Shown piece after piece: positions 1-48,588 of a stretch of DNA of 48,588 bases (positions are counted from its first letter, which is position 1; the number at the start of each line of letters is the position of its first letter). The position numbers were made by a program, and so were the translations under genes. Below the pieces are notes generated by a model, which saw only the letters and a program-made list of their open reading frames with translations, searched no databases and had not been told where the DNA came from. Source of the stretch: Deltaproteobacteria bacterium (GTDB taxonomy: Bacteria; Desulfobacterota; Binatia; UBA9968); the NCBI GenBank assembly GCA_016874755.1, contig VGTH01000042.1:1-48588 (forward strand). The letters are read 5' to 3'.

Positions 1-20
1 ATCCGCTTCGACGCCGCCTT

Positions 21-44
21 GTAGGGGCGACCGGCGGTCGCCCT
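21..44. repeat. palindromic intergenic repeat, family A
   Basis: GGGCGACC and GGTCGCCC arms are separated by three bases, giving a strong hairpin. The same arms recur at 3585-3604, 16321-16342 and 22812-22835, with a variant at 33823-33850, always between genes. The flanking 1-256 shows no gene that I can support. Confidence 0.7.
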
Positions 45-256
45 GCTCTGCGAATCGCAGTGGAAAGGTCGAAGAAATGCCCAGCATCGGCGAATCAAAC
101 CGAACGATTTGCGCTGATGCCTTCGCTCCTCCAGAGTTCCACCTCGATCGACACAGTGTCATGGGTTTTCCCCGTCGCATGAATAATTCGGGCTAGCCGA
201 GCCGCGTGGCCAAGCACGACTACGATCGCTATCGCACGCCTTACGGTCTCAACGTC

Positions 257-1261
257 TCACTTCGGGTACAATTCTTTCACGAATCCCTCTTTGATCAATT
301 GCTCCAGCGGCGCCGGATCGTAGAACTTGCGCGCGTCGACTCCCTTGGCTTTGGGGTTGCGCTCCGCGATATCTTCCATCACAGCTTCCATTTCCGGCAG
401 CGTCACTGTTGGAACGTTGCGAATGTAGCCGAGTACATAGCTCTTGAACGCGCTCATTAGCAATTTCGTATCGTTGTTGCGCGTGTACTTGCCGAGCACT
501 TTGACCGTAAAGTCAGGATTGGCCTTGGCGTACTTGATTCCTTCCAGCGTTGCTTTGAGAAAACGATTGAGCGTCTGCGGCCGATTGCGAATGAACGTAT
601 CCGTCGTCACCAGCGCCGTGCCGGGGTAGCGAAACTTCACCTCGCTCAGGTTCATGAATTCCTTGTAGCCCAGCTCCTTCGCTCTCTCCAAAGTCGGCGA
701 CGAGATCAACCCGCCTTTGATCACGCCCTGCTGCATGAACAGCAAAATTTCCGGCACACCGCCGGTTTGGATCATCTTGATGTCCTTGTTGGGATCGAGA
801 CCGAGCTCAGCGACACCTTTGCGCAAGCCCAGGTCGGTGAGAGAACCGAAACGGCTCACGCCAAAAGTCTTGCCCTTCAAGTCCTGCGGCGACGCAATAT
901 CAGGCGTCGTCACCAAACTCATCGGGATCACATTGATCGTCGTCGCTATCGTCGTCGCGTCGGAACTGGACAAGCGCGACGAGGCCGCGGCAGCGCCGGA
1001 GCCTTGAACGATATGCGCGTCGCCCGAGAGCAAGGTCGTGATCGCCTGCGCGCCGGCGACGTAAATCACGTTTACGTCGAGGCCGTATTTCTTGAAAATA
1101 CCTGCTTCGTACGGCACCCAGGTGGTCACCGACGTGGCGGCGATGGACGAGTAACAAACATTGAGTTTTTCCAGCTCGCCAACCTGGGCAGCATCGGCTC
1201 GTGCTGCCATGCCGAAGACGCCGAGAAGAACCCATATTAGAACGTTTCTGCCCAAAGCCAT
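257..1261 (-). CDS. NMT1/SsuA-type ABC transporter substrate-binding protein
   Basis: This is a predicted periplasmic binding protein of the NMT1/THI5/SsuA class, which captures small organic solutes for an ABC importer. The 334-residue protein opens with a clear signal peptide (hydrophobic VLIWVLLGVFGMAA, cleavage near ADA-AQ). The family pattern follows: an early segment with PYEAGIFKKYGLDV, then a domain with SPQDLKGKTFGVSRFGS. I chose the ATG at 1261 over an upstream GTG at 1288 because it begins the signal peptide and has GGAG nine bases upstream. No permease or ATPase gene lies nearby, so it is an orphan binding protein. Its C-terminal NPKAKGV stretch is shared with the protein at 12826-13800. 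The ligand cannot be deduced. Confidence 0.88.
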   Translation of the reverse strand: MALGRNVLIWVLLGVFGMAARADAAQVGELEKLNVCYSSIAATSVTTWVPYEAGIFKKYGLDVNVIYVAGAQAITTLLSGDAHIVQGSGAAAASSRLSSSDATTIATTINVIPMSLVTTPDIASPQDLKGKTFGVSRFGSLTDLGLRKGVAELGLDPNKDIKMIQTGGVPEILLFMQQGVIKGGLISSPTLERAKELGYKEFMNLSEVKFRYPGTALVTTDTFIRNRPQTLNRFLKATLEGIKYAKANPDFTVKVLGKYTRNNDTKLLMSAFKSYVLGYIRNVPTVTLPEMEAVMEDIAERNPKAKGVDARKFYDPAPLEQLIKEGFVKELYPK

Positions 1262-1321
1262 GCGCAAAATCTCCAGTCGATTCAACACGTCATCAATCCG
1301 AAATCACAAAAGCTGAGATCG

Positions 1322-1350
1322 ACGTTAGAGAACCACCTAAGTTGTGTCAA
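1322..1350 (-). promoter_or_regulatory. candidate sigma70 promoter for the binding protein gene
   Basis: On the minus strand a perfect TTGACA lies 17 bp from TAACGT (weak -10), about 60 bp upstream of the ATG at 1261. The spacing is ideal. The -10 matches only half of the consensus. Confidence 0.4.
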
Positions 1351-1413
1351 GGCGCATTGTTAACCCCGAATCGCTGTGATATTCCCGTCCAGTCGAGAGT
1401 TATTCGTGGCAGC

Positions 1414-2565
1414 ATGAGCGATCGAATCAAATCTTTGGGCGTCGTCGGCCTGGGCGTTATGGGCTTCGATATTGCCTTTCTGTACGCCAGTAGAGGCTAC
1501 GAAACTCGTGCGTTCGACGCCTCAAAGGCGGCCATGGACACGATCGACGCACGGCGTGAGCAGACCGTCGAGCGCCTGCAAAAACGCCAGCGCCTTAGTG
1601 CTGCGGAAGCAGACAATGTCCGCAAGCTGCTCCTACCCGCCACGGAACTCGCTGCTTTAGCGCATACCGATTTGATCACCGAAGCGGTCTCAGAAAAGGC
1701 CAGCACAAAGTTGGCCGTCTATAAGAGCCTGCGCGATGCCGGCTTCAACGGTCTGCTGACCACCAACACCTCGTCGGTCACACGCGCGACGCTAACGAAA
1801 AATGGCGTGGTCAATCCAGCGAATTTCGCACTCACCCACTTCTTTAACCCGGTGCTCTACACGCAAATGGTCGAAGTCGTGACCGGCGACATGGGTGCTG
1901 ACAATCGCGCAGCGATCCTGTCATTCCTGAAATCCCTCGATCGCGACCCTGTGGCGACTCAGGACATCTCAGGCTTTGTCTCCAACGGTATTCTGATGGT
2001 CTACGCTGTGATGGCGTGCCGCCTACTCGAATGCGGCGCCAAGATCGAACAAGTCGATCAAGCGGCCAAGGAACTAAAACTCTTGCCGCCTTTCGTCAGC
2101 TTCGACAGTTGGAAGCCGTCGATCGTCGAAGATGTGACGCGCATCATGCGCGAATTGCGCGGCGATGAATTTTTGCGCTCTTCAAAACTCTTGGCCCGCC
2201 TCGCTGAAAGCAATCCGCGCTTTTACTCCGGTCCCAACCCCAATCCCAAAATCTATGAGCTCACCGGAGCCGGGAATCGCTCCGTGACCGACGCGGAGGT
2301 AAAGTTAGCCTTGCAAACCTCCATGCTCGTCGCCGCCGCCCGCGTCGCCGAGCTGGGCGAAGCGCAGCCAGTCGTCGATCGAGTCGGCACAGAGGGCATT
2401 AAGATGCCCCAACCACCGCTCCGCGACATCGACTCGATGGGCATCGTCACGCTGCTCGACAATTTGGCCGAGGCCAATCGCCTGCTTGGCGTTGCGCCGT
2501 TGCCGGCGCCGGTTTCGCTAGTCGAGATGGCCCGAACAAGGGTGAAGTTCTATTCTCAAAGTTGA
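1414..2565 (+). CDS. 3-hydroxyacyl-CoA dehydrogenase family protein
   Basis: This is a predicted NAD-dependent 3-hydroxyacyl-CoA dehydrogenase, oxidising a beta-hydroxyacyl-CoA in beta-oxidation-like catabolism. The 383-residue protein begins with a Rossmann fold (GVVGLGVMG, residues 8-16). It continues with the HFFNP motif that carries the family's catalytic His, and then the C-terminal helical domain (GFVSNGILMVYAVMACRLLE). The open frame extends upstream to 1201, but the Rossmann strand immediately follows the ATG at 1414, so that is the likely start. The TGA stop abuts the ATG of the next gene with no gap, so the two are probably cotranscribed. Specificity could equally be for another hydroxy acid. 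Confidence 0.85.
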   Translation: MSDRIKSLGVVGLGVMGFDIAFLYASRGYETRAFDASKAAMDTIDARREQTVERLQKRQRLSAAEADNVRKLLLPATELAALAHTDLITEAVSEKASTKLAVYKSLRDAGFNGLLTTNTSSVTRATLTKNGVVNPANFALTHFFNPVLYTQMVEVVTGDMGADNRAAILSFLKSLDRDPVATQDISGFVSNGILMVYAVMACRLLECGAKIEQVDQAAKELKLLPPFVSFDSWKPSIVEDVTRIMRELRGDEFLRSSKLLARLAESNPRFYSGPNPNPKIYELTGAGNRSVTDAEVKLALQTSMLVAAARVAELGEAQPVVDRVGTEGIKMPQPPLRDIDSMGIVTLLDNLAEANRLLGVAPLPAPVSLVEMARTRVKFYSQS

Positions 2566-3405
2566 ATGCCTATGCGCGCTTTCGACGTTCACGTTCATCC
2601 GAGCACCCGCGGCTTGGATCACCACGCCTGCGGCTATTTCCGCCGCGAGCTGAAAGACATCCCGCAAACCGCCGAAGCCTTTGCCCAGCTGTACGCGCAA
2701 AACGACGTGCAAGCGGTCTTGATCGGCTGGCACCCTTCGACGGTCCTCGAAGGCTCGCGCAACTCGAACGAGCATGTGCTCGACCTCGTTGCGCAGTTCC
2801 CGCAAACGTTTCGCGGTATTCTCGCCTCCCTCGATACTCACGCTGAGGATCTCACTGCCGTCGCCCGCTACGCCGAAGAGTTAGTGAAAAACCCAAACGT
2901 CAAAGGCTTCAAGTTCCATCCCCCTGACCAAGGTTTCTATCCCAGCGACAAACGTTTCTACGAAATCTGGGAAGTGATCGCCGCCGGCGGCAAGCCGGCG
3001 TTGTTCCACGTCGGCTTCACCGTCCTCGGCGCAAACACCGACGGTGGCAGCGGCATCGCGCTGGATTACGGCCGGCCGATCCATCTCGACACGCTGGCGC
3101 GCGATTTTCCCAAAATGAAAATCATCGCCGCCCACCCCGGCTGGCCGTGGGAGCAAGAGACCATCGGCGTCGTCACCCACAAAAAAAATCTCTACGTCGA
3201 CACTTCCGGCTATCTGGCGGAACAACTGCCGGAAATTTTTCAGAAAGCCATCGGCGGCCGCTTGCAGGACAAAGCGTTGTTCGGCACTGACTTCCCGTAC
3301 GTCGATTTGGAAAAAGCGCTGGCCAGCTTCGACAAGATGAACTTTAAGCAGCCGGTGAAAGACAAACTACTGTTTGGTAACGCGCTGGCGCTGTTTAACT
3401 TATAG
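2566..3405 (+). CDS. amidohydrolase-2 family metal-dependent hydrolase or decarboxylase
   Basis: This is a TIM-barrel amidohydrolase of the ACMSD/amidohydrolase-2 type, whose members hydrolyse or decarboxylate carboxylated cyclic or acyclic acids. The metal-site pattern is visible: DVHVHP at residues 7-12, a His in the LFHVGF strand, a His in AAHPGWPW and the Asp of GTDFPY near the C terminus. It starts immediately after the stop of the dehydrogenase gene; an alternative ATG two codons later would change little. It is one of four amidohydrolase-2-like genes in this window. The substrate is not predictable. Confidence 0.85.
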   Translation: MPMRAFDVHVHPSTRGLDHHACGYFRRELKDIPQTAEAFAQLYAQNDVQAVLIGWHPSTVLEGSRNSNEHVLDLVAQFPQTFRGILASLDTHAEDLTAVARYAEELVKNPNVKGFKFHPPDQGFYPSDKRFYEIWEVIAAGGKPALFHVGFTVLGANTDGGSGIALDYGRPIHLDTLARDFPKMKIIAAHPGWPWEQETIGVVTHKKNLYVDTSGYLAEQLPEIFQKAIGGRLQDKALFGTDFPYVDLEKALASFDKMNFKQPVKDKLLFGNALALFNL

Positions 3406-3444
3406 CGCCTTGTCCATGATAATGCGCGCTGAAAAACTCGCAAG

Positions 3445-3609
3445 AATGCTTCGACAGGCTCAGCATGAACGGGATTCACTCAACAATTCAATTTCCAATC
3501 CGTTCACCCTGAGCTCCGTCGAAGGACTCCGTAGAATCTTTCAGGAGCATGCCGGTATACGAACTAAGCTAAGCGACGGGAAGAGGGCGACCAACCGGTC
3601 GCCCCTACA
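3445..3609. repeat. composite intergenic repeat (families B and A)
   Basis: Inverted copies of a 'CTTCGACAGGCTCAGCATGAA'-like element face each other (about 3445-3475 and 3499-3531; the second is in reverse orientation as CTGAGCTCCGTCGAAGG). A family A palindrome with GGGCGACC/GGTCGCCC arms follows at 3583-3608. It lies between two genes of the same strand. Confidence 0.7.
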
Positions 3610-3643
3610 ACCGGACCGCTCTGGGAAACCGAAGGAGCATTGA

Positions 3644-5326
3644 ATGTCTGAAGCGAAAATCGCCTCGCAAGCCTACCTCGAAGTCGCTGCAGCCCATGGC
3701 GTCGAATATGTCTTCGGCCTTCCGGGCACCAGTGGCCAGGAGTTCATCGGCACCATCGCAGATCAGGAGAAAATCCGTTTCATCTTGGCGATGCACGAGA
3801 CCTGCGTTGTTTCGATGGCCGACGGTCACGCGCGCGTGACCGGGCGCCCACAGCTCGCTCAAGTCAGCACGCTGCCCGGCTCGGCCAATTCCGTCGGTGC
3901 GCTCTACGATGCTTACCGCGACCGCTCGCCGGTCATCGTGACTTCGACCAACGTCGACACGCGCATCGACGGCCGCGACTCGCACACCGAAGGCAAGAGC
4001 CTGGTCGAGATGACCAAGCAGTTCACCAAGTGGAGCGCAGAAGTACACCGCGCCGATCGCATTCCCGAATATTTGAATCGCGCCTTCAAAGTCGCCTCGG
4101 CGGCACCCGCCGGCCCAGTTTATCTGGCGTTACCTAGTAACCTGCTAGGAGAACCAGTTAGCATCGCCAATCCCGACGCTGATCGCTCGCGCGTTTCGCC
4201 GCGCATCGGCGGCGATCCTGAAGCACTCAGCCAAGCAGCCCAACTTCTCGCCAATGCAAAGCGTCCGCTCATCGTTGCCGGTGGCAGTATCAGCAAAGCT
4301 GGTGCTGTCGACGAACTGATAAAATTCGCCGAGCTGGTCGCCGCGCCGGTTGTCATGGAACCGCGCTATTCCTTCTTGTCATTTCCGACCACGCACCCGC
4401 AGAGTTTCCAGATCGCCGAGCGCCAACCCTCCTTCGATCTGCCCGTATGGGGCGAGCCCGACGTGATCATTGCAATTGGCTGCCGTTTGATCCGCGAATA
4501 TCGCTACATTCCGGAGCCTGTGATCAAGCCATCGACTAAAATCATTCACATCGAAGAAGATCCGTGGGAAATTGGCAAAGTTTTTCCAGTAGACATCGCT
4601 GTCATCGCCGACAGCAAGAGCGCGCTGCGCACGCTGCTCGACGCTTACCCGAAAGTCGCACCGCCGGTGGAAGTAAAGGCCGAGCGGCTCGAATGCATCA
4701 AGAAAGCCAAAGCCCAGGCGGACGCGGAGATCGAAAAGCGGGTCACCCAGGGTTGGGACGCCCAGCCGATCAACGCCGCGCGCTTGGCGCGCACAATGGA
4801 CAAACTGTTTGAGAAAGATTTGTTGATCGTCAACGAAAGCCCGACCAGCAAAGATCTCTTGATGTCAAATTTTCAGTTCTCGCCGGGGCGAGATTATTTT
4901 TCCAATTCCTCGGGCGGCTATTTGGGCTGGGGCTTGGGCGCCGCCATCGGCGCCAAACTCGCCTCGCCCAAGCGCCGCGTCGTCGCCTGCCTGGGCGACG
5001 GCTGCACCATGTTTGGCCTGCAGGGATTGTGGACGCTGGCAAAGTATCGTCTTCCGCTGCTAGTGATCGTTTTTAACAACCGAGCGTATATGGCTGTGAA
5101 AAATCAATTCCGTGGTTCTGAAGAACGCATCCGCATCGCCGCCGACATGGGCGCCGAGATCACCGGGCCGGAGATCAATTTCGCGCGCATCGCCGAGACC
5201 TTTGGAATACACGGCGAGCGCGTCGAACACCCCGACGCCATCGAACCGGCGTTGAAACGCGCGTTGGAGCAAAACGGGCCTGCGTTGGTAGATGTAGTGA
5301 TTAGCCAAAACACGCGGAAGGATTAA
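3644..5326 (+). CDS. thiamine pyrophosphate enzyme, acetolactate synthase/benzoylformate decarboxylase-like
   Basis: This is a ThDP-dependent enzyme of the POX/ALS/benzoylformate decarboxylase superfamily, which decarboxylates 2-oxo acids and sometimes ligates the product. The 560-residue protein shows all three domains. The N-terminal Pyr domain has the cofactor-activating Glu at residue 52 (in MHETC). The central domain has VAGGSISKAGA. The C-terminal PP domain has the ThDP/Mg motif starting with GDG (about residue 451) and ending in NN some 30 residues later. GGAG lies nine bases upstream of the ATG. Neighbouring CoA-transferase and hydratase genes suggest a catabolic 2-oxo acid decarboxylase rather than valine biosynthesis, but the exact substrate is unknown. 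Confidence 0.88.
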   Translation: MSEAKIASQAYLEVAAAHGVEYVFGLPGTSGQEFIGTIADQEKIRFILAMHETCVVSMADGHARVTGRPQLAQVSTLPGSANSVGALYDAYRDRSPVIVTSTNVDTRIDGRDSHTEGKSLVEMTKQFTKWSAEVHRADRIPEYLNRAFKVASAAPAGPVYLALPSNLLGEPVSIANPDADRSRVSPRIGGDPEALSQAAQLLANAKRPLIVAGGSISKAGAVDELIKFAELVAAPVVMEPRYSFLSFPTTHPQSFQIAERQPSFDLPVWGEPDVIIAIGCRLIREYRYIPEPVIKPSTKIIHIEEDPWEIGKVFPVDIAVIADSKSALRTLLDAYPKVAPPVEVKAERLECIKKAKAQADAEIEKRVTQGWDAQPINAARLARTMDKLFEKDLLIVNESPTSKDLLMSNFQFSPGRDYFSNSSGGYLGWGLGAAIGAKLASPKRRVVACLGDGCTMFGLQGLWTLAKYRLPLLVIVFNNRAYMAVKNQFRGSEERIRIAADMGAEITGPEINFARIAETFGIHGERVEHPDAIEPALKRALEQNGPALVDVVISQNTRKD

Positions 5327-5331
5327 GATAT

Positions 5332-5413
5332 CTCGCGCAGAGACGCTGAGATCGCAGAGATAAGAAATCTTTTTCCGAACTCTGCGTCCTTTGCGTCCTC
5401 TGCGCGAGAATAT
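5332..5413. repeat. inverted intergenic repeat, family C
   Basis: A left arm (CGCGCAGAGACGCTGAGA...) and a right arm (TTTGCGTCCTCTGCGCGAG) are imperfect reverse complements around an AT-rich centre. They form a long imperfect hairpin between two same-strand genes. Related 'cgaagacacgaag' elements occur at 23777, 25444, 39807 and 46849. Confidence 0.65.
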
Positions 5414-5443
5414 CTTCTCTCCTCTAGTTCACAAGGAGCAACA

Positions 5444-5818
5444 ATGGCACAAGATGCAAAAGACGCCTTCGAGAAAACTTCCCTCGGCGCGCAGAACAAA
5501 GCCTACGATTTGATCGCCCAGCTCGATCCGGAATACTTTGAAAAACTCAAAGGCCTCTACGTCGACGGCACCTTCGGCCGCGAAGGGGCGCTGCCGCGCA
5601 AGACCAAGGAGCTGATCATGGTCGGCATCTGCTGTGCCTTGAACCGCCCGCGCGGCGTGAAGCTCCATAGCGAACGGGCACTGACGCTCGGAGCGAGCCC
5701 AAAAGAAGTTTTGGAAGCCGTTGAAGTCGCAGCGATACCGGGCGGCATGCCGGGATTGTGGCTGGGTGTGGAGACGTTGAACGAGATCATGAAAAGCAAA
5801 GGGCTAGAATTCAAGTAA
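5444..5818 (+). CDS. carboxymuconolactone decarboxylase (CMD) family protein without CxxC
   Basis: This is a small helical CMD/AhpD-like protein of 124 residues. The family core is present as PRKTKELIMVGIC followed by KLHSERALTLGAS. AhpD-type members have CxxC four residues before the His. Here those positions are occupied by other residues, so a peroxiredoxin-partner role is unlikely and the protein is closer to the PcaC-type lyase branch. A strong AAGGAG lies seven bases before the ATG. It sits between a ThDP enzyme and a CoA-transferase. It is distinct from the pcaC gene at 39911. The reaction is unknown. Confidence 0.82.
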   Translation: MAQDAKDAFEKTSLGAQNKAYDLIAQLDPEYFEKLKGLYVDGTFGREGALPRKTKELIMVGICCALNRPRGVKLHSERALTLGASPKEVLEAVEVAAIPGGMPGLWLGVETLNEIMKSKGLEFK

Positions 5819-5832
5819 CGAGCTTTGAAGAG

Positions 5833-7035
5833 ATGAGCGAAGCGAATAACGGTGCCTTGGCGGGTGTACGTGTCCTAGATTTGACCCGCGTCCTCGCCGG
5901 CCCCTATTGCACGCAGTTCTTGGGGGACCTCGGCGCCGAGGTCGTGAAAGTCGAGCAGCCTGGCGTCGGCGACGACACGCGCGGCTGGGGGCCGCCTTTC
6001 GCCGGCGGTGAGAGCGCATATTTTCTTTGCACCAATCGTAATAAGAAAAGCATCACCGTCGATCTCAAAGCTCCCGAGGGCATTGCGCTCATTCGCAAGC
6101 TCGCCGAGTACGCCGATGTGTTGATCGAAAATTTTCGCCCCGGCTCGATGGACCGCTTAGGGCTCGGCGAGAAAGACCTCCGTTTAGCAAATCCGAAATT
6201 AATCTATGCGTCGCTCTCCGGCTTCGGCGCTGACGGACCGATGGCGGATATTCCCGGCTACGACTTGATCGTGCAAGCCTGGGGCGGCCTGATGAGCATT
6301 ACCGGCACGGAAGAAAGCGGCCCGCTCAAAGTCGGCGTTGCAATCATCGATCTGGTCGCCGGCTTGATGCTCGGCAAGTCCATCGTCGCGGCGCTGTACG
6401 CCCGCGAAAAAACCGGCGTCGGTCAAAAGCTCGACACGTCATTGCTAGAAGCCGAAGTCGCCGCGCTGATCAACGCGGGCAGCAACTATCTCGTCGGGGG
6501 CAAGATTCCCGGTCGCTGGGGCAACGCCCATCCGACGATCGTGCCGTATCAGAGTTTTCAAACTGCTAACAGTTTCTTAGTCCTTGGCGCCGCCAGCGAA
6601 AGCATCTGGAAGCGGCTCTGCCCCGCCCTCGGCCGGCCGGATCTCACCGACGATCCGCGCTTTGCGAAAAACGCCAATCGGGTGGAGAACCGAAAGGAGC
6701 TGATCGCGATCATTTCTGCGATCTTTCTAACCCGCAACACCGAAGACTGGATCACTGCGTTGACGAAGGCCGACGTGCCCTGCGCGCCGGTGCAGACCAT
6801 CGATCAAGTTTTCGCCGCTCCGCAGGTACGGCATCGAAAAATGTTAGAGGAAGTCGATCATCCCACGGCTGGAAAAATTAAGCTGGCGGGAATTCCAGTA
6901 AAGTTCTCCGGCACGCCAGCGTCGGTGCGGCTGGCGCCGCCTCTGCTCGGACAACATAACAATGAGGTGTTATCATCGTGGTTGGGCATGAGCGAGAATG
7001 AAATCAACAAACTAAAAACCAAACAAGTCCTATGA
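5833..7035 (+). CDS. CaiB/BaiF family (class III) CoA-transferase
   Basis: This is a predicted class III CoA-transferase, moving CoA between two carboxylic acids. The 400-residue protein has the family's hallmark N terminus (LAGVRVLDLTRVLAGPYCTQ) and a GYDLIVQAWGGLMSITG region. An Asp in GVAIIDLVAG is a good match to the catalytic residue forming the mixed anhydride. I chose the ATG at 5833 because the family N terminus begins only ten residues later and a GAAGAG lies just upstream. The open frame upstream overlaps the previous gene. Together with MaoC and the hydroxyacyl-CoA dehydrogenase it indicates CoA-thioester catabolism. Confidence 0.9.
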   Translation: MSEANNGALAGVRVLDLTRVLAGPYCTQFLGDLGAEVVKVEQPGVGDDTRGWGPPFAGGESAYFLCTNRNKKSITVDLKAPEGIALIRKLAEYADVLIENFRPGSMDRLGLGEKDLRLANPKLIYASLSGFGADGPMADIPGYDLIVQAWGGLMSITGTEESGPLKVGVAIIDLVAGLMLGKSIVAALYAREKTGVGQKLDTSLLEAEVAALINAGSNYLVGGKIPGRWGNAHPTIVPYQSFQTANSFLVLGAASESIWKRLCPALGRPDLTDDPRFAKNANRVENRKELIAIISAIFLTRNTEDWITALTKADVPCAPVQTIDQVFAAPQVRHRKMLEEVDHPTAGKIKLAGIPVKFSGTPASVRLAPPLLGQHNNEVLSSWLGMSENEINKLKTKQVL

Positions 7036-7076
7036 CGCTATCGCCTTTAGCTTCACGGTTGCACCGCAGAGTCCGG

Positions 7077-7123
7077 TCGCCTATCCCCCTTTGCGCCTCT
7101 GCGCCTTTGCGCGAGATATTCCG
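7077..7123. repeat. half-site of family C repeat
   Basis: TTTGCGCCTCTGCGCCTTTGCGCGAGA matches one arm of the family C elements. No convincing partner arm is visible, so this copy looks degenerate. Confidence 0.45.
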
Positions 7124-7141
7124 AATGCATCCGGAGCACTC

Positions 7142-7600
7142 ATGATTACAGGCAAAACCTTTGAAGAGTTCCACGCCGGCGACAAATACACCACCGGCCG
7201 GCGCACGATTACCGAACACGACATCCTCACGTTCGTCAATTTGGTCGGCCTCACCGAGCCGTTGTTTCTCGACATGGAATTCATCCGCAGCGAAACCATC
7301 TATGGTGAACGCATTGCGCCTGGCAGCCTCACCTTCGGCATGGCCGAAGGCCTGACAGTGCAAACCGGCCTGATCCACCGCACCGGCATGGCCTTCGCCG
7401 GTTTGGACAAGATGCGCCTGTTCGGCCCGGTAAAAGTGAACGACACGATCCAGGTCGAAATCGAAGTACTTGATAGCAAGCCCGTCCCCAAGCGCGGCGG
7501 CGGCATCGTCCGCTACCGCCACTGGGTCAAAAACCAGCGCGGCGAAACGGTCATGGAATACGATGTGGCGCGGCTAATTCGGGGCAAAGAAAAACCGTAG
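7142..7600 (+). CDS. MaoC-like (R)-hydratase/dehydratase
   Basis: This is a hot-dog-fold MaoC-like protein predicted to hydrate enoyl-CoA or dehydrate a hydroxyacyl-CoA. In 152 residues it shows the family N terminus (GKTFEEFHAGDKYTTGRRTITEHDILTF) and a region where the hydratase motif lies (ERIAPGSLTFGMAEG). It also has the closing strands with KVNDTIQVEIEVLDSKP. The catalytic Asp/His pair of classical MaoC (D..N..H) is only partly evident. The ATG at 7142 is preferred: the preceding frame is repeat sequence and GGAG lies upstream. It probably belongs to the same transcription unit as the CoA-transferase. Confidence 0.85.
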   Translation: MITGKTFEEFHAGDKYTTGRRTITEHDILTFVNLVGLTEPLFLDMEFIRSETIYGERIAPGSLTFGMAEGLTVQTGLIHRTGMAFAGLDKMRLFGPVKVNDTIQVEIEVLDSKPVPKRGGGIVRYRHWVKNQRGETVMEYDVARLIRGKEKP

Positions 7601-7601
7601 A

Positions 7602-7662
7602 GGGTAAGGGGTGAGGGGTTTCGGATCCGGACCCCTTACCACTTACCCTTCACCCCTTACGA
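7602..7662. repeat. inverted repeat, family D
   Basis: GGGTAAGGGGTGAGGGG is followed by GGACCCCTTACCACTTACCC and CACCCCTTACG, giving an imperfect hairpin in the gap before the monooxygenase gene. It could act as a terminator, but it lacks a clear T-tract and resembles the dispersed element at 44042. Confidence 0.55.
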
Positions 7663-7704
7663 TCGAAACAAGATCAGAACCGTAAGAACCGTGAGATTAA
7701 GAAT

Positions 7705-8664
7705 ATGAATCACGCAACGGCAAATTTCGGCGTCCTCCTCCCAACCCGCGAAGCGATCATGTCGGGTCGGGCCGATCCGTCGGGACTGTATCGGATCGCT
7801 GAGCGTGCCGAGGCATTGGGATTTCATTCCGTCTGGGTCGGCGACAGCCTGACGGCGCGGCCGCGCATTGACGCGCTGACGACGCTCGCCGCCGTCGGCG
7901 CGCGCACTTCGCGCGTGCGACTGGGCACGGCGATATTTCTCGCCGCGCTGCGTAATCCGATCATGCTGGCCTATCAATTGGCCAGTTTGGATTGGATGAC
8001 CGGCGGGCGCGTCGATCTCGGCGTTGGCTACGGCCGGCCGAAAGAACCGGCGGCGGAGCATGAATTTCACATTCTCGGCTTGGACCCAAGCGCGCGCATG
8101 AAGATGAGCGAAGAGCTGGTGCAGATCATGCGCCAGCTCTGGCGCGAAACCGACGTCGCTTACGATGGCAAGTTCACGCGCTTCGAGCATGTGACCATCG
8201 AACCGAAACCCGTGCAGCCCGGCGGCGTGCCCATTTGGCTGGCGTCGAATAATGTCGAACCGGGCTTAAAGCGCGTCGGCCGTCTTGCCGACGCCTGGAT
8301 CAACAACATCAAGGACCCTCAAACCTTCGGTGAGTGCTGGCAGAAAATTCAAAACTACGCCGCCGCCGCAGGCCGCGACCCAAACAAGATTCACCCAAGC
8401 ATTTATTTTACCCTGGCCGCCGGCGGCCAAGAGGCAGTCGTGGAGGGCCAGCAATTTCTCGCCGAATACTACAAGCGCCCTTACGAAGCGGTGGCCAACG
8501 CCATGCTCTGCGTCACCGGTTCCTGGGACCAAGTCATCGACCGGACCGAGAAGTATATCGAAGAAGGCGCGCGCACCGTGGTGCTCCGCTTCGCCGCGCG
8601 CGACCAATTGCGCGCGCTGGAGGCATGCGCCGAAGCACTGAAGCGACGCAAACTCTTGGACTAG
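7705..8664 (+). CDS. LLM-class F420/FMN-dependent monooxygenase (luciferase-like)
   Basis: This is a bacterial-luciferase-like TIM-barrel flavoprotein of 319 residues, predicted to oxidise a small organic substrate using reduced FMN or F420. It shows the N-terminal strand NFGVLLPTREA, the helix/strand RAEALGFHSVWVGDSL and LGTAIFLAALRNPIMLAYQLASLD. The signature WMTGGRVDLGVGYG and the VPIWLASNN strand follow. Its stop is only four bases from the stop of the convergent dehydrogenase gene, leaving no room for a shared terminator. A decayed fragment of a related protein is at 43792-43983. Confidence 0.87.
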   Translation: MNHATANFGVLLPTREAIMSGRADPSGLYRIAERAEALGFHSVWVGDSLTARPRIDALTTLAAVGARTSRVRLGTAIFLAALRNPIMLAYQLASLDWMTGGRVDLGVGYGRPKEPAAEHEFHILGLDPSARMKMSEELVQIMRQLWRETDVAYDGKFTRFEHVTIEPKPVQPGGVPIWLASNNVEPGLKRVGRLADAWINNIKDPQTFGECWQKIQNYAAAAGRDPNKIHPSIYFTLAAGGQEAVVEGQQFLAEYYKRPYEAVANAMLCVTGSWDQVIDRTEKYIEEGARTVVLRFAARDQLRALEACAEALKRRKLLD

Positions 8665-8668
8665 GAAA

Positions 8669-9706
8669 TCAATCGGAGATCTTCAGAAGCACTTTCCCGA
8701 ACTGCTTAGCCTGTTCGAGGTAACTCTGTGCTGCTGCCGCTTCCTTAAGCGGAAACACAGAATCGACGATCGGTTTGATCCGTTTGGCATTCAAGAAACT
8801 AATCAGGTGGCGAAACTCTTTTCGGCTTCCCAACGTCGAGCCGTAGATTCGTAGTTGCTTCGAACAAATCGCCTCGATGTCGTCGTTGGGCTGCGCTCCG
8901 GTGGTGGCGCCGCAGGTGACCAGGCGTCCGCCGATGGCGAGCGACGCCAAGCTCTTTTGCCACACCTCTCCGGCGACGGAATCGAACACGACGTCGGCAC
9001 CGCGCCCGCCGGTCAGCTCGCGCACCGCGTCAACGATGTCTTCTTTGAAATGATGCACGCCGTGATCCGCGCCGAGGGCCTTGGCGCGCGCCAATTTTTC
9101 GTCGCTGCCAGAGGTCGCGATGACTCGCGCACCGAGCGCCTTCGCCGCTTGCATCGTCGCGCTCGCAACCCCACCGCCGATACCGATGATCAAGATGGTT
9201 TCTCCAGGCCGCAACTCCGCATTCGTCACAATCATGCGCCACAGCGTGATCCACACCAGCGGAAACGCCGCCGCTTGCTCAAACGAATAGTCGCGCGGCA
9301 GGGCAAAACAGTTCTGCGCCGGCAGCTTGACGTACTCCGCGTAGGTGCCTTCCAAGCGTTCGCCTAAAACCCGTAAACGAATGCATAGATAGTCGCGATC
9401 GGTGAGGCAAAATTCACACTGGCCGCAGCCCGTGGGCGGATAAAAACAAACCGCGTCGCCGACTTTGACGTTCGCGACCTTGGCGCCGACTTCGGCGATG
9501 ATGCCGGCGCCGTCGGCGCCGAGAATATGCGGCATCGGCACGGCGATGCCGGTGGCGCCCATGCGGTTCCAAATATCGATGTGATTGAGTGACGCTGCCT
9601 TGAGACGGACGACGACTTCATTGGAGCTTTCTATCTTCGGCTCCGGAGCGTCCTCATAGAACAATTGATCGACGCCGCCGAAACCATGCATGCGAATCGC
9701 TTTCAC
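8669..9706 (-). CDS. medium-chain dehydrogenase/reductase (quinone oxidoreductase-like, structural zinc only)
   Basis: This is an NAD(P)H-dependent MDR-family oxidoreductase of 345 residues. The structural zinc loop with four Cys is present (GCGQCEFCLTDRDYLC). The nucleotide-binding GIGGGVASATMQAAKALGA motif and GADHGVHHF follow. The usual catalytic-zinc ligands are missing: the Cys before SDxH is replaced (LNHIDIW), and the GHE motif reads GAD. That makes a quinone-oxidoreductase or enoyl-reductase-like activity more likely than alcohol oxidation. Translation starts at GTG (9706), with GAGGA about eight bases upstream. It converges on the monooxygenase gene. Confidence 0.87.
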   Translation of the reverse strand: MKAIRMHGFGGVDQLFYEDAPEPKIESSNEVVVRLKAASLNHIDIWNRMGATGIAVPMPHILGADGAGIIAEVGAKVANVKVGDAVCFYPPTGCGQCEFCLTDRDYLCIRLRVLGERLEGTYAEYVKLPAQNCFALPRDYSFEQAAAFPLVWITLWRMIVTNAELRPGETILIIGIGGGVASATMQAAKALGARVIATSGSDEKLARAKALGADHGVHHFKEDIVDAVRELTGGRGADVVFDSVAGEVWQKSLASLAIGGRLVTCGATTGAQPNDDIEAICSKQLRIYGSTLGSRKEFRHLISFLNAKRIKPIVDSVFPLKEAAAAQSYLEQAKQFGKVLLKISD

Positions 9707-9797
9707 AATCGTGTTCCTCGGTCAGAAATCGCTAACAATCGCCTGCGCGCAAGTCAAATCCGGGCGTTGGGATTCCTGTCCTTGCCGCGAAAAAAGG

Positions 9798-9826
9798 TTG
9801 ACTCACAATGGCGCTCTATCTACACT
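9798..9826 (+). promoter_or_regulatory. candidate sigma70 promoter of the desaturase gene
   Basis: TTGACT and TACACT are separated by exactly 17 bp in the divergent gap, about 90 bp before the desaturase ATG. Each box deviates from consensus at one or two positions. Confidence 0.45.
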
Positions 9827-9916
9827 GTTGAGATTGCGCTGGAGCCAGCTGCACGCGCGCTTTGGCCTCCGACGGGATTCAGATACCAAACACACCGAAA
9901 GAAAAAAGTCGATCGC

Positions 9917-10822
9917 ATGAATCTAGACACCGAAGTAATGAGACCGGCGCCGGGTGGTAACGGTGATCACCCGCCGCGAAAAACCATTCAGCACCGCTCG
10001 CCGTGCTCCCTCGATTTCCCTCGCACCCTGCGCTTCCTGCTCTTCACGGTGGCAACGCTGGCAGTCGTGCCGTGGTACGGCGCCCGCTACGGCTACACAG
10101 CGCTTGACTGGATGCTGTTCGCTTTTTTCTACGTCGCCAGCTCGCTGGGCATCACCGTCGGCTATCACCGCTTGATCACGCACCGCAGTTTTCAGTGTCC
10201 GGACCCGGTCAAGAAACTTTTACTCATCGCCGGGGGATGGGCCATTCAAAACTCAGCGCTGCGTTGGACCGCCGATCATGCACGCCATCACGCGCGCATC
10301 GACACCGATGAAGATCCGTACGACGGCCGGCGTGGCTTCTGGTATAGCCACTGGGGTTGGTTCTTTCGCAAGGACCCGCATTACACGGAGCGTTATGCGC
10401 CGTGGCTGCACGGCGATCGAGTGGTTCATTGGCAGCAGCGCTGGTTTGGCGCGATCCAAACTTCAAGTTTCGCGCTGCCGCCCCTGATCGGATATTGCTT
10501 CGGGGGCGTCGAGCGCGCCGTCGCCTGTTTTCTGCTTGCCGGCGCGGCGCGAGTCTTTCTCGTGCTCAACATTACTTTTTGCATCAACTCGGTTTGCCAT
10601 ATCTGGGGGAGCCAGCCCTACAGCCAAACCAACACGAGCCGCAATAATTTCTTAGTGGCGCTGTTCACCTTTGGCGAGGGCTACCACAACTATCATCACA
10701 GCTATCCCAACGATTACCGCAACGGTTCGCGCTGGATGGACTTCGACCCTTCGAAGTGGCTGATTTTTACTTTGTCCAAGCTTGGCCTCGCGCACCATCT
10801 GATCCGTTTGCGCGCGCGCTAG
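9917..10822 (+). CDS. acyl-CoA/acyl-lipid fatty acid desaturase
   Basis: This is an integral-membrane di-iron fatty acid desaturase (delta-9 type family), introducing a double bond into an acyl chain. All three histidine boxes are present in the 301-residue protein: HRLITH (HxxxxH), HARHH (HxxHH) and HNYHH (HxxHH). They are placed around four hydrophobic segments. The sequence has the family's WTADHARHHARIDTDEDPYD and GEGYHNYHHSYPNDYR regions. The ATG at 9917 gives a normal N terminus; the upstream open frame crosses the promoter and is unlikely to be translated. It is followed by a convergent gene 36 bases away. Confidence 0.93.
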   Translation: MNLDTEVMRPAPGGNGDHPPRKTIQHRSPCSLDFPRTLRFLLFTVATLAVVPWYGARYGYTALDWMLFAFFYVASSLGITVGYHRLITHRSFQCPDPVKKLLLIAGGWAIQNSALRWTADHARHHARIDTDEDPYDGRRGFWYSHWGWFFRKDPHYTERYAPWLHGDRVVHWQQRWFGAIQTSSFALPPLIGYCFGGVERAVACFLLAGAARVFLVLNITFCINSVCHIWGSQPYSQTNTSRNNFLVALFTFGEGYHNYHHSYPNDYRNGSRWMDFDPSKWLIFTLSKLGLAHHLIRLRAR

Positions 10823-10858
10823 GACAAGAACCGCATCAGCAGTTCTGCCGCGACGGCT

Positions 10859-12070
10859 TCAATCGTCCGCCGCGGCTTCCACCGCCTTTGCCGATTTGCG
10901 GCGATGGGCGTCGCGCGAGGGGACGGCCACGCGCAGCTCAACGAACTCGCTAGGCCGCAGAGGCGCAAAGCCGATTTGACACACCGCCAGGCCTTTCTTG
11001 ATATCGCTGGTCGTCATGGTCGAGGGATCGCAGCGCACGTAAAAGGCTTCTTCCGGCTTAATGCCCTGCAAAGCGCGCTTGTGGCGCAGCTCACCGAGGA
11101 ACTCGGCCACCGCCTGGCGCAGGCGGCTCCAGAGCGCCTGGCCGTTCGGCTCGGACATCGCCCACTGGGTGCCGTCGAGAATCGACGCTTCGATATACAT
11201 GGCCAAGCGCCGCAGCGCGACGTATTTCCAGTGAGCGTCGGCACAGTGGGTGCGCGCTCCCCACAGCACGATTCCCTGCTTGACGCGGCGGAAGTCTTGG
11301 ATGACGTTGATACCCTGTTGCGCCAATGCGGCACGCTCGGATTCGCTAAGCGTCGCCGTCACGCCGTCGATGCCGCGCACTTCGGCGCGCGTCCCTGCGG
11401 GCGCATGCCAGACCGCGCGCTCGCGATCGTTGCGCGCGTAAACGCCGGCGACGTGGCCGCTCGGCGGCACCGCCACAAGGCCGCCGTCCGTCTTCAGCTC
11501 GAGCCAAGGTCCGTAGATCGCGGCGTAACTGGTGTCGATGCCGCCAATGATCGGATCATCTTCGCCCAAATCCGCCGCGCCCGAAGGAGGATCGAGAAAA
11601 ATCATGCGATCGTGCCGCGTCACGCATTGCGCCACCGCGGCCGCCAAAACGGTCTCGCGGGTCTTGAACGAAACCCGTGGGTGGACCAGATCGGGCAGCG
11701 CCAACATTGAGATATCCGAAATATCCATCAACGCCGCCAACCCGTGACGCTGCTCGGCTCTGACTTTGCGGTTGCCGATGAATTCCGCGGCTGGCACCGG
11801 TGACTTTCCCGTTGCGCCGACGCGCGCAACGTAAGCGAAGCGCCCGCCGTTGGCGAAGAAACCGCGCACCGCATGGGGCAGGAACCCCGTGTCGAGCGCG
11901 GTCTGCCGGCCATAGAGTGTTGCGAACTGTTCGACGCTGGTAACAAGTTGGGGCCGATAGGAGCCGCGCTCTGTGAGACCGACAAAAGCGGCGACCTCGC
12001 TCGAGGCGCCTTCGATCGGCGGCGGCGCTGAAGATAACTTGCTATGCGAGAGCTCAGACGCTTTGTTCAT
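10859..12070 (-). CDS. phage/contractile-injection-system tail sheath protein
   Basis: This is a homologue of contractile tail sheath proteins (phage T4 gp18 / eCIS sheath superfamily), 403 residues. The N terminus shows the family pattern (PPIEGASSEVAAFVGLTERG, then TSVEQFATLYG). The conserved C-terminal sheath domain is clear, with EEAFYVRCDPSTMTTSDIKKG followed by APLRPSEFVELRVAV. In contractile systems such subunits polymerise around an inner tube. No tube, baseplate, spike, ATPase or terminase gene is visible nearby; the next gene upstream is a TPR protein. It may be an isolated remnant, a domesticated sheath, or part of a dispersed injection system. The ATG at 12070 lacks an obvious Shine-Dalgarno sequence. 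Confidence 0.88.
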   Translation of the reverse strand: MNKASELSHSKLSSAPPPIEGASSEVAAFVGLTERGSYRPQLVTSVEQFATLYGRQTALDTGFLPHAVRGFFANGGRFAYVARVGATGKSPVPAAEFIGNRKVRAEQRHGLAALMDISDISMLALPDLVHPRVSFKTRETVLAAAVAQCVTRHDRMIFLDPPSGAADLGEDDPIIGGIDTSYAAIYGPWLELKTDGGLVAVPPSGHVAGVYARNDRERAVWHAPAGTRAEVRGIDGVTATLSESERAALAQQGINVIQDFRRVKQGIVLWGARTHCADAHWKYVALRRLAMYIEASILDGTQWAMSEPNGQALWSRLRQAVAEFLGELRHKRALQGIKPEEAFYVRCDPSTMTTSDIKKGLAVCQIGFAPLRPSEFVELRVAVPSRDAHRRKSAKAVEAAADD

Positions 12071-12130
12071 ACTCGTTGCTTCGTGCTCGTTGTTCGTCGA
12101 TGGTCTCTCAGGTGGGGTTGCGACGGCAAA

Positions 12131-12739
12131 CTACGACCGCGTCTGATCGCGCCGCACTTTTTCGATTTCCTCTTCCATCGCCCAGCCAATCCACTCGACA
12201 CTTTCGATCAACCTTTGGCGATCGTAGTTTTGGCTGCCGACGGCCGTGAGGTTGCGCTTGATCTCATTGCGAATCTCGCGGCGCGGGTCCCACATGGTGT
12301 GTGATGGGTTACGCGCGTTTTCATAATCGATCCACCCTTCGAGACTCTTCAAACCATCTTCGATCTCGGTGACGCCGCGCGTGTCGTTATTGAGCCGCGT
12401 CAAAGCCAAGCCGATAAAGATGCGCGCCAGATGCTCATCGCGGCTACCCGCCAGCGCTCTCTCCAGCGCCTGGCGCGCTTCGTCGTATTTGCCGGTGAGA
12501 TATTGGCTGCGGCCGAGATAGCTCCAGACACTCTGACGAAAATTGTACGCCTCGTAAACGTACCCCGGCTTGTCCTCGGCAACTTTCTGGAAATATGGCA
12601 GAGCCTCGTCATATTTCTTGGCGAGAAAAGCCCGCCGGCCGGACGAGAACTGCGTGCCGGCGTCGAACGTCGCAGAGTCGCAGCCTGACCATACCCATGC
12701 CATAACCAACCCCAACAAAGGCCTCCACACACGCGCCAT
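12131..12739 (-). CDS. TPR-like envelope protein, possible lipoprotein
   Basis: This 202-residue protein has a hydrophobic N terminus (LLGLVMAWVWSGC) that could be a lipoprotein signal, although the residue at -3 is Trp rather than the usual Leu. Two tetratricopeptide-like helical repeats follow (FSSGRRAFLAKKYDEALPYFQKV and YLGRSQYLTGKYDEARQALERAL), and a third weaker one. The charged C-terminal part is unassigned. TPR proteins mediate protein-protein contacts. Located 60 bases upstream of the sheath gene on the same strand, it could be cotranscribed with it. No specific function can be assigned. Confidence 0.75.
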   Translation of the reverse strand: MARVWRPLLGLVMAWVWSGCDSATFDAGTQFSSGRRAFLAKKYDEALPYFQKVAEDKPGYVYEAYNFRQSVWSYLGRSQYLTGKYDEARQALERALAGSRDEHLARIFIGLALTRLNNDTRGVTEIEDGLKSLEGWIDYENARNPSHTMWDPRREIRNEIKRNLTAVGSQNYDRQRLIESVEWIGWAMEEEIEKVRRDQTRS

Positions 12740-12825
12740 TGGTCAAATGATCCTTATTCGATGAGACGTTATCTTAAAAGTTTATATCGCGTGCCGTCGG
12801 GTATGTCATCTACCGGACGGGCCCT

Positions 12826-13800
12826 TCATTTGTCCAAAACTCCCTCGCGGTCCAATTTTTCGATAAAAGAATTATCCACCAGCGCACTCAGATTGACGCC
12901 CTTCGCTTTGGGATTCGACTCGGCGACGATTTCCAACGCAAGTTTCATCGCGTTGGCGTCGGCGTAGGGTTTGCGCAGCATGACTTCGCGATAGGTCTCA
13001 TAGCCTTCCTCGACCACGGCGCGCTGTTTGTCGAGCGGCAGGCGCAGATATTTGGCGAGGATGCGCAGGTTTTCGTCTTTGTTGGCTTTGTTGCGATAGA
13101 ACCGCATGCCTTCGGCGAAGGCCTCGACAAAGCGGGCGACCGTGCGCGAGTCTTCGCGCAGCGATTTCTCCGAGACCGCGACGACATTGCGCAGATAAGC
13201 CACGTCGAGCGGCGCCAAATCCACCAGCAAGCGATAGCCCTCCTTCGCTGCCATCGTCGTGTACGGCGGATCGAGAATCGCCGCCGGCACACGGTTGGCG
13301 AGCAGCGCTTCGAAGCGCGCCGTTTTGCCGCCGATGTTGAGCGGCACCACTTGATCTCTCGTCATGCCCAATTCTTTGAGCGTCAGTAGCAGACCTGTAT
13401 ACGGCAACCCAGAAAAGCCAGTGATCGCCACCGGCTTGCCCTTCAAATCCGCCGCCGACTTGATCGACGGATGAACCACCAGCGCGAGATTCAAGCCGCG
13501 CGTGACGCCCATCACCATTTTGGCAGGAAAACCGCCGAGCGCGCCGTGAATTATCTTATCCGGGGCGGTCAGATCGAACTGAATATCGCCGGCGATCAGC
13601 GCGTTGAGATCGTTGCTGCGGCTAAAGGTCACGATCTTGGTATCGAGCTCGCGCTTTTTGAAGAAGCCTTTTTCTTCGGCGATATAGGCCGGCAAGTACA
13701 TCGCGCCGCGTACACCTTCGCCGATGATGATCGGCTTGGTCTGGGCGTGAACGTGCGAGAAAGCAACAGCAATCAAAATGATCCAAGCTATCTGAAACAT
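12826..13800 (-). CDS. NMT1/SsuA-type ABC transporter substrate-binding protein
   Basis: This is a second orphan periplasmic binding protein of the NMT1/THI5 class, 324 residues. It has a signal peptide (WIILIAVAFSHVHA, cut before QTKP), the family segment AYIAEEKGFFKKRELD, SAADLKGKPVAITGFSG in the second lobe, and a C-terminal NPKAKGVNLSALVD. The last is similar to NPKAKGVDARKFYD in the protein at 257-1261, so the two are paralogues. The ATG at 13800 has GGAG six bases upstream. No ABC permease or ATPase is adjacent. The ligand is unknown. Confidence 0.87.
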   Translation of the reverse strand: MFQIAWIILIAVAFSHVHAQTKPIIIGEGVRGAMYLPAYIAEEKGFFKKRELDTKIVTFSRSNDLNALIAGDIQFDLTAPDKIIHGALGGFPAKMVMGVTRGLNLALVVHPSIKSAADLKGKPVAITGFSGLPYTGLLLTLKELGMTRDQVVPLNIGGKTARFEALLANRVPAAILDPPYTTMAAKEGYRLLVDLAPLDVAYLRNVVAVSEKSLREDSRTVARFVEAFAEGMRFYRNKANKDENLRILAKYLRLPLDKQRAVVEEGYETYREVMLRKPYADANAMKLALEIVAESNPKAKGVNLSALVDNSFIEKLDREGVLDK

Positions 13801-13920
13801 GGCAGTCTCCGAATCTCGTTTGAACCTTCGCTATATCAAACTTTAACCACGTAAACACGACCAGACCCCCTCGATACAGAAATGCGGTCTCACTCGGCGG
13901 ATCGCATGGGGTCAGCCAAA

Positions 13921-14205
13921 CTAGACCTTGGTGCTTTGCAATTTCGTCCCAGTTCTTCCCGGCAAATACGCCGATTTAGCGCCGGCGCCACCGGCGACCG
14001 CCAACCAAATATCCGCCGGCCGATCCACCGCGCCCACATGGCGCGAGCCGTTGGCAAACCACTGCGGGCGCCGCCTCGACAATAATTCTAAATTCTCATC
14101 GGCGATCAGCTCCTGCGGCACGCGCGCCATCTCAAAAAGTGCCGCGCGCATCGTCGCCTTTGAATAACCTTCTCGCGCGAAAATCTCCGCATGCCCATTC
14201 TTTCC
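13921..14205 (-). pseudogene. unidentified C-terminal gene fragment
   Basis: A minus-strand frame of about 95 codons reads as protein-like sequence (GHAEIFAREGYSKATMRAALFE, then DIWLAVAGGAGAKSAYLPG). It has no convincing start, because upstream it runs into low-complexity intergenic sequence near 14215-14260. It looks like the tail of a longer protein that has been lost. I do not recognise the family with confidence. The remainder of the 13801-14262 gap shows no other gene. Confidence 0.3.
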
Positions 14206-14262
14206 ATCACGGCAAAACTGGCTGCATCGGAATCTGAGATTTGAAATTTGCGATCCCCAGCG

Positions 14263-16082
14263 CTAGCGAAGGGGTTGCCACAAGCTCCGCACCCGGCTCA
14301 AAATCTCGGTGGTGATCGCCGGGCTCAGGGGCTGCAGCTTCTCCTCGACGCTACGGCGAATCGTCGCTTCGCACTTCTGCCGCCCTTCGTCGAGCAGCGT
14401 TTGAAAGCGCGCTTCCCACAGCGCCGCTTTGATCACCGTGCCCGGCAAATGCAGTGTCTCGATGGTTTCGGCGATCGCCTCCTTGCCGACCCACCAGGCG
14501 CCTGCGGCGACGACGGCGCCGATCACTAGGCCAATCAAAAACCCCACCGGCCCGCTAGTGCCAAGCAGGGTCGAGACGATGGCGACGCCCAGGCTTTTGC
14601 CGATGCCACCGCTGACGGTGGCGATGGCAAGGGCGATGGAAGTACCGACGGACAGGCTCACGGCGCGCGTGAACTGCTCGGTGATGCCGGCCTCCGCGTG
14701 ACCGGGGGCTTGAACTTTCAAGCCCGTCAACACCGCTTGGGGTTCACGAAAAACCGCGAACTCGGTGCCGATGATTTTGAGGGTTTCGCCGATGCGCTGC
14801 GACAATGCTTCCTGAAATGCCGGGAAGCGTGTGGCCGAAATGTAGCCATCGAGCTGGGGTAAGAAATCTTCCGACAGGCGTTGGATCTCCGCCTTCAGCT
14901 CGGCGACCTTGCCGCCCTGTTCGCGGAAACCGCGCAGTCTGGGGACAATCCGCTCGTCGTAGAGTTTCTCGACAACAAAAGTGGCAATATCCGCCGCTAG
15001 CGACTGCATACCGGAGCCAACTTCGGTTTCGATCAAAGCGCGCACCGGCGTTTCGATGACCGCGCCGTAGTAGGGGTCTAGGGCCAGACCGATACATCGT
15101 TGAAACTGCTGCGCCCGGCGCCACTGCCAGGCCGCCAGACAGGCGCGCGGCACGACGACGATCATCAGCACGGTAATCGCAAACAAGTGTATCCATGCCG
15201 CCGCTTTGTCGCCTTGGGGCGACATGAGCCGCGCCAGATCGATGTGTTCGGCCAATCCGAAGCCGAGCAGCTCGGACAACCCGAGGGCGGAGCCGAAAAC
15301 GATTTTGACAAACAGCGCCACCGCCGATTGAGTGGTAATGAAAGTGCTCGTCCAAATCGCCGCGTAGCCTTGGAACAGGCCTTGAAAATACATGCCTGCT
15401 ACCGCGCCAGGGCGAGAAACAGCGCCCCCAGGTGGAGTAGCATTTGCCAACGCGCGGAGATCAGCTCCGGCGCCACGGCAAACCAATTGACGCTGAACCG
15501 TCTGGCGATCTCGACGAGCTTAGCCTTTTCCTGAACACTGGCTGCGAAGCGGTGCAGGAAACCCCATAACCCAGGCAAAAAAAACGAAGCTAGCCAAGAA
15601 AGAGGTGTGCTGCGCGCCTGCGGTACTGGCGCCGCGCTCTTCGCTAGTTCGGGGTAGACAGCCGTTTCAGACTGCATGCCACGCGCGGGTTTTCGACTTC
15701 CGCGGAGCACAGCGATAATCGCGAGGGCCACATAGACAAAGAGATTCCATGCCACCAACAACAACACCGGATTGCGCACGACGTGGATTTTTTCCGACGG
15801 GCCGAGCAGATTGGTAAGAAAGCCGATAACCAACATGAGCAGGCACACCGGTACGATCCAGGGCGACGGCAGTCGTGAGCTTTGTTGAACGGCGCGATAG
15901 GCAGGCGAAAGATAGTCGAACAGGAACTGCGCCCGCGCCTTCACCCAGGCGATTCCCGGCGCTTCATTTTTTCCCGCGGCGAGCGCGTCAAGAACGATCT
16001 GATCGGAAAAAATATTCTTGTCGCATTCCTCAACGGAACGGATCAAAACAATTTTCGCCGCGTCCTCTTCGGTCAGCAGCAT
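14263..16082 (-). pseudogene. DUF2868-like membrane protein with glycine-rich C-terminal domain, frameshifted
   Basis: Two overlapping frames form one protein of about 606 residues. The upstream frame (start ATG 16082, stop 15399) carries a soluble N terminus, a transmembrane pair and the segment ending LLHLGALFLALAR. The downstream frame picks up with GAVAGMYFQGLFQGYAAIWTSTF and WIHLFAITVLMIVVVPR. This is the typical order of the DUF2868 membrane domain. One extra C in the CC run at 15407-15408 restores a continuous LALGAVAGMY. The C-terminal 250 residues hold coiled helices and a glycine-rich membrane hairpin (IALAIATVSGGIGKSLG...) of unknown role. It is either a true frameshift or a single-base assembly error. 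DUF2868 genes often adjoin a DUF3482 GTPase, which is absent here. Confidence 0.7.
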
Positions 16083-16167
16083 AGGACCACAACCGCAAAC
16101 ATCCACAATTTCTACACAGGCAACGCGAACATTACCAGCCTGCAACTGCTTACACGCCACCGAACTT

Positions 16168-16342
16168 GTCGGGGCAGGTCGCGACCTGCCCCGACAATGA
16201 CCCTATTGCATGTCATCCTGAGCTCCAGCGAAGGATCTGCTTTTGATGCGAGCACGGTGCGGATTCTTCGGCTTCGCCTCATCAGAATGACAGAGACACG
16301 CAGCAGCGTAAAAACACGCAGGGGCGACCGGCCGGTCGCCCC
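16168..16342. repeat. composite intergenic repeat array (families A and B)
   Basis: It begins with a perfect 28-bp palindrome at 16168-16195 (arms GTCGGGGCAGGTCG). An element pair at about 16209-16292 follows, with GTCATCCTGAGCTCCAGCGA facing CATCAGAATGACAG. It ends with a family A palindrome at 16321-16342 (GGGGCGACCG / CGGTCGCCCC). It fills most of the gap between the protease and the membrane protein genes. Confidence 0.7.
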
Positions 16343-16373
16343 CACAGGACGGGTAGAATAAAGCGGAAAACTC

Positions 16374-17852
16374 TTAGCGCTTGAGCGCGAGAAACAAATT
16401 GGTCTCGCCGCGTTTGACCAGGAAGAGCAGCGACCTACTGTTTTCATTTTTCTCGATGGCGGCTTTGTAATCCGCCATGCTGCGCACCGGCCGTTTGGCG
16501 ATTTCGCTGATCACGTCGCCACGGCGCATACCGGCTTCTTCAGCGGCGCTGCCCGGCTCCACCGAGGTGATCACCACGCCCTCAGCGCGCGCCATGCCGA
16601 GTTGCTCGGCAAGCTCAGGCGTCGCCGGCTGCACGGTCAGACCAAGGCTGCTCTTCTCGACGCTGGCGACAACTTCTTTGTCTTTCAGCTCGCCGACAGT
16701 CAACGGCAAACTGACATCCTTGCCGCCGCGCGAGATCTTGACTTGCACGTTGCTGCCGGGTGCCACCCGCGCGACCTGCAAGGGCAAATCGCTGGAGTCT
16801 TTGATGACGCGCCCGTCAAACTGCAAAATCACATCGCCCGACTTAAGTCCGGCCCGTTCGGCCGGGCTGTCCTTGGCAACCTCCGCCACCAATGCTCCCT
16901 GGGCCTGTTTGAGGCCCATCGATTCGGCCAGGTCCGGCGTCATCTTCTGGATTGTCGCGCCGATGTAGCCGCGCACGACTTTACCGCTCGCCTGCAGTTG
17001 CGGCAGCAGCTCTTTCACGAGATTGCTGGGTATCGCGAAGCCGATGCCGATGTTGCCGCCCGACTGACTGAAGATCGCGGTGTTGATGCCGATCACTTCG
17101 CCGCGCAGGTTAAGCAGCGGGCCGCCGGAGTTGCCTGGGTTAATAGATGCGTCGGTCTGAATATAATCTTCGTAAGGTCCAGAACCGATGTGGCGCCCCT
17201 TAGCGCTAACGATGCCGGAGGTCACGGTGTGATCGAGGCCGAAGGGATTGCCGATCGCCATCACCCACTCGCCGACCTCCAAACGATCCGAATCGCCCAA
17301 CGAAACCGCTGTCAGGTCCTGCGGCGCGTCGATTTTGATGACCGCGAGATCGGTTTTCGGATCTTTGCCGACAACCTTGCCCTCAAAGCTTCGGCCATCG
17401 GAAAGCTTCACGGTGATTTTATTGGCGCCGTCGATGACGTGGTTGTTGGTAACGATCGTGCCGTTGCGGTCGACGATGAAGCCAGAGCCCTGGCCTCTGC
17501 GCTGCTGCGGCGCCCGCGGCGCCTGACCGCCGAAAAAACGCTCGAAAAATTCGTTGGCCCTATCGTCGTCACCAAAGGGTGATCGTCCGCGACGCTGCGC
17601 TGTGTCGCGTACTTGCACCGTGGAAATATTCACCACCGCCGGCCCGGTCTTTTTCGCTAAACTGGCAAAATTGGGCAACGATTGGCTGACGCGACCCTCG
17701 TCAGTTGCCGCGCCTGCCTGAGCGAGATTGCCGCGGGAATAGGCATGCTGCGCCAATTCGCTGGCGCCAAAACCGACAACCGCCGCCAGCGCGCTGGCGG
17801 CAAAAAGAGTGCCGGCCCGGCGCGGAGCTTTGCTGTCATTTTTCCCTAACAT
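16374..17852 (-). CDS. HtrA/Deg-family periplasmic serine endopeptidase (Do type)
   Basis: This is a DegP/DegQ-like protease-chaperone that degrades misfolded envelope proteins. In 492 residues: an N-terminal membrane anchor or signal (TLFAASALAAVVGFG, about residues 15-30); a trypsin-like domain with catalytic triad His138 (TNNHVIDG), Asp168 (KTDLAVIK) and Ser242 (GNSGGPL); and two PDZ domains, the first containing GYIGATIQ and the second starting near GLTVQPATPELAEQ. The length and two-PDZ arrangement match the Do family. GGGAGG lies nine bases upstream of the ATG at 17852. It stands alone between repeat-rich gaps, and no stress promoter could be identified. Confidence 0.95.
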   Translation of the reverse strand: MLGKNDSKAPRRAGTLFAASALAAVVGFGASELAQHAYSRGNLAQAGAATDEGRVSQSLPNFASLAKKTGPAVVNISTVQVRDTAQRRGRSPFGDDDRANEFFERFFGGQAPRAPQQRRGQGSGFIVDRNGTIVTNNHVIDGANKITVKLSDGRSFEGKVVGKDPKTDLAVIKIDAPQDLTAVSLGDSDRLEVGEWVMAIGNPFGLDHTVTSGIVSAKGRHIGSGPYEDYIQTDASINPGNSGGPLLNLRGEVIGINTAIFSQSGGNIGIGFAIPSNLVKELLPQLQASGKVVRGYIGATIQKMTPDLAESMGLKQAQGALVAEVAKDSPAERAGLKSGDVILQFDGRVIKDSSDLPLQVARVAPGSNVQVKISRGGKDVSLPLTVGELKDKEVVASVEKSSLGLTVQPATPELAEQLGMARAEGVVITSVEPGSAAEEAGMRRGDVISEIAKRPVRSMADYKAAIEKNENSRSLLFLVKRGETNLFLALKR

Positions 17853-18218
17853 CTGTGGTTGCCTCCCTTAACCAGCCCCATTGATAGCGCCGGTATTGAA
17901 AATTATTACGATCCCGCGGGACTAGCGGATTTACCGTCGGCCAAACGGTCGATCAGAACCGCGTGCCTAATTGGACGTAGATGGGGCAACGAAAGTTCCA
18001 GGCCACCCAAGCCATCCCAGAAAGGCGCGCCGCACACCCTTGCGATTGTATGTGTAAGCCCTAAACCGACAGAATAATCCGCTTTGTTAGTTAGGTTCCG
18101 TGGGCTCTTACCGGAGACAGCTGTTGAGCACAGCGCTCGGTAAAGTTAACATGCCGAGCGAAGCGAAGCATCTGCTCGTTCGCCTGGAATGACAGTCGTG
18201 GAGGTCCGCCGGGCCGCC
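17853..18218. other. intergenic region without a recognisable gene
   Basis: This gap of 366 bases upstream of the protease gene holds its ribosome binding site. At 18153-18195 there is a short inverted element related to family B (GAGCGAAGCGAAGCATCTGC...GGAATGACAG). I see no coding signal on either strand. The short open frames here have no family features. Confidence 0.6.
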
Positions 18219-20762
18219 CTACCGCAGCAAATCTTTCCAGCGCTCTTTGCACAAAACCGCCACGCGCAGCCGTTCCATGTTCTGGTCCATTTGCTTGGCG
18301 CCCTGTTTCACCGGGTGAGCGGCAAAGAACTCTTTGACCTCTGCTTCCAGTTCCGGCGCGACCAGGCCGATGATTCCCTCGCACATGCGCGGGATCGAGT
18401 TGTCGGGGTAGTGCTTCAACATTTCGCCCCAATGGCTCTTCATGAACGACCACGCCCGAGCGCGCGCTTCTTTGTTCAAAAGAATGCCGCGCATCAAATA
18501 GGGCGAGTTCTGCGTGCGCACCTCGCCATTGAGGGTCAGCCGCAGGGTGCGCTCAATCAAGTCCGCCGGGCGAAACGCGGCCAATGAAAACAAGTAGCGC
18601 GTCTCTTCCTGGGGCGTTTGGGCGTGCTTGAATTTGGCGTAGAATTTTTCATATTCCGCCGCGCCGCCGGTGTGGGCGACAATGCCGACCAAGGCGGGAA
18701 TGACATTGCGGTCCACTGAGCTCGCATCGTTTTCGTATTGGGCAAACCGCTGGCGCGCCTGGGCCTGGCAACTCGGATCTTCCGCCAGGGTGCCGAGGGC
18801 GGTGATCAAGTCGCCGCGGAGCTGGCTTTGCAGCTCGGCCTCACCGGCGACTGGCGCCCAGCCGAGCCGCTCCACCGCCCCTGATAACAGCGGCCGTACG
18901 CGCCGGCGCAACGTTTCACACTGCGCATCGTCGAGAATCCGATTCAAGTGATGCAATGAACCGACCACGGTGGTCCAGACATTGAGATCGGTCTCATCAC
19001 GCAGGAGATCGACTAGCTCAAGATAGCTGGCCAAAGACGTATAACCGGCCAACGTGGTGGCCCAGGTATCGTTAACCAGGCTGAACCGTTCCACGGGCGA
19101 TAGCTGGCTCTGCAACTTTTCTTTCAGCGCCGTCATCAAGTCGTGATCGTAGCGCACGCGGTAATAACCGTGACCGCCGGCGTTGACGACCACCGACTCG
19201 GTGCCCTCGGGCAGCGTCATGCGGGTCTCTCGGTCGGTCAACAGTAACGTGCTATCCACCGGTCCATTGCCGGTGTTGGCACGGACAAAAATCGGCACAT
19301 GCCATTTGCGCTCTAGCGTCGCGCTGTCGATTAGGTAACCAAAGATCTGCTGCGACAGCACAATGCCGTTGGGAATCTTGTTGACGGTAATCAGCGGATG
19401 GCCCGCCTGAAAAATCCAGGTGTCCATCAACGCCCGCACCGGCTGCTTGGTCGAGTCTTCTATGGCATCCCACAAATCGGTGGTCTCGGCGTTGGCATAT
19501 TTGTGGCGCTGCAAGTAAAGCCGAATGCCGTCACGAAAACGCGCGGCGCCGAGATATTGCTCGAGCATGCGCAGCACCGAGGCCCCTTTTTCATAGGTCA
19601 GCACGTCGAACATGCCCGCGGCCTCTTCCGGTTTTTCGACGGGAAACTCGATGGGCCGGGTGCTCTTCAAGCCGTCGACCTGCATGGCCGCTGCGCGCGA
19701 CACGGTAAAGCTATCCCAGCGGCGCCACTCGGGCTTCCAGGCGTCGACCGCGAGCATCTCCATGAAGGTGGCAAACGCTTCGTTCAGCCACAGGCCATTC
19801 CACCATTTCATCGTTACCAGATCGCCGAACCACATGTGCGCGTTCTCGTGCGCGACGACGTCGGCAACCCGCTCCAACTCCGCGCGCGTGGCTTTCTGCT
19901 CGTCGACCAGCAGCGCGGTTTCGCGAAACGTAATCGCGCCTAGATTTTCCATGGCGCCGGAGGCGAAATCGGGGATGGCGATCAAGTCCAACTTGTCGCC
20001 CGGATACGGAATATCGTAATAGCTGCTGAAGTGATCGAGCGAGGCTTTGCCAATATCGATGGCAAAGCGCGCTAAGCGCCCCTTGCCCGGCACCGCCCAG
20101 ACGCGCAGCGGCGCGCCGCTCGCCGTCACCGGCTCGGTGGCTTCGAATTCCCCGACGATGAACGCGACCAGATAGGTCGACATTTTCATCGAGTCGGCGA
20201 ACACAACTGCCTTTTTCGCGGTATCGGAGAGCGGCGTTTCGCGCACGACGCGCGCGTTGGAAATCGCCGTCAGGTGGCGGTCGACCACCAGCGTCACCTG
20301 GAACACCGCTTTGAACGCCGGCTCGTCCCAACAGGGAAAAGCGCGCCGCGCGTCGGTGGATTCGAACTGCGTCGATGCCAGCGGTTTGTCTTGCCCCTGG
20401 GCATCTTTGTAAGTGCTGCGGTAAAAGCCGTGCAGCTTGTCGTTCAGTATGCCTGAGAAGCGGAGGTGCAATTCCCAAATGCCGGTATCGAGCGTATCGG
20501 CGAAATCAAAGCGCGCCTGTTCGTTTTCGTTGTCAAACGATACAGCGGCATCATGATTCACACCCGAGACGTGCCTAATCGAGGCCGAGTGAATTTGCAA
20601 CTCGGCGGCATTGACGACAATCTCGCGCACCGGATCGAGAACCTGCACCGCGATTTTCTCTTCGCCCTCAAAGGTCCAAGTTGTCAGGTCCGGCGTCAGG
20701 CGGATTTCGTAACGTTCCGGAACGACTTTTTGCGGCAAACGGTGCGCTTTGTGTTCGGCCAT
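18219..20762 (-). CDS. M1 family zinc aminopeptidase
   Basis: This is a gluzincin aminopeptidase (PepN/ERAP-like, M1) that removes N-terminal residues from peptides. The 847-residue protein has the substrate-binding GAMEN motif near residue 269 (SGAMENLGAIT). The zinc motif HENAH (HExxH) is at 305-309, with the third ligand Glu in WLNEAFATF 18 residues later. An ERAP1-like C-terminal helical domain follows. The ATG at 20762 is chosen over a GTG two codons upstream because GGAG lies five bases before it. There is no signal peptide, so it is probably cytoplasmic. It lies 64 bases downstream of the MFS transporter gene on the same strand and may share its promoter. Confidence 0.95.
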   Translation of the reverse strand: MAEHKAHRLPQKVVPERYEIRLTPDLTTWTFEGEEKIAVQVLDPVREIVVNAAELQIHSASIRHVSGVNHDAAVSFDNENEQARFDFADTLDTGIWELHLRFSGILNDKLHGFYRSTYKDAQGQDKPLASTQFESTDARRAFPCWDEPAFKAVFQVTLVVDRHLTAISNARVVRETPLSDTAKKAVVFADSMKMSTYLVAFIVGEFEATEPVTASGAPLRVWAVPGKGRLARFAIDIGKASLDHFSSYYDIPYPGDKLDLIAIPDFASGAMENLGAITFRETALLVDEQKATRAELERVADVVAHENAHMWFGDLVTMKWWNGLWLNEAFATFMEMLAVDAWKPEWRRWDSFTVSRAAAMQVDGLKSTRPIEFPVEKPEEAAGMFDVLTYEKGASVLRMLEQYLGAARFRDGIRLYLQRHKYANAETTDLWDAIEDSTKQPVRALMDTWIFQAGHPLITVNKIPNGIVLSQQIFGYLIDSATLERKWHVPIFVRANTGNGPVDSTLLLTDRETRMTLPEGTESVVVNAGGHGYYRVRYDHDLMTALKEKLQSQLSPVERFSLVNDTWATTLAGYTSLASYLELVDLLRDETDLNVWTTVVGSLHHLNRILDDAQCETLRRRVRPLLSGAVERLGWAPVAGEAELQSQLRGDLITALGTLAEDPSCQAQARQRFAQYENDASSVDRNVIPALVGIVAHTGGAAEYEKFYAKFKHAQTPQEETRYLFSLAAFRPADLIERTLRLTLNGEVRTQNSPYLMRGILLNKEARARAWSFMKSHWGEMLKHYPDNSIPRMCEGIIGLVAPELEAEVKEFFAAHPVKQGAKQMDQNMERLRVAVLCKERWKDLLR

Positions 20763-20826
20763 TCTCACTCCAATTGTGAATTATGAAAAAATCATAAAGA
20801 GACCGGCAGGAAAAACAATAGGGCCG

Positions 20827-22134
20827 CTAAGCCGAACGCTGGCCCGTCGCCGCGCCACCCAGCCCGGCAACTTTCAGGCGCCACGGCTTGATCAACAACG
20901 CCGTCAGCAGCACCGATGCCGACAACGTTGCCATCAACACCCACAGCACCGAGCTGTAGCTTTGCATCCGGTCGTAAACATAGCCGGCCAGCGTCGGCCC
21001 GAGCGCGCTGCCCCACATGTAGAAAAAAGTCATGTTGCCGCGAATCGTCGCGAAATATTTGCGCCCGAAAAAATCGCCGCTGGTGGCCCAGGTGACAGGG
21101 AACGCCGCGTCGAGCGTCGAGTAGAGAATAGCGAAGAGCCAAAGATAAAACTCCGCCTCACTCCATTGTAGGACCAGCAGCCCCGCGATGGGCAGGAGAA
21201 TCCACAACGAAAGCAGCCGCGGTTTGTTCATCCGGTCGGCGACCCAAGCTAAGAAAAAATGAAAGCCCAAATTGAGCAGCGCAAAGGTGCTGAGCAAAAG
21301 TGCCGCGCGCTCCTGGCTCATGCCCTTCCAGACCATGAGTGGAATGAAGTGCACCATCATCGTGCTCTGAGTCGCCACCCGCGCCGTCATGGAAAACGCC
21401 AGCGCCCAAAACGCCAAGGTCTTCATCGCCTGTTTGGCCGTCACATCGGTGGCCGCCGGTTCGCTCGCGGTGGCTTTCTTTTGATTGTCCTCCGCTGGAG
21501 CCGGCAGGTCGCCATCGGGCCGCAGGCCGACACTTTCCGGCGAGCGCTGGATGCGCAGGCTCAGCGGCACACAGATAATCAAGAACAAACAACCCGCCGC
21601 AAAGGCGCCCCAACGCCAACCCCAACTGGTAACCAACATCGACAACAGCGGCGTGATCGCCGTGCCGCCGATCGTCACCGCCGACCCGACCACCGTCATC
21701 GCCCGCGCCCGCTGGCGGATGAACCAGTTGTTAGCCACGACCATCGGCGTTTGGATAAATCCCGCCGAGTAAGCCAGCGAAATCAGTCCCAAATAGGTAA
21801 CGAGAAATCCGCCGTAGCTATCGATCCAAGACAAAACGATGTAGCCGATGCCGGCCAACAATGCCGCCGCCACCATCAATGGCTTGGGGCCGAAGCGGTC
21901 GACGAAATAACCGATCACCGGCGCCTCGATGGCGCCCTCGGCGCGCGCCAGAGAAAACGCCAGCGAAGTCTGGGCGCGGTTCAAACCCAGATCTTGGCTC
22001 ACCGGCAGGAAAAACACCGTGAAGCCATAGCCGTGCAAGCCGCCGCCGAGAATACGCATGGCTGACACGATGCCGACCATGCGCCAACCGTAATATAAGT
22101 TGGAAAAGAAGCTGGAAATTTTTTTCAGGGGCAT
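20827..22134 (-). CDS. major facilitator superfamily transporter (OFA/monocarboxylate-like)
   Basis: This is a 12-helix MFS permease of 435 residues. Typical features are the first helix with GGGLHGYGFTVFFLPV, the loop 2-3 motif (GYFVDRFGPKPLMV), and a charged central loop rich in Pro/Glu/Lys between the two six-helix halves. The second-half equivalent AWVADRMNKPRLL is also present. The overall pattern resembles the oxalate/formate and monocarboxylate antiporter branch, so an organic anion is a reasonable but unproven substrate. The ATG at 22134 is preferred to a TTG at 22161. A strong promoter lies about 50 bases upstream. Confidence 0.88.
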   Translation of the reverse strand: MPLKKISSFFSNLYYGWRMVGIVSAMRILGGGLHGYGFTVFFLPVSQDLGLNRAQTSLAFSLARAEGAIEAPVIGYFVDRFGPKPLMVAAALLAGIGYIVLSWIDSYGGFLVTYLGLISLAYSAGFIQTPMVVANNWFIRQRARAMTVVGSAVTIGGTAITPLLSMLVTSWGWRWGAFAAGCLFLIICVPLSLRIQRSPESVGLRPDGDLPAPAEDNQKKATASEPAATDVTAKQAMKTLAFWALAFSMTARVATQSTMMVHFIPLMVWKGMSQERAALLLSTFALLNLGFHFFLAWVADRMNKPRLLSLWILLPIAGLLVLQWSEAEFYLWLFAILYSTLDAAFPVTWATSGDFFGRKYFATIRGNMTFFYMWGSALGPTLAGYVYDRMQSYSSVLWVLMATLSASVLLTALLIKPWRLKVAGLGGAATGQRSA

Positions 22135-22184
22135 GAAATAGTGCGAGATCGGTGCCCGCAATGGGCCGTGGGTCAGGTAAGATG

Positions 22185-22214
22185 ACTATAGGGAGGCACG
22201 ATTCGCGCTGTCAA
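22185..22214 (-). promoter_or_regulatory. strong sigma70-type promoter for the MFS gene
   Basis: On the minus strand a perfect TTGACA is followed after 18 bp by TATAGT (five of six). The expected transcript start near 22178 gives a 5' leader of about 44 bases to the ATG at 22134. It may also drive the downstream aminopeptidase gene. Confidence 0.6.
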
Positions 22215-22318
22215 GCTAGAGCGCAAACTAACGCGCACTTGTTGACCAGCAACGAAGCGCCCTTCATAATCGCCGAGATGTTATTTCTCGTTCGAGCGCG
22301 CAAGAAAGGAATGCCTGC

Positions 22319-22771
22319 GTGAAGCACTTCCCGATTATTGTGATCCTAGCCACGTTAACGACCGTTGGTTGCGGGCAAATTTTTCGTTCCTCACAATACC
22401 CTGCGCCCGCCTGCGGCAAGCAGCATCCGCTGCAACTGGTGGCCGTGAGATTTTTTCCCGACCCACTGCCGGAGGCGCGGCGCGTTGACCAATGGCGCGC
22501 CACGATCCGCTCCGACGCCACCGAGACCTGCCGCACTCAGCTCATGGTCACGGAAAGGGACAAAAGCGAAAACATCAGCATCGAGTACACGGTTTATATC
22601 AACCCGGGCAGCAATGAGGTTTTTATGAACGGCATGGACAAGTATCGCGTGAGCGGCACCGATTTGTGCTTTCAAGTCCTGGCCCTTCGTGACGGTGCCA
22701 AAGCGCCTCTCGAAACCAAAGAGAATCACTGCGCGAAAACCATCGACAAAGCCCTCTGGTCGATGCGCTAG
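22319..22771 (+). CDS. small predicted lipoprotein of unknown function
   Basis: This is a 150-residue protein with a lipoprotein-type N terminus (FPIIVILATLTTVGC, lipid attachment at the Cys). The mature part contains four further Cys residues (CGKQH, TCRTQ, LCFQV, HCAKT) that could form two disulfides. It also has strand-rich segments such as ISIEYTVYINPGSNEVFM. I do not recognise a family. Translation starts at GTG, with AAAGGA eight bases upstream; there is no ATG alternative in frame before the signal sequence. It stands alone between a divergent transporter and a hydratase gene. Confidence 0.7.
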   Translation: MKHFPIIVILATLTTVGCGQIFRSSQYPAPACGKQHPLQLVAVRFFPDPLPEARRVDQWRATIRSDATETCRTQLMVTERDKSENISIEYTVYINPGSNEVFMNGMDKYRVSGTDLCFQVLALRDGAKAPLETKENHCAKTIDKALWSMR

Positions 22772-22811
22772 CAACGAATTCCCCGGCCTATCTTTCTTTC
22801 CCATCATACTT

Positions 22812-22835
22812 GTAGGGCGACCGGTTGGTCGCCCT
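22812..22835. repeat. palindromic intergenic repeat, family A
   Basis: AGGGCGACC and GGTCGCCCT arms flank a short centre, between the lipoprotein and hydratase genes. It could also work as a transcription terminator for the lipoprotein gene: T-rich sequence follows. Confidence 0.65.
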
Positions 22836-22903
22836 TATTTGCCCCATTGACAGCAGCGCCAGCGACGGATTACCGTCCGGCATCTCAACTTAGGAGGTCT
22901 GTC

Positions 22904-23764
22904 ATGGCCGAATCGCTGCAAAGCTTCAAAAGCTACGTCGGTAAAAGTGAAACTGCCACCGACGTCGTCACCGCGTCGGCGATGGTGAAATTCGCCGCGA
23001 CATTGGGACTCGATAATCCGCCGCTGGAAAAAGGCGCACCGATACCGCCCGGTTGGTACGGCGGCTTTTCCCCCGCCTCGCATCGACCCGACAAGATGCG
23101 CACCGACGGCCAGGCCTCGGGCGGTGGTATCGCGCCGCCGATTCCGTTGCCGCGCCGGCGCATTGGCGGCACCCGGGTCAGCTTTAAAGAACCGCTGTGC
23201 ATCGGCGACGAGATCACCCGCAAGACCGAGATCGCCGACGTGCAAATCGACGAAGGTCCCGGCGGCGCTGCCGTCACTGTGATCGAAAGAAATAGTCTGT
23301 CGACTTCCCGCGGCCTGTGCGTCGTCGAAGAACGCGACATGGTCATGCTTAGCGAAGAGCGCGCTGACGCCGCGCCGAAAACCACACCGGCGATCCCGAG
23401 CAGCGCCAAATGGCAGCAGACGGTCGAACCGAATTCGCCGCTCTTGTTCCGCTTCTCGGCGATCCGCTTCAACAGCCATCGGATTCACTACGATCGCGAC
23501 TACGTGACCAAAGTAGAAAAACTGCCGGGCCTGGTAGTGCAAAGCTCGCTGATCTCGCAGCTACTGATCGAAATGTGCCGCCGCGAGCTGCCGGGCAAGC
23601 GCATGACCAATTTTGATTTTCAAAATCTGCGCTCGGTCTACGACAGCGACGGCAAGTTCACACTCGCCGGCGCGCCGTCCGCCGACGGCCGCGAAGCAAC
23701 GCTCTGGGCGCTGGATGCGAAAGGCAATCTGGCCATGTTAGCGACGGCAAAATTCGCGGGGTAA
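22904..23764 (+). CDS. two-part MaoC-like/FAS1-type dehydratase (hydroxyacyl-CoA or itaconyl/mesaconyl-CoA hydratase-like)
   Basis: This is a 286-residue double hot-dog protein of the HTD2/mesaconyl-C4-CoA hydratase type. The N-terminal half (residues 1-150) has the FAS1-like dehydratase pattern with PPGWYGGFSP and RIGGTRVSFKEPLCIGDEITR. The C-terminal half has the catalytic-type segment LFRFSAIRFNSHRIHYDRDYV, whose FNSHRIHYD core contains the conserved Asn and His of the hydratase site. AGGAGG lies nine bases before the ATG at 22904. The predicted role is hydration of a branched or dicarboxylic enoyl-CoA. It converges on the UbiD-like gene across a repeat. Confidence 0.83.
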   Translation: MAESLQSFKSYVGKSETATDVVTASAMVKFAATLGLDNPPLEKGAPIPPGWYGGFSPASHRPDKMRTDGQASGGGIAPPIPLPRRRIGGTRVSFKEPLCIGDEITRKTEIADVQIDEGPGGAAVTVIERNSLSTSRGLCVVEERDMVMLSEERADAAPKTTPAIPSSAKWQQTVEPNSPLLFRFSAIRFNSHRIHYDRDYVTKVEKLPGLVVQSSLISQLLIEMCRRELPGKRMTNFDFQNLRSVYDSDGKFTLAGAPSADGREATLWALDAKGNLAMLATAKFAG

Positions 23765-23776
23765 CAAGATTCATTC

Positions 23777-23976
23777 CACCACGAAGCACACGAAGGACAC
23801 GGAGTTCGGAAATTTTGATTTTCTTCTCTTACCTTGGTGATCTTCGTGTCCTCCTTCGTGGTGAAAATTTCCTCTCCGAGTTTTGCGTCTTTTGCGCCCT
23901 TCGACTTCGCTCAGGACATGCTTTTTGGGTGTTTCGTGGTTGTTTCCTCAGTGTCCTCCGTACCTCTGCGGTGAAT
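23777..23976. repeat. inverted intergenic repeat, family C (with partial family B)
   Basis: CCACGAAGCACACGAAGGACAC is inverted as GTCCTCCTTCGTGGTG around an AT-rich centre at 23777-23866. A second, weaker TTTCGTGG/CTCTGCGGTG stretch and a partial family B motif (CCTTCGACTTCGCTCAGGAC) run to 23976. It occupies the whole gap between two convergent genes. Confidence 0.65.
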
Positions 23977-23981
23977 CTTAT

Positions 23982-25427
23982 CTAAGCCCAATACGTCGTC
24001 CGGTCGGTCGGGATATGCTGCAGCACCTCGCCGGGCACGAAATCTTCCAATTTGACCCGCGCCATCGCTTCGTCGGGACACTTCGACACCGGCGAGAATG
24101 GCCGGTCCAGCGGCCGGGTTGCGTCGACGATCATGCAGGAGGTTTTGATTTCGTCCTGCAGCGACGGGTCGAGCATGTTGCCGCGAAACAGCGGCTGCAT
24201 GATCGACACCTGCAAGTGGGGCTGGACCCTGGTCGCGAGCGCCCACAGGACGTCGGTGGGGTTGAAAACGTCGATATCATCGTCGAAGACAAAGACGTTC
24301 TTGGCGTGATCGAAGGTCAGCGCCGCTGCGGCGGCACGGCCGGGGTCGCCCTCGGACATTTTTTTCATCGCGATAAAAATATTGTAGTTGGCGGCGCGGC
24401 CGAGTTTACACACCGCCGTGACGCCCGGCACCGCCTCGCGGCAGCGCCTCAAGTAGGCGCCTTCGCGCGGCAGGTCCATCCAGGGCTTGTCGCCTTCCGG
24501 CGTGATCACCGATTGATACATCGCCCCGTGGCGGTAGTTGATCGCGCGGACTTCGTATTCGACGCAGCGGATAAAGCGCTGCGGCCCCAAGTAGCCGGGC
24601 GCTTCGCCGAAAGGACCTTCGACCACGCGCTTGCCCGCAATCAGCGCGCCTTCGATGACGATCTCGGCATCGGCGGGGATCAAAAGATCATCGCCCCAGG
24701 TCTCCGACGCCACCAGCCGCAACGGTTCCTGCATGTAGCCGCCGATGATGTCGAACTCGCTCACTTCGAACGGCCCGGTGTAGCAGGCGCCGATGTGATA
24801 GGCCGGATGGTGCCCCATCACCGTCGCCACCGGACATTCCAGGTTTTGCTTTTCGTAGTCGAGATACATGCGCCAGAGATGGCGCGGCGAGGCGTAGAGG
24901 GCGGTGCGATTTTTCGCTTTGATCTCCATGCGGTGGTACGAACAGTTATAGATGCCGCTCTTGCGGTCCTTGGTGATCGTCGACAGCGTGCTGTACGGTC
25001 CGCCGTCCATCTCGTAGTGGCGCATGAACGGCAGCTGAAACAGATCGACGTCGTTACCACGTTTTATGTTCTGTTTCACCGGCGCATCCTTGCGGTCAAC
25101 GATGATCGGCGGAATCGGCTGCGCCTCGCGCGCTAAGCAAGCCTCGGCCATCTCCGCGCGGTTCATTTCGCGCGGGAAATTGAGCGCGATCTGGGTCTTG
25201 CGCTGTGAGATCTCGCAATTGAGCACCAGCTTAAACTCGCTCGGCCGGCCATGCAGATTGAGCGGCCTGTCGAAAATAGCAATCGGAAACTTTTTCTGCG
25301 CGCCGAGATGTTTGATGATCGCCGTGGCATCGTAATGCGCCGGGTCGATCGGTTTCGTAATGTGAACCACCTCGTTGGGGATTTCTTTGCGGCAATCTTC
25401 GAGAAACGTGCTCAAACTCTTCGCCAT
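23982..25427 (-). CDS. UbiD-family prenylated-FMN decarboxylase
   Basis: This is a UbiD-type decarboxylase acting on aromatic or alpha,beta-unsaturated carboxylic acids with prenylated FMN supplied by a UbiX protein (not seen here). The 481-residue length is typical. Family regions include SGIYNCSYHRMEIKAKNRT in the cofactor domain, ATVMGHHPAYHIGACY, and the hallmark IPADAEIVIEG...EGPFGEAPGYLG. The last contains the acidic residues of the metal/catalytic site. AGAGGTG lies just upstream of the ATG at 25427. The adjacent upstream gene encodes a malonate-decarboxylase-like protein, suggesting a shared pathway. The substrate is not predictable. Confidence 0.92.
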   Translation of the reverse strand: MAKSLSTFLEDCRKEIPNEVVHITKPIDPAHYDATAIIKHLGAQKKFPIAIFDRPLNLHGRPSEFKLVLNCEISQRKTQIALNFPREMNRAEMAEACLAREAQPIPPIIVDRKDAPVKQNIKRGNDVDLFQLPFMRHYEMDGGPYSTLSTITKDRKSGIYNCSYHRMEIKAKNRTALYASPRHLWRMYLDYEKQNLECPVATVMGHHPAYHIGACYTGPFEVSEFDIIGGYMQEPLRLVASETWGDDLLIPADAEIVIEGALIAGKRVVEGPFGEAPGYLGPQRFIRCVEYEVRAINYRHGAMYQSVITPEGDKPWMDLPREGAYLRRCREAVPGVTAVCKLGRAANYNIFIAMKKMSEGDPGRAAAAALTFDHAKNVFVFDDDIDVFNPTDVLWALATRVQPHLQVSIMQPLFRGNMLDPSLQDEIKTSCMIVDATRPLDRPFSPVSKCPDEAMARVKLEDFVPGEVLQHIPTDRTTYWA

Positions 25428-25443
25428 CGTGCACCTCTAAACT

Positions 25444-25540
25444 CACCGCGAAGGCACGAAGAACACGAAGTTCGGAAAAAAAAGACAGTAATAATTTTCT
25501 TTTCCTCCCTTCGCGCTCTTCGTGTCTTCGTGGTGAAAGA
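25444..25540. repeat. inverted intergenic repeat, family C
   Basis: CACCGCGAAGGCACGAAGAA and CTTCGTGTCTTCGTGGTG arms flank an AT-rich centre containing AAAAAAAAG. It lies between two same-strand decarboxylase genes. Confidence 0.7.
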
Positions 25541-25545
25541 TTTTT

Positions 25546-26256
25546 TTAACGCGCTTCGCTCAACAGCCGCCCGTAACCGGGAATCGGCTCTTTCACGCCC
25601 ATCAAGCGCAGCGCTTCCCAGGTCCACGCCTGCGTGTTGGTCACCACTGGTTTGCCGCTGTCTTTCTCGATGCGCTCAATGACCGAAACCGTGCGCCATT
25701 TGTTGCACGGCATGTAGACGCCGTCGACGTCGGGATGTTTCTTCAACAACTCCATCGACAGCTCGTAGCCGGTCTCCGGCGCCAGCTGCCAAATAATGTT
25801 GGTGTTGGGGCAGCCCAGGCCGCGAAACGCCACCACTTCGATGCCGTCGTGCTTGAGAAATTTCACTAGGCGCTCGCCCTGATCCTCCGGAAACGGCGAG
25901 GCCATGACGACGCGTCTGAGCCCGACTTTCTGACAGGCACGCGTCACCGCGGTGAGCACCGTCGACGACGGCACTTGGGTGATGCCGCTGACTAGCTTGA
26001 GAATATCTTTGTCCGACCCAGGGCCTTTGTACGATAGAAACAGCTCGCCCGTGATCATCAAAAAATCCAGCGGCAGCTTGGCCAGCTCGCGCACGTGGTC
26101 GAGAAACTTCATCTCCGCGCGCGCGAACTCATCGTCGGTGAATTTGGTAACGGTTAGCTGCCGGCCTTCGATGCGAATATCTTTCGGCAATATTTTGTAA
26201 ACATCGGTCAGCGTTTCGTCGTTGGTGTTGGGTGAAATTAAACCGATCAGTTTCAT
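25546..26256 (-). CDS. arylmalonate decarboxylase/maleate isomerase family protein (Asp/Glu racemase superfamily)
   Basis: This is a 236-residue protein of the Asp/Glu racemase superfamily that aligns well with bacterial arylmalonate decarboxylase. It has the LMITGELFLSYKG region where that enzyme has LMGTSLSFYRG, a YMPCNKWRT segment whose Cys184 fits the single catalytic Cys, and the shared C terminus PGYGRLLSE. Maleate isomerases use two Cys; here the first is Gly70, as in the decarboxylases. Predicted role: cofactor-free decarboxylation or isomerisation of a dicarboxylic acid. The ATG at 26256 has GGGAGG six bases upstream. It diverges from the first Bug gene and precedes the UbiD gene. 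Confidence 0.85.
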   Translation of the reverse strand: MKLIGLISPNTNDETLTDVYKILPKDIRIEGRQLTVTKFTDDEFARAEMKFLDHVRELAKLPLDFLMITGELFLSYKGPGSDKDILKLVSGITQVPSSTVLTAVTRACQKVGLRRVVMASPFPEDQGERLVKFLKHDGIEVVAFRGLGCPNTNIIWQLAPETGYELSMELLKKHPDVDGVYMPCNKWRTVSVIERIEKDSGKPVVTNTQAWTWEALRLMGVKEPIPGYGRLLSEAR

Positions 26257-26360
26257 GAAAACCTCCCCCTCCGTTCGTCCACCATAGAGCAACGCGCTGG
26301 CGTGAATCAAGGAAACCCCAAAACTCGAAGCGCCGAACGCGAAATAGATTCCGATCTATC

Positions 26361-26389
26361 TTGACTCGCAGGAAGGTTTTCCATAAATT
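26361..26389 (+). promoter_or_regulatory. candidate sigma70 promoter of the Bug gene array
   Basis: TTGACT and TAAATT are spaced by exactly 17 bp, 30 bases before the first Bug ATG at 26420. An AGAGGAG ribosome binding site lies in between. Confidence 0.5.
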
Positions 26390-26419
26390 CGCCGAGCTTT
26401 CCCCCAAGAGGAGCAGACT

Positions 26420-27451
26420 ATGACCAAGCGCGGCATGATAATGATGATCGCAGTGTTCGGCTTGATGGCGCTGGTCGCCCGCCGGGCCGCCGCACAGGAG
26501 AATGTTTATCGCGGCAAAACTCTGCGCATCATCGTCGGCACCTCGGCCGGCGGCGGCTTCGACACCTACACGCGCACGCTGGCGCGCCATTTCGGCAGGC
26601 ATGTGCCTGGGCAGCCGGCGATTGTCGTCGAGAACATGCCCGGCGCCGGCCATCTGATCGGCGCCAACCACATGTACAAAGTGGCCAAACCCGACGGGCT
26701 TACCATCGGCCATTTTCACGGCGGCTGGTTCCTCTATCAACTATTCAAGCGGCCCGGCATCGAGTTCGATGCGACCCAATACGAATTCATCGGCTCGCCG
26801 ATCCGAGAAAGCCGCGCCTGCGCTTTTACCAAAGCCAGCGGCATTACCAGCGTCGAAAGGTGGCTAGCATCGAAGACGCCGGTGAAAATCGGCGGCATCG
26901 GCGGCGGCGCACCCGATGACATAGCGCGCATGTTGGCCGCGACAACCGCGCTGCCAATTCAACTGGTCGCCGGCTACAAAGGCACGGCGGAAATTCGCTT
27001 GGCAGCGGAAGCAGGAGAGCTAGCCGGCGGCTGCTGGACCTGGGACTCGATCCGCTCGACCTGGAGCAAAGCGATTCAATCGGGCGAAGCGATCGTTGTC
27101 CTGCAAGCCGTTGCGAAACCCCACCCCGAGCTGCCCAACGTGCCGTTGGCGACCAGCCTCGCGAAAAATGACGAAGCGCGCCAACTGATTCAGGCCGGCA
27201 TTCAGGAGCCGGCGGAATATTATCGGCCCTTCGTCGCGCCGCCGCGCACGCCCAAGCATGTGGTCGAGACTCTGCGCCGCGCCTTTGATAACACGATGAA
27301 AGATCCCGAGTTTTTGGCCGACGCGCAGAAAGCCAAGCTTGACATCGAGCCACTTACCGGCAAGGAGATGGAAGCCATGGTCGCCCGACTGTTCAAGTTG
27401 AGCCCGGCCATGGCGAGTAAGCTCAACGATGTTTTGAACCCAAAATTATAG
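26420..27451 (+). CDS. Bug/TctC-family tricarboxylate-type solute-binding protein (copy 1)
   Basis: This is a periplasmic binding protein of the TctC/Bug family, typically capturing carboxylates for tripartite tricarboxylate transporters. The 343-residue protein has a signal peptide (MIAVFGLMALVARRAAA). Its Bug ligand loops are NVYRGKTLRIIVGTSAGGG, NMPGAGHLIGANHMY and GYKGTAEIRLA. It is the most divergent of four tandem paralogues: where copies 2-4 read NSWESTKSTW, it has CWTWDSIRSTW. AGGAG lies eight bases upstream of the ATG. No TctA or TctB membrane subunit is in the window. Confidence 0.9.
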   Translation: MTKRGMIMMIAVFGLMALVARRAAAQENVYRGKTLRIIVGTSAGGGFDTYTRTLARHFGRHVPGQPAIVVENMPGAGHLIGANHMYKVAKPDGLTIGHFHGGWFLYQLFKRPGIEFDATQYEFIGSPIRESRACAFTKASGITSVERWLASKTPVKIGGIGGGAPDDIARMLAATTALPIQLVAGYKGTAEIRLAAEAGELAGGCWTWDSIRSTWSKAIQSGEAIVVLQAVAKPHPELPNVPLATSLAKNDEARQLIQAGIQEPAEYYRPFVAPPRTPKHVVETLRRAFDNTMKDPEFLADAQKAKLDIEPLTGKEMEAMVARLFKLSPAMASKLNDVLNPKL

Positions 27452-27497
27452 TAACGTGATTGAGCAACGTCTAAGGAGCTGAGGAGGAACCTAACCT

Positions 27498-28517
27498 GTG
27501 AGAAACAAAGTGTGCGCATTGCTTTTGTCGGCGTTTTGCTTCGCTGCGACGCAAGCGGCCTACGCCCAAGCCAATTTCTACGAAGGCAAAACCATCCGTT
27601 TTGTCGTCGGCTTCACCGCCGGCGGCGGCTATGACCTTTACACCCGCACCCTCGGCCGCCATATCGGCAAGCATATCCCCGGCAACCCGACGATTATCGT
27701 CGAAAACATGCCGGGCGCCGGCAGCATGATCTCAGCCAACTACACGTTCAAAGCCGCCAAGCCTGACGGCTTGACCGTCGGCCATTTTATTGGCGGCCTG
27801 TTCCTGCAGCAGATCCTTGGCAAGCCTGGCATCGAGTTCGACGCCAGCCGTTTCGAGTACATGGGCGTGCCCGGGCAAGACAACTTCATCATCGGCGTGC
27901 ACAAATCCATCGGCATCACCGACGCAGAGAAATGGCTGGCGTCCAAACAGGTAGTCAAGTTTGGCGGCGTCGCCAGCGGCTCGGGCAGCGACGACGTGCC
28001 GAACATTCTCAAAGCCACCATCGGTTTGCCGCTCCAGCTCGTCTCCGGCTACAAAGGCACCGCCGACGTGCGCCTGGCTTTTAACAGCGGCGAGGTCGCC
28101 GGCCTGAGCAACTCCTGGGAATCGACCAAGTCGACCTGGCGCAAGGAACTGGATAGCGGCGAGCTGGTGCCGCTGCTGCAAGCGACCATCAAGCCACACC
28201 CGGAATTGACCAAGCTGCCCATGGCGCTTAGTTTCGCCAAAACCGACGAAGCCAAAAAACTGATCACCACAGTTGCCCGCGTGCACGGCCCGAGCGTACG
28301 GCCCTACGCCCTGCCGCCGCGCACACCGAAAGATCGCGTCGCGATCCTACGCAAGGCGTTCATGGACACGATGAAAGATCCGGATTTCTTGGCTGAGGCG
28401 AAGAAAGCCAATCTCGATATCAATCCCGAAGATGGCGCGACGTTGGAAAACAACGTGAAAGAAATCCTCAAGCTTGAGCCGTCACTGGTGGCCAAGCTAA
28501 AAGAAGTATTAAAGTGA
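27498..28517 (+). CDS. Bug/TctC-family solute-binding protein (copy 2)
   Basis: This is a 339-residue paralogue with signal peptide LLLSAFCFAATQAAYA, cleaved before QANFY. It shares FYEGKTIRFVVGFTAGGGYD, ENMPGAGSMISANYTF, GYKGTADVRLAFNSGE and NSWESTKSTW with copies 3 and 4. Translation starts at GTG (27498), with GAGGAGG about eight bases upstream. The 46-base gap to copy 1 holds no terminator, so the array is probably one transcript. The shared loops predict a related carboxylate ligand. Confidence 0.9.
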   Translation: MRNKVCALLLSAFCFAATQAAYAQANFYEGKTIRFVVGFTAGGGYDLYTRTLGRHIGKHIPGNPTIIVENMPGAGSMISANYTFKAAKPDGLTVGHFIGGLFLQQILGKPGIEFDASRFEYMGVPGQDNFIIGVHKSIGITDAEKWLASKQVVKFGGVASGSGSDDVPNILKATIGLPLQLVSGYKGTADVRLAFNSGEVAGLSNSWESTKSTWRKELDSGELVPLLQATIKPHPELTKLPMALSFAKTDEAKKLITTVARVHGPSVRPYALPPRTPKDRVAILRKAFMDTMKDPDFLAEAKKANLDINPEDGATLENNVKEILKLEPSLVAKLKEVLK

Positions 28518-28566
28518 TGGTCTTCCCGCGGACCTGCCAATGGCCGCGGCTTTGGAGGGCACTTTG

Positions 28567-29583
28567 ATGAACGCTCGGCTGCTAGTCTTGGTTGCGATCC
28601 TGCTCGGCGTCGCGCCCGCCGCGGTCCATGCCCAGGCGCCGTTCTACGCCGGAAAAAACATCCGCATCATCGTCGGGCTCTCCGCCGGTGGCGGCTACGA
28701 TCTCTACACGCGCACCATCGCCCGCCACATGGGCAAACATATTCCCGGCAACCCGAGCCTGACGGTCGAGAATATGACCGGCGCCGGCAGTCTGATCGCA
28801 ACGAACCACCTCTACAAAGTTGCCCGCCCTGACGGGCTCACGATGGGCAACTTCCTGGGAGGTTTGTTTCTCCAACAGTTGCTGCGCAGATCCGGCATCG
28901 AGTTCGATTCGCAGCAGTTCGAGCATATCGGCGTGCCGGGGCAAGACAACTTCATGGTTGGCGTGGCCAAGTCCACCGGTATCACCGATGTCGAGAAATG
29001 GGTCGCTTCCAAGCAGGTGCTGAAATTCGGCGGCACCGCCGTCGGTGCCGGCTCCGATGACTTAGCGCTGATGTTGAGACATGCGCTCGGCCTGCCGCTG
29101 CAGCTCGTGAACGGCTACAAAGGCACGGCGGACATCCGCTTGGCATTCAACAGCGGCGAACTCACGGGTCTGGTCAACTCCTGGGAATCGACCAAATCTA
29201 CCTGGCGCAGGGAATTTGACAGCGGTGAGAAGAGACTTATCCTCCAGGTCACGTTGACGCCCCATCCCGAGCTTGGCAAAACGCCAATGGCGTTGAACAT
29301 GGTGAAATCTGACGAAGACAAAAAACTCTTGTCGGTGGTGATTCGCGCCCATGGCGCTACGGTGCGGCCCTACGTACTGCCTCCTAAAACGCCCAAGGAC
29401 CGCGTGCAGATTCTGCGCAAGGCGTTCACGGACACCATGAGAGACGCCGACTTTCTTGCCGATGCGAAAAGGGCCAACTTAGACGTCAATCCGACGGACG
29501 GCGCAGAGCTGGAGCAAAACGTCAGAGAGATTTCCAAGCTTGAGCCCGCGTTGGTGGCGAAGCTGAAGGACATTCTTAAATAG
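28567..29583 (+). CDS. Bug/TctC-family solute-binding protein (copy 3)
   Basis: This 338-residue paralogue has signal peptide LLVLVAILLGVAPAAVHA. I prefer the ATG at 28567 over the one at 28540 because GGAGG lies eight bases before it and the signal peptide then starts normally. It has the same ligand loops as its neighbours (VGLSAGGGYDLYTRT, ENMTGAGSLIATNHLY, NSWESTKSTW). It differs at APFYAGKNIRII and in the central region with GAGSDDLALMLRHALG. It is about as close to copy 4 as to copy 2. Confidence 0.9.
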   Translation: MNARLLVLVAILLGVAPAAVHAQAPFYAGKNIRIIVGLSAGGGYDLYTRTIARHMGKHIPGNPSLTVENMTGAGSLIATNHLYKVARPDGLTMGNFLGGLFLQQLLRRSGIEFDSQQFEHIGVPGQDNFMVGVAKSTGITDVEKWVASKQVLKFGGTAVGAGSDDLALMLRHALGLPLQLVNGYKGTADIRLAFNSGELTGLVNSWESTKSTWRREFDSGEKRLILQVTLTPHPELGKTPMALNMVKSDEDKKLLSVVIRAHGATVRPYVLPPKTPKDRVQILRKAFTDTMRDADFLADAKRANLDVNPTDGAELEQNVREISKLEPALVAKLKDILK

Positions 29584-29611
29584 TCATGAAGCAGAAGACA
29601 GAGGCGCAAGT

Positions 29612-30637
29612 ATGGGGTTGATCCATCCAATCGGCTTGCTCGTTTTGGCGCTGGGGTTGTTTGTCAAGTTCGTTCAGGCCGCTGAGCCGGCAAACTTTTA
29701 CCAGGGGAAAACTGTCCGCATCGTCGTCGGCCTCGCCGCCGGCGGCGGCTACGATCTCTATGCGCGCACCCTGGCGCGCCATCTCGGCAAACATATTCCC
29801 GGCAACCCTGCCGTAGTCGTCGAGAACATGACCGGTGCCGGCTCGATCATCGCCGCGAACCATCTCTACAAGATCGCCAAGCCGGACGGCCTCACCATCG
29901 GCCATTACCTGGGCGGCATCGCCCTACAGCAGTTGCTCGGTAAATCGGGCATCGAATTCGACGCGCTGAAATTTCGCTACATCGGCGTGCCAGCGCAAGA
30001 TAGTTTTATCATCGGCGTGCATAAATCCACCGGCATCACCGACGTGAATAACTGGATTGCCTCCAAGCAAATGGTCAAGTTCGGCGGCATCGGCCCCGGC
30101 GCCGGCAGCGACGACATCCCCAAGATACTCGCCGCCACGATCAATCTGCCGGCGCAAGTCGTCGCCGGCTACAAAGGCACCGCGGAAACCCGCTTGGCCT
30201 TTAACAACGGCGAGGTTCAGGCCACCAGCAACGCATGGGAGTCGACCAAATCGACCTGGCGCAACGAACTGGAATCGGGATTGATCAAGATCGTGCTCCA
30301 AGCGACGCTCAAGTCTCATCCCGAGTTGAAACAAATTCCAGTCGCCTACGACCTGGCAAAAACCGAAGAGGCTAAACAACTTCTAGCCACGGTGTTGCGC
30401 GCCAATAGTCCCACGGTACGACCATTCATGGCGCCGCCAGGAACGCCCGACGCTCGCGTGCAAATCCTACGCAAAGCTTTCATGGATACTTGGAAAGACC
30501 CGGAGCTCGTCGCCGAAGCAAAGAAGGCAAACTTGGACATCAACCCCGACGATGGTGCCGGCCTAGAAAACAACATCAAAGAAATGTTCAAGCTTGACAA
30601 AACGCAGATCGCCAAGCTGAAAGAGATCCTCAAGTAA
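29612..30637 (+). CDS. Bug/TctC-family solute-binding protein (copy 4)
   Basis: This 341-residue last member of the array has a hydrophobic signal (IGLLVLALGLFVKFVQA) ending at AEPANFY. It repeats VGLAAGGGYDLYARTLARHL, ENMTGAGSIIAANHLY and NAWESTKSTW. The gap to copy 3 is only 28 bases, indicating cotranscription. It is followed by a gap with family C repeat sequence before the amidohydrolase gene. The ligand is unknown. Confidence 0.9.
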   Translation: MGLIHPIGLLVLALGLFVKFVQAAEPANFYQGKTVRIVVGLAAGGGYDLYARTLARHLGKHIPGNPAVVVENMTGAGSIIAANHLYKIAKPDGLTIGHYLGGIALQQLLGKSGIEFDALKFRYIGVPAQDSFIIGVHKSTGITDVNNWIASKQMVKFGGIGPGAGSDDIPKILAATINLPAQVVAGYKGTAETRLAFNNGEVQATSNAWESTKSTWRNELESGLIKIVLQATLKSHPELKQIPVAYDLAKTEEAKQLLATVLRANSPTVRPFMAPPGTPDARVQILRKAFMDTWKDPELVAEAKKANLDINPDDGAGLENNIKEMFKLDKTQIAKLKEILK

Positions 30638-30717
30638 GTTTTCGGTCACGAAAAAGCCCATCTCGACACGAAGCTGACGAACGACATGAACTACGGAGAG
30701 CCTCTTCTCCGCTCTAA

Positions 30718-30785
30718 CCTTCGTGGCCTTCGTGGTGATCAGCTCCCGTCTGAACTTTTTGTTCTTTGCGCTTTGCGCGAGGTAA
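30718..30785. repeat. degenerate family C repeat arm
   Basis: CCTTCGTGGCCTTCGTGGTGAT and GCGCTTTGCGCGAG match arms of family C. A weak partner may lie at 30645-30680. It is found in the 230-base gap before the amidohydrolase, where nothing else is seen. Confidence 0.5.
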
Positions 30786-30867
30786 TCCGAAGTCTGAACT
30801 GCTTCCTCTGCACGATCTGCTTGGCTTGGCAGCGATTTTTTAATAAGCAATACTCTGGAGGAAAATC

Positions 30868-31980
30868 ATGGCCGACTATTTTGTCATCGACGCCGACTCA
30901 CACGTCGAAGAACCCGAAGAAGCTTGGGATTATCTACAACCAAAATACAAAGAGCGCCGTCCGTTCCCGATCCAGGTGCCCAACCGGCCGGTCCTGGCCA
31001 ACTTGAACGCCTTCTGGTGGATCGATGGAGTCGTCCATCCGAAGATCTCCGGCAACAACCACACGGTCTTTGGCACGCCGCCGGTTTCCTATCACGCCAC
31101 CCACAAGAAATTTTCCATCGGCAGCCAGACCCTGCTCGACGCCAGCGCCAGGCTAAAAGACATGGACGCCGCCGGCGTCGACATTCAAGTGAATTTTCCC
31201 ACGGTGTTTCTCGAAGAGCTGAGCGAAGACATCGAATTCGAAGCCGACCTGATGCGCAGCTATAACAGCTGGATTCATAACGCCTGCAAGACCGATCCGA
31301 AGCGGTTGAAATGGGGCGCGATCATGCCGCTGCGCAACGTGCCGGCCGCCGTGGAAGAACTGCGGCGTTGCCGCGACCTGGGTGCGGTGACTGCGACCAT
31401 CTACGGCACAGTGGGCGAGAAAATGCTCGACCTGCCGGAGTTCAATCCATTTTTCGCCGAAGCAGAAAAGCTAAATTTCCCCGTCAGCGCCCACACCGGC
31501 TGGAGCCATCCCGGCCTGCGCGCCAGCGGCACGACGATCATGGCGGCGCACACGGTGACCTTCACTCTGCCGCTCTTGCTCGGCTTCTACGGGGTGGTCG
31601 CCGGCGGCGTGCTCGACCGTTTTCCGAAGTTGAGGATCTCGTTCCTGGAAGCCGGCGCCGACTGGCTGCCCTACCTGCTGCAGCGCATGGATCACTATTA
31701 TCATTCCGAGAAAGCGATCAACCGCCCCGGCCTGCCCAACCGCGCCCCGACGGAGTATTTGAAGGATTGCGAAATCTATTTTACCTGCGAAGGCGACGAA
31801 AAGCTCCTGCCGGAAGATTTGAAGTGGTGTGGCGACGACAAGATGATGATCTCCGGCGACATGCCCCACGCCGAAGCGCGCGACAACTCGATCACCGAGA
31901 TCAAAGAGCGCAACGACCTCAGCGAGGCGCAGAAGCGAAAGATTCTCGGCGAGAATGCCAAGAAGTTCTTCGGACTGTAA
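30868..31980 (+). CDS. amidohydrolase-2 (ACMSD-like) family protein
   Basis: This 370-residue TIM-barrel hydrolase or decarboxylase has the metal-site pattern at the N terminus (DADSHVEE, residues 8-15). Later come a His in SAHTGWSHPG, a Glu in SFLEAGADW and an Asp in ISGDMPHAE. This architecture matches carboxylate decarboxylases such as ACMSD and gamma-resorcylate decarboxylase. CTGGAGG lies eight bases before the ATG. It follows the Bug array and may process the imported acid (inference). Similar proteins are encoded at 45710 and 48283. It converges on the next gene, 17 bases away. Confidence 0.88.
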   Translation: MADYFVIDADSHVEEPEEAWDYLQPKYKERRPFPIQVPNRPVLANLNAFWWIDGVVHPKISGNNHTVFGTPPVSYHATHKKFSIGSQTLLDASARLKDMDAAGVDIQVNFPTVFLEELSEDIEFEADLMRSYNSWIHNACKTDPKRLKWGAIMPLRNVPAAVEELRRCRDLGAVTATIYGTVGEKMLDLPEFNPFFAEAEKLNFPVSAHTGWSHPGLRASGTTIMAAHTVTFTLPLLLGFYGVVAGGVLDRFPKLRISFLEAGADWLPYLLQRMDHYYHSEKAINRPGLPNRAPTEYLKDCEIYFTCEGDEKLLPEDLKWCGDDKMMISGDMPHAEARDNSITEIKERNDLSEAQKRKILGENAKKFFGL

Positions 31981-31997
31981 TAGGAACGGGCTTCTCG

Positions 31998-33260
31998 CTA
32001 CGTCAGCGTCTCACTCGTCACCGCCATCTCTTGTCTAACCGAATCTTGCCGGCGCACTGCCGGCAAGATCCAGAAACTTGCCAGCCCTAAAGCCAGGCAA
32101 CCGACACCGCAAATAAGATACAGCAAATCGGTGCCGCCATGGTCGACGAGCCAACCTGAGGTCGCGTTGGAAGCGATGCCGGCGATGCCGGCGCTGACCA
32201 TCGAGAGCACGCCTTGCGCGGTCGACCGCAGCTTTTCCGGCGCGACGACGTCGAGATAGAGCGGGCTGCCGAGGTTGAGCCCGACGACGGTAATGCCGTG
32301 CAGCGCCTGGACGGCGAATAACAGCACTGGGTCGTGAACCAGCGCGCATAACAGCCAACGCGCCCCGCCCACTAAAACACCGACAGTGAGCATGCCGCGC
32401 GCACCGAGCCGCTTGATGCCGCTGCCGGTGAGCAAAACCAACGGGATCTCGATTGTCAGCATCAAGATCCACATGCTGCGAATAGTCTCGACGTCGCCGC
32501 CGCGCGATCGGACAAAGAGTGGAAACAGCCACATCGGCCCATGCATGAGAAAATTAGCCACCAGAGAAAAGAACAAGAAGCGCAGGAACGCGCGGTTGTG
32601 CAACAGCTCGCGCCAATCGCCGCGCGCCGCGCGCATGGCCACCGCGCCCTTGCTTGGCAGGAACCAGGCGATTACGGCGGAAACAAATACCAACGCTGCG
32701 GTGACAGGGAACATGAGCTCTAGCCCGGGCTGAGCAAGCTGCGTCGGCGCGGCCGAACCCGGCGCGCCATAGTGTTTGAGTATCCACGGAAAGATCAGCA
32801 CCAATGCGAAGAAACCGATGGTGCCCCAGACCCGCACATGACCGAAGGCGTGCCGTCCCGCACTGCGTAGAATCGCCAAGCTAACCGAAGTCATCAGAGG
32901 AAAAACTGCCGTGCCGACCAACGCCAGCGCGACCATCGCGATCACAATGGATGAAAAGCCGCGCGCTACGCCGAGCCAGAGATAGCCAAACGCTGTGCCC
33001 AGTGTGAGAAGCGCGAGTGTCCGCCCGCGCGCGCCGGTGCGGTCGGCAATTTGCCCCCAGAGGGGCTGAGCGATCATGCCGATTAGCGGCGAGATCGCCA
33101 GCACGATGCCCACCTGCGAGCCGGTCAGACCGGCGTTCTCACGCAGGTACAAACTGAACAATGGATAGAAAATCCCCAGCGAGCCAAAATAAGTAAACCA
33201 GAAAAGAGTCAGCGGTATCGAACGCCACATTGCGAAGATGATAACATCCAATTGCGCCAT
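31998..33260 (-). CDS. MFS transporter (MFS_1-like, 12 helices)
   Basis: This is a membrane permease of 420 residues. It has the MFS signature GQIADRTGARGRTLAL in loop 2-3 and helices beginning with SIPLTLFWFTYFGSLGIFYPLF. The second half includes RSRGGDVETIRSMWILMLTIEIPLVLL. The N-terminal PLFSLYLRENAGLTGSQVGIVLAI resembles nucleoside/sugar-type 'MFS_1_like' proteins. The substrate is unknown. Its start codon overlaps the upstream open frame of the divergent DUF488 gene, so their promoters must be interleaved. Confidence 0.87.
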   Translation of the reverse strand: MAQLDVIIFAMWRSIPLTLFWFTYFGSLGIFYPLFSLYLRENAGLTGSQVGIVLAISPLIGMIAQPLWGQIADRTGARGRTLALLTLGTAFGYLWLGVARGFSSIVIAMVALALVGTAVFPLMTSVSLAILRSAGRHAFGHVRVWGTIGFFALVLIFPWILKHYGAPGSAAPTQLAQPGLELMFPVTAALVFVSAVIAWFLPSKGAVAMRAARGDWRELLHNRAFLRFLFFSLVANFLMHGPMWLFPLFVRSRGGDVETIRSMWILMLTIEIPLVLLTGSGIKRLGARGMLTVGVLVGGARWLLCALVHDPVLLFAVQALHGITVVGLNLGSPLYLDVVAPEKLRSTAQGVLSMVSAGIAGIASNATSGWLVDHGGTDLLYLICGVGCLALGLASFWILPAVRRQDSVRQEMAVTSETLT

Positions 33261-33281
33261 CTACGACGGCGAATTGGAAAG

Positions 33282-33815
33282 ATGAGCTGCGATTTAGCAA
33301 AAACGATCCATACGATCGGACATTCAACGCGAACGATCGATGATTTTCTCGCCTTGCTCGATGCCCACAGGGTTGAGTTGTTAATCGACGTGCGCCGCTG
33401 GCCGATGTCGCGGCGTCATCCCCACTTTAATCGCGAAGCTTTGGCCGCAGCACTCAACGCCCAGCGCATCGACTACCTCTGGCGCCAAGACCTCGGCGGC
33501 TTTCGCAAGCCGGCACCGAATTCACCCAACACGGCGTGGCGCGTGGCGACGTTTCGGGCCTACGCCGATTTTATGTTGACGGAGGATTTTGCCCGGATTG
33601 CCGAAGAGATTGAAACTTTGGCCGGCAAACAACGGATCGCTCTCATGTGCGCTGAAGCCGTGCCCTGGCAATGTCACCGCCAACTGCTCGCAGACGCGTT
33701 TCTCGTGCGCCCATGGAACGTTCGCCATATCATGGACAACGGCTGTCACCCGCACAAACTGCCGCCCTACGCACAACCGGAAGAGAAACGAATCTACTAC
33801 CGGGGCTTGTTGTGA
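33282..33815 (+). CDS. DUF488 domain-containing protein
   Basis: This 177-residue DUF488 protein shows the family features: TIGHSTRTIDDFLALL at the N terminus, LIDVRRWPMSRRHPHFN with the conserved Arg residues, YLWRQDLGGFRKP, and the C-terminal LMCAEAVPWQCHRQLLAD with its invariant Cys and His. Its function is unknown, though DUF488 proteins are often suggested to be nucleic-acid-related. The ATG at 33282 fits the family start; the frame is open further upstream but lacks support. Confidence 0.9.
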   Translation: MSCDLAKTIHTIGHSTRTIDDFLALLDAHRVELLIDVRRWPMSRRHPHFNREALAAALNAQRIDYLWRQDLGGFRKPAPNSPNTAWRVATFRAYADFMLTEDFARIAEEIETLAGKQRIALMCAEAVPWQCHRQLLADAFLVRPWNVRHIMDNGCHPHKLPPYAQPEEKRIYYRGLL

Positions 33816-33822
33816 CCGGCGT

Positions 33823-33850
33823 GTAGGGACAGATCGCGACCGGTCCCTAC
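33823..33850. repeat. palindromic intergenic repeat, family A variant
   Basis: GTAGGGAC and GTCCCTAC arms flank AGATCGCGACCG, just after the DUF488 stop codon. It could act as a terminator hairpin but has no T-tract. Confidence 0.6.
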
Positions 33851-33994
33851 TTCTCTTCGGCGAGCCGCAAACGATAACCAATATCGCTCTCGGTCTTTAG
33901 CGGCTTTCGTTGCTTCTTTGTCAACTCGACTACGACCTCTTTGATTGCGAGATGGTCGCGATATGCTAGCAATGAGATCAATTCGCAGTGTTTT

Positions 33995-35308
33995 ATGGCA
34001 CAGACTAATTTCACCGCCGCCGAACTCTACGAAGCCTGGCCCGTGCTCTCCCGCTCTGAGCGGGTCGAGGGTTTCGAGTTCTTGCAACGCCACGATGCTG
34101 AGTCCTTTTTCCAGCAATTGAGCGCCCGAGATCGCGCCAAATTAGTGTTGGACGTCCCTTCCAGTGAACAACGTCTGTGGATGCGATTCCTTGCCCCGGA
34201 CGATGCGGTCGACGTTATTCAAGAAGCACCGGCGCAAGATCGCGCTAATCTGCTAACTCTGCTCGATGACGCGACACAGCGAGAAGTCAAAGGACTCCTG
34301 GACTACGCCGAGGACGATGCCGGCGGCTTGATGAACACCCGCTACTCTCGGCTCCGTCCCGACATGACCGTCGGTGAAGCGATCAGCTACCTGCGCCGTG
34401 ACGCACAGAAGCGCGCGCGCACAACCTACTACGCCTATGTCGTCGATAACCAAGAACGCCTGCTCGGCGTCATTACATTTCGCGACTTGATCGTCGCGCC
34501 GGCCGACAAACTCATCGGCGAAGTCATGCGCACTGAGGTTATCTCAGCCCGCGAAGACATGGACCAGGAAGCGTTGAGCAAGTTGTTCATGCGCCACCAC
34601 TTGCTGATGATTCCCGTCGTCGACAACGCTGGCCGCATCAAAGGCATTGTCAGCGTCGACGACATCATCGACGTCGTTCAAGAAGAAGCCACGGAAGACA
34701 TTCATAAGATTGGCGGCGCCGAGTCACTGGAAGAACCCTACTTGCAGGTTTCGTTGGGCAAAATGATCCACAAACGGGCCGGCTGGCTGGCGGCGCTCTT
34801 CCTGGGTGAGATGCTCACGGCCACTGCGATGGGATACTTTGAGGCGGAAATCGCGCGCGCGGTGATTCTCGCCCTCTTTGTGCCATTGATCATCAGCAGC
34901 GGCGGCAACTCGGGATCGCAAGCAACGACGTTGGTCATCCGCGCCATGGCTTTGAGCGAAGTACGGCTGCGCGATTGGTGGCGTGTGATCCGGCGGGAGT
35001 TTGCCGCGGGTCTCTCCCTCGGGCTGATTCTGGCAGCTATCGGATTAGTGCGAATCCTACTGTGGCAGCTGCTGTTCAACGCATACGGCGAGCACTATTT
35101 TTTGGTCGCACTCACGGTCAGCTTGAGCCTGGTCGGGGTCGTGCTGTGGGGCTCCTTAATCGGCTCGATTTTGCCGTTTATCTTGCGCTCGTTGGGCTTC
35201 GACCCGGCAAGCGCGTCGGCGCCATTTGTCGCCACGCTGGTGGACGTCACCGGTCTGGTGATTTACTTTACCGTGGCTGCGGCGATCCTGCGGGGCACGC
35301 TGTTGTAG
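33995..35308 (+). CDS. mgtE: MgtE family magnesium transporter
   Basis: This is a predicted Mg2+ channel/transporter of 437 residues in the inner membrane. Domain order: an N-terminal helical MgtE_N superhelix (residues 1-125, ending DYAEDDAGGLMNTRY), two CBS domains (about 130-250, with YYAYVVDNQERLLGVITFRDL and HLLMIPVVDNAGRIKGIVSVDDI), a linker helix, and five membrane segments. The pore motif SGGNSGSQATTLVIRAMALSE is present. The length is that of a standard MgtE. The ATG at 33995 lacks a strong ribosome binding site, but upstream codons show no family sequence. Confidence 0.95.
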   Translation: MAQTNFTAAELYEAWPVLSRSERVEGFEFLQRHDAESFFQQLSARDRAKLVLDVPSSEQRLWMRFLAPDDAVDVIQEAPAQDRANLLTLLDDATQREVKGLLDYAEDDAGGLMNTRYSRLRPDMTVGEAISYLRRDAQKRARTTYYAYVVDNQERLLGVITFRDLIVAPADKLIGEVMRTEVISAREDMDQEALSKLFMRHHLLMIPVVDNAGRIKGIVSVDDIIDVVQEEATEDIHKIGGAESLEEPYLQVSLGKMIHKRAGWLAALFLGEMLTATAMGYFEAEIARAVILALFVPLIISSGGNSGSQATTLVIRAMALSEVRLRDWWRVIRREFAAGLSLGLILAAIGLVRILLWQLLFNAYGEHYFLVALTVSLSLVGVVLWGSLIGSILPFILRSLGFDPASASAPFVATLVDVTGLVIYFTVAAAILRGTLL

Positions 35309-35326
35309 CGAGGCATTGTAGTGAAC

Positions 35327-35358
35327 TCGGAGCCCTTCGACTGGCTCAGGGCGAACGG
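35327..35358. repeat. family B repeat element
   Basis: GGAGCCCTTCGACTGGCTCAG followed by GGCGAACGG. It lies in the 78-base gap between two convergent genes. Confidence 0.55.
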
Positions 35359-35386
35359 AACCATTTGCGCCGAGCCGGAGCGCAAG

Positions 35387-36967
35387 TCAGCGCCCGGCGC
35401 CCGCCAGCCGGTCAAATACTTGGCCACCGCCTTGCTTGCTCTCGTCGCGCAAAAGATTTTTCTGCACCTTGGAGCTGGGGGTCTTGGGCAACTCGGCGCG
35501 GTACTCGATGTAGCGCGGCACTTTAAAGGCCGCCAGATGGGGTTTGCAGAAGTTCCAAATATCATCCGCCGGCACCTGCTCCGGTGTCGCCTCTGACTTG
35601 AGCACGATGTAAGCCTTCACCTCTTCGCCGCGGATTTGGTCCGGCACGGCGATCACCGCCGATTCGGCCACCTGCGGATGCGAATTGAGCACGCGCTCGA
35701 CTTCTTCGGAAGAGATATTCTCATCGCCGCGCCGCACCATGTCTTTGACGCGATCGACGAAATAGAGATAACCATCGCTGTCGACGTAACCCAGATCGCC
35801 GGTGTAAAGCCAGCCGTCTTTGAGCGCCTTCGCTGTCGCCTCGGGATTCTTGAAATAGCCTTTCATGATGACCGGGCTTTGTTTGACGATCTCGCCCGGC
35901 TTTCCCGCTGGCATATCGTTGCCAGCTTCATCGACGATGCGAATCCGGTGCAGCTCCGGCGCCAGCGGCACACCGCAGCTGCCGATTTTTTCTTTGGCCA
36001 TGTTCTTCGGGCCGATGACGCTGAGCAGATCTTCGGTCAAGCTGTAGGACGGCACGGCGGTCAAATCGAAGCGCTGCTCGAAGCGCTCGTGCATCTCCGG
36101 CGAGAGCAGCGCCACAACCAAGCGCAGGGTATTTTCGTGGTCGCTGGGCTTCTCCGCCAGCGCCAGAAGAATTTGCGGGATCGTCCGCATCAAGCTCGAG
36201 GTCGTGATGCCAAATTCTTTGACCTCATCCCAAAAGCGCGACGCGCTAAACTTTTCCGTCAGCACGATAGTGCCCCCCACCGACAACATGCCGATGCACA
36301 TGTGGCAGAGCGCGTTGACGTGAAACAGGGGCAGCAGGCAAAGCACACGATCGTTTTCGTTCCACCCGAGCCCTTCGGCGCGCATGCGCGGCGAAAACGC
36401 ATAAGCATATTGCGACAACATCACACCTTTGGGACGATCCGTCGTTCCAGACGTGTAAGTGATGGAAGCCAGCTCTTCTGCATCGATTGCCACCTGCGGC
36501 GCGGCATCGCTCATTCCAGATAAAAGCGAAGTCCATGATTGCGCGCCGTTATGTTGATCCACGCCAGTGACGAGCACTTGCTTAACCGCGCCGAGGCGCT
36601 GGCGAATTGACGTGATCAGCGGAAACAGCTCCGGCGAAGTCAGCACCACGGATGCTTCCGAATGATTCAAGACATATTCCGCCTCTTCGGCGGTGTACTG
36701 CGGATTGAGCGGCACGAAAACCGCGCCGATCTTTGTCAGGGCAAAAACGGTGAAGAGAAACTCGGCACAGTTGGGCAACACCAGCGCGACGCGGTCGGAC
36801 TTTTTCACGCCGAGGCGCAGAAAGCCGTTGGCGACACGATTGACCTCACGCTCGAATGCACCGTAGCTCCAGCGTCGGTGAGCGAAGATCAACGCCAATT
36901 TGTCCGGATGTTTGGCGGCGCGCCCGCGCAGCAGTTCGGCCAGCGTGGCCGGTGTCGAGTGTTTCAT
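35387..36967 (-). CDS. class I adenylate-forming acyl/aryl-CoA ligase
   Basis: This AMP-binding CoA ligase activates a carboxylic acid to its CoA thioester using ATP. In 526 residues the P-loop-like motif ITYTSGTTDRPKG lies near residue 170. The hinge YTGDLGYVDSDGYLYFVDRVKDMVRRGDENIS and the C-terminal catalytic Lys in PKTPSSKVQK are also present. The ATG at 36967 starts directly at the family N terminus (MKHSTPATLAELL). It lies 140 bases downstream of pcaB, on the same strand, at the end of the protocatechuate operon. Such a ligase could activate an aromatic acid upstream of protocatechuate, or beta-ketoadipate in place of the missing PcaIJ transferase (inference). Confidence 0.92.
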   Translation of the reverse strand: MKHSTPATLAELLRGRAAKHPDKLALIFAHRRWSYGAFEREVNRVANGFLRLGVKKSDRVALVLPNCAEFLFTVFALTKIGAVFVPLNPQYTAEEAEYVLNHSEASVVLTSPELFPLITSIRQRLGAVKQVLVTGVDQHNGAQSWTSLLSGMSDAAPQVAIDAEELASITYTSGTTDRPKGVMLSQYAYAFSPRMRAEGLGWNENDRVLCLLPLFHVNALCHMCIGMLSVGGTIVLTEKFSASRFWDEVKEFGITTSSLMRTIPQILLALAEKPSDHENTLRLVVALLSPEMHERFEQRFDLTAVPSYSLTEDLLSVIGPKNMAKEKIGSCGVPLAPELHRIRIVDEAGNDMPAGKPGEIVKQSPVIMKGYFKNPEATAKALKDGWLYTGDLGYVDSDGYLYFVDRVKDMVRRGDENISSEEVERVLNSHPQVAESAVIAVPDQIRGEEVKAYIVLKSEATPEQVPADDIWNFCKPHLAAFKVPRYIEYRAELPKTPSSKVQKNLLRDESKQGGGQVFDRLAGAGR

Positions 36968-37002
36968 AGTCACATGAGCGAATTGATAAACCGCTAAAAG
37001 TA

Positions 37003-37090
37003 TTTCGGAGTCCTTCGACAGGCTCATGCCGAACCGATCGAGAGCCAATTACCTAAACAAAACCGGTCATGCTCAGCTCGTCAAAGCATG
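37003..37090. repeat. family B repeat pair
   Basis: GGAGTCCTTCGACAGGCTCATG at 37007-37027 is followed by a degenerate inverted copy with GTCATGCTCAGCTCGTCAAAGC at 37066-37090. It lies in the gap between pcaB and the CoA ligase gene. Confidence 0.55.
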
Positions 37091-37107
37091 TTCTCTGTTT
37101 TGGCTCC

Positions 37108-38454
37108 CTAGTGCTTGGGCGCCTGGCGCAGCACGGCATCGATGATCTTGGCGGTCTCGCCAAGGTAATGCTCCGGTTTGGAGAGATGCTCCCAGTCCAC
37201 CGCTCCATCGATCGGCGTGCCTTTGGTCCTTTCCTTCAATACTTCGATCAGTGAGCGCTCTTCTGAAACCGCCGTGGCGCACGCCTCTTTTACCAATTCT
37301 TCGGCTTTGTCGCGTTCGATCTTCTTCGCCAACGCGAAGACCGCGGCCTCAGCCAACACGACGTCGAAAGCGCGATGAATATTATCGCGCATCATCGCTT
37401 TGTCGACCTGAAGGTTCTGCGCCAAATAAGCGGCGTGCCTCATGGCGCCGCCGGTCAGCATCATCATCTGCGGCAGCGTCAGCCATTCCACTTGCCAGCC
37501 ATGCGTCGCCCGTTCATGTTCGTGAATCTGTCCTTGATGCATGGCCGATAGCAACGCCGCGTTGGTGCGCGCCGCTGCGATAATCAGCTCACTCGCGATC
37601 GGGTTACTCTTCTGCGGCATCGTGCTGCTGCCGCCGCGACCGGCTTCGCCCGATTCCATGACCTCGGCGACTTCGGTCTGGCTCATCAAAATAACATCCT
37701 GCGCCATTTTGCCCAGGCTGCCGGTCACTAGACTGAGCCAACCGGCAAACTCGACGAAGTTATCCCGTTGCGCGTGCCAGGGCACGACCGATGGGCCCAG
37801 CTTTAGCTCGTCGGCAAGCGCGTGCATGACCATCAATCCCTTTTCTTCCAGCGCCGCGAGCGTCCCGGCCGCCCCGCCGAACTGCACGACAAACAACCGC
37901 GCGATCAACTGTTGCAAGCGTTGGCGGTGGCGAATGATCGGCTCCAGCCAATTGGCAACTTTTAAGCCAAGTGTGATCGGCAAAGCCTGCTGGCTGTGGG
38001 TGCGCCCGGCCATGACGGTCAAGCGATGCTTATCGCTGGCTTCGCTCAAGAGCCCTTCGAGAGCGTCGAAGCGCCCGCGCAAGACGTTGACCACCGCGCG
38101 CATTTGCAGCACGCACGCCGTGTCCATGATATCCTGCGTTGTTGCTCCCCAATGAACGTAAGGCGCTGCTTTGGTGCCAGCCTGTTTTTTTATCTCCTGC
38201 ACCAGCGCGATGATCGGAAACCCAGATCGCAGCGCGCCTCGACTGAGCGCGGCGATATCGATTGCGTCGGCACTCGCCTTGGCGACCTGCTGAGCGATTT
38301 CATGCGGGATCACCGTTGCCTTGGCTTGCGCCCGCGCCAGAGCGATCTCCACGTCAACCAGCGCGCGCACGTACGCCTGGTCGGTCAAGCATTTGTTGAT
38401 CTCTTCGTCGGCAAACAGCGGGCCGAAAATCGTGGAATCAAGCGCGGTGGTCAT
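37108..38454 (-). CDS. pcaB: 3-carboxy-cis,cis-muconate cycloisomerase
   Basis: This member of the fumarase/adenylosuccinate lyase superfamily should cyclise 3-carboxy-cis,cis-muconate to gamma-carboxymuconolactone. The superfamily signature is intact (GRGGSSTMPQKSNPIASE, with SS as the catalytic loop), and VHWGATTQDIMDT and MAGRTHSQQALP match the PcaB branch. The 448-residue length is typical. The assignment is made firm by the operon: it lies downstream of pcaD, pcaC, pcaH and pcaG. The ATG is at 38454, 49 bases after the pcaG stop. Confidence 0.92.
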   Translation of the reverse strand: MTTALDSTIFGPLFADEEINKCLTDQAYVRALVDVEIALARAQAKATVIPHEIAQQVAKASADAIDIAALSRGALRSGFPIIALVQEIKKQAGTKAAPYVHWGATTQDIMDTACVLQMRAVVNVLRGRFDALEGLLSEASDKHRLTVMAGRTHSQQALPITLGLKVANWLEPIIRHRQRLQQLIARLFVVQFGGAAGTLAALEEKGLMVMHALADELKLGPSVVPWHAQRDNFVEFAGWLSLVTGSLGKMAQDVILMSQTEVAEVMESGEAGRGGSSTMPQKSNPIASELIIAAARTNAALLSAMHQGQIHEHERATHGWQVEWLTLPQMMMLTGGAMRHAAYLAQNLQVDKAMMRDNIHRAFDVVLAEAAVFALAKKIERDKAEELVKEACATAVSEERSLIEVLKERTKGTPIDGAVDWEHLSKPEHYLGETAKIIDAVLRQAPKH

Positions 38455-38503
38455 GAGCGATTGGCGTCTCGAGTCTAGCGTCTAGGTTTATTAAGTCGCC
38501 GGA

Positions 38504-39076
38504 CTACATATCGAAAAATGCCGTTTCGTTTTCTCCTTGCAGCCGGATGTCGAAGCGATAGACCGCTTTGCCATCGCGCTCGCTCCGAGTCGCCATCAGC
38601 GTCGCGCGGCGCGCTTTGTTCTTGATCGAGTTCAGCACCGGATCGCTTTGATTTGCAGGCTCGTCGCTAAAATAAATCCGCGTGAAAGCGTGCACCAGCA
38701 TGCCACGAGCGAAAACGCACGCGTTGACATGCGGCGCCTGCACCGCGCCATCATGGCCCGGCACCGGACCCGGCTTGATCGTCTCGAAGCTGTAAAATCG
38801 ATTCGCATCGGTGCCGGAGCGACCCCAACCGGTGAACGTCGGATCGAGCGGCTTTTCTTGCTTATCGTCGGGATGATTGTAACGACCAAAGGAGTTGGCC
38901 TGCCAAATTTCTACCATGACGTCTGGTATGACGACACCATCACCGTCAAACACCTGCCCTTCGATGCGAATGCGCTGCCCCTGAGCCGCATCGGTCACCA
39001 TGTTGTTCATTGGTGTGCGCGTCAGCCCGATGGCATAGAACGGCCCGACGGTTTGTGAAGGTGTTTCTTTGCTCAT
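38504..39076 (-). CDS. pcaG: protocatechuate 3,4-dioxygenase alpha subunit
   Basis: This is the alpha (PcaG) subunit of the intradiol dioxygenase that opens the protocatechuate ring. In 190 residues it has the family's SQTVGPFYAIGLT start and the paired dioxygenase fold (VMVEIWQANSFGRYNHP...). It has HVNACVFARGMLVHAFTRIYF where the beta subunit carries its iron His ligands; the AxHIH pattern is absent here, as expected for alpha. Its ATG overlaps the TGA of pcaH by the ATGA motif, indicating translational coupling and 1:1 assembly. Confidence 0.93.
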   Translation of the reverse strand: MSKETPSQTVGPFYAIGLTRTPMNNMVTDAAQGQRIRIEGQVFDGDGVVIPDVMVEIWQANSFGRYNHPDDKQEKPLDPTFTGWGRSGTDANRFYSFETIKPGPVPGHDGAVQAPHVNACVFARGMLVHAFTRIYFSDEPANQSDPVLNSIKNKARRATLMATRSERDGKAVYRFDIRLQGENETAFFDM

Positions 39077-39789
39077 CGGGCCGGTCCTTCGAAGGGTGTG
39101 GATTTGCGCCCGCGCAGCACGATGTCGAAGCGATACCCAAGGGCGAATTCCGGCTCGGTGACATCGTGCGCATAGCTCGCCATCAGCCGCTCGCGCCCAG
39201 CCTTGGTTGGTACGGAATTGAAAATCGGATCGAGCGAAATCAATGGATCACCCGGAAAGAAAAACTGCGTCACCAAGCGGGTCACGAATGCGGGACCGAA
39301 CAGCGACAAGTGAATATGTGCCGGACGCCAAGCGTTGGCATGATTGAGCCACGGGTAGGCGCCCGGCCTGATCGTCAGATAGCGGTACTCCCCTTTCCCA
39401 TTGGTCACACAGCGCCCCGCGCCATTGAAGTTAGGATCGAGCGGCGCATTGTGCTGGTCGACGGGATGGTGATAGCGGCCGGCCGCGTTGGCCTGCCAGA
39501 TTTCGATCAGCGTATTGGGCACCGGTTTGTCGTTTTCGTCCAACACGCGGCCAACCACGATGATCCGTTCCCCCATCGCCTCCTTGCCGGTATCGACATT
39601 GCGGGTGAGATCGTTTTCGCCAGGTTGCAGCTTGATGTCGCCAAACAAAGGCCCGGTGATTTCAGAGAGTGTCTGCCTGAGCGGCACCAATTTCTTCAAC
39701 GGCCCGCGTTTCACCGACGAGCCGTATGCAGCAAAACTATAGGGCGGATGCGACCGCCAATCGCGCAGGTTGTAGGTCGGAATGTCCAT
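39073..39789 (-). CDS. pcaH: protocatechuate 3,4-dioxygenase beta subunit
   Basis: This is the catalytic iron(III) subunit of protocatechuate 3,4-dioxygenase, producing 3-carboxy-cis,cis-muconate. The 238-residue protein keeps all four iron ligands by pattern: Tyr in GRYHHPVDQ, Tyr in PGAYPW, and two His in RPAHIHLSLFG. The N-terminal IPTYNLRDWRSHPPYSF is typical of PcaH. The ATG at 39789 is preferred to the longer frame, which would read through a repeat element. The stop overlaps the start of pcaG by four bases. Confidence 0.95.
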   Translation of the reverse strand: MDIPTYNLRDWRSHPPYSFAAYGSSVKRGPLKKLVPLRQTLSEITGPLFGDIKLQPGENDLTRNVDTGKEAMGERIIVVGRVLDENDKPVPNTLIEIWQANAAGRYHHPVDQHNAPLDPNFNGAGRCVTNGKGEYRYLTIRPGAYPWLNHANAWRPAHIHLSLFGPAFVTRLVTQFFFPGDPLISLDPIFNSVPTKAGRERLMASYAHDVTEPEFALGYRFDIVLRGRKSTPFEGPAR

Positions 39790-39806
39790 GCGGTATGAAT
39801 CCTTGC

Positions 39807-39904
39807 TCACCGCGAAGACACGAAGAGCACGAAGACAAGAAAATAAAAATTTCTGAATACCTACTTCTCCGAACTTCGTGTCCTTCGTGCCTTCGTGGTG
39901 AAAG
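39807..39904. repeat. inverted intergenic repeat, family C, inside the pca operon
   Basis: CACCGCGAAGACACGAAGAG and CTTCGTGCCTTCGTGGTG arms flank an AT-rich centre. It separates pcaC from pcaH by about 120 bases and could form an RNA hairpin in the operon transcript. Confidence 0.7.
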
Positions 39905-39910
39905 TTTTTC

Positions 39911-40300
39911 CTATTTCTTGTTCTCGCTTTCCATCTCTTTGTAAGTCCGTTTCGCCACCGCAAACGCCGAGTTCGCCGCCGGCGCGCCGGCATAGACCGC
40001 GACTTGCAGCAGCACTTCTTTCACTTCTTCCTTGGTCACGCCGGTGTTGCGCGTGGCGCGAATGTGCGCGCCCAGCTCTTCGAGTTTGCCCAGCGACGCG
40101 AGCATGGCGATAGTAATCATCGAGCGGATATTCTTTCCCAACCCGGGCCGCGTCCAGACCGCGCCCCAGGCGTGCTCGGCGACGTGGCGCTGCCAATCGG
40201 CATCGAATTCAGTCTTATTCGCCTCGGCACGTGCGACGTATTCTTCGCCCAGCACCGCTTTGCGCACCGCCATGCCTTTATCGAATAGTTCGTCAGCCAA
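39911..40300 (-). CDS. pcaC: 4-carboxymuconolactone decarboxylase
   Basis: This PcaC converts gamma-carboxymuconolactone to beta-ketoadipate enol-lactone. The 129-residue protein closely follows the family: FDKGMAVRKAVLGEEYV, EFDADWQRHVAEHAWGAVWTR, RSMITIAMLASLGKLEELGAHI and VAVYAGAPAANSAFAVAK. The best start is TTG at 40300: it reads ADELFDKGMAVRK as in other PcaC proteins and is preceded by GAGGTG. It overlaps the pcaD stop by eight bases. An ATG at 40273 is the alternative but would cut the conserved N terminus. Confidence 0.92.
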   Translation of the reverse strand: MADELFDKGMAVRKAVLGEEYVARAEANKTEFDADWQRHVAEHAWGAVWTRPGLGKNIRSMITIAMLASLGKLEELGAHIRATRNTGVTKEEVKEVLLQVAVYAGAPAANSAFAVAKRTYKEMESENKK

Positions 40301-41087
40301 TGTGCACCTCGCGGAGAAATGTCTTGATCTGCTCAGCCATGAATTCCGGCTGCTCCACCGAGCTGATATGCGCGGCATTGGGAATGAGCGACAACTTCGC
40401 GTGCGGAATAATCCCCGCTAACGAGCGCGCCATATCCGGCGGCGTGGCGATATCTTTATCGCCGCACAGCACCAAGGTGGGCTGGCGAATTGTCGCCGAA
40501 GATTGAATCAAATCACCATCGCGCAGGGCGCAGCAGACACCGATGTAGCCTTCGGGATTGGTCCGCGCCACCATATTAGCGTAGCCGCACACCTGATCGG
40601 CGTGGCGTTGGCGATAGTCCTGCGTAAACCAGCGCGTCATCGACACATCGACCAGCGCGCCCAAGCCCTGCTGCTTTACCAGATCGATACGCTCTTGCCA
40701 GCTCGCCACCGTGCCGATGCGCGCGCCGGTATCACAAAGAATCAGCGCCCGCGCTCGCTCCGGATAATTTACCGCAAACTGCTGCGCGATGACGCCGCCG
40801 ACGGACAACCCACAGATCACCGCCGACTGAATCTGCAGCGCATCGAGCAAACCAGCCACATCCCGAGCTAAGTCCGCCGCGCTGTACGGTGGCGCCGGAG
40901 CTTCGGTCAAACCATGGCCGCGCGTGTCATAGCGAATCAAGTAGAAATCATCGGCGAGCAACGGCACCAGCGGATCCCACATGCGCAGATCGCTGCCCAA
41001 TGAATTGGAAAAGACGATGGCCGGCTTGCGCTTATCGCCTTCGATCGAATAGTGATGAACGCAGACGCCGATTCGAATAAAAGCCAT
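40293..41087 (-). CDS. pcaD: 3-oxoadipate enol-lactonase
   Basis: This alpha/beta hydrolase should open beta-ketoadipate enol-lactone to beta-ketoadipate. In 264 residues it shows the oxyanion region FSNSLGSDLRMWDPLVPLLA, the nucleophile elbow GLSVGG, an Asp in CGDKDIATPP, and the catalytic His in NAAHISSVEQ. This is the pattern of PcaD and not of general esterases. It is the first gene of the pca operon, with the start ATG at 41087, and its end overlaps pcaC. No regulator gene (PcaR/PcaQ type) is found next to it. Confidence 0.92.
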   Translation of the reverse strand: MAFIRIGVCVHHYSIEGDKRKPAIVFSNSLGSDLRMWDPLVPLLADDFYLIRYDTRGHGLTEAPAPPYSAADLARDVAGLLDALQIQSAVICGLSVGGVIAQQFAVNYPERARALILCDTGARIGTVASWQERIDLVKQQGLGALVDVSMTRWFTQDYRQRHADQVCGYANMVARTNPEGYIGVCCALRDGDLIQSSATIRQPTLVLCGDKDIATPPDMARSLAGIIPHAKLSLIPNAAHISSVEQPEFMAEQIKTFLREVHIG

Positions 41088-41192
41088 GACCAGAAAACTA
41101 TCTGAGGGCTTAGAGCGATGTCAACTTAGGCGGACGTCGATGCTTCAAATCACCTCCCTTTGAACGGTCGTCGCCCGAATTGCGCGGCTCGC

Positions 41193-41661
41193 TTATTCAT
41201 GCCCGAACCGCGCCACCAAAACGGCCAAGGTCATGTTATCCGCGATCGTATCATGCGGAATCAGCACGTATTTCCACGGCTTGCCCCCGCAGGTCCCCGA
41301 ATGTGCGCTTGCGTGCTCGCACCATTTTACGGCGGCGTCTTTCTTGGCGATGACCTCCGGGTCTTCGAGGTCGCTTCGTCTCTTGGGCTCCAGCATATAG
41401 ATCGCGTTCTTCGTTTCAGCAACGAAGTCTGGTTGGTACTCTTGGGGATCAGCATGCGAGTGCGAAACAGAGCGACGGAAACTCGCGCTCGAAGTCGGTC
41501 ACTGTCGCAAACTCGCTGCGAATCGTTGCCAGCGCCGCCGCCACATCCGCGCCTTTTTTCCGCGGCACGATTTCGGTCACCCGGTCGAGAATTCCCAGCG
41601 AGCGGCGCTGCGGCGGCCGCAAGCTCAGCCGGCCAGCAATGGCGTTGACGTGATGGTTCAT
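41193..41661 (-). pseudogene. type III restriction enzyme subunit R (Res) remnant
   Basis: Two fragments of one gene lie fused head to tail. The first (41449-41661, about 70 codons) reads as the Res N terminus: LSLRPPQRRSLGILDRVTEIVP, then TDFEREFPSLCFALA, just before the helicase P-loop would begin. The second, in another frame from about 41450 to 41193, is the Res C terminus: EYQPDFVAETKNAIYMLEPK, then GGKPWKYVLIPHDTIADNMTLAVL. It includes a nuclease-like PD...ExK stretch. The whole helicase motor (roughly 800 residues in intact relatives) is missing, so the gene is dead. Confidence 0.8.
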
Positions 41662-41733
41662 CGACGCGTGCCGCGAATCAGGGAGATTTCGAACGCGATG
41701 CGTTCGAATTTGACCATGCCCAGACCGTTTGGG

Positions 41734-42030
41734 CTAGACATTCTTCGCACTGAGCCTCGTTGACGATTTAGAGCGCCTCTCTTTGATCTTCTGCTCTAGC
41801 CACGTCCTAACGAGTCTATCGGAACGAACTCCGTGTTTGCGCGCCTCCAGCTCGATCTGGTCCGAGAGAGTCTTCGATACCGGATAATAAGTAGCTTCGG
41901 GCTCGGCGACGACCTCAAATTCGACTTTCCTTGTCTTCGCCCAAACGTCGCTTAAGTCGTGCTTGTCCCAGTACTCACCGATCTCCGCATACGATCGTCC
42001 CTTTGAGATAGAGCTCTTACTTTTTTTCAT
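41734..42030 (-). CDS. CopG-type/BrnA-like antitoxin
   Basis: This 98-residue predicted antitoxin has an N-terminal segment SYAEIGEYWDKHDLSDVWAKT, typical of CopG-antitoxin/BrnA-like proteins. Its C-terminal basic helix-turn region (LSDQIELEARKHGVRSDRLVRTWLEQKI) fits a ribbon-helix-helix DNA-binding domain. AAAGGAG lies six bases before the ATG. It overlaps the upstream toxin gene by 14 bases and probably represses the pair while neutralising the toxin. It is intact although the genes around it are decayed. Confidence 0.8.
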   Translation of the reverse strand: MKKSKSSISKGRSYAEIGEYWDKHDLSDVWAKTRKVEFEVVAEPEATYYPVSKTLSDQIELEARKHGVRSDRLVRTWLEQKIKERRSKSSTRLSAKNV

Positions 42031-42301
42031 ATCTTCTCCTTTCGCTCGCCGTCATGTCACGAGCCGACACGATAAGCGCCTGCCCAGTTTTCTTGCGAAC
42101 GAAAAACACAATCAAATAACGCCCTGCGTCCGTTTGTCCCAACGCCGAATAAACGTTCTCACCTTGCCGCTGCCCCCTTTCAACAAATCTAAAGTGCGCT
42201 GAATTGCGCAACACTTCTCTTACCTCGTCCTGCGCAACTCGGTGCTTAACGATGAGCTTTTCGACGATTGCCGGAAGCCATATGATACCGGAAATCTTCA
42301 A
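42017..42301 (-). CDS. BrnT-like toxin
   Basis: This 94-residue predicted BrnT/RelE-like toxin has SGIIWLPAIVEKLIVKHRVAQDEVREVL at the N terminus, the family's ENVYSALGQTDAGRYLIVFFV and the terminal ALIVSARDMTASERRRY. The conserved Arg and Asp near the end match the RNase-type site of BrnT. Translation appears to start at TTG (42301), with GGAG seven bases upstream. The toxin-first order is that of brnTA modules. The pair sits between remnants of a methyltransferase and a restriction subunit. Confidence 0.82.
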   Translation of the reverse strand: MKISGIIWLPAIVEKLIVKHRVAQDEVREVLRNSAHFRFVERGQRQGENVYSALGQTDAGRYLIVFFVRKKTGQALIVSARDMTASERRRYEKK

Positions 42302-42349
42302 GCACCAGCTCCAATCGTCACGCTACTAAATTCCATCGCAGAACGCTGT

Positions 42350-42602
42350 TTAGTCTTGCTCGCCCGAGAGCAAATCCATCTGCCCCTTCGGCGGCGGGGC
42401 CTTCGGCAGGTTCTCCACCTTCAGGCTATAGTCGTCCTTGCCCCACTCGCAGCGCGACAGCACCGCCTTGGGAATCTTCTATACCGTAAGATTGCCGTAG
42501 CCGTCCTTGCGACCGCGGAACGCGCTGCACACCACCGGCAGCGAGCGCCCGCTGCCGACTTCGTCGCTCGGCTGCTGGAGGTGATCCTGAGTTAGATTGG
42601 CG
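42350..42602 (-). pseudogene. type III-like DNA methyltransferase (Mod) C-terminal remnant
   Basis: A minus-strand frame of about 84 codons reads as a methyltransferase tail: NLTQDHLQQPSDEVG, AFRGRKDGYGNLTV, then KIPKAVLSRCEWGKDDYSLK and VENLPKAPPPKGQMDLLSGE. It is interrupted by an in-frame TAG at 42479-42481 (Lys in relatives). All catalytic motifs lie upstream and are missing. It belongs with the Res and SNF2 remnants. The family assignment rests on this tail only. Confidence 0.6.
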
Positions 42603-42932
42603 TTAGTGACGCAGTTAATTCCTCTTAACTTTTACCGTCCCGGTTACGTTCGCCGCTGTCTGGATCAAACCCTTATAATCAGGTCCTACTAAATCGAACT
42701 ATGACGAATCAAGGTACGTTATCCGGCCATTTTTGTCGCAAATTCAGAAACCAAATAGACACGACATCCGAACGCCGAAGGGTTTCGTACTGTGGAAATT
42801 ATTCAAACCAAATTTGCGTTACTCTACTGGAATCAGGCGCGATCTGGCAAGGGGATTTGGAGCGACACATACGGACTTTGCGGTGGATCGTCAGAAGCTG
42901 TTCGGCGCGGTCGACCGAACAAAGAGAGAGGA
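42603..42932. other. gap of unclear origin between methyltransferase and helicase remnants
   Basis: This 330-base, rather AT-rich stretch shows no reading frame that I recognise. Small plus-strand frames near 42733-43000 have no family features and no good ribosome binding site. It may be scrambled sequence left from deletion of the genes between the SNF2 helicase and the methyltransferase. Confidence 0.5.
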
Positions 42933-43634
42933 CTAAAGAGTCAAGTTGGCGTACTGCTCGCGAAAACTCTTGAGATCGCCGAAGGCATGCTCATCGATAA
43001 TACTCGCCAACCCGAACAATTCGAGCAGCGAATTTTGCAGGGGCGTGGCGGTGAGCAAGAGCTTATGGCGTTCCTGGAGGGCCTTCTTGAGTATATTGGC
43101 GATAACGCTGTTGGGCTTGTAAACGTTGCGCAGCCGGTGCGCTTCGTCGATGACCACCAAGTCCCACGGCGTGTTGGCGACATCGGCCGCCTTGCTTCTG
43201 GCGAAATGATAAGAACAAATGACAATGGAATCGGCCACTTCGAAGGGACGAAAATTGCCTTGCTTAATGGCCAGATTGTACGACTTGGCTTCTAGGATGA
43301 CGCAGGGCAAGAAAAACTTCTCAGTTAGCTCCTGGTGCCACTGCTTGCGCAAATTGGACGGCACAATAACCAAAATCCGCCGCTTACGCTCAGCCCACCG
43401 CTGCGCCAATACCAGACCCGCCTCGATGGTCTTGCCCAAGCCAACCTCATCAGCGAGCAGTGCGCCTTTTGACAGCGGCGAGTTAAAAGCAAACAGCGCA
43501 GCGTCAACCTGATGCGGATTCAAATCCACCTGCGCGCTGGCAACCGCACCCGCGAGCTTCTCCATGCTGTCCGAAGGGCACCGCCTGGTCAGCTCATAGG
43601 CAAAATATTTGGCGTGATAGGGGGTTAGGTCCAA
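42933..43634 (-). pseudogene. SNF2-family helicase, truncated N-terminal part
   Basis: A 233-codon frame encodes only the first half of an SNF2/RapA-type ATPase. It has PYHAKYFAYELTRRC, then PHQVDAALFAFNSP, Walker A in LADEVGLGKT, IVPSNLRKQW, DEAH in VVIDEAHRLRN, and LTATPLQNSLLE. It stops abruptly after SFREQYANLTL, before the linker and the whole C-terminal helicase lobe. A normal start is also lacking: only a TTG at 43634 is available. Such helicases accompany type III-like restriction systems. Together with the Res and Mod remnants it marks a decayed defence locus. Confidence 0.8.
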
Positions 43635-43791
43635 TAACGTACCGGAACGAAGCTGGATATCTATTGTGAGAGGAATTTCCTACTCAAAGGCGAATCCCAA
43701 CGCGGCATCTGAAAATTCCGGTCAATACCCGCATAATTGTAATAACAATCCAAAGCAGAATTCAACAAAAACTTGGGTGAGCGAAAGCCCA

Positions 43792-43983
43792 CTACAAGCG
43801 GTCTCCGCTAAGACGCGGCATCACCTCCGCGGCCCATTTGCGCATCACATCGTAGTAGTTCTTCGGCGGCAAGGTCAGCAAGAAATTGCCAATGCCACGC
43901 CGGACCAATTCGCCGATGCGGCCGGCACACTCTTCTGGCGTCCCAGCGATGGAAAAGCGCTGCCGGCCAATGAAAAACGAATT
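43792..43983 (-). pseudogene. LLM-class monooxygenase C-terminal fragment
   Basis: A 63-codon minus-strand frame reads as the end of a luciferase-like flavoprotein: IGRQRFSIAGTPEECAGRIG, then GIGNFLLTLPPKNYYDVMRK and AAEVMPRLSG. No upstream part or start is visible. The same strand continues into unrelated sequence. It is a remnant of a deleted gene. Confidence 0.6.
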
Positions 43984-44041
43984 GTCATGCCTTCCGAAAC
44001 GTATCTGACCGTTTGGAGAAAAGTCAACTAAAGAAGGCTAG

Positions 44042-44090
44042 CGTAAGGAGTTAGGAGACTTCGATGCTTCTTACTGTTTACTCCTCACTG
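44042..44090. repeat. inverted repeat, family D-like
   Basis: GTAAGGAGTTAGGAG and CTTACTGTTTACTCCTCAC are imperfect inverted arms. They lie just upstream of the selenoprotein candidate's promoter and resemble the element at 7602. Confidence 0.5.
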
Positions 44091-44099
44091 GATTTTCCT

Positions 44100-44129
44100 T
44101 TGACTTCCGCCAAGCACCAGCCGTAGAAT
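44100..44129 (+). promoter_or_regulatory. candidate sigma70 promoter of the DsbA-like gene
   Basis: TTGACT is followed after 18 bp by TAGAAT (five of six). The ATG with its GGAGG site is 28 bases downstream. It indicates that transcription begins upstream of the TGA-containing codon stretch. Confidence 0.55.
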
Positions 44130-44156
44130 CCAGCAGAATTCGTCACGGAGGTTAAA

Positions 44157-44771
44157 ATGGCTGAGCCACTAGTCTTGGAAGTTTTCTCCGACTTTGTCTG
44201 ACCCTGGTGCTACCTCGTCACCGGGCGTGTCGAGAAACTAAAAAAAGAATACGGTTTAGGAATTAAGCTTACTAACTTCCCGCTTCATCCGGAGACACCG
44301 GAAGAAGGCAGCCAGCGCGGGCCGGAAATCGTCGCGCGCAACAGCCGCATGAAGGTGAACATGGACGGCGAAGGCTTGCCGTATAACGCCGAGCGCAACA
44401 TGTCCTACAACAGCCGCCTGGCACAGGAGCTGGCGACCTGGGCCGGCACCAAAGGTAAAGCAGAAGAAGTCGCCAACGCGCTGTTTCGCGCCTACTTCGT
44501 CGACGTGAAAAACATCGGCAAAGTCGAAGTGCTGACCGACATCGCCGAGCGCAACGACCTGCCCAAAGACGAAGCGACCGACGTTTTGCTCAGCCGCAAG
44601 TACCGGGAAACCGTCGACGACGACTGGCGCCGCTGCGCCGCCATCGGCGTCAACGCCGTGCCAACGTTTCTCGCCGGCAAGTATCTGATGGTCGGCGCGC
44701 AGCCCTATGAAGAGTTGAAACGGCTGATCGAGCATGTGCTGAAAGAACCCGCGCAACAGGCTCGATCATAG
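44157..44771 (+). CDS. DsbA/FrnE-like thioredoxin-fold oxidoreductase, putative selenoprotein (UPWC)
   Basis: This is a DsbA-family (FrnE / 2-hydroxychromene-2-carboxylate isomerase-like) dithiol oxidoreductase of 204 residues if the TGA at 44199-44201 is read as selenocysteine. Residues 1-20 then read as LEVFSDFV-Sec-PWCYL, so residue 15 is exactly the first Cys of the family's CPWC site. The rest is a typical FrnE-like protein: NSRLAQELATWAGTKGKA, ALFRAYFVDVKNIGKVEVL, and the cis-Pro strand GVNAVPTFLAGKYLMVGAQPYEELKR. The ATG at 44157 has GGAGG six bases upstream. A start at 44349 would discard the whole active site. There is no signal peptide, so it is probably cytoplasmic. A nonsense mutation is the alternative. 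Confidence 0.82.
44199..44201 (+). other. in-frame UGA, predicted selenocysteine codon
   Basis: The TGA replaces the codon of the first Cys in the CxxC motif (the second, TGC for Cys18, is intact). It is the only stop in the 205-codon frame before the TAG at 44769. Confidence 0.8.
44202..44234 (+). promoter_or_regulatory. candidate bacterial SECIS hairpin
   Basis: CTCG (44214-44217) pairs with CGAG (44231-44234) and CAC (44219-44221) with GTG (44227-44229). They are separated by an unpaired U (44218) opposite U44230, leaving an apical loop CGGGC at 44222-44226. The bulged U three pairs below a G-containing loop, 24 bases from the UGA, matches the E. coli fdhF SECIS layout. A competing hairpin CCC-U-GGTG/CACCGGG (44202-44225) also exists. 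Confidence 0.6.
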
Positions 44772-44791
44772 GATTCTCCCGAAAAACCTGA

Positions 44792-44911
44792 AGAATGCTT
44801 CGCCAAGCTCAGCATGAACGGATTGTGCTTCAGCAATTTCAACGTTGTTTCCGTTCGTCCCTTCGGCAAGCTCGGGGCGGGCTCTGAGCTCGTCGAAGGA
44901 CTCCGAACAGG
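44792..44911. repeat. family B repeat pair
   Basis: GAATGCTTCGCCAAGCTCAG at 44792 faces an extended inverted part with CCCTTCGGCAAGCTCGGG and GAGCTCGTCGAAGGACTCCG up to 44911. It fills the gap after the selenoprotein candidate and may serve as its terminator. Confidence 0.6.
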
Positions 44912-44986
44912 TCACTGGCCTAGCACCAATTTCGAAGGGCGGGCGCTACCGGGCGTTGACTGCCGCGTGAGGGGACGGTTGCCGAG

Positions 44987-45571
44987 CTAAGCAGCGCCGG
45001 GAACAAACTCAGTTCTAAGATAAATTTCAGCGATCGGAATGCTCACATCCACAGACGTGAGGTGAACGGTTTCGTGAAGTGAATTGCTTTCCCAGAAGCG
45101 CCAGGCATTGTCTGTCTGCTTGGAGAATACTTCGACGTGCACTCTTGCCTGGTCACTGATGAGGTACTCACGAAAACTTGAAATGCCGCGATACTGTTCA
45201 AATTTTTCGCCGCGATCGTAACTGCTCGTGGAATCCGAGAGCACCTCGACAATAACATCGGGATTGAGCAGGGTGTCAAATTGATTGTCAAGAAATTGCG
45301 GCTCGCCACAAACAACCACCATATCTGGATAGGTATAACGGTATTCTCGCTCCACACAGAGTCGAAGATCGCCGGTGAAAACATCACACGGGCGCCCCCT
45401 TAACTGGTTGCCAATCGCCAAGACCAGATTAGTCACTATCCTATTATGGGTAACCGAAGCGCCTGTCATCGCAAATATTTCACCAAAGGCGTACTCATGC
45501 TTCTCGCTCGATGCGCGCTCCATCGCGAGGTATTCGGCTGCGCTGTAAAGGGTGGTGGGCTGCTTTGCCAT
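44987..45571 (-). CDS. Uma2 family (DUF820) PD-(D/E)xK nuclease-like protein
   Basis: This 194-residue Uma2-type protein belongs to a family of predicted restriction-like nucleases expanded in cyanobacteria and some other phyla. Its features are YSAAEYLAMERASSEKHEYAFGEI, MTGASVTHNRIVTNL, YTYPDMVVVCGEP and NPDVIVEVLSDSTSSYDRGEKFEQYR. The Asp and Glu of the last two form the PD-(D/E)xK-like core (PDMVVV...EVLS). The ATG at 45571 fits the family start; the longer frame upstream is not supported. It diverges from the amidohydrolase gene. Its biological role is unknown. Confidence 0.9.
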   Translation of the reverse strand: MAKQPTTLYSAAEYLAMERASSEKHEYAFGEIFAMTGASVTHNRIVTNLVLAIGNQLRGRPCDVFTGDLRLCVEREYRYTYPDMVVVCGEPQFLDNQFDTLLNPDVIVEVLSDSTSSYDRGEKFEQYRGISSFREYLISDQARVHVEVFSKQTDNAWRFWESNSLHETVHLTSVDVSIPIAEIYLRTEFVPGAA

Positions 45572-45635
45572 TCTTGTCTCGACGCCCACCAGGATAACAT
45601 GTTTCCTGGCGGCAATGACAGGCTCCGTTGAGCGC

Positions 45636-45665
45636 TTGACATACGCCCACGCTTGGCGTGAGAAT
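45636..45665 (+). promoter_or_regulatory. candidate sigma70 promoter of the amidohydrolase gene
   Basis: A perfect TTGACA lies 18 bp from GAGAAT (four of six) in the divergent gap, 45 bases before the ATG at 45710. Confidence 0.35.
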
Positions 45666-45709
45666 CCGCCCAATTGAGCATTCGCCACAGCGAAAGGACC
45701 CAACCCAGC

Positions 45710-46837
45710 ATGTATAACATGATCTCTGCTGACGACCATATCGACTTGGGCTATTTACCGCGCGATTTGTGGACTGAGCGCATGCCGGCCGCACTGCGCG
45801 AGCGCGCGCCGCATGTCGAAGATCGCGGCGAAAAGGGTGAATATTGGGTGTGCGACGGCGACAGCTGGGGCGAACATCGCGGTGAGCGCTGGTTTGCCCG
45901 TTCCAATCGCACTTGGTTAGCCCTCGACCGCGGCGGCGTCGGCGAACCTTATCGTTCGACCAATACCGGAAAACGGCTCACCGACATGGACCGCGACGGC
46001 GTCGATGCTTCGCTGCTCTTCCCACCGATCATCGCCATGCAAGTGGGCGACGCGGAGTTGCGCAACGCCACCGTGCGGGCGTACAACGACTGGGCTTACG
46101 ACTTCGGCAAAAGCGCTCCCACACGCTTCTTTCCGGTGGCGATGCTGTCCACGGTGGACGCGCAATCGGCCGCCGATGAAGTCACCCGGGTTGCGAAGAT
46201 GGGTTTCAAAGAAGCCAACTTTCTCGTCAACGATGTTACCTTGGAAATGAGCCTCAAAGCTTGGGACGTCTTCTGGGACGCGGCCGAAGCCGCCGGCATC
46301 GTGGTCTCCTATCACGCCGGCGGCAGCGTGCAGACCGGCACCGTGCGCCGCATCATCGACTCGACCAAGCCGGGCGAGCATGAAGGCGTGTTCGACATGG
46401 GCCTGACCAACGGCGCGACATCGTTCTTCAATCCGTTCGTTAACATGATCAACTTCGGCACGCTCGAGCGCCATCCGAAATTGAAATTCTGCCTCGCCGA
46501 ATCGGCCATCGGCTGGATTCCGTTTGTCGTGCAGGAAATGGACTACCGCTACAAACGCCAGTTCGAGCGCCGCAAGACCACTGAGCTGCCGCTGAAACAT
46601 ATGCCGAGCGAAATCTTCAAGCGCCAAGTCTGGGCGACGTTCCAGACGGATTTTGTCGGCCTGCACCTGACGCATTTCTTCGGCGACGGCCATATCATGT
46701 GGGGCTCGGACTATCCGCACCCCGACAGCACCTGGCCATATTCGCACGACATCGTGACCAAGGACTCGAACCATCTGCCGGCCGATGTGAAGAAGAAAAT
46801 TTATTACGACAACGCCAAAGCGTTGTACGGACTGTAA
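45710..46837 (+). CDS. amidohydrolase-2 (ACMSD-like) family protein
   Basis: This 375-residue TIM-barrel amidohydrolase has SADDHIDLG near the N terminus (metal-site DxH type), YHAGGSVQTG, CLAESAIGWIPF and WGSDYPHPDSTWPYS, supplying the His, Glu and Asp positions. It belongs to the same family as the proteins at 30868 and 48283. AAAGGA lies 11 bases before the ATG; a second ATG nine bases later is possible. It may share a pathway with the ring-cleavage-like VOC gene that follows (inference). Predicted role: hydrolysis or decarboxylation of a carboxylated intermediate. Confidence 0.87.
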   Translation: MYNMISADDHIDLGYLPRDLWTERMPAALRERAPHVEDRGEKGEYWVCDGDSWGEHRGERWFARSNRTWLALDRGGVGEPYRSTNTGKRLTDMDRDGVDASLLFPPIIAMQVGDAELRNATVRAYNDWAYDFGKSAPTRFFPVAMLSTVDAQSAADEVTRVAKMGFKEANFLVNDVTLEMSLKAWDVFWDAAEAAGIVVSYHAGGSVQTGTVRRIIDSTKPGEHEGVFDMGLTNGATSFFNPFVNMINFGTLERHPKLKFCLAESAIGWIPFVVQEMDYRYKRQFERRKTTELPLKHMPSEIFKRQVWATFQTDFVGLHLTHFFGDGHIMWGSDYPHPDSTWPYSHDIVTKDSNHLPADVKKKIYYDNAKALYGL

Positions 46838-46848
46838 GAAATTGGGAT

Positions 46849-47010
46849 TCACCACGAAGGCGCAGAGTACACAGAGGCCGGAGAAGACTAACCACGAAAC
46901 ACACCAAATGCACGAAAATAGGATTCGGATCTCTTTTGTCTCGCGACTTTCGTGTGTTTCGTGGTTTACTCCGATCCCAACTTTGTGCCCTCGGTGCCTC
47001 TGTGGTGAGT
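46849..47010. repeat. nested inverted repeats, family C
   Basis: An outer pair (CACCACGAAGGCGCAGAGTA and GTGCCTCTGTGGTG) encloses an inner pair (ACCACGAAACACACC and TGTGTTTCGTGGTTT). The two hairpins are stacked in the gap between the amidohydrolase and VOC genes. Confidence 0.7.
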
Positions 47011-47044
47011 CTTCTTAACCCGAAACCAGACGGAGGTTAATACC

Positions 47045-48121
47045 ATGAGCGTTGAACCCAAAGGCGCAGTGCATTGGATCGATCATTACGTCGTCGGCAC
47101 TAACGATTTGCCGGGTTGGAGCTACTGGGCGCTGCATGCGACCGGCCTGCCGATCCGGCCGATCAACGGGCTCACCACCAACATGCGCAAGAAAAGCACG
47201 CCGATTTTTTGCTTCATGTGGTGGGATGACGAGTCCTGTCGCATCGGCGCGTTCTTGCAGCCGGAGAACTATCCCAAAGCGAAAGAGCTCGGCAAAGACA
47301 TGCCGCGCTGCGGTTTTTACGTGCGGCCGCAGGACATCGACTTTCATTTGAAGCGGCTCGATCAGCACAGCATTCCGCACACCGATCCGCTCAAGACCGC
47401 CGCGGAGGGCGAAGAGGGCACGGTGGTGTGTTTTGCCGATCCCGATGGCAACCAATATGAATTTTGGGCGCCCGAGAAAATGCCCGAAGGCGCCATGGAA
47501 ACCATCTCACCCGAAAGAGTCGGCCGCATTAGCCACTGTGTCTACGGCTCGCGCGACCTGGCGCGCACCGCCGGGTTCTTCGAAAAATATTGCGGCATGG
47601 AAACCGAACGCAGCGCCAAAACCGCCGAAGGCACGCTGGTGCTGCGCATGCGCGCTGGCGCGCGGCTCGTCTACAAGTTAGTCAAAGAACTCGACGAACG
47701 TGTGGCCGGCCACAGCCCGTGGTGGGACATGCACACCGCGTTCACGGTGCGCGACGAAGAATTTTTTCCCAACTACCGGCGCATGTGGGAAGGACTGCCG
47801 GAGGAAGCGGGCGCGAAAGAACACTTAAACGACTCGCGCGATAAAGAAGACAACTTCCCGGCGCGCACCGGCCTGCACCGCAGCCCCGTTGGCTACCGCT
47901 GGAAAGAAATCTATCAGCGCGGCGACGAGTTTTACGATTGGGACGGCCACGCCTTCCATTTCATCGGCGGTATGCCGAAAAAAGCCGACGGCTCACTCGC
48001 GCTCTACACGCCGAAAGAACAAGACGAGTACCTGCGTGAACTAGCCGAGTCCCTGAAAAAGAACAGCGGCGTCAGCAACGACGACTGGCGTGGCAGTAAG
48101 ACAGAACATCAACCAAAATAA
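47045..48121 (+). CDS. two-domain VOC (glyoxalase/extradiol dioxygenase-like) protein
   Basis: This 358-residue vicinal-oxygen-chelate protein has two tandem domains, as in extradiol ring-cleavage dioxygenases. The first starts with AVHWIDHYVVGTNDLPG and ends with FADPDGNQYEFWAP, giving His and Glu metal-ligand candidates. The second starts with VGRISHCVYGSRDLART (His) and ends near YDWDGHAFHFIG. CGGAGG lies nine bases before the ATG. Between two amidohydrolase genes it could cleave or isomerise an aromatic-derived intermediate. A glyoxalase- or epimerase-like activity is also possible. Confidence 0.8.
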   Translation: MSVEPKGAVHWIDHYVVGTNDLPGWSYWALHATGLPIRPINGLTTNMRKKSTPIFCFMWWDDESCRIGAFLQPENYPKAKELGKDMPRCGFYVRPQDIDFHLKRLDQHSIPHTDPLKTAAEGEEGTVVCFADPDGNQYEFWAPEKMPEGAMETISPERVGRISHCVYGSRDLARTAGFFEKYCGMETERSAKTAEGTLVLRMRAGARLVYKLVKELDERVAGHSPWWDMHTAFTVRDEEFFPNYRRMWEGLPEEAGAKEHLNDSRDKEDNFPARTGLHRSPVGYRWKEIYQRGDEFYDWDGHAFHFIGGMPKKADGSLALYTPKEQDEYLRELAESLKKNSGVSNDDWRGSKTEHQPK

Positions 48122-48282
48122 CCGACCGGGCTCGATCGACCTGCCTCAAGAAGCGACTGGCATCGCGCGCCGCTTCTTAAGCGCACTCCAGTTTGTTGGT
48201 CTCCGTCTCTTTCCGCAGAGCTGCGGCCGGACATTGACACCGGCGCGCTCCGCATAGTACAGCTGGAGCTGCGAGGTGATTT

Positions 48283-48588
48283 ATGGCGAAAAACGGATTC
48301 AAGATCATCGACAGCGACATGCATGTGATGGAGCCGCCCGACCTCTGGCCCAAGTACATCGATAAAAAATTCAAACACCGCGCGCCCACGGGGATCACGA
48401 GCAAAAATGTCCGAGACCTGCGCCTGGCCCACCCCGACGGCACCGAGTGGTCGCGCAAGTTGACGCCGCAAAACGACACGGCCCGCGGCAAAAATTTCGA
48501 AGACAAGCAAATCGTATTTGGCGACGATGCCAAGCGCGGCTGGACCAACGAAGTCCAACTCGAAGCGATGGATATCGAAGGCATCGAC
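48283..48588 (+). CDS. amidohydrolase-2 family protein, 5' part (runs off the window)
   Basis: The first 102 codons of an amidohydrolase-2 protein: FKIIDSDMHVMEPPDLWPKYI carries the family N terminus with the DxH-type metal residues. The gene continues beyond the end of the window. GAGGTG lies five bases before the ATG at 48283. It follows the VOC gene by 161 bases and is a paralogue of the proteins at 30868 and 45710. Confidence 0.85.
   Translation, partial: MAKNGFKIIDSDMHVMEPPDLWPKYIDKKFKHRAPTGITSKNVRDLRLAHPDGTEWSRKLTPQNDTARGKNFEDKQIVFGDDAKRGWTNEVQLEAMDIEGID

Follow-up and report, generated by a model that had tools for sequence, protein, structure and literature searches.

The locus at positions 44157-44771 raised the question of whether a TGA inside a gene of the DsbA family is a stop or is read as selenocysteine (Sec). 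It lay in contig VGTH01000042.1 of a Binatia bacterium, and the window analysed was the whole stretch of 48,588 nucleotides. On the plus strand, the frame opened with an ATG at 44157, was preceded by a GGAGG ribosome-binding-site match read directly from the sequence (44147-44151, 5 nt 5' of the ATG), and comprised 205 codons up to a TAG ending at 44771, giving 204 residues when read through. The single internal TGA (44199-44201) was codon 15, in the context MAEPLVLEVFSDFV*PWCYL. It occupied the position of the first Cys of the CPWC motif, and the TGC at 44208-44210 encoded Cys18 of the resulting UPWC motif. The earlier note had described this frame, its start and GGAGG and the placement of its single TGA in the same way, and the sequence, translation and codon alignment bore out each of these points. 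The read-through frame matched the Pfam family PF01323 (DSBA) over residues 7-191 of 204 with 110.4 bits (cut-off 25.6, E 1.2e-31), in line with the DsbA/FrnE family assigned before. NCBIfam gave two matches only, both far under their cut-offs, and a tblastn search of plasmids returned 785 records, every one below 60% identity. Without read-through, the standard open reading frame was 44349-44771 (140 amino acids). Annotation from this start would remove 64 N-terminal residues and with them the active site, as the earlier note had foreseen, and the enzyme would then look inactive; relatives would be affected likewise. A promoter had also been claimed upstream; one consensus match was indeed present (TTGACT-18-TAGAAT, 44100-44129), but one match in 1001 bases scanned, against a shuffle mean of 0.3, is no evidence of promoter function.

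Comparison of the site codon across homologous loci gave the first answer. A Sec-type query found 233 relatives, of which the best 80 were used, a choice that makes the ratio of TGA to Cys codons lean towards TGA, and L075 was omitted because its site could not be recovered. In the remaining 79 loci, many of them from metagenome bins, the codon was TGA in 71, TGC in 6 and TGT in 2, with no other codon present; the alternation that the earlier note had proposed to look for was thus found. The motif was U/C-P-W-C throughout, apart from UPYC in four rows (L046, L059, L061, and L077). Since the same TGA stood in the same motif in 71 homologous loci, its position in a CPWC-type motif is not a matter of chance. 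No other internal stop was found in the 79 rows except in L016, in which the similarity ended at residue 125 and the frame stopped at codon 143; L017 and L067 ran off their sequences.

The earlier note had called for a search for selA, selB, selC (tRNA-Sec), and selD, and all four were present in the source genome (G000; 5.56 Mb in 101 contigs, listed as 99.55% complete and 3.1% contaminated). The genes for SelA (E 7.8e-157, 9365-10462), SelB (E 6.0e-123, 7392-9278), and SelD (E 4.4e-114, 6375-7301) adjoined one another on contig C16. No tRNA gene lay within the window itself; the single tRNA-Sec that exceeded the gathering score (75.9 bits versus 47) sat on contig C40, and ARAGORN also called it as Sec with the anticodon TCA. 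The SelD gene contained an in-frame TGA at KAAGUAAK, where SelD proteins usually carry Sec, and this genome therefore probably encodes a second selenoprotein. In a set of 14 named control genomes, tRNA-Sec passed the cut-off in 5 and SelA, SelB, and SelD in 2 each, and the tRNA-Sec score by itself is therefore not fully specific. Weaker matches to tRNA-Sec, SelB, and SelD occurred in all 14 controls, and only matches over the cut-off were counted for this reason.

A putative bacterial SECIS hairpin was located at 44214-44234 on the plus strand, +13 to +33 after the UGA, and is predicted from covariation, synonymous constraint, and the bSECIS model. It had a stem of 7 bp plus one U.U mismatch, an apical loop of 5 nt (CGGGC, 44222-44226), and a spacing of 20 nt from the UGA. 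RNAalifold on 72 Sec sequences (65 distinct) returned the same hairpin, +13 to +33, with a break at +17/+29, and 95.8% of the hairpin cells were paired in the Sec forms. The covariation score was 0.230 against a shuffle mean of 0.125 and was reached by none of 500 shuffles; six versions of the hairpin slid along the alignment scored at most 0.159. Two pairs, A-U/G-C and U-A/C-G, showed changes of both partners in 10 and 12 of the 65 distinct rows. Two of the five hairpin measures, the number of pairs with both-side changes and that of further pair types, were not above shuffles (377 of 500 each). More pair types were counted in one slid version than in the hairpin itself (8 versus 7). In the eight Cys forms, 55.4% of the hairpin cells were paired, and just 18 of 500 shuffles attained the covariation score of these forms. 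The hairpin did not fold in the Cys forms L072 and L086, but still folded at -7.3 kcal/mol, in a remnant-like manner, in L084 (TGT, titled Geobacteraceae).

In the part of PMC13188914 available, the published bSECIS is described as having a loop of 3-9 nt with G in the first two positions, a stem of 4-16 bp, a distance of 16-37 nt from the UGA, and an energy of at most -7.5 kcal/mol. The hairpin lay within these ranges for loop size, G, spacing, and stem length, and all 72 Sec rows had G in the first two loop positions. The energy of the bare 21-nt hairpin was -7.2 kcal/mol against the limit of -7.5, and the mean over the 72 Sec rows was -4.8 kcal/mol. Also counting against the hairpin, recoding with synonymous codons yielded all 6 core pairs 233 times in 20000 and an equally low energy 21 times in 3000. 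Synonymous change was strongly reduced across codons 16-26: in the seven closest loci (L009-L013, L016, and L017), 0 or 1 of about 8 sites had changed (pS 0 to 0.13, versus 0.49 to 0.70 downstream), and the values were 27% versus 84% downstream in L014 and 40% versus 73% in L015. A competing 5' hairpin from +2 to +24 was the single-sequence energy minimum; its covariation was not beyond that of shuffles, and it was set aside for this reason. Rfam at the gathering threshold gave no match within the window, which carries no conclusion on a SECIS.

The distribution of the gene and of the Sec machinery was then compared in 58 related genomes, 53 of which showed some match at E <= 0.001. A long homologue with the TGA was found in 28 genomes. 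The 29 loci covering the site were re-read and gave 28 TGA and 1 TGC, the latter in a locus of 36% identity; L130 did not reach the site. These loci and the best-80 set overlap in origin and are not independent. Ahead of codon 195, the TGA was the only stop in all 28 TGA loci; 27 ended at codons 195-216, one ran off its contig, and the second stop listed in three rows, at codon 195 or 202, was the natural end. Disabling mutations in sister strains had been named in the earlier note as evidence that would speak against a selenoprotein; they were sought in these loci of related genomes, and the frames were intact apart from the TGA. The same-genus genomes G001, G003, and G004 carried the TGA gene. 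The same-genus G002 had no gene and no SelB or tRNA-Sec over the cut-off, and its sole SelA match was weak (E 1.0e-5), formally over the Pfam cut-off. Strong SelA (E <1e-60) was present in 26 of the 28 genomes with the TGA gene, the exceptions being G009 and G014; SelB was sought in the source genome and 10 relatives, and tRNA-Sec in the source genome and 5 relatives. G014 contained tRNA-Sec, with no SelA match and no SelB over the cut-off, and these gaps fit a missing contig. In G009, listed as 100% complete, none of SelA (best E 5.4e-4), SelB, and tRNA-Sec was found over the cut-off, and yet its TGA gene (L112) was intact with 6 of 6 hairpin pairs kept, which argues against a strict linkage of gene and machinery. 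G009 may be missing contigs, may contain a misbinned contig, or may have lost its Sec system recently. SelA occurred together with no match to the gene in G010, G016, and G017 (3 of the 58 relatives) and also in G035, so not every Sec user has the gene.

At lower similarity, 12 distant DsbA-like places (23-34% identity) each showed a single TGA within the frame of the match: G020:C339, G023:C300, G036:C23, G037:C91, G039:C272, G043:C41, G044:C21, G049:C45, G050:C1, G053:C110, G056:C59, and G057:C65. Some of these may be further Sec paralogues and others may merely end there.

The comparison thus revealed a TGA that was in frame, conserved, and exchanged with Cys codons only, followed by a covarying hairpin and accompanied by Sec machinery in the genome. 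On this sequence evidence, the gene almost certainly encodes a FrnE-type thiol-disulfide oxidoreductase (DsbA family, PF01323), probably cytoplasmic, with Sec as the attacking residue, and the selenoprotein proposed by the earlier note is supported by the machinery, the codon exchange, and the hairpin. Neither the SECIS hairpin nor the prior publication of this kind of selenoprotein had been mentioned there. The alternative that survives best, that the TGA is a true stop in a pseudogene or ends a short leader peptide ahead of a separately started 140-residue protein from 44349, is highly improbable. An open reading frame does exist at 44349-44771, and G009 keeps its TGA gene with no Sec machinery detected; against a true stop stand the absence of further internal stops in all 28 TGA loci of the relatives and in the 79 rows except L016, the restriction of the codon to TGA, TGC, or TGT, the covarying hairpin tied to the TGA, and the selection on the whole frame. 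Calculated on 9 of the 80 loci, whole-frame dN/dS was 0.10-0.16 in the seven closest and 0.13 in L015, and the synonymous sites of L014 were saturated. Decoding of UGA as Cys or Trp through a changed code or a suppressor tRNA, for which no support was found here, is more remote still. Such reassignment exists in other lineages, but the source genome has tRNA-Sec, SelA, SelB, and SelD, the hairpin is specific to the gene, UGA is the ordinary end of homologues in same-genus and other relatives (codon 205 in L102, codon 201 in L107), and the frame of the genome's own SelB appears to end at TGA. A sequencing or assembly error in a Cys codon, conceivable for a draft of 101 contigs, is the least credible of all, because 71 of the 79 loci, drawn from public assemblies, carry the same TGA, as do the same-genus genomes G001, G003, and G004.

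The fold predicted for the protein was closest to that of Deinococcus FrnE. An AlphaFold2 model built from 41 sequences (alignment A3, the window and 40 of the 80 loci) had a pLDDT of 94, and in a Foldseek search of the PDB the top five matches were all entries of Deinococcus radiodurans FrnE, with TM (query) 0.84-0.89. The best PDB match by phmmer was the same protein (E 2.7e-14). The invariant residues of the 41 sequences included D12, position 15, P16, C18, H44, P45, N85, E91, V168, and P169. In the model, the C/U-x-x-C motif started the first helix (16-32), and the Pro loop (V168 and P169) preceded a late strand (170-173); P169 is presumably cis, as is usual for the DsbA fold. The first strand began at residue 6, leaving no room for a signal peptide, which suggests, with less certainty, a cytoplasmic role as reductase or isomerase. 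The domain evidence fitted a PF01323-type thiol-disulfide oxidoreductase, and the enzymatic activity is predicted. Delivery of Sec-tRNA-Sec to UGA by SelB bound to a hairpin is the established route of Sec insertion in bacteria. By this route, SelB on the predicted hairpin would generate the U-P-W-C redox motif, in which Sec15 would attack the substrate disulfide and Cys18 would resolve the mixed selenenyl-sulfide. The FrnE proteins are predicted cytoplasmic oxidoreductases of the DsbA family according to the part of PMC8945050 available, where a role in regeneration is proposed for the C-terminal CXXXXC of D. radiodurans FrnE and some FrnE proteins are described as having no such motif. D. 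radiodurans FrnE (5cnw, 5co3, 5coh, 5cp1, and 5xwh), described as cytoplasmic, shares the DsbA-like domain with the present protein, but has CPWC in place of UPWC. Its CXXXXC was absent from the 204-residue translation, which places the present protein outside the D. radiodurans subclass. SCO1869 of Streptomyces coelicolor (3gl5, with the structure title "probable DsbA oxidoreductase") shared the DsbA/FrnE-like fold with TM (query) 0.87 and ranked next after the five FrnE entries in the Foldseek search.

The present gene has the same Pfam domain, a UXXC motif, and a SECIS after the UGA in common with the published DsbA-like selenoproteins (COG2761/PF01323); COG2761 is the FrnE cluster, and identity at the subfamily level is drawn from the COG and Pfam names and the motif. 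The accessible text of PMC1088965 reports nine DsbA-like selenoprotein sequences of COG2761 with UXXC and SECIS elements, and that of PMC1794560 lists such proteins in Anaeromyxobacter dehalogenans, Desulfovibrio desulfuricans, and Desulfotomaculum reducens. In the excerpts of two reviews, the kind is tabulated as PF01323 with UxxC (PMC9312934 and PMC13188914), under the name "DsbA-like protein form 1" in the latter. PMC12013277 contains none of the terms DsbA, Dsb, and UXXC, and a literature search combining Binatota and selenocysteine turned up one paper, on methane cycling in sponges. Selenoproteins of this kind have been published since 2005; the gene is a well-supported further case, with a covarying SECIS, and does not reveal a new kind of biology.

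The sequence set is also usable for the study of Sec/Cys exchange. By title or classification, its loci belonged to the Thermodesulfobacteriota, Binatota, Nitrospirota, Acidobacteriota, and Pseudomonadota. A tree of the 80 rows required 4 changes of the Sec/Cys label, compared with a shuffled mean of 7.8; the alignment carried the same letter at the Sec/Cys site in all rows, so the site itself gave the tree no signal. The Cys rows formed a gammaproteobacterial group of 5 and the single rows L072, L084, and L086 among Sec rows. The direction of change is not proven by this tree, owing to the long branches of L072 and L086 and the midpoint root. The hairpin of L084 suggests a remnant after secondary loss of Sec, and remnant SECIS-like structures after Cys codons are described for other families in the available part of PMC1794560. 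We would only tentatively propose that Sec is the old standing state of this FrnE branch across several phyla and that some Cys forms are secondary losses with a remnant hairpin. A Sec-ancestral branch, if true, would be at odds with the trend from Cys to Sec that the same excerpt reports for thiol-redox selenoproteins.

The neighbourhood of the gene comprised, on the minus strand, a piece matching an SNF2-related domain (42936-43634) and a Uma2 putative restriction endonuclease (44990-45739), and the gene therefore stands in no obvious redox operon. Upstream, a short open stretch on the minus strand (43795-44037) resembled by eye the C-terminal end of a luciferase-like oxidoreductase; Pfam gave no match for it, and it is possibly a gene remnant. 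A 17-base repeat, AAGCTCAGSATGAACGG, occurred in three copies with at most 2 mismatches (44805-44821, 3456-3472, and 3500-3516), against 0.01 copies expected in shuffles. One copy lay just 3' of the gene, and the repeat looks like a dispersed REP-like element.
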